A stretch of DNA of 46,417 bases from Prevotella sp. (GTDB lineage Bacteria; Bacteroidota; Bacteroidia; Bacteroidales; Bacteroidaceae), in contig JAEEPF010000007.1 in assembly GCA_016284635.1 (NCBI GenBank), forward strand, positions 1 to 46,417, written 5' to 3'. A program made the position numbers and the translations under genes. Positions within the stretch are counted from its first letter, which is position 1; every line of letters begins with the position of its first letter. The notes under the pieces were generated by a model. That model was not told the origin of the DNA. It made no database searches and saw only the letters and a list, made by a program, of their open reading frames with translations. Shown here in pieces: positions 1 through 46,417 of the stretch.

Positions 1-56
1 AAAACGACAAACAAATTATTAACGATTTTATAAACGACAAATGTGTATTTTATTGA

Positions 57-155
57 CGACAACTATGACAACTTAGACAACTTTTTGTGGCAGCACTGCT
101 GCCAATGGCGACAATTTTGTCGCCCATAATGTTGTCTTTGTTGTCCAAGTTGTCG
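57..155. repeat. inverted pair of triple GACAAC arrays enclosing two perfect hairpins
   Basis: CGACAACTATGACAACTTAGACAAC (57-81) / GTTGTCTTTGTTGTCCAAGTTGTCG (131-155); hairpins TGGCAGCACTGCTGCCA and GGCGACAATTTTGTCGCC between. Confidence 0.9.
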
Positions 156-296
156 TTAAAATCAAGAAACGCTTGTCGTAATTATAAATAACTTTATGTA
201 ACTTTATACAACTTGATTCGGGTGAGGAAAAGGCTTGCAGGGGTCTGGAAAAATGAGTACCTTTGCAGTGCAGAAGAAAAGAAAGGATTTTAAATT

Positions 297-1175
297 ATGG
301 CAAGATCAAACATTCCAATGGTGATCAATCTCCGTCAGAACGCAAACGACATCTCGTCCGCGTATGGCAAGTATTTCGCAGAAGTAGACTCGAAGGAGCC
401 CCTGAACCTGAAGGGCTTTGCCAAGCACATGACCGGTCACGGCAAGATCGCCGACTACCAGATGTGCGTGCTGGTGCTCGGACAGGTGGTAGAGTGCATG
501 AGCGAGCTGCTCGCACAGGGCCAGCCTGTGAAGCTCGACGGCCTGGGCACGTTCTCACCGAGCGTCGATGGTCAGAAGCTGGGCAAGGACACCCTGGAGA
601 AGGCAGTGGAAGCTGGTCCTGATGCAATGATCAACGGCATCAAGATTAATTTCTCGCCGGAGAACACGAAGGGTGAGAAGCTCACCAGCCGCGCCTTCAA
701 GGAGGAGTGCGTGTTCGAGTTCGGGTATCTCGTGGAGAGTGAGGTGCGCACGGTCGGTGGCAAGGAGCGCCGCGTGCAGAAGAAGACCCCGATCAGCTAC
801 CTGCTGGCACCTGCAGCTGACGGCAACGGCGGTGGAAACACTGGCGGCGGTTCGCAGAACGGAGGCAGCCAGAACGGCGGTTCTCAGAGCGGTGGCAACT
901 CGCAGTCTGCAGCACTGGCTTCGCCCACTATCAGCGGTACGACTCCGTTTGCTGAGACGACCTCGGTGAGCATCAGCGGCCCTGACGGCGCTGAGATCCA
1001 CTACACCACCGACGGCAGTGCGCCTACGGCTGAGAGTACGCTCTACAGTGAGGCATTCACCCTGAGCGACACGGCTACCGTGAAGGCCATCGCCATCAAG
1101 GACGGTGAGTCGAGTGAGGTTGCGAGCAAGCTGTTCACCAAGGGTGAGGGCGATGACGAGATGGATCAGAACTAA
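297..1175 (+). CDS. HU-like DNA-binding domain protein with C-terminal chitobiase/beta-hexosaminidase-type (CHB_HEX_C) domain
   Basis: 292-aa ORF; N-terminal histone-like HU fold typical of Bacteroidota, G/N/S-rich linker (GGGSQNGGSQNGGSQSGG), then VSISGPDGAEIHYTTDGSAPT motif; TACCTTTGC box upstream. Confidence 0.8.
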   Translation: MARSNIPMVINLRQNANDISSAYGKYFAEVDSKEPLNLKGFAKHMTGHGKIADYQMCVLVLGQVVECMSELLAQGQPVKLDGLGTFSPSVDGQKLGKDTLEKAVEAGPDAMINGIKINFSPENTKGEKLTSRAFKEECVFEFGYLVESEVRTVGGKERRVQKKTPISYLLAPAADGNGGGNTGGGSQNGGSQNGGSQSGGNSQSAALASPTISGTTPFAETTSVSISGPDGAEIHYTTDGSAPTAESTLYSEAFTLSDTATVKAIAIKDGESSEVASKLFTKGEGDDEMDQN

Positions 1176-1183
1176 GGTAATCT

Positions 1184-1320
1184 CTTCCCCTCCTGAGTTC
1201 TTGCGTCCCTACGGTAGCAAGCGGCATAGCCGAGCGAGGAGGGGTTAGGGGTGGTCTGAACCGCCTCAGAAATGCGATGGTTCAGACCCCCTCTGGCTCC
1301 CCCTAACTTAGGGGGAGAAA
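1184..1320. repeat. CCCCTCC/GTCTGAAC palindromic element copy 1 (with nested module)
   Basis: CCCCTCCTGAGTT[CTTGCG..GAGCG]AGGAGGGGTTAGGGGTGGTCTGAACCG..GGTTCAGACCCCCTCTGGCTCCCCCTAACTTAGGGGGAG. Confidence 0.85.
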
Positions 1321-1375
1321 CAGATACCAGACAAGCGCAGAATAGCGACAGAAAAAGAAGAAAGGAGATTAGCAA

Positions 1376-1483
1376 ATGAAGAAGCGTTTCATTGAGATTG
1401 CGGTGAAGGTAGTAGTAGCCGCGCTCACGGCATTTCTGACGGCCATCACAACGACGAGTTGCATGGGGTATGGGCCCTTCTGA
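1376..1483 (+). CDS. smalltalk-like small protein (35 aa): MKKRFIEIAVKVVVAALTAFLTAITTTSCMGYGPF
   Basis: ATG to TGA read directly from sequence; not in the ORF track because of length; AAAGGAGATTAGCAAATG ribosome-binding-like site; downstream of an HU-like gene; hydrophobic helix plus TTSCM as in smalltalk proteins. Confidence 0.7.
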   Translation: MKKRFIEIAVKVVVAALTAFLTAITTTSCMGYGPF

Positions 1484-1678
1484 GCCACAGATTACACAGA
1501 TTATCACAGAAGAAGTGATTGTCACAGAGAAAGGGGTTGGGGCAGAAAAGCTCCAGCCCTTACCTTTTTAATAATAAAATAGGTGAAAATGCTTGCAAAT
1601 GTCACAAATATGTTGTAACTTTGCAATCGCAAACGAATAGCAGTCATTAAGAATCGTAATAAACCAAAACCAAAAATT

Positions 1679-2722
1679 ATGAAGGGAAAAATGAGAATCT
1701 TGGTCGTTTCGGCAGCGATGATGCTGGGAGCGACATCGGCGCAGGCACAGTTCGGCAATCTCGTTAACAAGGTCAAGAAGGCCAAGGAGACGGTTGTGGA
1801 CGTGAAAAAGCAGGTCGATGGCGACATCGAGTTTACCAAAGGTGGCAACGTGGTGGGCTTCTTCCGCACGAGGACGGGTGAGTTTATCTTCGACAAGACC
1901 CATCCCGACGGCGAGCGCAAAGGCAAGAAGGTGATCTTCAAGGTGGAGAAGAACGGCGACGTGATGTACGACGACGGCCGGAAGGTTGGCGAGGTGCTGA
2001 GTGACGGTACGGTGAATTTCCACGGCGAACAGGGCTACCTGAAGGTTAAGGGCGACGGCTCGGTGATGATGGACGGCGAGAAGGTGGCCATGATCAACGA
2101 CAACGGCCAGGTGTATATCTACGACGTGCTCATCGGCACTGCCAAGGGCCTCGACAAGCAGTATGCCGCCTTGCTCTATCTGGGCATCTATCACAACAAG
2201 GAGTCGCTGGCCAAGACGAAGGTGGAGCTGGCCGAGGTGAAGCAGAAGCAGGAGGCTGAGGCAAAGCGCCAGCAGGAACAGGCTGCCCAGCGCAGGGCTC
2301 AGGCTGCGAAGAATCCCACCAAGAGCTCCGGCAATCAGAACAACACGCAGCAGAAGGTGCGCGAGTATTCGATCGAGAAGGGCAGCGCCCGTGGGTTCGT
2401 CGATGCGAACGGCGTGGTCTATAACTGGGCTCATACGAAGGTGGGTCAGTTGCCCAAGGGTAATGGTGACATCACCGACGGCACGGGCCACAGGATCGGC
2501 AGCGTATGGTCTGGCGACATCAAGGACTCATCCGGCAACCTGCTCTGCAGCGTCTCTTCGGGAGGTTCCATCGCCGTGAAGGGCTCGAACGCTACGGTGG
2601 CCGAGGTGAAGGCCAACGGACGTATCGACATGTCGAAAGACTCCAAAACACTCGGCTATTGCAATTGTAATAACCACGTCTGGACGGCTGCAATCATCTT
2701 CTGCAACCTGTTCAAATTCTAA
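1679..2722 (+). CDS. secreted protein of unknown function with repeated short beta/turn motifs
   Basis: 347-aa ORF, signal peptide MRILVVSAAMMLGATSAQAQ, repeated DGxVxxDGxKVG-like motifs, K/E/Q-rich central segment. Confidence 0.65.
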   Translation: MKGKMRILVVSAAMMLGATSAQAQFGNLVNKVKKAKETVVDVKKQVDGDIEFTKGGNVVGFFRTRTGEFIFDKTHPDGERKGKKVIFKVEKNGDVMYDDGRKVGEVLSDGTVNFHGEQGYLKVKGDGSVMMDGEKVAMINDNGQVYIYDVLIGTAKGLDKQYAALLYLGIYHNKESLAKTKVELAEVKQKQEAEAKRQQEQAAQRRAQAAKNPTKSSGNQNNTQQKVREYSIEKGSARGFVDANGVVYNWAHTKVGQLPKGNGDITDGTGHRIGSVWSGDIKDSSGNLLCSVSSGGSIAVKGSNATVAEVKANGRIDMSKDSKTLGYCNCNNHVWTAAIIFCNLFKF

Positions 2723-2741
2723 ATCCAAGAGAAAAGCTTGA

Positions 2742-3272
2742 TTACTCTTCGCTGTCGGATGCCCTCAGGATGATGCTGGTGGCACCGATGGTGAAGAGTG
2801 TGCCGTCGGCGATGATGCGGCGCTCACGGGGAGCGAGCTCGACGTTGTCGACGAAGGTGCCGGTGTTGCTGTTGTTGTCTTTCAGGGTGTAGCGCAGGGC
2901 ACCGCGCTTATCGCGGCTGACGGTGATGGTGCAGTGGTTGAGGTCGACGCTGGGATCGACAGTCTCGAAGGGCGTGTTGATGGGGTTGCCCTTCTGATGG
3001 CGGCCGATGATGTTGTCGCCCATACGGAGGGGGATGACCTGCTTGTAGTGGAACATGTTCTCGATGACGACGATGGAGCCGCAGCCTTGTTCGTCGGCCT
3101 GCTCGTCGGGGTTCTCGTCCTTCTGGCGGTCGCGCAGCTTGCTCACGCCGATGCGGATGGCGAACTGCTTGCCGCAGTCGGGACACTGGAACACGAGCGA
3201 CTGGCCGTCGGTGTAACGGGTCTCATCGAAGGTGATGAAGTTTTCACATTTGGGACAGCGGACGCGCTTCAT
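2742..3272 (-). CDS. FHA domain-containing protein with N-terminal zinc-ribbon (MKRVRCPKCENFITF...FQCPDCGKQF)
   Basis: CxxC..CxxC ribbon then FHA-like IIGRH..NHCTI..L.DNNSNTGTFVDN; start moved to ATG at 3272 because the longer ORF translates a tandem repeat. Confidence 0.8.
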   Translation of the reverse strand: MKRVRCPKCENFITFDETRYTDGQSLVFQCPDCGKQFAIRIGVSKLRDRQKDENPDEQADEQGCGSIVVIENMFHYKQVIPLRMGDNIIGRHQKGNPINTPFETVDPSVDLNHCTITVSRDKRGALRYTLKDNNSNTGTFVDNVELAPRERRIIADGTLFTIGATSIILRASDSEE

Positions 3273-3376
3273 GGACTTTTGGACTTTTGGACTTTGAACT
3301 TTGGACTTTTGGACTTTGAACTTTGAACTTTGAACTTTGAGCTTTGAACTTTGAGCTTTGAACTTTATGATTACAT
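3273..3376 (-). repeat. GTAATCATAAAG-(AAAGTTC)n array upstream of FHA gene
   Basis: about 13 heptads/octads, head GTAATCATAAAGTTC. Confidence 0.9.
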
Positions 3377-3385
3377 TGGAGGCGG

Positions 3386-4561
3386 TTAGAGGGACATGAC
3401 CCAAGCCTCAGAGGTTTCACTTTGGCGGTGGAAACGGCGGAGGTCGTTGTAGGCGTCGTTCTCAGAGGCGTAGTGGCCGTAGATGACGCGACGGATGTTG
3501 TTGCGCTCGAAGATCTCTGCCTGGTCGTAGCCCTGCTTCTGGAGGCGCTCGATGAATGAGTTGGCGTTGCGTATGGAGACGTAGCTGGCCAGGACGATGC
3601 AATATTGTTTTTGTGGAGTGGCGTTTTCTTGAGGAGTGTGGAGTGAGGAGTGTGGAGTGAGATTTCCTTTTTCGCTTGATAGTGCAGTAGAATCTGCCAC
3701 AGATTTAGTGGTGGCGTCTGCGACAGATTTTGCGATAGAATCTGCCTTCTGAGTATTCTCACTCCTCACTCCACACTCCTCACTCCTCGAAATAGTCTTC
3801 ACATTCTTCGAAATAGTGATCTTACTCGTGTTCGTATCTTCAGACATCATACCGAAGAGCAGGCCGTTGTTGAGGTTGCTGATGGTGCGCTGCATCATGT
3901 CGGTCTTGCTGTTGGGCAGGGCGAGGATGAATACGGCGAGGAGGATGGCGGCGACAGCGACGGCATTGCGGATCCACGAGTATTTGATGCGGACGACGTC
4001 GGCTTCCTCTTCTTCCTCGTACTCAGCGTCAGTATCGGCAGACTCTGCGTCGATGTCGACCATCTTGGCAGTGGGTTCCTCAGACGGCTCCTCGGGTGTG
4101 GTGACGGCGACGGGCTGTGGCTGTTGCTGCGGCTGGATGGCGCCGATGCGGCTCATCTCCACAGACGAGAGTCCGTAGAGGGCAGGGGTGAGGATGCCGG
4201 CCTCGCAGGGGGTGAAGACGTAGTTGCCGTCTTCGTTGAGCGCCAGTGTGCCGATGTCGTTGAGTTCGTAGGATCCTTCGTTCTGGAGGTGCTGCTTGAG
4301 TTCCTCCACTTCGTCCTCGATGCGCTGCAGGGCCTCAGGGTAGCTGATGTCGTAGGCCTCGATGTAGGACTGCACGAGCAGCGAGTCGTTGATATTGAGC
4401 TGGGGATTGAACCCGAGCGTGCGCAGAGGGGGCAGGAACAGGTGTTCCTGCTCTTCGTACCGAGCGCTGATATTGTGCGCCATAAAACCTCCCAAACCTG
4501 GGACAATGACGCAGTCGTTGCTCAGTAAAAGTATCTCAATATGTCGTTCCAGTTCAATCAC
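3386..4561 (-). CDS. HU-CCDC81-like and SPOR domain-containing protein
   Basis: N-terminus VIELERHIEILLLSNDCVIVPGLGGFMAH, one TM segment, C-terminal YCIVLASYVSIRNANSFIERLQKQGYDQAEIF SPOR motif; GTG start at 4561 preferred. Confidence 0.8.
   Translation of the reverse strand: MIELERHIEILLLSNDCVIVPGLGGFMAHNISARYEEQEHLFLPPLRTLGFNPQLNINDSLLVQSYIEAYDISYPEALQRIEDEVEELKQHLQNEGSYELNDIGTLALNEDGNYVFTPCEAGILTPALYGLSSVEMSRIGAIQPQQQPQPVAVTTPEEPSEEPTAKMVDIDAESADTDAEYEEEEEADVVRIKYSWIRNAVAVAAILLAVFILALPNSKTDMMQRTISNLNNGLLFGMMSEDTNTSKITISKNVKTISRSEECGVRSENTQKADSIAKSVADATTKSVADSTALSSEKGNLTPHSSLHTPQENATPQKQYCIVLASYVSIRNANSFIERLQKQGYDQAEIFERNNIRRVIYGHYASENDAYNDLRRFHRQSETSEAWVMSL
3631..3789. repeat. inverted pair of GGAGTGT/GGAGTGA arrays inside SPOR-protein gene
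   Basis: GAGGAGTGTGGAGTGAGGAGTGTGGAGTGAG (3631-3661) and CTCACTCCTCACTCCACACTCCTCACTCCTC (3759-3789). Confidence 0.9.
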
Positions 4562-4664
4562 GTGTGCAAAATTACAGCCTTTTTTTGAAATAAACAAATA
4601 AAAGAAACTTAAAATGAGTATTAAATGAAAATTTTAGTGTACCTTTGCACAAAATTTAATAAAC

Positions 4665-5213
4665 ATGGAGTATAAAGAAACCAAAATCAAGGGTGTTTTC
4701 ATTATCGAGCCGAAGGTGTTTCAGGATGCCCGCGGTTATTTCATGGAGGCCTGGAAGCAGGCAGAATTCGATGAGCATGTCGGACGGACGGTGTTCATCC
4801 AGGACAATGAGTCGAAGTCGTCGTTTGGTGTGCTGCGCGGTCTGCACTATCAGAAGGGCGACGCCTCGCAGGCAAAGCTCGTACGTGTGATCAAGGGTAA
4901 GGTGCTCGATGTGGCGGTGGACATCCGTAAGTCGAGTCCGACATTCGGCCAGCACGTGATGGTGGAGCTGAGCGAGGAGAACAAGCGCCAGTTCTTTATC
5001 CCCCGCGGGTTCGCACATGGGTTCCTCGTGCTGAGCGACGAGGCGATCTTCACCTATAAGGTGGACAATCCCTATGCACCCCAGTGTGATGCAGGCATCC
5101 GCTGGAACGACCCCGATCTGGGCATCGAGTGGCCCATCGACCCGGCGAAGGTGCTGACGAGTGAGAAGGACTTAAAGCAGCCCTTGCTGAAAGACGCAGA
5201 AGTGTTTGAGTAA
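4665..5213 (+). CDS. rfbC: dTDP-4-dehydrorhamnose 3,5-epimerase
   Basis: 182 aa; ARGYFMEAWKQAEF, GVLRGLHYQ, FIPRGFAHGFLVLSDEA, DPDLGIEWP. Confidence 0.95.
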   Translation: MEYKETKIKGVFIIEPKVFQDARGYFMEAWKQAEFDEHVGRTVFIQDNESKSSFGVLRGLHYQKGDASQAKLVRVIKGKVLDVAVDIRKSSPTFGQHVMVELSEENKRQFFIPRGFAHGFLVLSDEAIFTYKVDNPYAPQCDAGIRWNDPDLGIEWPIDPAKVLTSEKDLKQPLLKDAEVFE

Positions 5214-5223
5214 TAATTATTTA

Positions 5224-5295
5224 GCAACGGACTACAGGACTAACAGGACTGTCCGTTGCAAAAAGAAAAAGTCCTAAAGTCCTGTAGTCCGTTGC
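5224..5295. repeat. 18-bp perfect inverted repeat between rfbC and ugd
   Basis: GCAACGGACTACAGGACT / AGTCCTGTAGTCCGTTGC. Confidence 0.92.
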
Positions 5296-5311
5296 AAAAA
5301 AGAATAGAAAA

Positions 5312-6631
5312 ATGAATATAGCAATTGTAGGAACTGGTTATGTAGGACTGGTGTCGGGAACGTGTTTCGCTGATACGGGTGCGAATGTGACGTGCGTCGA
5401 TGTGGATGCAGCGAAGATTGAACGCCTGCAGAACGGCGAGATACCCATCTATGAACCGGGTCTCGACGAACTAGTGAAGAAGAACGTAGCCGCTGGCCGA
5501 CTGAAGTTCACGACTGATCTCGCCTCTGTGCTCGACGATGTGCAGATTGTGTTCTCGGCTGTGGGTACGCCTCCCGATGAGGATGGATCGGCCGATTTGA
5601 AGTATGTGCTACAGGTGGCCCGTACCATCGGACAGAACCTGAACCACTATGTGGTGGTGGTCACGAAGTCGACGGTGCCTGTGGGTACGGCAAAGAAGGT
5701 GCGCAAGGCCATCGAGGAGGAACTGGAGAAGCGCGGTGTAGACATTGAGTTCGACGTCGCCTCGAATCCGGAGTTCCTGAAGGAGGGTAACGCTATCAAG
5801 GACTTTATGTCGCCCGACCGTGTGGTGGTCGGTGTGGAGAGCGAGCACGCCAAGAAGGTGCTCACGAAGCTCTATAAGCCGTTCCTGATCAACAATTTCC
5901 GCGTGATCTTCATGGATATCCCCTCAGCTGAGATGACGAAATATGCCGCCAACTCGATGCTTGCCACGCGTATTTCGTTTATGAACGACATCGCCAATCT
6001 ATGCGAGCGCGTGGGCGCAGACGTTAATATGGTACGCGCGGGAATCGGTTCCGACACCCGTATCGGCCGTAAGTTCCTCTATGCCGGCTGTGGTTATGGC
6101 GGCTCGTGCTTCCCCAAGGACGTGAAGGCACTCATCAAGACAGCCGACCAGAACGGCTACTCGATGGAGGTGCTGAAGGCTGTGGAGCGCGTGAACGAGC
6201 GTCAGAAGAGTGTGCTCTATGAGAAGCTCGTGAAGGCGTTCGGTTCGGAAGAGGCACTGAAGGGCAAGACTATCGCCATGTGGGGTCTGTCGTTCAAGCC
6301 TGAGACCGACGATATGCGTGAGTCGACGGCCCTCGTGATGATCGACAAACTGTTGAAGGCAGGCTGTACCGTTCGTGTATATGACCCCATCGCCATGAAC
6401 GAGTGTAAGCGCAGGATCGGCGATACGGTGACCTACTGTCGTGATATGTACGACGCGGTGCTTGATGCCGACGCGCTGCTGCTGCTCACGGAGTGGAAGG
6501 AGTTCCGTCTGCCCGGCTGGGGTGTCATCAAGAAGGCGATGAAACGGCCGCTGGTGATCGACGGACGTAATATCTTCGACATCGAGGAACTGCTGGAGAA
6601 TGACTTCGAGTACCACTGCATTGGTAAGTAG
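5312..6631 (+). CDS. ugd: UDP-glucose 6-dehydrogenase
   Basis: 439 aa; NIAIVGTGYVGLVSGTCFADTGANVTCVD, GTPPDEDGSADL, GYGGSCFPKDVKAL. Confidence 0.95.
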   Translation: MNIAIVGTGYVGLVSGTCFADTGANVTCVDVDAAKIERLQNGEIPIYEPGLDELVKKNVAAGRLKFTTDLASVLDDVQIVFSAVGTPPDEDGSADLKYVLQVARTIGQNLNHYVVVVTKSTVPVGTAKKVRKAIEEELEKRGVDIEFDVASNPEFLKEGNAIKDFMSPDRVVVGVESEHAKKVLTKLYKPFLINNFRVIFMDIPSAEMTKYAANSMLATRISFMNDIANLCERVGADVNMVRAGIGSDTRIGRKFLYAGCGYGGSCFPKDVKALIKTADQNGYSMEVLKAVERVNERQKSVLYEKLVKAFGSEEALKGKTIAMWGLSFKPETDDMRESTALVMIDKLLKAGCTVRVYDPIAMNECKRRIGDTVTYCRDMYDAVLDADALLLLTEWKEFRLPGWGVIKKAMKRPLVIDGRNIFDIEELLENDFEYHCIGK

Positions 6632-6668
6632 ATCGGTGTTACGATATGACAGATGACAGTTTAGTTTA

Positions 6669-7466
6669 TTGATGATTAGACTTGGTAGCATAGTGGTGGC
6701 GGTTCTGTTGCTGGCAGGTTGTTCCAGCAAGCAGGAACAGGAACAGGCGACAACGGAGGAAAACCGTGAGGCGAAGGCACTCATGCAGGGTGTCTGGGCT
6801 GATGCGGAGACGGAAGATGTGTCGTTCCGTGTGGCGGGCGATACCATCTTCTATGCCGACTCCACCAGTATGCCGGCCTATTTCAAGATCGTCGGCGACT
6901 CGCTGACACTCTCCTCAGGCACCAGCTATGCCATCGAGCAGCAGACGGAGCATGTGTTCAGCTTCCGTAATCAGAACGGAGATGTGATCACACTCCACAA
7001 GATGGAAGATGCAGAGGCTGACTCGCTCTTCGTGAGCGACATCAAGCCGGCGGTGATGACCTATACGCATCAGGTGAAGACCGACTCTGTGGTGAGCTAT
7101 AACGGTGCGCGCTATCACTGGTACATCGCCATCAACCCCACACGCTTCAAGGTGGTCAGACGGACATTCAACGATGACGGGATGGAGGTGGAGAACGTGT
7201 ACTACGACAACATCATGCACATCAGCGTGTATAATGGTGCCAGGTGTCTGTATTCCAGCGATTTCCGCAAACAGCAGTACACAAAGCTGGTGCCGACGAC
7301 GTTCTTGGAAGAGGCCGTATTGGCGAATATGGAGTACAGCAAGGCTGATGCTGAAGGACTGCATTTTAACGCCACACTTTGTATCCCAGACGGCGCGAGC
7401 TGTTATCTTGTAGAGACGATTATCTCGTACAAGGGCCAAATGACGATGAAGCTTCTGGAGTATTGA
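6669..7466 (+). CDS. lipoprotein of unknown function
   Basis: 265 aa with lipobox LLLAGCSS. Confidence 0.6.
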   Translation: MMIRLGSIVVAVLLLAGCSSKQEQEQATTEENREAKALMQGVWADAETEDVSFRVAGDTIFYADSTSMPAYFKIVGDSLTLSSGTSYAIEQQTEHVFSFRNQNGDVITLHKMEDAEADSLFVSDIKPAVMTYTHQVKTDSVVSYNGARYHWYIAINPTRFKVVRRTFNDDGMEVENVYYDNIMHISVYNGARCLYSSDFRKQQYTKLVPTTFLEEAVLANMEYSKADAEGLHFNATLCIPDGASCYLVETIISYKGQMTMKLLEY

Positions 7467-7467
7467 T

Positions 7468-7633
7468 TTCCCCTCCTAAGTTAGGAGGGGTTCTTGCGTC
7501 CCTTCGGTAGCAAGCGGCAAAGCCGAGCGAGGGGTGGTCTGAACGTGGGAAACTGTTCGCTTGTTCAGACCCCCTCTGGCTCCCCCTCGCTCGGCTTTGC
7601 CGCTTGGCTCTGCCAAGAACTTAGTGGGAGAAA
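7468..7633. repeat. CCCCTCC/GTCTGAAC palindromic element copy 2 (two nested modules)
   Basis: same ends and core; modules at 7492-7528 (+) and 7586-7615 (-). Confidence 0.85.
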
Positions 7634-7636
7634 TAA

Positions 7637-8410
7637 TTACTCCTCGAGCCAGGCGTCGAGGAGCATTCGGGCGATGGAGAGCTTTTCAGGGATGGTGGGT
7701 AGGTTGTCCTTGCGGAACCAGCCGCCCTTGGCAATCTCTGAGCGCTGCAGGTGGATGTCGCCGCTGACGTAGTCGGCATTGAAGCCCACCATCAGTCCGC
7801 AGGGGTAGGGCCAAGGCTGAGAGGCGAAGTAACGGATGTTGGTGATCTTGACGCCCGTCTCCTCGAAAGCCTCACGGGCTACAGCCTCCTCGAGGGTTTC
7901 GCCAGTCTCGACGAAACCGGCCACAAGACCGTAGAAGTCTGTACGGAAGTTTTTTGCACGGACGAGCAGCACCTCGTCGCCTTTGTGGATGAGTACGATG
8001 ACAGCTGTGGCCAGTTGCGGCCAGATCTCCTTGCCGCACGAGGTACACTTCTTCGAGATGTCCGTATCCATCCGCATAGGAGCACCACAGACACCACAGT
8101 ATTTCGTGTTCTGGTCCCAGTAGAGCAGTTCCTGACACTTGCCTGCTTTCAGGTAGAGCGGCTTCTCCAGCTTGTAGAAACTCTTCCGCAGACCGATCAT
8201 CTCGTAACGCGCGTCATCCGTGATGGGGGTGTCGATACGATAGGTGATGACGGGTGTGCCGTCGGCCATCGGGGTGATGTTCATCTGGTGTGTCCAAGGC
8301 TTCACCTCCGTTGGCGGCTCTTCACAAAGGGGTATGGTATAACTCCCGTCGGACTTCTTTTCCAACAGGAGTTCTTCCTTACAGAATACAAAATAATATT
8401 TCATCTTCAT
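7637..8410 (-). CDS. nudC: NAD+ diphosphatase / NADH pyrophosphatase
   Basis: zinc ribbon CGVCGAPM..KCTSCGKEIWPQ and Nudix box GFVETGETLEEAVAREAFEETG. Confidence 0.92.
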   Translation of the reverse strand: MKMKYYFVFCKEELLLEKKSDGSYTIPLCEEPPTEVKPWTHQMNITPMADGTPVITYRIDTPITDDARYEMIGLRKSFYKLEKPLYLKAGKCQELLYWDQNTKYCGVCGAPMRMDTDISKKCTSCGKEIWPQLATAVIVLIHKGDEVLLVRAKNFRTDFYGLVAGFVETGETLEEAVAREAFEETGVKITNIRYFASQPWPYPCGLMVGFNADYVSGDIHLQRSEIAKGGWFRKDNLPTIPEKLSIARMLLDAWLEE

Positions 8411-8420
8411 TTCATTTTAT

Positions 8421-8555
8421 TTCCCCTCCTGAGTTAGGAGGGGTTAGGGGTGGTCTGAACCGCCACAGAGTGATTCACTTGTTCAGACCCCCTCTGGCTC
8501 CCCCTACTTCTTGCGTCCCTTCGGTAGCAAGCGGCAAAGCCGAGCGAGGGGGAGA
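8421..8555. repeat. CCCCTCC/GTCTGAAC palindromic element copy 3 (one nested module)
   Basis: CCCCTCCTGAGTTAGGAGGGGTTAGGGGTGGTCTGAACCG...CCCCCTACTT[module]AGGGGGAG. Confidence 0.85.
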
Positions 8556-8560
8556 ATTGA

Positions 8561-10321
8561 TTACTTCTTTCCGAATAAGAGTTGGCGATCACGCTCGATG
8601 GCGGGCTTCACCCATTCCTCAGGAACGAACTTCCAGTTCGAGTTCGGCTGGGGATTGATAGTCCCTTGGCGCTTGATCTCCTCCGTCAGATAGTGGCGCT
8701 GGTCGAGTTCGCTGCAATAGATCACACGGCTGGCGAGCGAGTCCTTGGGAATACCAGCACCGTGTGTGAGCAGTTCACCACCGCCGTTGGCGCGATAACT
8801 GTTCATCGCTACGTTGTACCATTTTTTCTCGTCGAAGGGTTGGCCGTTTGACATGCGGAGGATCTTCACTTTCTCACCGTCGGGCTTGGTGACGTCGACT
8901 TCGTAGTCGATGCCGGCAGCAGAGTCGAAGTTGAAGGTGTAGTATTTGAAGCCTGCGCGCTGCTGGTCGCCCTTCATCTCGTCGTTGAGCAGCAGGATAT
9001 GGTCGTCAGGCGACTTCATCTGATTTGTCCACATGTCGTAACTCATCTCTAAATGCTTGCGGATCTCCTCGCCCGTCATACGGAGCACGAGCAGCAGGTT
9101 CTCGAAGCGGTAGAGCTTGAACATATCGGCCTGCGTCACATCGCCCGCATCGATCTTGGCATTGAACGACAAGGGGGCTGTGATGGAGATGTCGGCACCT
9201 GTGATCTCCAATTGCAGGTTGTGGATCAGGTCGGCGAAGGCGGAGTTGCCAAAGAAGCTGTCACGCGTGTAGATGGCGTTCTTGAAGGTGCCGATTTTAC
9301 GGTCTACGTATGCTTTCACAGCATCGATGCGAGGCTGGAAGTGGCTGACCATCTCGTCGTCAATCTGCTCGTCGTTCACGCTGGCAATCTCGCCCTTGAT
9401 GTCCTTCTTCACCAGGTGGCCCTTCTCGTAGGTCAGTTCGATCTCCGTCTCTGCCACGTTGCGGACATAGCATGAGGGGTCGATGATGAGCACCTGCTGA
9501 CCGTCTTTGTTGGTAATCCACTCGTTGTGCACCTGGTGGTCGTGTCCGAAGAAGATGATGTCGAAGCCTGGCACCTCACGGGCAACGGCGGCTGTGGCGT
9601 TCTCCTCGTAGGTGTCAGTGACGATGCCGCCATCCTTGCCTGAGTGGAAGAGTCCGAAGATCAGGTCTGGACGCTCTGTCTCCTTGATGTACTTCACCCA
9701 TTTCTTGGCGCAGCCGGTCATCTCCTCAAACTCCATTCCCTTCCACACGTTGTCTGTCAGCCAGTTGGGAATGGCGGGCGTGAGCATACCAATGATGCAG
9801 ATTTTCACACCGTCGATATAGTGGACGGAGTAGGGGTGCAGGCCGTCGTAGATATTCTTCGGATGGGCTGTGCCGTCAGAGCCAGCCTTCACGATGTTAG
9901 CTCCCAGCAGCGGGCAGCGCACCTCACGGATCCATTTGTCATAGACCTTATGACCGGGCTCGATGTCGTGATTGCCTACGGTCTCAGCATCGTAGCCCAT
10001 ATAGTTGATGACGGAGGCTGCGAGGTTCTCGTTGGTGGGCATCACGTAGTTCGACCAGTATACACAGGGCTGTCCTTGCAGGATGTCGCCGTTGTCGATG
10101 AGCAGCAGGTGGTCGCCATATTTCGCGCGTTCCTTCTTAATATAAGTGTTTGCACGAGTAAGGGTTCCCTTGAGGGGCTTGCGCTCCATGAAGTCGTAGG
10201 GGAAGAAATGTCCGTGTACGTCGCTGGTCTCGATCACCTTTAATCGAATGGTCTTGTTCAATTGTCCTGATACAGATAGCAGGACAAAAAGTGTGAGCGT
10301 TAAAAGTAATATCTTCTTCAT
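8561..10321 (-). CDS. bifunctional metallophosphatase/5'-nucleotidase
   Basis: DVHGHFFPYDFMERKP, DNGDILQGQP, VGNHDIEPGHKVY, FFGHDHQVHNEW; signal peptide start MKKILLLTLTLFVLLSVSGQ. Confidence 0.9.
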   Translation of the reverse strand: MKKILLLTLTLFVLLSVSGQLNKTIRLKVIETSDVHGHFFPYDFMERKPLKGTLTRANTYIKKERAKYGDHLLLIDNGDILQGQPCVYWSNYVMPTNENLAASVINYMGYDAETVGNHDIEPGHKVYDKWIREVRCPLLGANIVKAGSDGTAHPKNIYDGLHPYSVHYIDGVKICIIGMLTPAIPNWLTDNVWKGMEFEEMTGCAKKWVKYIKETERPDLIFGLFHSGKDGGIVTDTYEENATAAVAREVPGFDIIFFGHDHQVHNEWITNKDGQQVLIIDPSCYVRNVAETEIELTYEKGHLVKKDIKGEIASVNDEQIDDEMVSHFQPRIDAVKAYVDRKIGTFKNAIYTRDSFFGNSAFADLIHNLQLEITGADISITAPLSFNAKIDAGDVTQADMFKLYRFENLLLVLRMTGEEIRKHLEMSYDMWTNQMKSPDDHILLLNDEMKGDQQRAGFKYYTFNFDSAAGIDYEVDVTKPDGEKVKILRMSNGQPFDEKKWYNVAMNSYRANGGGELLTHGAGIPKDSLASRVIYCSELDQRHYLTEEIKRQGTINPQPNSNWKFVPEEWVKPAIERDRQLLFGKK

Positions 10322-10444
10322 ATAGATTAATTTTTCTGCAAAATTACGAAGAATATTCCAAACGACCAAGAGTTTTTGGTGTTTTAGGCACACTTTTTGC
10401 AGTTTTTATAGCAGAACACATTAAAAGAAAAGGAGGAAACGATT

Positions 10445-11146
10445 ATGGCATTTATCGATTATTACAAGATTTTGGGCGTCGACAAGACGATTCCACAGAA
10501 GGACGTGAAGAAAGCGTACCTGAAACGTGCGAAGCAGTTCCATCCCGATCTGCATCCCGACGATCCGAAGGCTCAGGCGAAGTTCCAGGCTTTACAGGAG
10601 GCGTATGATGTGATTGGCGATCCTGAGAAGCGTCGCAAGTATGACCAATATGGTGAACAATGGAAGCAGGCTGAGCAGTTCCAAGGCTTTGGCGGAGGCG
10701 CTGGTGGCGGCAATCCCTTCGGCGGCTTTGACTTCTCACAGTTCACGTCGGGTTCAGGTGGCTTCAGCTCATTCTTTGAGGATCTCTTTGGGCGTAAAGG
10801 TCGACAGGGTGGGGGCTTTGGCGGCTTCCAGGGCTTCTCGTCAGGAGGTGCAGGCTTTGGCCGTCAGGCGCGTACAAACTCTGGTGAGATGAACGCCAAC
10901 GTGACCATCGACCTCTATACGGCCCTGTTGGGCGGTGAGGTGATGCTCTCGCTGAGCAACGGTCAGAAGGTGAAGATGAAGATTAAGCCGGAGACGCAGC
11001 CTGGTACAAAAGTACGTCTCCGCGGCAAGGGATATGACCGCGGAGACGGAACCTTTGGTGATCTGATCATCACCTATCAGGTGACACTGCCTACGAACCT
11101 GACAGAGCGGCAGAAGTCGCTGCTCTATCAGATGCGTGAGGGCTGA
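10445..11146 (+). CDS. DnaJ/CbpA-type J-domain co-chaperone
   Basis: DYYKILGVDKTIPQKDVKKAYLKRAKQFHPDLHPDD (HPD motif), G/F-rich linker, C-terminal substrate-binding region. Confidence 0.92.
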   Translation: MAFIDYYKILGVDKTIPQKDVKKAYLKRAKQFHPDLHPDDPKAQAKFQALQEAYDVIGDPEKRRKYDQYGEQWKQAEQFQGFGGGAGGGNPFGGFDFSQFTSGSGGFSSFFEDLFGRKGRQGGGFGGFQGFSSGGAGFGRQARTNSGEMNANVTIDLYTALLGGEVMLSLSNGQKVKMKIKPETQPGTKVRLRGKGYDRGDGTFGDLIITYQVTLPTNLTERQKSLLYQMREG

Positions 11147-11147
11147 T

Positions 11148-12593
11148 TTAGTAGAATATCATCGTGATGAGGTAAGCGACGATCGTTGAGGTGAACACGC
11201 AGATCAGACCTGGCATCATGAACGAGTGGTTCAGCAGGTATTTTCCGATGACGGTTGTACCAGAACGGTCGAAGTTCACTGTGGCGATATCAGAGGGATA
11301 GTTGGGGATGAAGAAGTAACCGTAGACGGAAGGCAGCACACCCAGCAGCACTGGGCCAGGGATGCCTAACTTGTATGCCAGCGGCAGCATGGCCACCACC
11401 ACAGCACCCTGAGAGTTGATGAGCACAGAAACCAGGAAGAACACCAGAGCGATGCTCCAGGGATACTGGGCTACGATGTCCTCGAGGCCAGCCTGCATCT
11501 CAGACATGTAATTAGAGAAATAGGTGTCGGCCAGCCAGGCGATACCGTAGATGGCGACAACGGCCACCATACCAGACTGCCAGACGGGTCCTGCGACGGC
11601 TTTCTTAGGAGCAGCCTTGCAGAAGATGATCATCAGCGCTGCGGCAGAGATCATCACAATCTGGATGACGAGGTTCATCTTCAGACCAGCCATACTCTTC
11701 TCCGTGAATCCTTCGGCCACAATACCTGCTTTTGCAAGTGCATCTGCAGTGATCGTTGTATTACCATCGATAATGGGAATGGGTGCAGCACCCTTAATGG
11801 CCTTTATGGTCTCGTATGAGGGCAGCAGTTCGGGGATTGCAGCAAACATCACGATGACTGCGAGGGCACCGAGGAAGATGAACACAGCGTTCTTGGCCGA
11901 CTGCGGGATTTCCTTGTCGAGGGTGGTAGCACCAGAGCCGTAGATGTAATCACGCTGAACGGGATCAGCAATCTTCTTCTGGAACTCAGGATCCTTGTCG
12001 AGGTCGAGACCACGACGGTAAGAAGCTGCAGCAGCAGCCATCAGACCACACACGCAGGCAGGAATGGAAACCATCAGCACACGTGGAATCGTGATGTCGA
12101 AATGATTGGCATTGGAGATGGTGACGAAGGCCACAACGGCGGCAGCGATGGGTGAACAGGTGATACCCACCTGAGAGGCGATAGAGGCCACACCACAAGG
12201 ACGTTCAGGTCGAATGCCTTTCTTTAACGCAATGTCGCAAATAATTGGCATTAAGGTATATACCACATGACCTGTACCAACCAAAACCGTCAGGAAGAAC
12301 GTACACAGCGGGGCGAGGAACGTGATGCGATCCGGATGTTTGCGAAGCATCTTCTCAGCAATCTGGATCAACCAGTCCATACCACCTGAAGCCTGCATGA
12401 TACCCGCACATGTGACGGCTGCGATGATGATGTAGATCACATCCGTCGGAGGCGTACCAGGCTTCAAGCCAAAACCGAACACGAGAATGGCCAAACCGAT
12501 ACCGGAAATGGCACCAAGGGCGAGAGAACCGTAGCGTGAACCCACCCACAAAGCTCCTAAAACGATGCAGAGCTGAATGATCATTAATACCAT
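11148..12593 (-). CDS. anaerobic C4-dicarboxylate transporter (Dcu family)
   Basis: 481-aa polytopic protein; GTGHVVYTLMPIICDIALKKGIRPERP, SQVGITCSPIAAAVV. Confidence 0.88.
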   Translation of the reverse strand: MVLMIIQLCIVLGALWVGSRYGSLALGAISGIGLAILVFGFGLKPGTPPTDVIYIIIAAVTCAGIMQASGGMDWLIQIAEKMLRKHPDRITFLAPLCTFFLTVLVGTGHVVYTLMPIICDIALKKGIRPERPCGVASIASQVGITCSPIAAAVVAFVTISNANHFDITIPRVLMVSIPACVCGLMAAAAASYRRGLDLDKDPEFQKKIADPVQRDYIYGSGATTLDKEIPQSAKNAVFIFLGALAVIVMFAAIPELLPSYETIKAIKGAAPIPIIDGNTTITADALAKAGIVAEGFTEKSMAGLKMNLVIQIVMISAAALMIIFCKAAPKKAVAGPVWQSGMVAVVAIYGIAWLADTYFSNYMSEMQAGLEDIVAQYPWSIALVFFLVSVLINSQGAVVVAMLPLAYKLGIPGPVLLGVLPSVYGYFFIPNYPSDIATVNFDRSGTTVIGKYLLNHSFMMPGLICVFTSTIVAYLITMIFY

Positions 12594-12697
12594 ATTGACT
12601 TTTAATTAGTTATTGATTATAATTTGTGTGCAAAGATAAGAAAAAAATCTGAAAGAAAAAACTTTTTAAGGGAAAAATCTAAAAATTATTTATTTCT

Positions 12698-12729
12698 TTT
12701 GTCAGGTCAGATAATTTATGTACCTTTGC
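12698..12729 (+). promoter_or_regulatory. Bacteroidota sigma-70 (RpoD/ABfr-type) promoter for ileS
   Basis: TTTG-N19-TACCTTTGC exact spacing. Confidence 0.75.
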
Positions 12730-12765
12730 ACGCTAAAAGAGAAAAGGTATAAAAAACGACATAAA

Positions 12766-15700
12766 ATGGCTAAAAGATTTGCCGAACATAACGGCCTGAA
12801 CCTGACAAAGGTGAATGACGACATCCTTGAGATGTGGAGAGAGAAGAACGTGTTCTGGCGCTCGGTAGACGAGCGCGAGGGCTGTCCGCAGTTTGTTTTC
12901 TTTGAGGGACCTCCCTCAGCCAACGGTCATCCTGGTATCCACCATGTGCTGGCGCGTACCATTAAGGATACCTTCAACCGCTATAAGACGATGAAGGGTT
13001 TCCAGGTGAAGCGTAAGGCTGGCTGGGATACTCACGGACTGCCTGTGGAGCTGGGTGTGGAGAAAGAACTCGGCATCACTAAAGCCGATATCGACAACAA
13101 GGAGAGCGAAAAGTACATCTCAACGGAGGACTACAACAAAAAGTGTCGTGAGAACGTGATGATGTACACGCAGGAGTGGCGCGATCTGACGGAGAAGATG
13201 GGATACTTTGTGGATCTCGACAATCCGTATATCACTTATGACAACAAGTATATTGAGACACTGTGGTGGCTCTTGCAGCAGTTCTATAAGAAGGGTCTGC
13301 TCTATAAGGGCTATACCATCCAGCCGTATTCTCCTGCTGCAGGTACAGGTCTAAGCTCACATGAGTTGAACCAGCCTGGTTGCTATCGTGATGTGAAGGA
13401 TACCACCGTTACAGCGCTCTTTAAGGCTGTCAATCCTAAGGAAGAGTGGACGAAGTGGGGTACACCATATTTCGTTGCTTGGACGACTACCCCCTGGACA
13501 TTGCCTTCAAATACAGCCCTCTGCGTAGGTCCGAAGATCGACTATGTGGCTGTAGAGACCTACAATGCCTACAACGGTGAGAAGATCACCATCATCCTGG
13601 CTGAGAGCAGACTGAATGCCTATCTTGCTCCTGAGGGTGCGATTACGGATGGCGGCGAGATGCCTGAATACAATAAAGGTGAGAAGTTTGTACCTTATCG
13701 TATTGTAGGCCGTTATACAGGTGAAGAGCTGGTAGGTCTGAAGTATCAGCAGCTGATGCCTTGGGTGAAGCCTTCTGCCAAACTGGATCAGAATGCTGCC
13801 GACTATGTGAAGGTATACGCCGAGGCTCATCCGGAGAAGGTATTCACAGGTGAGAACGGCAAGGATCAGTTTGTGGAGATGGAGAGTGAGGCTTTCCGTG
13901 TGATCCCTGGTGACTATGTGACTACTGAGGATGGTGCTGGTATTGTGCATATCGCACCTACATTCGGTGCCGATGACGCCAAAGTTGCCAAGGATGCCCA
14001 CATCCCAAGCCTCTTCCTTATAAATAAGAAAGGTGAGACGCGTCCGATGGTAGACCTGCAGGGTAAGTACTATGTAATGGACGAGCTCGATGATAACTTC
14101 ATCGCCAAGTGTGTGAACAAGGAGGCCTATGGCCATCATGCAGGCGATTACGTGAAGAATGCCTATGCTCCTGAGTTCAACAAGGACGGCAAGTATGACG
14201 AGCAGGCAGCGTCGAAGGCAGAAGACCTGAACATCGTGATCTGTATGGAGATGAAGCAGGAGGGTACGGCGCTGAAGATAGAGAAGCACGTACACAACTA
14301 TCCTCATTGCTGGCGTACAGACAAGCCCGTGCTCTACTATCCGCTCGACTCATGGTTCATCAGAAGCACAGCCAAGAAGGACCGTATGTTTGAACTCAAC
14401 AAGACCATCAACTGGCAGCCTGAGTCAACAGGTACGGGTCGCTTCGGCAACTGGCTGGAGAACCTGAACGACTGGAACCTCTCTCGTTCTCGCTTCTGGG
14501 GAACTCCGCTTCCCATCTGGCGTGATGAGGACGGCAAGGAGATCTGTATCGGCTCTGTAGAGGAACTCTACAATGAGATCGAGAAGGCTGTGAAGGCTGG
14601 ATTCATGCAGAGTAACCCGCTGAAGGTCAATGGCTTCGTTCCTGGCGATATGAGTAAGGAGAATTACGACAAGATTGATCTCCATCGTCCTTACGTTGAT
14701 AACATCGTCCTCGTTTCAGAGAGTGGTAAGCCTATGAAGCGTGAGAGTGACCTGATTGACGTATGGTTCGACTCTGGTTCTATGCCTTATGCACAGGTGC
14801 ACTATCCGTTTGAGAATAAGGACCTGATCGACAAGGGCATTGCTTTCCCCTGCGACTTCATCAACGAGGGTGTGGACCAGACACGTGGCTGGTTCTTCAC
14901 TCTGCATGCTATCGCCACAATGATTTTCGACTCTGTAGCCTTCAAGAATGTGATTTCTTCAGGCCTGGTACTCGATGCTAAGGGCAACAAGATGTCAAAG
15001 CATGTGGGCAATGTGGTGAATCCATTCGATATGATTGGCAAGTTTGGTTCTGATGCCGTCCGTCTGTATATGATGACCAACTCAGAGCCTTGGGATAACC
15101 TGAAGTTCGACCCAGAGGGTGTGGATGAGGTGCGCCGCAAGTTCTTCGGCACCTTATATAATACGTATAGCTTCTTTGCGCTGTATGCCAATGTGGATGG
15201 CTTTGATCCTCAGATGGCTCAGGTGGCCTTTGAGAAGCGTCCTGAGATCGACCGTTGGATCCTCTCTTGTCTGAATACCCTCATCAAGGGTGTGGAGGCA
15301 GAACTCGACGGCTATGATCCCACCCGTGCAGGCCGTCTGATTGATGCCTTCGTGAATGACGACCTCTCCAACTGGTATGTTCGTCTGAACCGTAAGCGTT
15401 TCTGGGGTAAGGAGATGAGCGAGGATAAGCTCTCGGCCTACCAGACACTCTATACCTGTCTGATGACGGTTGCCAAGCTTCTGGCTCCGTTTGCTCCTTT
15501 CTATGCAGACCAGTTATATAAGGACTTGGGCGGTGTGCTTGACTCTGTACACCTCGACAAATTCCCTGTGGCTGATGAATCTCAGATTAACAAGGATCTC
15601 GAAGCCCGTATGGAGATGGCCCAGAAGATCACCTCTATGGTCCTCGCCCTGCGTCGTAAGGTGAACATCAAGGTGCGTCAGCCGCTGCAGGCCATCATGA

Positions 15701-16329
15701 TTCCTGCCGTCGATGCTGAGCAGAAGAAGCACATTGAGGCTGTGAAGGACCTGATTATGAACGAGGTGAACGTGAAGGAACTGCGTTTCGTAGAAGGTGC
15801 AGGTGTGCTGGTGAAGAAGGTGAAGTGTAACTTCCGTACGATGGGTAAGAAGTTCGGCAAGCTGATGAAGAGTGTAGCTGCCGCTATGGATGCCCTGAGT
15901 CAGGAGCAGATTGCAGAGCTGGAGCAGCAGGGCACCATCGGCATCGAGGTGGAAGGTCAGCAGCTGACCGTTGAGGCTGTCGATGTGGAGATCATCTCTG
16001 AGGATATCCCAGGCTGGTTGGTGGCCAACGAAGGCAACCTGACCGTAGCCCTTGAGGTGGAACTCACTGAAGAACTGAAGAACGAGGGTATGGCCCGTGA
16101 ACTCATCAACCGCATCCAGAACATCCGTAAGGAGAGTGGCCTGGAGATTACCGACCGTATCAGTGTGGTGCTGGCTCCTAATGCAGAGGTAGAGAAGTCC
16201 GTCAACAGCTTTGGCGACTATATCAAAACCCAGGTTCTGGCAGACACCATCACTATCGAGCCCAATGACGGTCAGGAGATTGACTTCGATGACTTTACGT
16301 TGAATATCAAAATCAATAAACAACAATAA
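12766..16329 (+). CDS. ileS: isoleucyl-tRNA synthetase
   Basis: HxGH-type GHPGIHHVLARTIKD, GWDTHGLPVE, KMSKHVGN; start at MAKRFAEHNGLNL. Confidence 0.96.
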   Translation: MAKRFAEHNGLNLTKVNDDILEMWREKNVFWRSVDEREGCPQFVFFEGPPSANGHPGIHHVLARTIKDTFNRYKTMKGFQVKRKAGWDTHGLPVELGVEKELGITKADIDNKESEKYISTEDYNKKCRENVMMYTQEWRDLTEKMGYFVDLDNPYITYDNKYIETLWWLLQQFYKKGLLYKGYTIQPYSPAAGTGLSSHELNQPGCYRDVKDTTVTALFKAVNPKEEWTKWGTPYFVAWTTTPWTLPSNTALCVGPKIDYVAVETYNAYNGEKITIILAESRLNAYLAPEGAITDGGEMPEYNKGEKFVPYRIVGRYTGEELVGLKYQQLMPWVKPSAKLDQNAADYVKVYAEAHPEKVFTGENGKDQFVEMESEAFRVIPGDYVTTEDGAGIVHIAPTFGADDAKVAKDAHIPSLFLINKKGETRPMVDLQGKYYVMDELDDNFIAKCVNKEAYGHHAGDYVKNAYAPEFNKDGKYDEQAASKAEDLNIVICMEMKQEGTALKIEKHVHNYPHCWRTDKPVLYYPLDSWFIRSTAKKDRMFELNKTINWQPESTGTGRFGNWLENLNDWNLSRSRFWGTPLPIWRDEDGKEICIGSVEELYNEIEKAVKAGFMQSNPLKVNGFVPGDMSKENYDKIDLHRPYVDNIVLVSESGKPMKRESDLIDVWFDSGSMPYAQVHYPFENKDLIDKGIAFPCDFINEGVDQTRGWFFTLHAIATMIFDSVAFKNVISSGLVLDAKGNKMSKHVGNVVNPFDMIGKFGSDAVRLYMMTNSEPWDNLKFDPEGVDEVRRKFFGTLYNTYSFFALYANVDGFDPQMAQVAFEKRPEIDRWILSCLNTLIKGVEAELDGYDPTRAGRLIDAFVNDDLSNWYVRLNRKRFWGKEMSEDKLSAYQTLYTCLMTVAKLLAPFAPFYADQLYKDLGGVLDSVHLDKFPVADESQINKDLEARMEMAQKITSMVLALRRKVNIKVRQPLQAIMIPAVDAEQKKHIEAVKDLIMNEVNVKELRFVEGAGVLVKKVKCNFRTMGKKFGKLMKSVAAAMDALSQEQIAELEQQGTIGIEVEGQQLTVEAVDVEIISEDIPGWLVANEGNLTVALEVELTEELKNEGMARELINRIQNIRKESGLEITDRISVVLAPNAEVEKSVNSFGDYIKTQVLADTITIEPNDGQEIDFDDFTLNIKINKQQ

Positions 16330-16351
16330 TTAAACTAACATCTCACATTTT

Positions 16352-16738
16352 ATGGCAGAGAAAACACGCTACACTGATGAAGAACTCGAGGAGTTCCGTC
16401 AGATTATCAATGAGAAATTGGCTTTGGCCAAGCGCGACTATGATCAGATGATGCGCGTACTGACCAACCAGGACTCCAACGATGTGGACGACACATCACC
16501 CACCTACAAGGCATTGGAGGAGGGTAGTGCCACACAGTCAAAGGAGGAACTGATCTCGATGGCAGCTCGTCAGCAGAAGTTCATCCAGGGTCTGAAGGCC
16601 GCACTGGTACGCATAGAAAACAAGACCTACGGCATCGACCGCATCACTGGTAAGTTGATTCCCAAGGAGCGCCTCCGTGCTGTTCCGCATGCTACGCTGA
16701 GTGTGGAGTCGAAGATGATGCAGCAGAACAAGAAGTGA
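16352..16738 (+). CDS. TraR/DksA-type transcriptional regulator
   Basis: 128 aa, immediately downstream of ileS; QKFIQGLKAALVRIENKTYGIDRITGKLIPKERLRAVPHATLSVE. Confidence 0.88.
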   Translation: MAEKTRYTDEELEEFRQIINEKLALAKRDYDQMMRVLTNQDSNDVDDTSPTYKALEEGSATQSKEELISMAARQQKFIQGLKAALVRIENKTYGIDRITGKLIPKERLRAVPHATLSVESKMMQQNKK

Positions 16739-17403
16739 GCCAGACGAAGCCATTACTGACAAAAGGTAGGATGGCGATACTTGTGGTATTCGCCGTCCTC
16801 TTGATAGACCAGATAATCAAGATCTGGGTGAAGACATCAATGACGTTGCATGAGAGTATCCATGTGACTGACTGGTTCTACATCACCTTCATCGAGAACA
16901 ACGGTATGGCGTTTGGCATGCAACTGGGCAGCAAGATCATCTTGTCGCTGTTTAGGATCATAGCCATTTCTGCCTTAGGATACTATATCTGGCTGGAGGT
17001 GAAGCGACAGGCAAAGACCGGCTATATCGTCTGTCTGTCGCTGGTGCTGGCTGGTGCTGCAGGCAACCTGATCGACTGCATGTTCTATGGACTCATGTTC
17101 AATGCCTCCTCACCTTATTATCTGTCGTACTTTGTACCCTTCGGTACGGGTTATGCACCCTTCTTGATGGGTAAGGTGGTGGATATGTTCTATTTCCCGC
17201 TGATAGAGACGGAATGGCCTACGTGGGTGCCTTTCGTGGGTGGTGAGCACTTTGTGTTTTTCAGTCCGGTATTCAACTTTGCCGATTCCTGTATCAGTGT
17301 GAGTGTCGTCTGGTTGCTGCTGTTCTATCGAGAACAGATCGGTAAAATCTCATTCAGCAAAGCTGTCGAACAACCAAAAGACCAAGCAGAACAGGTGGAA
17401 TGA
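16735..17403 (+). CDS. lspA: lipoprotein signal peptidase (signal peptidase II)
   Basis: LIDQIIKIWVK, ENNGMAFGM, AGNLIDCMFYG, FNFADSCISV; GTG start overlaps the upstream stop. Confidence 0.93.
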   Translation: MSQTKPLLTKGRMAILVVFAVLLIDQIIKIWVKTSMTLHESIHVTDWFYITFIENNGMAFGMQLGSKIILSLFRIIAISALGYYIWLEVKRQAKTGYIVCLSLVLAGAAGNLIDCMFYGLMFNASSPYYLSYFVPFGTGYAPFLMGKVVDMFYFPLIETEWPTWVPFVGGEHFVFFSPVFNFADSCISVSVVWLLLFYREQIGKISFSKAVEQPKDQAEQVE

Positions 17404-18329
17404 GACGTGTGGGCGTACATCTGGTCATCGTAGGGGCAACCGTTCTGGTGCTTTTGTCTGCCTGCACGCCGCAGGTACCTTCAAAGTATCTTCAGCCCGA
17501 CGATATGGAAGACCTGATGTACGACTATTACCTCTCCCAAGGCATCAGCAACGGTCGGGCTGGTTCCACAGACTATGATCGTCGCTACAACCTGCAGACG
17601 GTTCTCAAGAAATATGGCCTGACCAATGCTGAGTTCGACTCCACGCTGGTTTACTATTACAACCACATGGAGTTGATGGACGTCATCTATTCCAACATCC
17701 AGAAACGGCTGGGCGACAAAGCCCTTGAGTTAGGTACTTCTGAGGGTGAGGTGGAGCGCTTCACTGCCAACTCTGCTTCTGGCGATACCACCGATGTGTG
17801 GGAGGGTAAGCGCCAGCTGATGCTCCTGCCCATACCGCCTTATCACATTGTGCAGTTCTCACAGAAGGCCGACACCTCTTATTATAAAGGTGACAGTTTC
17901 CTGTTCACGTTTGGTGGCCATTTCCTCGTTCAGAGTGGTTCCAGAAATGCCACAGCCTATCTGGCTGTGACCTATGAGAACGATAGTGTGGTTGCTGTCA
18001 CATCACCCGTCAGCCTCTCTGGTGGTTCTACACTTCGCATCAGACCCTGTGACCTGAGGGCCAAGCGGTTGGATGGTTACATCTATATGCCCCGTCGGGA
18101 TCAGACGGACAATGAGAGCGAGAGTGCCATCCTGCTGCTCAATCACATCCAGCTGATGCGTTTCCACCATAGGAAGCAAACAGATGAAGACAATACTCAG
18201 TCAAAGCCTTCTGTTGCTGTGCCTGAGAAGAAAGATACGACAGACTCTCTCAAACCTCGTATACATCGTCTGGGTGAGCGGCCGAATATGAACCAACCCA
18301 ATAAGAATCAACCAACAATTGCAAGATAA
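17400..18329 (+). CDS. DUF4296-type lipoprotein
   Basis: LSACTPQVPSKYLQPDDMEDLMYDYYLSQGI; ATGA overlap with lspA. Confidence 0.75.
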   Translation: MRRVGVHLVIVGATVLVLLSACTPQVPSKYLQPDDMEDLMYDYYLSQGISNGRAGSTDYDRRYNLQTVLKKYGLTNAEFDSTLVYYYNHMELMDVIYSNIQKRLGDKALELGTSEGEVERFTANSASGDTTDVWEGKRQLMLLPIPPYHIVQFSQKADTSYYKGDSFLFTFGGHFLVQSGSRNATAYLAVTYENDSVVAVTSPVSLSGGSTLRIRPCDLRAKRLDGYIYMPRRDQTDNESESAILLLNHIQLMRFHHRKQTDEDNTQSKPSVAVPEKKDTTDSLKPRIHRLGERPNMNQPNKNQPTIAR

Positions 18330-19666
18330 TGAAACATTTGAAATTCCGTCTATCATTGATGAACTTCCTGGAGTTTGCCGTCTGGGGAGCTTATCTCACC
18401 TGTATGGGTAACTACTTAGGACGTGCCGGACTTGGAGACAAGATTTCCTGGTTCTACGCCATCCAAGGCATCGTGAGCCTGTTCATGCCCACACTGATGG
18501 GTATCGTAGCAGACCGTTTCATCCAGCCTCAGCGCCTCTTGGGCCTGTGCCATTTCGCAGCTGGCGGATTCATGCTCGGCTGTTGGTGGCTGGGTGTGGA
18601 AGCTGGTCATGGACATGAGTTGCCTGACAAGTGGACCTTCATCGCCTTCTACACCCTGAGTGTGGCTTTCTATATGCCAACCATTGCGCTGGCAAACACG
18701 ACGGCCTTCACCATCCTGAAGAACAATGGCTTGGATACCGTGAAGGACTTCCCGCCCATCCGTGTCATTGGTACCGTCGGTTTCATCCTGACCATGTGGT
18801 TTGTCAACTGTTCCGTATGGGCCACAGAGAGTGCCACAGCCGAGGGGCTCTCATTCTCTTTCACGTTTGCGGAGAATCCCTATAAATTCCAGTACACCTA
18901 CATGCAGTTCTTTGTGTCGGGTGTGCTGAGCATGCTGCTATTCCTTTATACTTTCACCTTGCCTGAGTGCAAGCTCACGAAGAAACAGGGGAAGGTCTCT
19001 CTGGCAGAGAGTTTCGGCCTGAACGCCTTCAAGCTCTTCAAGACGAAGAAGATGGCGCTGTTCTTCATCTTCTCAGCCCTCTTGGGCATGTGCCTGCAGG
19101 TGACCAACGGCTATGCTGTACCGTTCATCACAAGCTTTAAAGGCAGTACCGATCCTGCTGTCTATAACTCGTTTGCAGCCAACAATGCCACGCTGCTGTC
19201 GAGTATCTCCCAGATCAGCGAGGCCCTCTGCATCCTGATGATCCCGTTCTTCCTGAAACGCTATGGCATCAAGGTGGTGATGCTGATGTCGATGTTTGCC
19301 TGGGTGTTCCGCTTTGGCTTCTTCGGCGTGGGTAATCCTGCTATGCCGGGTGTCATCCTGTTCATCCTCTCCTGTGTTGTCTATGGTGTGGCCTTCGACT
19401 TCTTCAATGTCTCTGGCGGTATCTTTGTCGATCAGGAGTGTGAGCCCTCTGTGAAGGCTTCGGCTCAGGGACTGTTCATGATGATGACCAATGGCATCGG
19501 TGCCACGATAGGAACCTTGGCGGCTGGCGAGATTGTGAACCACTACTGCTCATGGGAGAATGACTATCTGCAGGGTCAATGGACGACGTGCTGGTTCATC
19601 TTTGCCACCTTCGCCCTGATCGTTGGTGTCTCCTTCGCCCTGGTCTTCCACCCAGACAAGAAGTGA
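18329..19666 (+). CDS. nucleoside:H+ symporter-like MFS permease
   Basis: MKHLKFRLSLMNFLEFAVWGAYLTCMGNYLG, multiple TM segments. Confidence 0.85.
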   Translation: MKHLKFRLSLMNFLEFAVWGAYLTCMGNYLGRAGLGDKISWFYAIQGIVSLFMPTLMGIVADRFIQPQRLLGLCHFAAGGFMLGCWWLGVEAGHGHELPDKWTFIAFYTLSVAFYMPTIALANTTAFTILKNNGLDTVKDFPPIRVIGTVGFILTMWFVNCSVWATESATAEGLSFSFTFAENPYKFQYTYMQFFVSGVLSMLLFLYTFTLPECKLTKKQGKVSLAESFGLNAFKLFKTKKMALFFIFSALLGMCLQVTNGYAVPFITSFKGSTDPAVYNSFAANNATLLSSISQISEALCILMIPFFLKRYGIKVVMLMSMFAWVFRFGFFGVGNPAMPGVILFILSCVVYGVAFDFFNVSGGIFVDQECEPSVKASAQGLFMMMTNGIGATIGTLAAGEIVNHYCSWENDYLQGQWTTCWFIFATFALIVGVSFALVFHPDKK

Positions 19667-19694
19667 AGAGTATAAAATTTGCTACCGCTCGGTG

Positions 19695-19737
19695 GTAATC
19701 ATAAAGTTCAAAGTTCAAAGCTCAAAGTTCAAAGTTG
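19695..19737 (+). repeat. GTAATCATAAAG-(AAAGTTC)n array upstream of rsmE
   Basis: GTAATCATAAAGTTCAAAGTTCAAAGCTCAAAGTTCAAAGTTG. Confidence 0.9.
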
Positions 19738-20496
19738 AAAGAGTCCCGTTATTTCTACGTTCCTGATGCATCACAACAGAGAGAGTTGCCTGCCGATGAG
19801 TGCCAGCATGCCATCCGCGTGCTGAGGCTGAAGGTGGGCGACGAACTGTTCCTGATGGATGGGGTAGGGAACTACTACCGTGCTGAGGTGACGGAAGCCT
19901 CCTCTCATCACTGCTGCTATGAGATCGTGGAGACTTTGCCTCAGGAGCGCCAATGGACAGGCAATGTGCATCTGGCCATTGCTCCGACAAAGATGATGGA
20001 CCGCATGGAGTGGATGACTGAAAAGGTGACAGAGATTGGTATTGATGAACTCACCTTCCTCGACTGTCAGTTCTCTGAGCGTCAGGTGGTCAAGCTGCCC
20101 CGTATTGAGAAGATTGTCATCTCAGCCGTCAAGCAGAGCCACAAGGCCTGGATGCCCATCGTGCATGAGATGACGGCCTTCAAGACCTTCATCACCCAAC
20201 CTCGTGAGGGCCGTAAATACATTGCCCACTGCTATGAGGAAATCCCTCGCACCTATCTCTTTGACGAGTTGCAGAAACCCTCAACTGTCAACTGTCCACT
20301 GTCATCTGTCAACTCTGATGATGTCACCGTATTGATTGGCCCTGAGGGAGACTTCTCCATCGATGAGGTGCGTCAGGCAGTGGCAGCTGGCTATCAGTCC
20401 GTCCATCTTGGCAAGAGCCGCCTCCGTACAGAAACAGCAGGCCTCTCAGCCGTCATGATGATGCAACTGAGTAAAGGTAAAATGGTAAAAAAGTAA
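19735..20496 (+). CDS. rsmE: 16S rRNA (uracil(1498)-N(3))-methyltransferase
   Basis: YFYVPDASQQRELPADECQHAIRVLRLKVGDEL, TVLIGPEGDFS, LGKSRLRTETAGLSAV; TTG start inside a heptanucleotide array. Confidence 0.93.
   Translation: MKESRYFYVPDASQQRELPADECQHAIRVLRLKVGDELFLMDGVGNYYRAEVTEASSHHCCYEIVETLPQERQWTGNVHLAIAPTKMMDRMEWMTEKVTEIGIDELTFLDCQFSERQVVKLPRIEKIVISAVKQSHKAWMPIVHEMTAFKTFITQPREGRKYIAHCYEEIPRTYLFDELQKPSTVNCPLSSVNSDDVTVLIGPEGDFSIDEVRQAVAAGYQSVHLGKSRLRTETAGLSAVMMMQLSKGKMVKK
20284..20314 (+). repeat. ACTGTCA heptads inside rsmE
   Basis: ACTGTCA ACTGTCC ACTGTCA TCTGTCA ACT. Confidence 0.88.
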
Positions 20497-20507
20497 AAAG
20501 GTAAAAA
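20471..20507 (+). repeat. GGTAAAAA array spanning the rsmE stop codon
   Basis: GTAAAGGTAAAATGGTAAAAAAGTAAAAAGGTAAAAA. Confidence 0.8.
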
Positions 20508-20522
20508 TTTGCTACCGCATAA

Positions 20523-20563
20523 GTAATCATAAAGTTCAAAGTTTAAAGTTCAAAGTTCAAAGT
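20523..20563 (+). repeat. GTAATCATAAAG-(AAAGTTC)n array upstream of phenylacetate-CoA ligase gene
   Basis: GTAATCATAAAGTTCAAAGTTTAAAGTTCAAAGTTCAAAGT. Confidence 0.9.
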
Positions 20564-20572
20564 ATAAATAGT

Positions 20573-21913
20573 ATGACTGACGAGAAAATCATGGCTACTA
20601 TCAAGCCTGACGGTGAATGCTGGCAGCCGGAAATCGAGAAAATGCCAAGAGAGCAGCTGGAAGCACTGCAAGTGAAGAAACTCAAGGAGAGCATCAAGGT
20701 TGCTCTTAACTCTCCTTTCTACAAGAAGCGTCTGGGAGATCTTGGCATCACGCCTGACTCCATCAACTCGCTGGCAGACCTCCGCAAGATCCCCTTCACC
20801 ACGAAGCAGGATCTGCGCGACAACTATCCTTATGGCCTCGTAGGCAGAAGTCTGGACGATGCCATCCGTATCCACTCTACCAGTGGTACCACGGGTAATC
20901 CCTGTGTGGTGGTCTATTCAGAGCACGATATCTGCTCTTGGGCCAACATGATTGCCCGCAACCTCTATATGGTGGGCTGCCGCAAGAGCGACATCTTCCA
21001 GAACTCTTCTGGCTACGGTATGTTCACTGGCGGTCTGGGCTTCCAGTATGGTGCAGAGTGGCTGGGTGCTATGACTGTTCCTGCTGCTGCTGGTAACACC
21101 AAGCGCCAGATCAAGTTCATCAAGGACTTTGGTACCACCGTTCTTCATGCCATCCCCTCTTATGCCATCTATCTGGCAGAGGCCATTAGGGAAGAAGGTA
21201 TTGATCCAAAAGATCTGAAACTTCACACACTCTGTATCGGAGCAGAGCCCCATACTGAGGAGCAGCGTCGTCGTATTGAGCGTGTGTTGGACGTCAAGGC
21301 CTACAACTCGTTTGGTATGACAGAGATGAACGGTCCTGGTGTGGCCTTTGAGTGTAAGTATCAGGAAGGCATGCACCTCTGGGAGGACAACTACATCGTG
21401 GAGATTGTCGATCCTGAAACCTTGGAGCCTGTGCCCGATGGTCAGATGGGTGAGATGGTGCTGACCACCCTTGACCGTGATATGATGCCTGTGCTGAGGT
21501 ATCGCACCCGTGACCTCACCCGCATCATCCCTGGTGAGTGTAAGTGTGGACGTACCCATCGCCGTATTGACCGCATCAAGGGCCGTACTGATGATATGTT
21601 CATCATCAAGGGTGTCAACGTCTTCCCGATGCAGGTGGAGAAAGTCCTGGTGCAGTATCCCGGCTTGGGCAGCAACTATCTGATCACACTCGACACCGTT
21701 AATGACAGCGATGTGATGACCGTTGAGGTAGAGCTTGAAGGACTGGAGTCGGATATCTTCCCCGATATTCAGAATATGACGAAGGACATCCAGGCAGCCC
21801 TGAAGAGTGAGATCCTGCTGAAGCCTCAGGTGAAGCTGGTGAAGAAGGGCTCTCTGCCCATGAGCGAGGGCAAGGCTGTCCGTGTGAAGGACTTAAGAGA
21901 AGGTAGAGGATGA
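20573..21913 (+). CDS. phenylacetate-CoA ligase family protein
   Basis: STSGTTGNPCVV, FGMTEMNGPGVAFEC, RTRDLTRIIPG..CGRTHRRIDRIKGRTDDMFIIKGVN. Confidence 0.92.
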   Translation: MTDEKIMATIKPDGECWQPEIEKMPREQLEALQVKKLKESIKVALNSPFYKKRLGDLGITPDSINSLADLRKIPFTTKQDLRDNYPYGLVGRSLDDAIRIHSTSGTTGNPCVVVYSEHDICSWANMIARNLYMVGCRKSDIFQNSSGYGMFTGGLGFQYGAEWLGAMTVPAAAGNTKRQIKFIKDFGTTVLHAIPSYAIYLAEAIREEGIDPKDLKLHTLCIGAEPHTEEQRRRIERVLDVKAYNSFGMTEMNGPGVAFECKYQEGMHLWEDNYIVEIVDPETLEPVPDGQMGEMVLTTLDRDMMPVLRYRTRDLTRIIPGECKCGRTHRRIDRIKGRTDDMFIIKGVNVFPMQVEKVLVQYPGLGSNYLITLDTVNDSDVMTVEVELEGLESDIFPDIQNMTKDIQAALKSEILLKPQVKLVKKGSLPMSEGKAVRVKDLREGRG

Positions 21914-22503
21914 AAACCAGGCTGTTTGCTTTAGGCTTATGGCTGATGGCATTCACCAGTCAGGCGTCTGCACACCAACAGACTCCTGACTCCTGTCTCC
22001 AGTCTTCTGACTCCAGTCTCCAGACTCCTGACTCCTGTCTCCTGACTCCTGACTCCTGTCTCCTGACTCCTTCCCTCTCGGATGTCTTCAAGCAGATGCC
22101 TGACTCCCTGATGCCCTATCTGTCTGCCAACAACCGCCTGGACTTCATCGACTTCATGGACTCCAACATGAAGGCCGAGGTGTCTAATCAGACGGGTGGC
22201 ACCAGTGAGATGACAGCCCTGACAGACGACAGCCTCTCCATCCGTATGAGCGATGCCCTGCGGGTGGATATGCTGCTGTTCGATCTTGATGAGCCTGTTG
22301 ACACCATCCGGCAAGTGATTGTTTTTGTTGAGACCTTCCTGTCAGACTCCATCTATGGTGAGAGTGTCTGCAAGACATTCTCCCTTGACTGGCAGCCTGT
22401 CACGAGGGATATTCCATTTAATGAAGCGCAGCGGAAGCGTCTGGAGCCTCTAAACCTGCAAAATATCCTTAAATGGAGTGAGGATAAATTAAACAATCGT
22501 TAA
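21910..22503 (+). CDS. DUF3256-type secreted protein carrying a heptanucleotide-encoded insert after the signal peptide
   Basis: signal peptide then DSCLQSSDSSLQTPDSCLLTPDSCLLTP, then FKQMPDSLMPYLSANNRLDFIDFMDSNMKAEV. Confidence 0.7.
   Translation: MKTRLFALGLWLMAFTSQASAHQQTPDSCLQSSDSSLQTPDSCLLTPDSCLLTPSLSDVFKQMPDSLMPYLSANNRLDFIDFMDSNMKAEVSNQTGGTSEMTALTDDSLSIRMSDALRVDMLLFDLDEPVDTIRQVIVFVETFLSDSIYGESVCKTFSLDWQPVTRDIPFNEAQRKRLEPLNLQNILKWSEDKLNNR
21981..22071 (+). repeat. 13 in-phase heptads GWCTYCW (91 bp) inside DUF3256-type gene
   Basis: GACTCCT GACTCCT GTCTCCA GTCTTCT GACTCCA GTCTCCA GACTCCT GACTCCT GTCTCCT GACTCCT GACTCCT GTCTCCT GACTCCT. Confidence 0.95.
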
Positions 22504-22542
22504 ATAATAGTCCTGAATAGTATAAGAAAGAAAAATTATGTC

Positions 22543-22551
22543 TATATTTGC
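22543..22551 (+). promoter_or_regulatory. -7 box (TATATTTGC) of putative sRNA copy 1
   Basis: TAnnTTTGC match; -33 element weak. Confidence 0.55.
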
Positions 22552-22554
22552 ATC

Positions 22555-22706
22555 GTGTTTTTCATGGTATTAGATTATTAAGGTTAATTGGGAATACTAT
22601 TTATCGCGAGATAGGTTTTATTCGAACTCCAATAACAGTACAAATCATTTTATTTGTAATGTTTTTGGTTAAAAAAAAGGGAACCTGAGAAGGTTCTCTT
22701 TTTCTT
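22555..22706 (+). ncRNA. putative sRNA (copy 1 of a paralogous pair)
   Basis: TATATTTGC box at 22543, conserved block GTGTTTTTCATGGTATTAGATTATTAAGGTTAA, hairpin TACAAAT/ATTTGTA, terminator GGGAACCT GAGA AGGTTCTC TTTTTCTTT; no ORF. Confidence 0.6.
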
Positions 22707-22708
22707 TA
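22678..22708 (+). terminator. rho-independent terminator of putative sRNA copy 1
   Basis: GGGAACCTGAGAAGGTTCTC followed by TTTTTCTTT. Confidence 0.75.
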
Positions 22709-22760
22709 TTCCCCTCCTGAGTAGGAGGGGTGCCCGAAGGGCGGGGTGGTCTGATCCGCC
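22709..22760. repeat. partial CCCCTCC/GTCTGA palindromic element copy 4
   Basis: CCCCTCCTGAGTAGGAGGGGTGCCCGAAGGGCGGGGTGGTCTGATCCGCC. Confidence 0.7.
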
Positions 22761-22772
22761 TCTATTTCCGCC

Positions 22773-24254
22773 TCAATAGCTTCTGGCTATGATCACACGG
22801 GCCTTGGAAGGCTTTCCGCTCACCATATCCACCCCTTGTGTCTGCTCCACGCCAAATGGCACGCAACGTATAGTGGCCTGAGTCTCTTCCTTGATCTGTG
22901 CCTCTGTCTCAGCTGTGCCGTCCCAGTGGCAGAGGAAGAATCCGCCGTCCTTCACACGTTCCTTGAACTCCTCATAGTTGTCGCACTCAAAGATATGTGC
23001 ATCGCGGAAGGTCTTGGCCTTCACAAAGATGTTCTTCTGGATGTTCTCCAACAGTTCCTCCACATACTGGGCAATGCCCTCGATGCTGCGGGTCTCCTTC
23101 TCCAGGGTATCACGGCGCATCACCTCGATGGTGCCATTCTCCAGGTCACGGGCTCCAAGCACCAGACGCACAGGCACACCCTTCAGCTCATAGTCTGCAA
23201 ACTTAAAGCCAGGACGCTTGTTGTCTGCATCGTCAAACTTCACGGTGATACCCTTTGAGCGCAGTTCCTCGATGATGGGCTGCACCTCCTTGTTCACCTG
23301 CTCCATCTGCTCGGGCTTGGTGGCGATGGGGATGATGACCACCTGGATGGGAGCCAGGCGCGGAGGCAATACCAGGCCGTTGTCATCAGAGTGCGTCATG
23401 ATGAGGGCACCGATCAGACGGGTACTGACACCCCATGAGGTAGCCCACACGTACTCAGGCTTGTTATCCTTATTCAGATACTGTACCTCAAAGGCCTTGG
23501 CGAAGTTCTGGCCCAGGAAGTGGGAGGTACCACTCTGCAGGGCCTTGCCGTCCTGCATCATAGCCTCGATGGTATAGGTGTCAAGTGCTCCGGCAAAACG
23601 CTCTGTCTCACTCTTCACACCCTGCACTACAGGCACGGCCATCCACTCCTCAGCAAACTTGGCATACACCTTCAGCATCTTCTGTGCTTCCTCCTCAGCC
23701 TCCTCACGGGTGGCATGGGCTGTATGACCCTCCTGCCACAGGAACTCTGAGGTGCGGAGGAAAGGACGTGTGCGCATCTCCCAGCGCATCACATTACACC
23801 ACTGGTTGCACATCAGGGGCAGGTCGCGCCAGGAGTGGATCCAGTTCTTATAGGTGTTCCAGATGATGGTCTCTGAGGTAGGACGTACGATCAGTTCCTC
23901 TTCCAGCTTGGCTGCGGGATCCACCTCCACACCGCTCTTGTCTTCCTTGGCACGCAGGCGATAGTGGGTCACCACGGCACACTCCTTGGCGAAACCCTCC
24001 ACATGCTCTGCCTCACGGCTGAGGAACGACTTGGGGATCAACAGGGGGAAATAGGCGTTCTGGGCACCCGTCTCCTTGAACATCTTATCCAGTTGCTGCT
24101 GCATCTTCTCCCAGATGGCATAGCCGTAGGGCTTGATGACCATACATCCGCGCACGGCACTCTGCTCAGCCAGGTCTGCCTTCACTACCAGGTCGTTGAA
24201 CCACTGGCTGTAGTTATCGGCTCTTTTCGTTAAATCTTTTAATTCTTTTGCCAT
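22773..24254 (-). CDS. proS: prolyl-tRNA synthetase
   Basis: 493 aa; [61 protein letters not shown]. Confidence 0.95.
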
Positions 24255-24425
24255 TATTTTCTACTTTAAATTGAATTTTGCGTGCAAAATTACTAAAAAA
24301 TGTCCACATAGTACACGAAGTACACTAAAATATTGCTAAAATTTGTGTCCTTTGTGTCCTTTGTGAATAAAATATGCTATCTTTGCAGCAGAAATCAACG
24401 TTTAACAACTAAATTTAGGAAAAGT

Positions 24426-25127
24426 ATGAAAAGTTTAAAGTCAATTGCCGTTGCACTGTGCGCAGCGCTGGTGCTGGCAGGATGTAACATGAGTAACACC
24501 GGTAAGGGTGCATTGATTGGTGCCGGTGGTGGTGCTGGTCTGGGAGCCATTGTTGGTGCCATCGCAGGTAACACAGCCGTTGGTGCTGTCATCGGTGGTG
24601 CAGTAGGTGCTGGTGCTGGTGCCCTCATCGGTAAGAAGATGGACAAGGCCAAGAAGGAGGCCGAGGCTGTGCAGAACGCTCAGGTGGAGGCTGTGACAGA
24701 CGCCAATGGTCTGGAGGCTGTGAAGGTGACCTTCGACTCTGGTATCCTCTTCGCTACTGGTAAGGCAGATTTGAGCACCACTGCTAAAACCTCACTCTTC
24801 CAGTTTGCCAATGTGCTGAAGAGCAATGCCGACTGTGATGTGGCCGTACAGGGATATACCGACAATGCCGGTTGGAAGAACAGCACGGCAGAGCAGAGCC
24901 AGCAGAAGAACCTGGAGCTCTCTCAGCAGCGTGCCCAGAGCGTGACCAACTACCTGCTCTCTCAGGGTGTCAGCCCCACACAGATCCGCAGCACCATGGG
25001 CTTCGGTGAGTCTAACCCTGTGGCCGACAACTCTACCGCAGCTGGTAAGGCCCAGAACCGCCGTGTGGAGGTTTACATGTACGCCTCTCAGAAGATGATC
25101 CAGGAGGCTCAGCAGCAGGCACAGTAA
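24426..25127 (+). CDS. OmpA-family lipoprotein with glycine-zipper region
   Basis: LVLAGCNMSNTGKGALIGAGGGAGLGAIVGAIAG, C-terminal OmpA motif VQGYTDNAGW...LSQQRAQSVTNYLLSQGV...GESNPVADNSTAAGKAQNRRVEVYM. Confidence 0.88.
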   Translation: MKSLKSIAVALCAALVLAGCNMSNTGKGALIGAGGGAGLGAIVGAIAGNTAVGAVIGGAVGAGAGALIGKKMDKAKKEAEAVQNAQVEAVTDANGLEAVKVTFDSGILFATGKADLSTTAKTSLFQFANVLKSNADCDVAVQGYTDNAGWKNSTAEQSQQKNLELSQQRAQSVTNYLLSQGVSPTQIRSTMGFGESNPVADNSTAAGKAQNRRVEVYMYASQKMIQEAQQQAQ

Positions 25128-25165
25128 AAGGTAAAAAGGTAAAAAAGTAGAAAGGTGAAAAAGTG
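25125..25165 (+). repeat. GGTAAAAA array between OmpA-like gene and mtgA
   Basis: TAAAAGGTAAAAAGGTAAAAAAGTAGAAAGGTGAAAAAGTG. Confidence 0.85.
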
Positions 25166-25858
25166 AATCCTTTCAAGCTTATTAAGAAAATTCTGAAATG
25201 GATAGTGGTGGCATTCTTTGCTTCCACTATTCTTTCTGTTGTGATGTACCGCTTCCTGCCAGTATGGGTGACACCGTTGATGGTCATCCGCTGCTATGAG
25301 CAACTGAAGGAAGACAAGGATCTGAAACTCTCCCACGACTGGGTGTCTCTCAGTGAGATTTCTCCCTCCTTGCCTGTAGCCGTTATAGCCAGCGAGGATG
25401 GCAAGTTCATTGAGCATCATGGCTTCGACTACAAGGCCATAGAGCATGCTGCCAAGCGCAACCGTGAGCATCCAGAGAAGCGCAAACTGGGAGCCTCAAC
25501 CATCTCTCAGCAGACGGCCAAGAATGTCTTCCTCTGGCCAGGCCGCAGCTGGGTGCGCAAGGGTTTTGAGGTCTATTTTACCTCCCTCATCGAACTCCTC
25601 TGGTCCAAGCAGCGCATTATGGAGGTCTATCTCAACTCCATCGAGATGGGCGATGGCATCTATGGGGCCCAGGCCGTTGCAGAGGAGCACTTCCATAAGG
25701 ATGCCAAAGACCTCACTCGTAGCGAGTGTGCCCTCATTGCTGCCACGTTGCCCAATCCCCGTAAGTTCTCCAGCAAGTCTCCATCCTCCTACATGCTTAA
25801 GCGCCAGTCCCGCATCCTGAAGGAGATGAAATACGTTGGAGAGTTCCCCATGAAATAA
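25163..25858 (+). CDS. mtgA: monofunctional biosynthetic peptidoglycan transglycosylase
   Basis: ASEDGKFIEHHGFDYKAIEHAAKRN, GASTISQQTAKNVFLWPGRSWVRKGFEVYFT; GTG start inside a repeat array. Confidence 0.92.
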   Translation: MNPFKLIKKILKWIVVAFFASTILSVVMYRFLPVWVTPLMVIRCYEQLKEDKDLKLSHDWVSLSEISPSLPVAVIASEDGKFIEHHGFDYKAIEHAAKRNREHPEKRKLGASTISQQTAKNVFLWPGRSWVRKGFEVYFTSLIELLWSKQRIMEVYLNSIEMGDGIYGAQAVAEEHFHKDAKDLTRSECALIAATLPNPRKFSSKSPSSYMLKRQSRILKEMKYVGEFPMK

Positions 25859-25940
25859 TTGATTATTTGTTGAAAAGACGTTAAGACGTTTAAGACGCAT
25901 TTATCATTAAGAAATGAATTGGACTGTTTTGTAAAATCTT

Positions 25941-26158
25941 ACAGTTCTGACAGTTGACAGTTTTATTTTTGCACCATAGTGGTGGAGGGTGAGAGTAAGA
26001 AGTATTTAGAATTTTGATAAATTTAATTAAATTATATAATAATTAATATTATAAATAAGTATAACAATACTTATAGAAATATACTCATATATCATCCTCA
26101 ATGCTGAATTTTGCTGGTATGAGGGCGTTGATTTAAAACTGTCAACTGTCAGAACTGT
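25941..26158. repeat. perfect inverted repeat (24-25 bp arms) of ACTGTCA-family units flanking an AT-rich core
   Basis: ACAGTTCTGACAGTTGACAGTTTT / AAAACTGTCAACTGTCAGAACTGT. Confidence 0.92.
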
Positions 26159-26414
26159 CAGAATTATATTGATGGGGAGGTGAAAATATTTTACAATAGG
26201 ATTTGACAGCAAGAAAACTTGGAGTTTAAACGGACTAAAGTGGGACTTTAAATACTGGAAAGTCTGAGTTTGAAGTAAGGAAAGTCCCAGTTTCCTTAGT
26301 CCTCAATTAATGTCTTGTAGTAGTCTGATAATCAAGTAGATACAAGGCGGAGGATAGAATAATGTTTCTTTTGAAATGTATTGACAAATTGGAAGGGTTT
26401 AAAGAGCCTAATAT

Positions 26415-26448
26415 ATAAAAAAGAGCACGGGATTTGATTCCCATGCTC
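26415..26448 (-). terminator. rho-independent terminator of pheS
   Basis: minus strand GAGCATGGGA ATCAAA TCCCGTGCTC TTTTTTATA. Confidence 0.75.
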
Positions 26449-26479
26449 CTATTTTTATATCAGAAAAGTCGCTGATTTG

Positions 26480-27541
26480 TTATCCGGCGGCCTCAAATTC
26501 CTCAAGGAAGCGGGTATCGTTCTCAGAGAACATGCGGAGGTCTGAGACGCGGTACTTCAGGTTGGTGATACGCTCTACACCCATGCCGAAGGCATAGCCG
26601 CTGTACTCCTTGGAGTCGATGCCACAGAGCTCCAGCACGTTGGGATCAACCATACCACAGCCGAGTATCTCCACCCAGCCAGTGTGCTTGCAGAATCCGC
26701 AACCCTCACCGCCACAGATGAAGCAGGAGATGTCCATCTCTGCACTGGGCTCCGTGAAGGGGAAGTAGGAGGGACGCAGGCGGATCTTGGTGTCAGGACC
26801 AAACATCTCGCGGGCAAACGACAGCAGCACCTGCTTGAGGTCTGTGAAGGAGACGTTCTTGTCGATATACAGGCCTTCTACCTGATGGAAGAAGCAATGG
26901 GCACGGGCTGTGATGGCCTCATTACGATAGACGCGGCCTGGACAGATAACGCGGATGGGGGACGACAGCTTGCCATTCTCATCGTGCATCTGTTCCATGA
27001 TGCGGGCCTGGACGCTGGAGGTGTGTGAGCGCAGCAGGATGTTCTTGGTCACATCGTTGGGATGCTGGGAGACGAAGAAAGTGTCCTGCATATCGCGGGC
27101 AGGATGATCTGCTGCAAAGTTCATCTTGGTGAATACGTGCAGATCGTCTTCCACCTCAGGACCGTCAGCCAGGACGAAGCCCATGCGGGAGAAAATGTCG
27201 ATGATCTCATTGGTGACGATGGTCAGGGGATGACGTGTGCCCAGCTTGATGGGGTAGGGAGTGCGCGTCAGGTCGATGACCTCATCGGATGACTCCTGCG
27301 ACTGGCAGTCCTCACGCAGCTGGTTGATGCGCTCTGTGGCCAGTGTCTTCAGCTCGTTGATCTTCATGCCGACGGTCTTCTTCTGGTCGGCAGCCACCTC
27401 ACGGAAGTCATTCATCAGGGCCGTGATCTCACCCTTCTTGCTGAGGTATTTCAGTCGCAATTGCTCTACCTCATCAGCGTTTTTCGCACTCAGTTCCTGC
27501 ACCTCTTTGAGCAGGTCGTCTATCTTGTCAATGATACTCAT
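26480..27541 (-). CDS. pheS: phenylalanyl-tRNA synthetase alpha subunit
   Basis: MSIIDKIDDLLKEVQEL, GTRHPLTIVTNEIIDIFSRMGF, FTEPSAEMDISC, GMGVERITNLKY. Confidence 0.94.
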   Translation of the reverse strand: MSIIDKIDDLLKEVQELSAKNADEVEQLRLKYLSKKGEITALMNDFREVAADQKKTVGMKINELKTLATERINQLREDCQSQESSDEVIDLTRTPYPIKLGTRHPLTIVTNEIIDIFSRMGFVLADGPEVEDDLHVFTKMNFAADHPARDMQDTFFVSQHPNDVTKNILLRSHTSSVQARIMEQMHDENGKLSSPIRVICPGRVYRNEAITARAHCFFHQVEGLYIDKNVSFTDLKQVLLSFAREMFGPDTKIRLRPSYFPFTEPSAEMDISCFICGGEGCGFCKHTGWVEILGCGMVDPNVLELCGIDSKEYSGYAFGMGVERITNLKYRVSDLRMFSENDTRFLEEFEAAG

Positions 27542-27737
27542 AATTACGATTTTATTAAATTTGCGTGCAAAGGTACAACAAAAAGTGAAAAGTGAAGAGC
27601 GAAAAGTGAAAAATTTGTTGCCGCGCGATAAAAAATAGGTGTAATGATGTGCATATTTATAAAATTTGTAGTAATTTTGCCGAAAAATTTGAGAGAACCG
27701 GTTTAGATGTGAAATGTGAGAAGTGAAAAGTGAAAAG

Positions 27738-28580
27738 ATGAGAAAGTATCTTTGGCCGATGCTGTTGTGCCTGCTGCTGACGTTCTCCTGCACGGGGAAG
27801 AAGGCAGGTGCGGAAATGGAGGTTCCTGAAGACTCTGTGGCAGACTCGTCGGAGGTGGTGATAGAAGACACGCTGGAGCTGCTGATTACCGAGTCTCCCA
27901 TGCCCAGGGCTGCTGATGCGTATTTCGATGACTTTGTCTTCAATTTCACAGCCAACAAGCGGTTGCAATTTGAGCGCATTGTCTTCCCCCTGCGTGTGAC
28001 TGAGGCTGACGGACAGACAAAGATGACGGATAAGTCACAATGGAAGATGGAGCATCTGTTTATGCGTCAAGGCTATTACACCCTGCTCTTTGGCGACGAT
28101 GCCCAGATGGCTCACATGAAGGACACGGCCATCAATGAGGCCATCGTGGAGAAGATCATGCTCAGGAAGAATCAGGTGAAGAACTACTTCTTTCATCGTG
28201 TGCGTGGTGCCTGGATGATGTATGAGGTGCGGACGACACCAGTGGAGGAGAATGCCAATGCCTCGTTCCTCTCATTTTATAAGCGTTTCACCACAGACAG
28301 CGTCTTCCAGGTGCAGAGCATCAATGAGACGGTGCAGTTCGTGGGGCCTGATCCTGATGATGACTTCAACGTGATGGAGGGCGTGATCACCCCAGACACA
28401 TGGGAGGCCTTCGCACCACAGTTGCCAGAAAAGGTGCTGTATAACATCGTCTATGGCAAGCCAGAGGCAGAGGGCAACAAGAAGATCTTCCTGATGCGTG
28501 GTGTGGCCAACGGTCTGGAAGTGGAACTGCGGTTCAAGAAGGTCGGCGGCAAATGGCTGCTGATGAAAATGACAACGTAG
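27738..28580 (+). CDS. DUF4348-type lipoprotein
   Basis: MRKYLWPMLLCLLLTFSCTGKK lipobox; FDDFVFNFTANKRLQFERIVFPLRV; alternative GTG start at 27723 lies in a repeat. Confidence 0.75.
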   Translation: MRKYLWPMLLCLLLTFSCTGKKAGAEMEVPEDSVADSSEVVIEDTLELLITESPMPRAADAYFDDFVFNFTANKRLQFERIVFPLRVTEADGQTKMTDKSQWKMEHLFMRQGYYTLLFGDDAQMAHMKDTAINEAIVEKIMLRKNQVKNYFFHRVRGAWMMYEVRTTPVEENANASFLSFYKRFTTDSVFQVQSINETVQFVGPDPDDDFNVMEGVITPDTWEAFAPQLPEKVLYNIVYGKPEAEGNKKIFLMRGVANGLEVELRFKKVGGKWLLMKMTT

Positions 28581-28584
28581 AAAA

Positions 28585-28657
28585 GTAATCATAAAGTTCT
28601 TGGCGATGCCAAGCGGCAAAGCCGAGCGCAAAGTTTAAAGTTCAAAGTTCAAAGTTG
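28585..28657 (+). repeat. GTAATCATAAAG-(AAAGTTC)n array upstream of murB, interrupted by a double-hairpin module
   Basis: GTAATCATAAAGTT[CTTGGCGATGCCAAGCGGCAAAGCCGAGCG]CAAAGTTTAAAGTTCAAAGTTCAAAGTTG. Confidence 0.88.
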
Positions 28658-29683
28658 AAGGATTTCCGCAATTATAGTCTGAAGGAGCATAATACATTTG
28701 GCATCGACGCCAAGTGCAGCCGGTTCATAGAGTTTGAAGACGATGATGAAGCCGTCGAGGTGGCTAAGATCTTGCGTGAATCAGCTACACCTTATATAAT
28801 AATAGGTGGAGGCAGCAACCTCCTGTTGACGAAAGACTTTGATGGCATCGTGGTGCGGTCAGGCATCAGGGGGCATTACTTTGAGGAGTCAGGAGACAGG
28901 AGTCAGGAGACAGGAGTCAGAATGACCTGCGGCAGTGGTGAGGTGTGGGACGATATGGTCGCCACCAGCCTCAAGGGTGGCTATTACGGTATGGAGAACC
29001 TCTCGCTGATTCCTGGCGATGTGGGGGCCTCGGCTGTGCAGAATATCGGTGCCTATGGTATGGAGGCCAGCGACCTGATACTCTGTGTCTGGATGATAGA
29101 GATTCCTACAGGAAAGCCTTGGATGATAGGCAATGAGGAATGTGAATATGGCTACAGGCAGAGCCGCTTCAAGCAAGACTGGAAGAACCGCTTCCTCATA
29201 ACACGTGTGACCTATGGTCTGGCCAGAACCTTCCAACCGCATCTGGACTATGGCAACATCCGTCAGGAACTGGAGCGGAGAGGCATCAAGGAACCAACTG
29301 CCCAGCAACTGCGCGATGTGATCATCGATATCCGCAATGCTAAACTGCCTGATCCAAAAATTGAGGGCAATGCCGGCAGTTTCTTTATGAATCCCATCGT
29401 CACTCGCCAGAAATATGAGAAGCTTGCTGCCCTGTATCCGGATATGCCACACTACAAGGTGGACTCCCGTCATGAGAAGATTCCTGCAGGCTGGATGATA
29501 GAGCAGTGTGGTTGGAAGGGAAAGAGCCTGGGCCGTGCTGGTGTCCATGATAAGCAGGCGCTGGTGCTTGTGAATCGTGGTGGTGCCACTGGCTCTGAGA
29601 TCGTCGCCCTCTGTGATGCCATCCGCAAAGACGTAAAGGCCAAATTCGACATCGACATCCATCCAGAAGTCAATATAGTGTAA
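28655..29683 (+). CDS. murB: UDP-N-acetylmuramate dehydrogenase
   Basis: SLKEHNTFGIDAKCS, YIIIGGGSNLLLTKDFDGIVVRS, IPGDVGASAVQNIGAYG, GNAGSFFMNPIV; TTG start inside a heptad array. Confidence 0.94.
   Translation: MKDFRNYSLKEHNTFGIDAKCSRFIEFEDDDEAVEVAKILRESATPYIIIGGGSNLLLTKDFDGIVVRSGIRGHYFEESGDRSQETGVRMTCGSGEVWDDMVATSLKGGYYGMENLSLIPGDVGASAVQNIGAYGMEASDLILCVWMIEIPTGKPWMIGNEECEYGYRQSRFKQDWKNRFLITRVTYGLARTFQPHLDYGNIRQELERRGIKEPTAQQLRDVIIDIRNAKLPDPKIEGNAGSFFMNPIVTRQKYEKLAALYPDMPHYKVDSRHEKIPAGWMIEQCGWKGKSLGRAGVHDKQALVLVNRGGATGSEIVALCDAIRKDVKAKFDIDIHPEVNIV
28885..28919 (+). repeat. five heptads GGAGTCA/GGAGACA inside murB
   Basis: reverse complement of the family in the DUF3256-type gene. Confidence 0.93.
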
Positions 29684-29725
29684 TCATAAAGCTCAAAGTT
29701 TAAAGCTCAAAGTTCAAAGTTCAAA
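29681..29725 (+). repeat. GTAATCATAAAG-(AAAGYTC)n array upstream of MBL gene
   Basis: GTAATCATAAAGCTCAAAGTTTAAAGCTCAAAGTTCAAAGTTC. Confidence 0.9.
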
Positions 29726-29730
29726 AAATA

Positions 29731-30492
29731 ATGAGGCTTACATTCTTAGGAACGGGAACATCTTGCGGCGTACCAGTGATTGGTTGCCAGTGTGAGGTCT
29801 GCCAGAGCAAAGACCCACGTGACAAGCGTCTGCGCTGTTCAGCTTTGGTGGAGACGGATACCACTCGGCTGCTCATTGACTGTGGGCCTGATTTCCGTCA
29901 GCAGATACTGCCTCAGCCCTTCCGCAAGATTGACGGCATCCTGATTACCCATTCCCACTACGACCACATGGGAGGTATGGACGATATCCGTCCATACTGT
30001 CAGTTTGGTGAGATGAACGTTTATGCTGATCCAAAGGCGAAGGAGGCGATGCTGGAAATGCTGCCTTACTGCTTTGCTGAGCACCGTTACCCGGGTGTGC
30101 CTGCCATCGGACTGCATGAGATACTGCCGCATCATCCCCTGCACATCGGTGACCTTGACATCATGCCCATCGAGGTGATGCACGGCAAACTGCCCATCCT
30201 TGGCTATCGCATAGGTCCGCTGACCTATATCACAGATATGAAGACCATCGATGATTCTGAGTTGCCTTATCTGGAAGGCACTCAGCTGCTGGTGGTCAAT
30301 GCCCTCCGTTTCACCAAGCCACACCATTCCCATCAGTTGGTGGATGATGCCGTTGCCTTCGCCAAGAGGGTAGGAGCCCCCAAGACTTTATTGATCCACA
30401 TGTGCCACGATATTGGTCTGCATGAACAGGTCAACAAGATTCTTCCAGAGGGAATCGATTTGGCCTATGACGGACAGATTGTGACGATTTAA
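29731..30492 (+). CDS. MBL-fold metallo-hydrolase (PhnP-like)
   Basis: MRLTFLGTGTSCGVPVIGCQCEVC, ITHSHYDHMGGMDDIRPYC. Confidence 0.88.
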   Translation: MRLTFLGTGTSCGVPVIGCQCEVCQSKDPRDKRLRCSALVETDTTRLLIDCGPDFRQQILPQPFRKIDGILITHSHYDHMGGMDDIRPYCQFGEMNVYADPKAKEAMLEMLPYCFAEHRYPGVPAIGLHEILPHHPLHIGDLDIMPIEVMHGKLPILGYRIGPLTYITDMKTIDDSELPYLEGTQLLVVNALRFTKPHHSHQLVDDAVAFAKRVGAPKTLLIHMCHDIGLHEQVNKILPEGIDLAYDGQIVTI

Positions 30493-30565
30493 TGGTAAAA
30501 AAGTGTTTAATATGGCGCCTAATAGTTAATAAGTATTTAATATTGGCATTTTTTCGGTAAAAATG

Positions 30566-30597
30566 TTTGGTGGATAGAATAATAGTCGTATCTTTGC
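30566..30597 (+). promoter_or_regulatory. Bacteroidota sigma-70 promoter for putative sRNA copy 2
   Basis: TTTG-N19-TATCTTTGC. Confidence 0.75.
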
Positions 30598-30602
30598 AAT
30601 GT

Positions 30603-30668
30603 GTTTTTCATAGTATTAGATTTAAGGTTAACAAAGGTTTGGGGTCACAGCGGTGACCCATTTTTTTT
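30603..30668 (+). ncRNA. putative sRNA (copy 2 of a paralogous pair)
   Basis: TTTG(30566)-N19-TATCTTTGC(30589) promoter, conserved GTGTTTTTCATAGTATTAGATTTAAGGTTAAC, terminator GGGTCAC agcg GTGACCC ATTTTTTTT. Confidence 0.65.
30642..30668 (+). terminator. rho-independent terminator of putative sRNA copy 2
   Basis: GGGTCACAGCGGTGACCC followed by ATTTTTTTT. Confidence 0.8.
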
Positions 30669-30743
30669 GTCCTTACGTCAAAACACACCATCATCCGCCG
30701 ACATCATATATCAGCGTCTAAAGTGTCTGAACGTCTTAGCGTC

Positions 30744-31028
30744 TTAATGTTTCTTCTTGGATTTTTTGGAGGAAAAACCAAAGATACCTCCGTAGTTCTT
30801 CATCAGCTTCCTGATCAACAGGAAAGCATCGATGGCTGTGATGCTGTTGGCAATAAGGCCGGAGAAGTATTCCCCCTTGGTGCTTCCTTCGCGTTTGATA
30901 AAGGTCTGGTGCCACAAAGCACTGAACTTCGTGTTGTCTTGCTGTATCTCAGCGGCAAGTTCTTCCTTGCGGAGTCTGATCTCTTCAAGCGTGTGATAAT
31001 GGCGCTTTGGCTTTTTTACGGGAAGCAT
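30744..31028 (-). CDS. conserved small protein of unknown function
   Basis: 94-aa ORF in the same operon orientation as the holin-like and YtxH genes. Confidence 0.6.
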   Translation of the reverse strand: MLPVKKPKRHYHTLEEIRLRKEELAAEIQQDNTKFSALWHQTFIKREGSTKGEYFSGLIANSITAIDAFLLIRKLMKNYGGIFGFSSKKSKKKH

Positions 31029-31032
31029 GGAG

Positions 31033-31067
31033 TAATTGATAATGGATAATTGATAATTGACAATGAA
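31033..31067 (-). repeat. TCAATTA heptad array upstream of the 30744-31028 gene
   Basis: AATTGATAATGGATAATTGATAATTGACAATGAAT on + strand. Confidence 0.85.
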
Positions 31068-31418
31068 TTAAGAGTTCATAAACAGACTGGCGAGGAACTT
31101 CACCAAGGGCTTCTGAATCCAGTTCTTACGGAAGATGATAAACAGGAAGAATAATATAAGATGTACGCCTGAGACGATCAGGAAGGCCTTTGCCATACCG
31201 ATCCATGTGGCCAGCCAACAGGCAACGGCAAAAGAGAAGTACATCAGTACGGCAATGACGAACATGAAAAAGAGGATAGTCAAGGCGGTGGCCGTCAGAA
31301 GGCGCACCACCTTGTCTATCACATCAAGTTTGACGTATTCCGTCTGAAGCCCAAGATAGTGTTTCAACACCTCTATCAGCTGGGCAATCGTCTCAACATT
31401 CTTGTCGCTGGAGAGCAT
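31068..31418 (-). CDS. phage holin family (holin superfamily III-like) membrane protein
   Basis: two TM helices, N-terminal amphipathic region, next to YtxH gene. Confidence 0.7.
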   Translation of the reverse strand: MLSSDKNVETIAQLIEVLKHYLGLQTEYVKLDVIDKVVRLLTATALTILFFMFVIAVLMYFSFAVACWLATWIGMAKAFLIVSGVHLILFFLFIIFRKNWIQKPLVKFLASLFMNS

Positions 31419-31419
31419 G

Positions 31420-31632
31420 TTATTCTTCCTCAGTCACGTCCTGAATGTCATCGACAAGATCGACCACTTCCTTGCGGCTCAGTTTGATGTTGTGCTTCTT
31501 CAGGAAAGCCTCCACAGCATCAGTGATCTTAATACGAGTGTCCTGTCCTTTCTCCGGGGCCATGAGAATGCCCAGAGCTGCGCCGGCGATAGCTCCACCG
31601 AGGAATGCGCTAAGATAACCTAAACTTTTCAT
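31420..31632 (-). CDS. YtxH domain-containing protein
   Basis: LSAFLGGAIAGAALGILMAPEKGQDTRIKI. Confidence 0.8.
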   Translation of the reverse strand: MKSLGYLSAFLGGAIAGAALGILMAPEKGQDTRIKITDAVEAFLKKHNIKLSRKEVVDLVDDIQDVTEEE

Positions 31633-31851
31633 ACGCTTAATTGTTTTGTTAGTGAATCAATTGTTTGTCTGTGCAAATATACAAATTTTTTCCGTTGTAG
31701 CGCAAAAAAGTAGCAATTTTTTTGAAAAAAAGTGATGTTTTCCTCGTTTTAACAAACTTTATGTGCCTTTTTTACTCGGATTTGCGTGATATTTTGTAAT
31801 TTCGCAGCAAATTTGATAATTAATTAATTCTAAACAAACAAAATAACAAAA

Positions 31852-32346
31852 ATGAAGAAGTACACACTTATCTGCATCGGTTTATGTGCAGCAATGGCTT
31901 TTACAAGCTGTAAATCTAGTGAGAGTGCCTACAAGAAGGCTTACGAGAAGGCAAAGCAGTATGACACCCAGACCGCCCAGCAGGCTGCTCCCGCAGCTCA
32001 GGAGGCAGTGGTAGCTCCCGTGGAGGCAAAGCCTGTTACTGAGACAAAGGTCGTCGACAACCTCGACAATGTCTCTTTCCGTCAGGAGAGCGTACAGCTG
32101 ATTCATGGCAATGGCCTGAATGCATTCAGCGTGGTGGTTGGCTCGTTCGGTCTGCTCTCAAATGCTGAGAGTCTGTATCAGCGTCTGAAGGATGCCGGCT
32201 ATGATGCACAGGTTGTGAAGAACGAGGAGAAGAACATGTATCGTGTTGTTGCCTCTTCCTTCGCTGAGAAATCTGCAGCTGTCAGCAGCCGTGACCAGCT
32301 CCGCAACACCTATCCCGATGCATGGCTCCTCTATAACGCACGTTAA
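31852..32346 (+). CDS. SPOR domain-containing lipoprotein
   Basis: lipobox AFTSCKSS; SVVVGSFGLLSNAESLYQRLKDAGYDAQVVKNEEKNMYRVVASSF. Confidence 0.85.
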   Translation: MKKYTLICIGLCAAMAFTSCKSSESAYKKAYEKAKQYDTQTAQQAAPAAQEAVVAPVEAKPVTETKVVDNLDNVSFRQESVQLIHGNGLNAFSVVVGSFGLLSNAESLYQRLKDAGYDAQVVKNEEKNMYRVVASSFAEKSAAVSSRDQLRNTYPDAWLLYNAR

Positions 32347-32357
32347 GCAGCGTTGCA

Positions 32358-32768
32358 GTGAGGATATTGTCCATCGATTACGGTAAGAAACGTACCGGTT
32401 TAGCAGTCACCGACCCTCTTCAGCTCATAGCAGGAGGGTTGGCGACTGTTTCAACATCAGAGCTTTTTGATTGGCTGCAAGCCTACAAGGCGCGAGAGCC
32501 ACTGGAGCGGATCATCATTGGTGAACCCCGTCAGCCAAACGGACAGCCGAGTGAGAACCTGCAGCGTGTGCAGCAGTTTGTGGCCAGATGGCGCAAGGCA
32601 GTACCTGATGTACCCATTGAGTACTATGACGAGCGTTTCACCTCTGTGCTGGCTCATCAGGCGATGCTCGACGGAGGCCTCAAGAAGAAAGCCCGTCAGG
32701 ACAAGGCCCTTGTAGACGAGATCTCTGCTACCATCATCCTGGAGGACTATCTCCGCAGTCGCAAATAA
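32358..32768 (+). CDS. ruvX: Holliday junction resolvase RuvX/YqgF
   Basis: ILSIDYGKKRTGLAVTDPL, YDERFTSVLA, KKARQDKALVDEISATIILEDYL. Confidence 0.92.
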   Translation: MRILSIDYGKKRTGLAVTDPLQLIAGGLATVSTSELFDWLQAYKAREPLERIIIGEPRQPNGQPSENLQRVQQFVARWRKAVPDVPIEYYDERFTSVLAHQAMLDGGLKKKARQDKALVDEISATIILEDYLRSRK

Positions 32769-32800
32769 TTATCAATTGTCAATTTTCAATTATCAATTCA
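32769..32800 (+). repeat. TCAATTA heptad array at ruvX/def junction
   Basis: TATCAATTGTCAATTTTCAATTATCAATTCA. Confidence 0.85.
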
Positions 32801-32801
32801 A

Positions 32802-33362
32802 GTGATTCTACCTATTTATATATATGGTCAGCCTGTGCTGAGAAAGGTGACAGAAGATATCACCGCCGACTATCCGCAGTTGAAGGAACTGATAGCTGAC
32901 ATGTGGGAAACACTGGCAGAGTCGGAAGGTATCGGTCTTGCTGCTCCACAGATTGGCAAGGCCATCCGTCTGTCTGTTATTGACCTGGATGTGATTTCCG
33001 ATGACCTGCCTGAATACAAAGGATTCCGACAAGTGTTCATCAATCCCCATATCATCGAATATGATGAGACGAAGACAGACACCTCAGAAGAAGGATGTCT
33101 GTCGCTTCCTGCCATCCATGAGAAGGTGGAGCGTCCATCACGTATCCATGTGGAATGGGATGATGAGGACTTCAATCATCACGACGAATGGATTGAGGGT
33201 TACCTTGCCCGCGTGATGCAACATGAGTTCGACCATCTAGATGGAAAGATGTTTGTCGACCACATTTCTCCACTTCGTAAACAACTTATTAAGAGTAAGT
33301 TACGTGCTTTGATTCAAGGACGTTACCGCTGCGCTTATAAGACAAAACCGGTAAAAAGGTAA
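32802..33362 (+). CDS. def: peptide deformylase
   Basis: [35 protein letters not shown] start abuts a TCAATTA array, stop lies in a GGTAAAAA array. Confidence 0.94.
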
Positions 33363-33389
33363 AAAAGTAAAAGAGTAAAAAGGTAAAAC
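33350..33389 (+). repeat. GGTAAAAA array at def/TPR gene junction
   Basis: GGTAAAAAGGTAAAAAAGTAAAAGAGTAAAAAGGTAAAA. Confidence 0.85.
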
Positions 33390-35381
33390 ATGCTGCACAT
33401 GAATAGTACCTTGGGTATAAAAGGTAAGAGGTTTGGTTGCTTCTTACTTTTTTACCTTTTTACCTTTTTACCTTTAAAGGCCCAGTTCAACACCGATCGT
33501 CTGGTGATGATCGGACGCTCAGCCCTCTATTATGAGGACTACGTGCTTTCCATCCAATATTTCAATCAGGCCATCAGTCAGAAGCCCTGGCTCTATGAAC
33601 CTTGGTTCTTCCGTGGGGTGGCGAAGTATTATTTGGATGATTACCGTGGGGCTGAATCAGACTGTTCTGAGGCTATTGAGCGCAATCCATATGTGACCAG
33701 TGCGTATGAAGTGAGAGCCCTCTGTCGCATCAATCAGAAGAAGTTCGCAGAGGCTGTCAGTGACTACAATCGTGCTTTGCGCTATGACCCAGAGAATCAG
33801 ATTTATTGGTATAACCGTGTCCTTTGCCTCATTCAGAATAAGGAATACGACCGTGCGATGACACAGATTGACACAATGATCACCCGTTGGTCACGTTATG
33901 CCAGGGCCTATGCCGTACAAGGGGAGGTCTACCTCTTGCAGAAAGATACTACCAATGCTATCAATGCGCTCGATAAGAGTCTGGAGATTGATCCCTATGA
34001 TGGTGGCATTTGGTCAGAAAGGGCTGTCATCAGTCTCAGTCAGAAGAACTGGAAAGAGGGTGAGGAGTTCTTGTCTCAGGCTATTCGTCTGCTTCCTCGT
34101 CATTCTGGCAACTATATCAACCGTGCGATGGCCCGATACAACCAGAATAACCTGCGTGGGGCAATGACAGACTATGATACGGCCCTTGACATAGATCCCA
34201 ACAACTTTCTTGGACACTATAACCGCGGTCTGCTCCGTGCCCAAGTGGGTGACGACAACCGTGGTATTGAAGACTTCGACTTTGTGCTGAAGCTGGAACC
34301 CAACAACCTGATGGCGCTTTTTAATCGTGCTTTGCTGTTGGAACAAACGGGTAATCTGCGGGCTGCCATCCGTGACTATTCAAAGGTCATTGAGGACTTC
34401 CCCAACTTCTGGTTCGGCTTGGAGCACAGAGCCTCCTGTTATCGTCGCTTGGGTAACACCAAACAGGCAGAACTGGATGAGTTCCGTATCCTGAAAGCCC
34501 AGATGGACAAGCGTTATGGCAAGCAGCCGCGCCTCTCTCAGAAACAGATGCGCCGTCGCAGTGATGAGGATCTAGAGAAATACAACCAACTGGTCATTGC
34601 CGACGAAGAGGAAGTGGAGCATGAGTACAAGAGTGCCTATCGTGGTCGTGTGCAGAACCGCAAGGCTGATCTGGCTTTCCTGCCGATGTATGGCCTGACC
34701 TTCACACGTCCATCGGATGAAGTGAAGACCGAGATGCCATACGAAGAGACTGTGGAGGCCTATAATGCTAAATCCCGTTCCCGTCGTGTCTATGTGTCCT
34801 GTGATCAGACCAAACTCGATGAGGACCGTATGAAACAGACGTTTGTCTATATTGATTCCCTCAGTACAGCCATTGACGCCAGCAAGAATACGCAAGATGT
34901 CAAGCCCTTGCTCCTGATGCGTGCCATCGCCTACAGCACCATCCAGAACTTCGACAATGCCATCGACGATCTGAGCATCTGTCTGCAGATTGATTCCACG
35001 CTGACACTGGCCCTCTGGCAGCGTGCTGTCTGCCAAGCGAAGATCAATGAGTTCAATGCCTCTCAGGGTACGAACATTGATCTCCAGTCTGCCAACGTCT
35101 TGGGTGATCTCTCGACAGCCATCCAGAAGTCGCCCAACAATACCTATTTATATTATAATAGAGGTAATCTTCATGCCCAGCGTCAGGACTACCAGCGTGC
35201 CATCGATGACTATACCAAGGCCATCTCTCTTGAAGAGCGTCTGGCAGAGGCTTACTTCAACCGTGGACTCGCTCTCATCTATATGAAGCGTGAGGCAGAA
35301 GGCATCGCCGACCTCAGCAAAGCTGGTGAGTTAGGACTCTATCAGGCCTACAGCATCATCAAACAAAAGACAGGAAAATGA
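33390..35381 (+). CDS. tetratricopeptide repeat protein
   Basis: multiple TPR units (e.g. AISQKPWLYEPWFFRGVAKYYLDDYRGAESDCSEAIERNP); repeat-derived signal peptide. Confidence 0.88.
   Translation: MLHMNSTLGIKGKRFGCFLLFYLFTFLPLKAQFNTDRLVMIGRSALYYEDYVLSIQYFNQAISQKPWLYEPWFFRGVAKYYLDDYRGAESDCSEAIERNPYVTSAYEVRALCRINQKKFAEAVSDYNRALRYDPENQIYWYNRVLCLIQNKEYDRAMTQIDTMITRWSRYARAYAVQGEVYLLQKDTTNAINALDKSLEIDPYDGGIWSERAVISLSQKNWKEGEEFLSQAIRLLPRHSGNYINRAMARYNQNNLRGAMTDYDTALDIDPNNFLGHYNRGLLRAQVGDDNRGIEDFDFVLKLEPNNLMALFNRALLLEQTGNLRAAIRDYSKVIEDFPNFWFGLEHRASCYRRLGNTKQAELDEFRILKAQMDKRYGKQPRLSQKQMRRRSDEDLEKYNQLVIADEEEVEHEYKSAYRGRVQNRKADLAFLPMYGLTFTRPSDEVKTEMPYEETVEAYNAKSRSRRVYVSCDQTKLDEDRMKQTFVYIDSLSTAIDASKNTQDVKPLLLMRAIAYSTIQNFDNAIDDLSICLQIDSTLTLALWQRAVCQAKINEFNASQGTNIDLQSANVLGDLSTAIQKSPNNTYLYYNRGNLHAQRQDYQRAIDDYTKAISLEERLAEAYFNRGLALIYMKREAEGIADLSKAGELGLYQAYSIIKQKTGK
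33444..33475 (-). repeat. inverted GGTAAAAA array inside the TPR gene signal-peptide coding region
   Basis: TTACTTTTTTACCTTTTTACCTTTTTACCTTT. Confidence 0.85.
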
Positions 35382-35464
35382 AGATTTTTTGTTTCTTTTG
35401 TTCTTTTGTCTAAAAAAATAAGTAACTTTGCACGCAATTTCAAATTCAAACATATATTGTAGAT

Positions 35465-37408
35465 ATGATCAACATTACTTTTCCAGACGGATCTGTTCGT
35501 TCGTATGAGCAGGGCGTGACTGGCTATCAGATTGCAGAGAGCATCTCTCCGGCTCTCGCACGCAGCGTTCTCTGCTGTGGAGTAAACGGTGAGACAGTAG
35601 AGCTGAACCGTCCTATCAATGAGGACGCTACCATCGCGCTCTACAAGTGGGAAGACGAGCAGGGTAAGCATACCTTCTGGCACACCTCTGCACACCTCTT
35701 GGCAGAGGCTTTGAAGGAGTTGTATCCTGGCATTCAGTTCGGTTTTGGACCTGCCGTCGAGAATGGATTCTTCTATGATGTGCTGCTGAAAGACGGCGAG
35801 AGCATCAAGGAGAGCGACTTCCCCAAGATTGAAGAGAAGATGAAGGAACTGGCTTCCAAGAAAGAGCCTGTTGTTCGTCGTGAGGTGCCCAAGGCCGAGG
35901 CTCTGAAGGAGTTTGCTGCCGATGGTCAGACCTACAAGTGCGAGCACATTGAGCAGGACCTTGAGGACGGTTCTATCACCACCTATACACAGGGCCGCTT
36001 CACCGACCTCTGCCGTGGTCCGCACCTTGTGGACACTGGTGAGATCAAGGCCATCAAACTGACCTCCGTCGCTGGTGCTTTCTGGCGTGGCGATGCTACC
36101 CGTGAGCAGATGCAGCGTCTCTACGGTATCACCTTCCCCAAGAAGAAGATGCTTGATGAGTATCTCGTGATGCTTGAGGAGGCCAAGAAGCGCGACCATC
36201 GTAAGATCGGTAAGGAGATGGAGCTGTTCATGTTTTCTGAGAAGGTTGGCAAGGGACTTCCTATCTGGCTGCCGAAAGGCACTGATCTCCGTCTGCGTCT
36301 TCAGGATCACCTGCGTAAGGTGCAGAAGCGTTATGGCTATCAGGAGGTCATCACGCCGCATATCGGTGGTAAGAGCCTCTATGTCACCTCCGGCCACTAT
36401 GCTCACTATGGTCAGGACTCCTTCCGTCCCATCACTACACCTGAGGAGGGCGAGGAGTATATGCTGAAACCCATGAACTGTCCTCACCACTGTGAGATCT
36501 TCGCCTGGAAGCCCCGTTCATACAAGGATCTGCCCCTGCGTATCGCAGAGTTTGGTACGGTCTATCGTTATGAGCAGAGCGGTGAGTTGCACGGACTGAC
36601 TCGTGTGCGTTCGTTCACTCAGGACGATGCCCACCTCTTCTGCCGTCCTGACCAGGTGAAACAGGAGTTCCTCAATGTGATGGATATCATCGGTGTGGTT
36701 CTGACAGCCTTCGGTTTCAACTTTGAGGCACAGATCTCCCTGCGTGATCCAGATAACCATGAGAAGTACGTAGGTACCGACGAAGACTGGGCACTGGCTG
36801 AGAAGGCCATTGTCGAGGCTTGTGAGGAGAAGGGCCTCAATGCCAAGGTGGAATATGGCGAGGCAGCCTTCTATGGTCCTAAGCTTGACTTTATGATTAA
36901 GGATGCCATCGGCCGTCGCTGGCAGCTGGGTACTATCCAGGTGGACTACAACCTGCCCAAGCGCTTCCAGTTGGAATACACCGACGAGGACAACACGAAG
37001 AAAACACCTGTGATGATTCACCGTGCTCCCTTCGGTTCTCTTGAGCGTTTCACCGCCGTGCTCATCGAGCACACCAGCGGTCACTTCCCCCTCTGGCTTA
37101 CACCTGAGCAGGTGGCCATCCTCCCGCTGTCGGAGAAATACAACGACTATGCCCAGGAGGTCTGCAAGAAGTTCAGCGAGGGTGGGGTACGTGCCACCAT
37201 TGACCTGCGTAACGAGAAGCTGGGCCGTAAGATTCGCGACAATGAGTTGAAGCGCATCCCCTACATGGTCATCGTCGGCGAGAAGGAAGCCGCAGATGGT
37301 ACTGTAGCTGTCCGTCCTCAGGGTGGCGGTGAGCAGAGCGTCAAGACCATCCAAGAGTTCATCGACGAGGTGAATGCTCAGGTGGCAGAAATGACCAAGG
37401 ACTTCTAA
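35465..37408 (+). CDS. thrS: threonyl-tRNA synthetase
   Basis: TGS domain, [39 protein letters not shown]. Confidence 0.96.
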
Positions 37409-37417
37409 GTAATATTT

Positions 37418-37514
37418 GAAACAAATTGCCATAATTACTCATAATTTTATCATAATAAAACGTCAAAATAATGATTATTATGGATAATTAGGGTTTATTA
37501 TGGCAATTTGTTTC
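37418..37514. repeat. long inverted repeat in thrS-infC intergenic region
   Basis: GAAACAAATTGCCATAAT / ATTATGGCAATTTGTTTC perfect 18-bp ends, internal CATAAT units. Confidence 0.92.
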
Positions 37515-37566
37515 TGAAAAATATAAAAAAGGAACAAAATTATTTGGCTAATTCGCTGAAAGTTAG

Positions 37567-37575
37567 TACCTTTGC
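37567..37575 (+). promoter_or_regulatory. -7 box (TACCTTTGC) upstream of infC
   Basis: TAnnTTTGC about 20 nt after TTTG. Confidence 0.65.
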
Positions 37576-37596
37576 AGCCGATTTCTTAAAAAGCAG

Positions 37597-38313
37597 TTGA
37601 TGAAGAATGACAATTTGAAGAATCAGTACCGTATCAACGAACAGATACGTGTGCGTGAAGTTCGCATAGTGGGTGACAATGGAAGCACAGTTGTTCCAAC
37701 CCGCGATGCATTGAACATGGCCCGCGAGCAGGGTGTCGATCTCGTAGAGATTTCGCCCAATGCCAATCCGCCCGTTTGCCGTCTCATCGACTACTCCAAG
37801 TTCCTCTACCAGCAGAAGAAGCGCCAGAAGGAAATGAAGGCCAAGCAGGTGAAGGTCGAGGTGAAGGAGATCAGGTTCGGCCCCCAGACCGATGAGCACG
37901 ACTATCAGTTTAAGCTCAAGCATGCGAAGGAGTTCCTTGAGGAGGGAAATAAGGTACGTGCCTATGTATTCTTCCGCGGACGCTCCATCCTGTTCAAGGA
38001 ACAGGGCGAAGTGTTGCTGCTCCGTTTTGCCAACGATCTGGAGGAAGTGGGAAAGGTAGAGTCCATGCCGTCGCTTGAAGGTAAGAAGATGTTCCTCTAT
38101 CTCGCTCCTAAGAAGGCCGGAACCAAGAAGCAGAGTCAGCAGGCCCGCGACCGTGTGGCAGCAGAGGCTGAAGCCCGCGAAGCCAAGAAAGCCCAGCAGG
38201 CTCCCCAGGCAGAACCGGATACAGAGATGCCCGCCAATGGTGGTCTTCTCGCCAATGCCAAGATTTCCGCTGACGCTCTGAAGAAGCTGACAGAGACAGA
38301 AACTGAGGATTAA
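37597..38313 (+). CDS. infC: translation initiation factor IF-3
   Basis: [44 protein letters not shown]; followed by rpmI-rplT. Confidence 0.95.
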
Positions 38314-38416
38314 GTCCTGAAGTCCTGTAGTCTGCTGCAAAAAAGAAAAAAACAGGTGGCGCGCCCGGTATATGCGTAGCTGCCGATTATTAATAACAAT
38401 TTAAATTTTAAAAACA

Positions 38417-38614
38417 ATGCCAAAAGTAAAGACAAATTCCGGTGCCAAGAAGAGATTCTCATTCACCGGTACAGGTAAGGTTAAGAGACGTCACGCTTAC
38501 CACAGCCACATTCTCACGAAGAAGACCAAGAAGCAGAAGCGCAACTTGGTTGGTACAACTATCGTTGATGATTCCAACATGAAGCAGGTACGTGACCTGT
38601 TGTGTCTCCGTTAA
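38417..38614 (+). CDS. rpmI: 50S ribosomal protein L35
   Basis: [37 protein letters not shown]. Confidence 0.96.
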
Positions 38615-38646
38615 TCCTATTGTCGAACATTTAAAAGAAGAAAACT

Positions 38647-38991
38647 ATGCCAAGATCAGTTAATCACGTTGCATCAAGAGCAAAGCGTAAGAGAATTTTG
38701 AAGCTTACCCGCGGCTACTTCGGAGCCCGCAAGAATGTTTGGACAGTAGCAAAGAATACCTGGGAGAAAGGTCTGACCTATGCCTATCGTGACCGCCGTA
38801 ACAAGAAGCGTAACTTCCGCAGCCTGTGGATCCAGCGTATCAATGCTGCCGCTCGTTTGGAAGGCATGAGTTACAGTGTCCTCATGGGCAAGCTCGCCAA
38901 GGCTGGTATCGAGATCAACCGCAAGGTGCTCGCCGACCTCGCCATGAACAATCCCGAAGCCTTCAAGGCCATCGTGGAAAAGGTGAAGTAA
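38647..38991 (+). CDS. rplT: 50S ribosomal protein L20
   Basis: [36 protein letters not shown]. Confidence 0.96.
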
Positions 38992-39020
38992 ATCACAGAC
39001 TTTTCGTCGTAATAAAAATT

Positions 39021-39051
39021 GAGCCCCTCATCGCTGAGAGGCTCTTTTTTT
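39021..39051 (+). terminator. rho-independent terminator downstream of rplT
   Basis: GAGCCCCTCA TCGC TGAGAGGCTC TTTTTTT. Confidence 0.8.
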
Positions 39052-39065
39052 CATGTTGTTTTTGG

Positions 39066-39139
<74 letters not shown>

Positions 39140-39199
39140 GACCTTATTGCAGAGATTTGCGGGTGCAAAGGTAGGCATTTTTTCGCGATTGTGCAAATT

Positions 39200-40057
39200 T
39201 TAAACTGAAAATCTGATGTATGTGCGGTCATCAAACGAGTTATTGCCCGGCGTGAAGCCTTTGGTGGCCTTGAAATCGCCGATGTTAAGGGGATCGTTGC
39301 GGCGCTGTTCGTCGAGACGTGCTTCAGACTCCGCGAGGGTTGGACAGAGGAAGGGATAGCCGTCTGAAGCGAGGACAATCTCCCAGGGACGGAAGTCGAG
39401 AGCGATGACGGACACCCGTGTCTCAGGTATGGGGAAACCGTCGATGACGGCGTAGGTCTTGTTTTGCTGCTGCATCTCACGAAGCATCTCCGGGATGATG
39501 GCAGCACGGGCCTGATCGTCAGCGAGAATCTCGTTGGGCGTCTTGCCTGCTGCCAGCAGTTCCTGCACCTTGGCGGCACGCATCTCTGCAAGCCGTTGTT
39601 CGTAGGGCTTGGGGTTCTCGCAGAGTTCACCACCCACGAGACACTGACAGTCGCCTACGAGCCAGATTTCACGACGGCGGTTGGAGTAGATGACGGCGGA
39701 GGCACAGAGGCGTTCTTCGGGGTGGGATGAGAGATGGAGTAGAGGGGGATCAGACCACCCCTGACCCCTCCTACTCAGGAGGGGAAAAAGATACCAAGAG
39801 GGAGTGTAGACGGCGCGGATGGCTCGGGTGGCGGCGAGACAGAACTGATGACAGGAAGTTTCGGGGGCCATCTTACGGATGACTTGACTGACGACGGTCA
39901 TCGCATAGCGGCCGTTCGACATACGGGAACTCCATTGGTGCTTGGCCTTCGAGGTGGAGCCGTCGATAACAGCGATGAAGTCATTTGTGACGACGATTCC
40001 GTCCTCGCTTTTCTTTTGAGGATTCTTCGGTATGAGACTTTGTTCGATGATTTTCAT
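39200..40057 (-). CDS. PP2C-like protein (uncharacterised), with palindromic-element-derived insert
   Basis: MKIIEQSLIPKNPQKKSEDGIVVTNDFIAVIDGSTSK..., RVSVIALDFRPWEIVLASDGYPFL, NNSFDDRTYIRF. Confidence 0.65.
   Translation of the reverse strand: MKIIEQSLIPKNPQKKSEDGIVVTNDFIAVIDGSTSKAKHQWSSRMSNGRYAMTVVSQVIRKMAPETSCHQFCLAATRAIRAVYTPSWYLFPLLSRRGQGWSDPPLLHLSSHPEERLCASAVIYSNRRREIWLVGDCQCLVGGELCENPKPYEQRLAEMRAAKVQELLAAGKTPNEILADDQARAAIIPEMLREMQQQNKTYAVIDGFPIPETRVSVIALDFRPWEIVLASDGYPFLCPTLAESEARLDEQRRNDPLNIGDFKATKGFTPGNNSFDDRTYIRFSV
39748..39786. repeat. partial CCCCTCC/GTCTGA palindromic element copy 5, inside a CDS
   Basis: TCAGACCACCCCTGACCCCTCCTACTCAGGAGGGG. Confidence 0.75.
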
Positions 40058-41942
40058 TTGTAGAGTGAGAAGTGGAGGTATAGAGCCGTGGTATGAGGTC
40101 AGGCCGTCCGATGCGGCGGAGGCTCTGTTCAATAATACGTCGTTTCTCAGGCTTATACCAGAAGAAATACTGCCGCTGGGCGAGTTTTTCTTTCTGACTT
40201 TTCGCAGAAAAGACAGGTTCGAGCGTATAGGGGTCGTAGCCGGTGTACCAAGTCTCGGTGGCTATGGTCATCGGGGTTGGCGTAAAGTCTTGAACCTGTT
40301 CGAGGTGGAAGTCGAGGCCCTTGGTGATGACGGCGAGTTCGGCCATATCTTCCTCATGGCAGCCAGGATGGGAGGAGATGAAGTAGGGGATGATCTGCTG
40401 GTGCAGGTTCTCTTCGCGGTTGATACGGTCGAAGATGCGTTTGAAGGCATAGAACTGCTGGAACGAGGGCTTGCGCATGAGGTGGAGCACACGGTCGGAG
40501 GTATGCTCTGGGGCCACCTTCAGACGGCCAGAGACATGACGGGTAATAAGTTCACGGGTGTATTCCTCGGCAGATCGATTCGCGGCCTCGTCCTTACCTT
40601 TATATAATAACAGGTCGTAACGCACACCGCTGCCGATGAAGCTGCTCTTGATGCCTGGGAGGGCATCGACGGCGTGATAGATGTCGAGAAGCTTCGAGTG
40701 GTCGGTGTTAAGATTAGGACAGATCTGCGGATGGATGCAACTGGGACGCTTGCATTTCTCACAGGCGTTATGGTTACGGCCATGCATGCCGTACATGTTG
40801 GCAGAGGGTCCGCCAAGGTCGGAGAGGTAGCCTTTGAAGTCGGGCATCTCAATGACTTGCTTCACCTCTTTCAAGATACTCTCCTTGGAGCGGCAGGCGA
40901 TGAACTTCCCCTGATGGGCGGAGATGGTGCAGAAGGCACATCCTCCGAAGCATCCGCGATGGATGTTGACCGAATGTTTGATCATGTCGTAGGCGGGGAT
41001 GTGCTTGCCTTTGTACTTCGGATGGGGCTGACGGGTGTAGGGCAGGTCGAAGGAGGCGTCGAGCTCCTCGGTGGTCATCGGCGGGTATGGGGGATTGACA
41101 ACGACCATCACGTTACCCACCCTCTGAATCAATCGCTGGGCATGGATCATGTTCGACTGCTCCTCGATGTGGCGGAAATTCTCTGCCTGGGCACGTTTGT
41201 TGCGGAGGCACTCCTCGTGACTGTGGAGCACGATGTCATCAGGCGTGGGCTGGACGTCGGCAGAGAGATAGACCGTCTGCGGAATGTCGTGGGGAATTTG
41301 CATCGGGCTGACACGGACTGGCTCGGACTCAGATAGTCCGTGGAAGTCCGTGTCAGTCCGATGCTCAAATTGCTCACTGAGACGGCGGGCGAGTTCGAGG
41401 GTCGGCTTCTCGCCCATGCCGTAGGTGATCATGTCTGCACCTGAGTCGCAAAGAATACAAGGACGGAGCTGGTCTTGCCAGTAGTCATAATGCGTGAGGC
41501 GTCGCAGGGAGGCCTCTATGCCGCCAAGGATGACGGGCACGTCGGGATAAAGCTGCTTGAGAATCTTCGTGTAGACAATGGTGGGGTATTCCGGACGCAT
41601 GTCATGACGACCGTCAGGTGAGTAGGCATCCTCGGAGCGCAGACGACGGTTGGCAGTGTACTTGTTCACCATCGAGTCCATACAGCCGGGTGAGATGCCG
41701 AAGAAGAGTCGGGGACGCCCGAGTTTCTTGAAGTCGCGGAAGTCACCGTGCCAGTCTGGCTGCGGGACGATGGCCACGCGGTAGCCTGCTGCCTCGAGCG
41801 TTCGTCCGATGACGGCTGCACCAAACGAAGGATGGTCCACGTAGGCATCACCCGAGAACAGGATGACATCGAGTTCATCCCATCCCCTGAGTTTCAACTC
41901 CTTCTTCGTCGTCGGCAGAAAGTCCGTCAGCCTATAATCCAT
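39981..41942 (-). CDS. ygiQ: YgiQ family radical SAM protein
   Basis: FLPTTKKELKLRGWDELDVILFSGDAYVDHPSFG, HRGCFGGCAFCTISAHQGKFI, SSHPGCHEEDM. Confidence 0.92.
   Translation of the reverse strand: MDYRLTDFLPTTKKELKLRGWDELDVILFSGDAYVDHPSFGAAVIGRTLEAAGYRVAIVPQPDWHGDFRDFKKLGRPRLFFGISPGCMDSMVNKYTANRRLRSEDAYSPDGRHDMRPEYPTIVYTKILKQLYPDVPVILGGIEASLRRLTHYDYWQDQLRPCILCDSGADMITYGMGEKPTLELARRLSEQFEHRTDTDFHGLSESEPVRVSPMQIPHDIPQTVYLSADVQPTPDDIVLHSHEECLRNKRAQAENFRHIEEQSNMIHAQRLIQRVGNVMVVVNPPYPPMTTEELDASFDLPYTRQPHPKYKGKHIPAYDMIKHSVNIHRGCFGGCAFCTISAHQGKFIACRSKESILKEVKQVIEMPDFKGYLSDLGGPSANMYGMHGRNHNACEKCKRPSCIHPQICPNLNTDHSKLLDIYHAVDALPGIKSSFIGSGVRYDLLLYKGKDEAANRSAEEYTRELITRHVSGRLKVAPEHTSDRVLHLMRKPSFQQFYAFKRIFDRINREENLHQQIIPYFISSHPGCHEEDMAELAVITKGLDFHLEQVQDFTPTPMTIATETWYTGYDPYTLEPVFSAKSQKEKLAQRQYFFWYKPEKRRIIEQSLRRIGRPDLIPRLYTSTSHSTNENHRTKSHTEESSKEKRGRNRRHK
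41305..41362. repeat. inverted AGTCCGTG/CACGGACT repeat inside ygiQ
   Basis: CGGGCTGACACGGACTGG..AGTCCGTGGAAGTCCGTGTCAGTCCG. Confidence 0.85.
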
Positions 41943-41948
41943 GCTTCT

Positions 41949-42092
41949 TGAAGTTAAAGGGAAGTTAAAGGGAAGTTAAAGAGAATTGAAGAGACAATAC
42001 TTTTGCCCTTGATGAAGTAGCATGACATATGTCCTTTTAACTTCCAAGCGAAGCTATAACTTCCCTTTAACTTCCTTTTCATTTCTTCAATT
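41949..42092. repeat. inverted pair of GGAAGTTAAA arrays upstream of ygiQ
   Basis: GAAGTTAAAGGGAAGTTAAAGGGAAGTTAAAG and TTAACTTCC...TATAACTTCCCTTTAACTTCC. Confidence 0.88.
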
Positions 42093-42431
42093 AAATGGGG
42101 TTCCCTGAATGGCCCGGGTGGTGGAGCCGAGGTTGTCGTTGCCCTTGTCCTTCCAGTTGATGTACAACAGCACGAGCTGTTGCAGACCGAAGGCTTTCAT
42201 GTTTGGGTGATAGATGACGTCGAGGCAGAGGTCGAGCAGGTCTTTGTCGAGTCCTGCCTGTGCTTCGAGTAGTGCGCGCACGTTCAGTTTCAGTTTGTCT
42301 AACACCTGCTCGTCTACGTAACCGTTGGAATCAATGAGGTCGCGCAGCAGCTGATACTTCTCGATGGTCTGGAGGTGTACCTCCTGAATCTCGATACTCC
42401 GGGTACCTGAGGAATTGGTCTGAATCTTCAT
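42087..42431 (-). CDS. conserved protein of unknown function
   Basis: 114-aa ORF, coherent composition, codirectional with neighbours. Confidence 0.55.
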   Translation of the reverse strand: MKIQTNSSGTRSIEIQEVHLQTIEKYQLLRDLIDSNGYVDEQVLDKLKLNVRALLEAQAGLDKDLLDLCLDVIYHPNMKAFGLQQLVLLYINWKDKGNDNLGSTTRAIQGTPFN

Positions 42432-42478
42432 GTTAAATTGATTTTTGGTTGTTAATTATATAATTAATGATTGATTAT

Positions 42479-45379
42479 CTACGGTAACAGGAACTTTAGG
42501 ATACCCCGCATGAGGGCAAAGCGCACATACTCCTCCTTGATGCACTCGAAGGGGAAGCCGAGGGTCATGGCCTTGTAGTCTGTGCCGTTGTAGGCGACGC
42601 AGGCACTCTGCTGGTCGGCATAGCGCATGGCACAGAAGGCCGGTGCTATCGGCTGGAGCACGTCGGGATGCGTGGCAGCATAGTGTTCCGCATTCAGCTG
42701 ACGGTGGAAGGCGAAGGTGGTGCCGAGGCCGCTGATCGTGTTACGGCGCAGCGTATCGGCATCTGTACCCAGATAGTTGCACTTGAGCACTTCTTCGAGA
42801 TAACGGCGGTCGGCAGGCAGCCTGTTGTCTGCACCGATGTAGGAACCACTTACGAGCAGGGCACCGCCACGTGAGGTGAACAGCTGCAGGTGCTGGCGCA
42901 TCATCGGCGTCAGGGTCTGATAGGGTCGCAGCGAGTGACCGTCTTTCTTTTCGAGGCCGAGGATGAGGTCTATCATATCGTATTTCAGCGGTATGACCTC
43001 GTTGGTCTCGAGAGCCTCTGAGGAACAGCTGACAATACTATACAGTCCGGTATTGGAGATGGCATTGGCATGGGTGCGGATATAGTTGAAGTCATTGCCT
43101 GCGATAAACGTTCCTGCCAGTGTCTCGTCAGTATAGCCGAGTCCGCTGGTGGTCTCCTTGCCCATCGCAGCCTTATTGAAACAGGTCTGATAACCCAGCC
43201 ATCCTGCCGTACGGCCATAGGTTACACCCGCATCGTATTCGAGGTCGAAGCCCTGTTCGGCAGCATTGTCGCGCACGGCGGGCGAGGAGAGCCTGTGGAA
43301 GCCGTTGACGATGAGGATGGTCTTCTCTGCCTGAGGAGCATAATAGCATGACACCACCTCACTGGGGAAGCTCTCGCCACCCTCATTGACGGCTGCCACG
43401 CGGAAGGAGTATTGACGGCCAGGTGAGATGGGAATCTTCACGCTGCTGTGGCCACGGCCTTTGATATACTGTCCGTTGTCGAAGCCGCCTCTACCTGTAG
43501 CCGTATAGACGATAAAGCCGGAAGGCTTGGCTGTGGGTTCGAGGGGGTCCTCAACGGTCGTCCAGTGAACCTCAGCCTCACCCTTATTGGTGAGGACGAC
43601 ATATACGTGGTCTGGGGTGAGGGGGGATACGACGAAGGGCACATGGTGCATGCGGCAGATGTAGCGCAGCAGCGTCTTGTAGATGCTGCGTGCGAGGTTG
43701 AAGCGGAAGTTGGGATCCTGCCCGAAGCGCATGTCGGCGAAGTTCTGGTGCGACATGGTCTCGATGATGGCACTGGGCACCTTCGGCACACGGCTCTCAG
43801 AGTAGTTGCGGTCGAAAAGTTCGCGCCGCTGCCACTCGTGGTAGATAGCCTGCATCTCATTGGGGATGATGGTGAGCAGCTCATCGGCAAGGTCACGTGA
43901 TGCCAGACGGCTGCGGCCAGTGCTGAGGATGCTGTCGTTCATATATGTGGTGCAGACGGCGAGGGTTCCCGTGTGCGTCTTGCCGTCAGCAATATAGCCT
44001 GCGTCGCTATGTACGGCCAGTGTGAGTTCGATGGGCACGTTACGGCCTGTGGTATCGGGCATATAACAGGAACCGCCAGCGAGTTCGTTAGTCATGCAGG
44101 AACGGGCATTGATGTCATCGCCATAGTCATCTTGTCCGTCCTTGGTGCTATAGACGGAATAGGGCATGCCTGCCCACTGGGCATAGTAGCGTGAGCCTTC
44201 AAAACAGCGTGGCAGAAGACTTATTTCCCCCTCGCGGGCGATGTTACCCATACCGCCACCGAAACGCACACCGTCGGCTGTGACGATGCCGTCGCGGTCA
44301 CTGAGGTTGTCGATCACAACACAGTTGCGCTCATTGTTGCCTTCGTCAAACTGGAACGTGCCGAGATACACCCATGTGGAACCACCCATCTGCTGGTTCA
44401 CGCGGAACTCTGTTGGAATGCCCTGATGCCAGACGGTGTAGTGGGCATCGTCGATGCTGCCTTCAACGGTCTGGTAACTCACGTAGACGGCATACTGACC
44501 AGACTCAGGTATGGTCGGATACCAGGTGATGGTGCTCTTCATGCCGTCGTCTTGGACGATATTGGTCTGACGCGCGGTACCAGCCTCAAAGGGATTCTCC
44601 TTTTCCTCATAGCCGCCTTCGTGGAAGGCAAAGCCGGGGATTTTGGTGGGATGCCAGTCGAAGAGGCCTTTGACCTCTTTATAGCGTGATCCGTCAGCAG
44701 ACTTACGGGTATCGTTGTCGATCACGGCCTCATGGTCCTGCCAGTCACGTTCACGGGGAGTGAACACAACGGCACCGGCTTTCTCCAGCATTGGGATGAG
44801 GTAGGGTGTGACGATGGTCTGCGTGAACAGGTCCTCACGGGTACCGAAGAGGGCAGGGCGCTGCCAGCGCCACATGTGGTCCTTGAGACTGTAATAGCGT
44901 CCGTGGCTGGCCCAGACGGAGAGATGACGATTTTGCAGACCGCGTGTAATATTATAAGGTATAGAGGCGTTTCTTACCCATGGGCGACCTGTATAGTCAA
45001 TGTCACCCCACAGACGGCTGGGGTCCTGGTCTTTCTGCAAACGGGTAGGCACCAGCTGACGGATATCCCACCCACCGGTCTTCACAACGAGCTTATAATG
45101 CTTATAGGCGGGGGAGACGATCTTCTTCACTGCGTCGTAGATATCCTCAGCGGACTTGGGGGTGAAGAGCTGTTCGCCAAAGTGTGAGTCGGCACAGACC
45201 TCGACAGTCTTGGTAGTATCATTGACGGTAATGCTTTGCAGGCGTGAGGCCGAACGTACGAGTTGTCCGTAGGGACGGTATGCTCTGAAATAGTTGTCGA
45301 GCGACTTCTTGATGTCCTGTTGTGCGTTAGCAGGGAGTATCAGTAAGGCAGCAAGGGTAATCAGACAAATTCTTTTCAT
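42479..45379 (-). CDS. secreted golvesin C-terminal-like domain / xanthan lyase-type protein with fibronectin III-like region
   Basis: signal peptide MKRICLITLAALLILPANAQ; SVWASHGRYYSLKDHMWRWQRPALFGTREDL; TIPESGQYAVYVSY; IIETMSHQNFADMRFG. Confidence 0.8.
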   Translation of the reverse strand: MKRICLITLAALLILPANAQQDIKKSLDNYFRAYRPYGQLVRSASRLQSITVNDTTKTVEVCADSHFGEQLFTPKSAEDIYDAVKKIVSPAYKHYKLVVKTGGWDIRQLVPTRLQKDQDPSRLWGDIDYTGRPWVRNASIPYNITRGLQNRHLSVWASHGRYYSLKDHMWRWQRPALFGTREDLFTQTIVTPYLIPMLEKAGAVVFTPRERDWQDHEAVIDNDTRKSADGSRYKEVKGLFDWHPTKIPGFAFHEGGYEEKENPFEAGTARQTNIVQDDGMKSTITWYPTIPESGQYAVYVSYQTVEGSIDDAHYTVWHQGIPTEFRVNQQMGGSTWVYLGTFQFDEGNNERNCVVIDNLSDRDGIVTADGVRFGGGMGNIAREGEISLLPRCFEGSRYYAQWAGMPYSVYSTKDGQDDYGDDINARSCMTNELAGGSCYMPDTTGRNVPIELTLAVHSDAGYIADGKTHTGTLAVCTTYMNDSILSTGRSRLASRDLADELLTIIPNEMQAIYHEWQRRELFDRNYSESRVPKVPSAIIETMSHQNFADMRFGQDPNFRFNLARSIYKTLLRYICRMHHVPFVVSPLTPDHVYVVLTNKGEAEVHWTTVEDPLEPTAKPSGFIVYTATGRGGFDNGQYIKGRGHSSVKIPISPGRQYSFRVAAVNEGGESFPSEVVSCYYAPQAEKTILIVNGFHRLSSPAVRDNAAEQGFDLEYDAGVTYGRTAGWLGYQTCFNKAAMGKETTSGLGYTDETLAGTFIAGNDFNYIRTHANAISNTGLYSIVSCSSEALETNEVIPLKYDMIDLILGLEKKDGHSLRPYQTLTPMMRQHLQLFTSRGGALLVSGSYIGADNRLPADRRYLEEVLKCNYLGTDADTLRRNTISGLGTTFAFHRQLNAEHYAATHPDVLQPIAPAFCAMRYADQQSACVAYNGTDYKAMTLGFPFECIKEEYVRFALMRGILKFLLP

Positions 45380-45933
45380 GCGAGTTCTCCAATGGTAAAG
45401 TTCTCGGGCTTCTTCCCCTTGAAGTCCTTGTAATACACTTTGATGTCCCTCATGTCGCAATCCAGGTCGCCGGAAGGGATGACGGTCTTGGTGCAGACAA
45501 TGCGCTTCTGCTGGTAGTCGACGCCATAGAGCAGGATGGGAAGTCCTGCTTTCAGGGCAATGAAATAGAAGCCCTTCTTCCAGTCTGCCGTCTTCGAGCG
45601 CGTGCCCTCAGGGGTGATGCAGAGGTGGAAGGTCTTAGCCTTCTTTGCCGCCTCAGCCATCGCATCAGTCATGCTCGTCTTCTTCTGACGATACACGGGG
45701 ATGCCGCCCAGACGACGGAAGATGGGGCCGAGGGGCCAGAAGAACCACTCTTTCTTCATCATGAAATTACACTGCATGCCTCTCGCCCTGCTGTATAGCA
45801 ATCCGAGGATGAAATCCCAGTTGCTCGTGTGTGGGGCGAGGCAGATGATAAACTTGTCGGGATGGTCTTCTGTTACTTCAACGGACCATCCCATTCTTTT
45901 GTACAACAGCCAGTTACAAATTGATTTCCACAT
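45376..45933 (-). CDS. 1-acyl-sn-glycerol-3-phosphate acyltransferase-like protein
   Basis: APHTSNWDFILGLLYSR, FRRLGGIPVYR, CITPEGTRSKTADWKKGFYFIA. Confidence 0.88.
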   Translation of the reverse strand: MWKSICNWLLYKRMGWSVEVTEDHPDKFIICLAPHTSNWDFILGLLYSRARGMQCNFMMKKEWFFWPLGPIFRRLGGIPVYRQKKTSMTDAMAEAAKKAKTFHLCITPEGTRSKTADWKKGFYFIALKAGLPILLYGVDYQQKRIVCTKTVIPSGDLDCDMRDIKVYYKDFKGKKPENFTIGELA

Positions 45934-45940
45934 GAGTCTT

Positions 45941-46207
45941 CTAAGCGTTTATCTGATCGAGGATGTCACTGACATGTGCACTGAACTTCTCTCGCAGATC
46001 CTTATAATATTGCTTGGCAGGAATGCCAGGTTCAGGGTGAGACACGCGACGGATGGCGTTGTCCTGCAACTTCACAATCGAGAACGCGTGCGCATTCAGA
46101 TTCTCCTTATGAGGTGACGGTCCGTAGAGCGACACTGCCACACATTCTGCAAATAATGCCTCACAGATCAGGTTGATCCTTTTCTTTAATCTTCTCTTGT
46201 TTGCCAT
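45941..46207 (-). CDS. conserved small protein of unknown function
   Basis: 88-aa ORF; AAGGAGGAAAAGAACATG translation start. Confidence 0.6.
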   Translation of the reverse strand: MANKRRLKKRINLICEALFAECVAVSLYGPSPHKENLNAHAFSIVKLQDNAIRRVSHPEPGIPAKQYYKDLREKFSAHVSDILDQINA

Positions 46208-46408
46208 GTTCTTTTCCTCCTTAAAAAAGTGTTATTTGCTAAATTGACAAAGCAAAGATAAGCATTTTTTTCGAGATACCAAGCCTTTACGACACAAAAA
46301 ATATTAAAAAGTCGAATTTAGCCTGTTTTCTTTTGTATTTCTAACAAAAATAAACTAATTTTGCACGTCGAAAAGGATTATTCATTTCAAAATAAACAAT
46401 TAGCAATT

Positions 46409-46417
46409 ATGGAAAAA
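46409..46417 (+). CDS. start of a truncated downstream gene (ATGGAAAAA...)
   Basis: ATG about 45 nt downstream of a TAATTTTGC box at 46356; runs off the window. Confidence 0.4.

Follow-up and report, generated by a model that had tools for sequence, protein, structure and literature searches.

A heptad array within murB of a rumen-type Prevotella and its relation to a dispersed GGAG[T/A]CA repeat family

The murB locus and its heptad array

The DNA analysed here (the window) is a 46,417-nucleotide stretch of a rumen-type Prevotella genome, a 3.67-Mb assembly of 304 contigs that is 83% complete (G000). Its forward strand carries, at positions 28655–29683, a gene with a TTG start for a 342-residue protein. 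The product scores 396.7 bits against the curated MurB family NF000755, for which the cut-off is 277, and the best Foldseek matches of its structure model are the MurB structures 4jay and 2q85, with TM values of 0.87–0.89. By family match and by fold the protein is a full MurB, UDP-N-acetylmuramate dehydrogenase, the product of an essential gene. A plasmid search returned nothing beyond ordinary murB matches and a short match to a Nostoc repeat.

The gene is bracketed on the same strand by heptad arrays of another family, AAAGTTC (28585–28657 and 29680–29725), and relatives have different repeats at these flanks. Directly upstream of murB, Tandem Repeats Finder and the sequence itself delimit an array at 28629–28657, and the TTG start codon lies within its last unit, AAAGTTG. 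Slightly further upstream, at 28585–28599, the motif GTAATCAT, recognized as a head by motif statistics, is followed by one AAAGTTC unit. At the other end, a GTAATCAT head and an AAAGTTC array occupy 29680–29725, and the TAA within this head (29681–29683) serves as the murB stop codon.

Inside murB, positions 28885–28919 of the forward strand consist of five exact heptads in which GGAGTCA and GGAGACA alternate, GGAGTCA standing first and last. Tandem Repeats Finder reported this array at 28884–28920 with period 7 and 5.3 copies, and with a 100% match at period 14. Period-7 identity reached 24 of 28 positions, compared with a maximum of 19 among 5000 codon shuffles of murB. The array is read in the murB frame and encodes E-E-S-G-D-R-S-Q-E-T-G-V-R, residues 77–89. 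An earlier sequence-only reading had recognized the five heptads and their frame, and the sequence, the repeat finder and the shuffles agree on both; the segment it assigned to them, GDRSQETGV, does lie within the array, which is slightly wider and spans codons 77–89.

The same reading had proposed a surface loop, to be placed with a structure model. In the AlphaFold2 model of the window MurB (mean pLDDT 86), the array segment forms the low-confidence turn of a beta-hairpin. The hairpin comprises residues 70–93 (28862–28933, forward strand), with strands at 74–78 and 88–93 and the turn at 79–87, and its length varies among orthologues. In the MurB of a related genome, G200, in which the loop reaches 67 residues, residues 88–125 are predicted at below 50 and the remaining fold is intact. 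The murB array adds a polar, flexible loop of heptapeptides resembling E-S-G-D-R-S-Q, and it is probably a nearly neutral passenger with no function of its own in MurB.

Loop lengths and reading frame in MurB

To place the array among relatives, we used about 120 genomes of the same genus as G000; the compared genomes are metagenome assemblies, in which repeats are open to misassembly. We aligned 90 same-genus MurB proteins and measured the loop enclosed by two conserved motifs, GIRG and CGSGE. Its commonest lengths in the genus are 16–17 and 20–21 residues, and in the window it has 25. Where the window has FEESGDRSQETGVRM, three of the other proteins (L004–L006) have FED-GYRM or similar. The array residues are absent from the repeat-free orthologues, which agrees with the claim that murB carries extra, in-frame residues here. 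The further claim that the insert is exactly bounded by the heptads did not hold: either the array displaced some of the original turn, or it expanded from a few initial bases. The net gain is also not 35 nucleotides. A precise 35-nucleotide insertion was likewise ruled out, given that ortholog loops differ by 15–27 nucleotides or in 21-nucleotide steps.

The loop measures 20 residues in the sister genome G018, which has no array, and 16–17 in many relatives. Among the array-bearing loops, that of G213 is 18 residues long and holds two degenerate units; those of G000, G103 and G013 are 25, the units of G013 being decayed; that of G216 is 32, with eight units; and that of G200 is 67, with about 23. 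All of these lengths (18, 25, 25, 25, 32 and 67) fit 18+7k. Three heptads amount to 21 nucleotides, or seven residues; no smaller number of whole units can be gained or lost without a frameshift. We also considered whether the array could be an artefact of metagenome assembly or contamination. The fragmented and incomplete state of the window's genome would allow for this, but arrays occur at this position in independent assemblies (RUG195, RUG12181 and RGIG7649), where the number of units differs and the frame is preserved throughout, and an artefact is hardly credible. The first two of these, G216 and G200, are rumen assemblies whose MurB is 93–94% identical to that of the window.

The murB array is one of a dispersed family, GGAG[T/A]CA, and a likely, though by no means certain, explanation is that this is a heptameric satellite whose arrays lengthen and shorten by slippage and persist only at places where reading frame and fold are preserved. 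The arrays would expand and contract by copying whole 7-base units, most probably through replication slippage; the murB array occupies the turn of a naturally length-variable hairpin; and purifying selection would leave only changes of three units, since 7 is not a multiple of 3 and other numbers of units break the frame. This would produce the ladder of 18, 25, 32 and 67 residues. The sequence-only reading had the family "entering" murB; an insertion event may have occurred, but later three-unit growth by slippage fits the series of lengths better than a single insertion does.

Phase-variable loci typically carry, within a coding gene, a tandem repeat whose unit length is indivisible by three. 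One-unit slippage could in principle shift the frame of murB and turn the gene off and on as in a contingency locus, and the 7-nucleotide unit and the varying array lengths are what such a locus would have. However, every allele that we read between species is in frame, with no out-of-frame allele among them; the array-bearing genes encode housekeeping enzymes and not surface structures; and, from general knowledge, a cell with murB switched off would not be expected to survive. Phase variation is therefore very improbable as an account of this array, and slippage under selection for frame and fold remains the reading we prefer.

Arrays of the same family within other genes

To follow the family across genomes, we searched for three GGAGWCA units with one mismatch allowed and used the reversed pattern as a control. 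The window's genome contains 403 matches (189 forward and 214 reverse), and the control gave none. Among the other same-genus genomes, G103 has 221 matches and G119 has 56, the rest having at most 25 and most having none; G208 returned identical counts and coordinates to G103 and is the same genome. Genomes added by exact search contain 132 (G216), 135 (G213) and 318 (G200) matches, all three with units in the MurB loop; G214 (77 matches) and G210 (32) have no heptad units there. The array-rich genomes are those with an array in MurB, an association that we state without a p-value, the genomes being related and partly chosen for having arrays. Among 199 relatives, two genomes are array-rich, and they are the two with a murB array.

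A second array in the window lies in a gene of the DUF3256 type (21910–22503, forward strand; PF11644, 94.8 bits). It has 13 units at 21981–22071, in reverse orientation on the minus strand, and was identified from the sequence and by Tandem Repeats Finder. It sits between the signal peptide and the domain, where relatives have only a few residues. The same family is therefore present in both genes in opposite orientations, as had been read from the letters. The description of a family present in two coding genes was correct for these two but far too narrow: of 53 independent arrays sampled in G000, with coding calls made from codon-usage scores on both flanks, 31 lie in frame within coding sequence, compared with 69% of random positions at the same loci. 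Within these 31, the unit reads GGAGWCA in 27 cases and its reverse in four. This bias is expected, because a reversed run of GGAGTCA contains TGA in every frame; the reverse array in the DUF3256 gene stays open because GGAGACA gives TGT where GGAGTCA would give TGA.

Array-bearing genes that score above their family cut-offs include those for SufB, LeuRS, Tgt, Lon, FolE and a class III FBPase; the last carries a reverse array and scores 991 bits. The FolE array is N-terminal, and the FolE and Lon arrays fall outside the strict set of 31. The genes for SufE and MalQ also carry arrays, both belonging to the set of 31. In alignments with PDB structures, Tgt, SufE, Lon and MalQ have additional residues where the array lies, and in LeuRS and SufB the array region is already variable.

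We then compared 12 gene sites of G000 with the orthologous sites of G216, G200 and G018. No GGAGWCA array is present at any of the 11 sites found in G018. Where close relatives both have an array, the length differences are mostly 0, ±7 or ±14 residues (SufE, AbnA, L199, L215, L050 and L203): SufE is seven residues longer in G216, L199 differs by −7 and +7 and L215 by −7, and AbnA, L050 and L203 show no difference in G200. The exception is L214, with differences of −1 and −3 residues, which are not multiples of 7. The arrays are apparently tolerated in genes because they encode floppy loops and change length in three-unit steps.

At several of these points other species have different repeats. 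GAGGAAA heptads are found at the orthologous points of Lon and MalQ in G200 and of SufB in G200 and G216; this family has 240 matches in G200 and between 1 and 36 in six other genomes. The SufE point of G200 holds an inverted heptad structure, and the SufE hairpin has other repeat-like inserts of 22 residues (G018, L264) and 33 residues (G200, L263), which makes SufE a second hotspot for repeat inserts. In MurB, the hairpin of G115 (L061) contains CGGCAAC heptads, and those of G031 (L016) and G071 (L118) contain dispersed hairpin repeats. A dispersed CGGCAAC family was ruled out, since these heptads occur only in the murB loop of G115, an assembly that is 62% complete; their confinement to this loop favours local growth. 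That heptads of another sequence, or hairpin repeats, take up the same protein loops elsewhere among the species indicates that the site is permissive, and certain loops are refilled repeatedly by whichever repeat is active.

These distributions bear on the age of the murB array. It could descend from a single array that was already present before the G000 and G103 clades diverged and was lost or decayed in most later lineages, a history compatible with slippage and selection. The arrays of G000, G103 and G013 share the same start codon and the same 25-residue loop, the heptads of G013 have decayed, and G213 is in a two-unit state, all of which would suit such a history. In a nucleotide murB tree built without the loop, however, the array-free G018 is sister to G000 with support of 100/99, and G103 falls outside a supported six-member clade. 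The coincidence of array-rich genomes with murB arrays and the filling of the same loop by different repeats in G115, G031 and G071 also count against it. A single ancient gain is thus possible but doubtful, and on these sequences recurrent gain is favoured over an ancient gain followed by many losses. We also considered gene conversion between the murB loops of G000 and G103, for which the identities of 0.82 to the left and 0.72 to the right gave no support, those with the array-free neighbour L008 (0.77 and 0.74) being not clearly lower.

Polar heads, other phyla and known heptameric repeats

Slippage with selection for frame and fold accounts for the stepped lengths, the position in loops and the occurrence in housekeeping genes, but not for dispersal, and the unit would have spread to new places by a further route. 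Slippage alone leaves unexplained the hundreds of sites in one genome, the same units in several phyla and a head motif, GTA[AT]TC, that is shared among arrays. The GTAATCAT head stands directly 5' of 17 of 30 AAAGTTC arrays (the window and loci L273–L302), compared with a background of 0.4%; the window arrays considered were those at 3308–3374, 19695–19741, 20523–20563 and 29680–29725. More broadly, among 89 independent period-7 arrays drawn from several unit families, 22 have GTA[AT]TC facing outward at one end only, compared with 1.5% at random, and none of the 89 has it at both ends or in the opposite orientation. AAAGTTC arrays are not confined to intergenic DNA, 10 of 23 lying within coding sequence. 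Some heptad arrays form inverted pairs around a core of 30–100 nucleotides (L046 1430–1540, L049 1494–1625, L194 1176–1310, L295, L296 and L299), among which GAGAATACTCCTGCnGCAGA... and TTTTTGATnTGACTGACCGTTAAA...GTAATCAT recur as cores. A conserved mobile core around every array was not adopted, as only a minority of arrays has a head or a core.

The polar head on several heptad families may point to a dedicated mechanism. The heptads could be the tail of a polar mobile element, in which a dedicated enzyme lays down 7-mers behind a GTA[AT]TC head and headless copies such as that in murB are truncated or decayed. The one-sided heads on both sets of arrays and the inverted pairs speak for such an element. 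On the other hand, the murB array and most GGAGWCA arrays are headless, heads are scarce in other phyla, and no enzyme or target-site duplication was identified, the empty sites having been compared for length and content. We regard this element as unlikely. Equally improbable is its wider form, in which Prevotella arrays of unrelated units all arise by one polar mechanism from the GTA[AT]TC head, GGAG[T/A]CA has moved among phyla, and the arrays within genes are tolerated products.

The exact 35-mer of the murB array is also found in cyanobacteria (Microcystis and Iningainema), Acidobacteria, Planctomycetia, Desulfosporosinus, Desulfurivibrio and others. These genomes of other phyla have 26–752 pattern matches each, with a control of 0 in all except one Acidobacteria assembly (81), and few of their arrays have a GTA[AT]TC head. 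In other phyla only 1 of 19 arrays lies within an open reading frame; among the related Prevotella, 11 of 15 do (p=5e-5). In this comparison, presence of the 35-mer was the criterion for choosing loci, and a single genome contributes several of the arrays. GGAGTCA/GGAGACA arrays of other phyla nearly always lie between genes (L121, L123–L132, L134, L138–L140, L143, L144, L146, L148 and L151). In IMG/VR, GGAGWCA arrays of at least four units occur in 20 stretches of viral contigs (L154–L173).

Among described repeats, the nearest are the heptameric simple sequence repeats known from Xanthomonas and, as STRR, from Nostoc (Rehm et al. 2015, PMC4692102); their intragenic share is 7–11% in Xanthomonas and roughly one third in Nostoc PCC7120. 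The Prevotella arrays share with them a 7-bp tandem unit, many dispersed copies on both strands, unit variants and a sporadic distribution, but the former are mostly intergenic, which the Prevotella arrays, 31 of 53 being coding, are not; the unit is also distinct from GGGNATC and lacks three consecutive Gs. The TAACTGA direct repeats of Beggiatoaceae, Cyanobacteria and some Bacteroidetes likewise place one heptamer in scattered phyla without an evident transfer mechanism, but they are mainly intergenic and near start codons, contain stop codons in forward reading, and are not described in frame within conserved genes (MacGregor 2015, PMC4679880). Slippage by 7 nucleotides has been proposed for heptamers generally (Mrazek 2007, as cited in PMC4679880).

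In habit, the family is closer to the Rickettsia palindromic elements, also dispersed and kept in frame in conserved protein genes (Ogata et al. 2000, in PMC2229807), as GGAGWCA arrays are in SufB, LeuRS, Tgt, SufE, Lon, MalQ and FBPase. Those elements are palindromes of 105–146 bp with terminal inverted repeats, whereas the murB element is no palindrome but five 7-bp direct repeats of 35 bp in total. The fast-evolving tandem repeats of Borgs also create disordered regions within open reading frames and have hotspots (PMC9879509). They belong to extrachromosomal archaeal elements, and those in open reading frames often lie in extracellular or membrane proteins, in contrast to the Prevotella arrays, which have a non-triplet unit and lie in host genes for conserved housekeeping enzymes. 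Taken together, the GGAGWCA arrays are heptamers in sequence and resemble the Rickettsia elements in habit, and they are full members of neither class. A literature search, in which the cyanobacterial heptamer literature was covered incompletely, returned no report of heptads in Prevotella genes.

Viewed against the whole family, the murB site by itself is unremarkable; what is unusual is the genome-wide habit of lying within genes. The prevailing view is that non-triplet tandem repeats are excluded from the interior of bacterial genes, and we know of no established mechanism for heptameric repeats. In this genome, a single 7-base family falls within genes almost as often as random positions do, among them genes for enzymes of translation, the cell wall and iron-sulphur metabolism. 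The repeatedly refilled loops are natural experiments on loop tolerance, and the arrays provide a dense set of alleles for studying the engine behind heptameric repeats.
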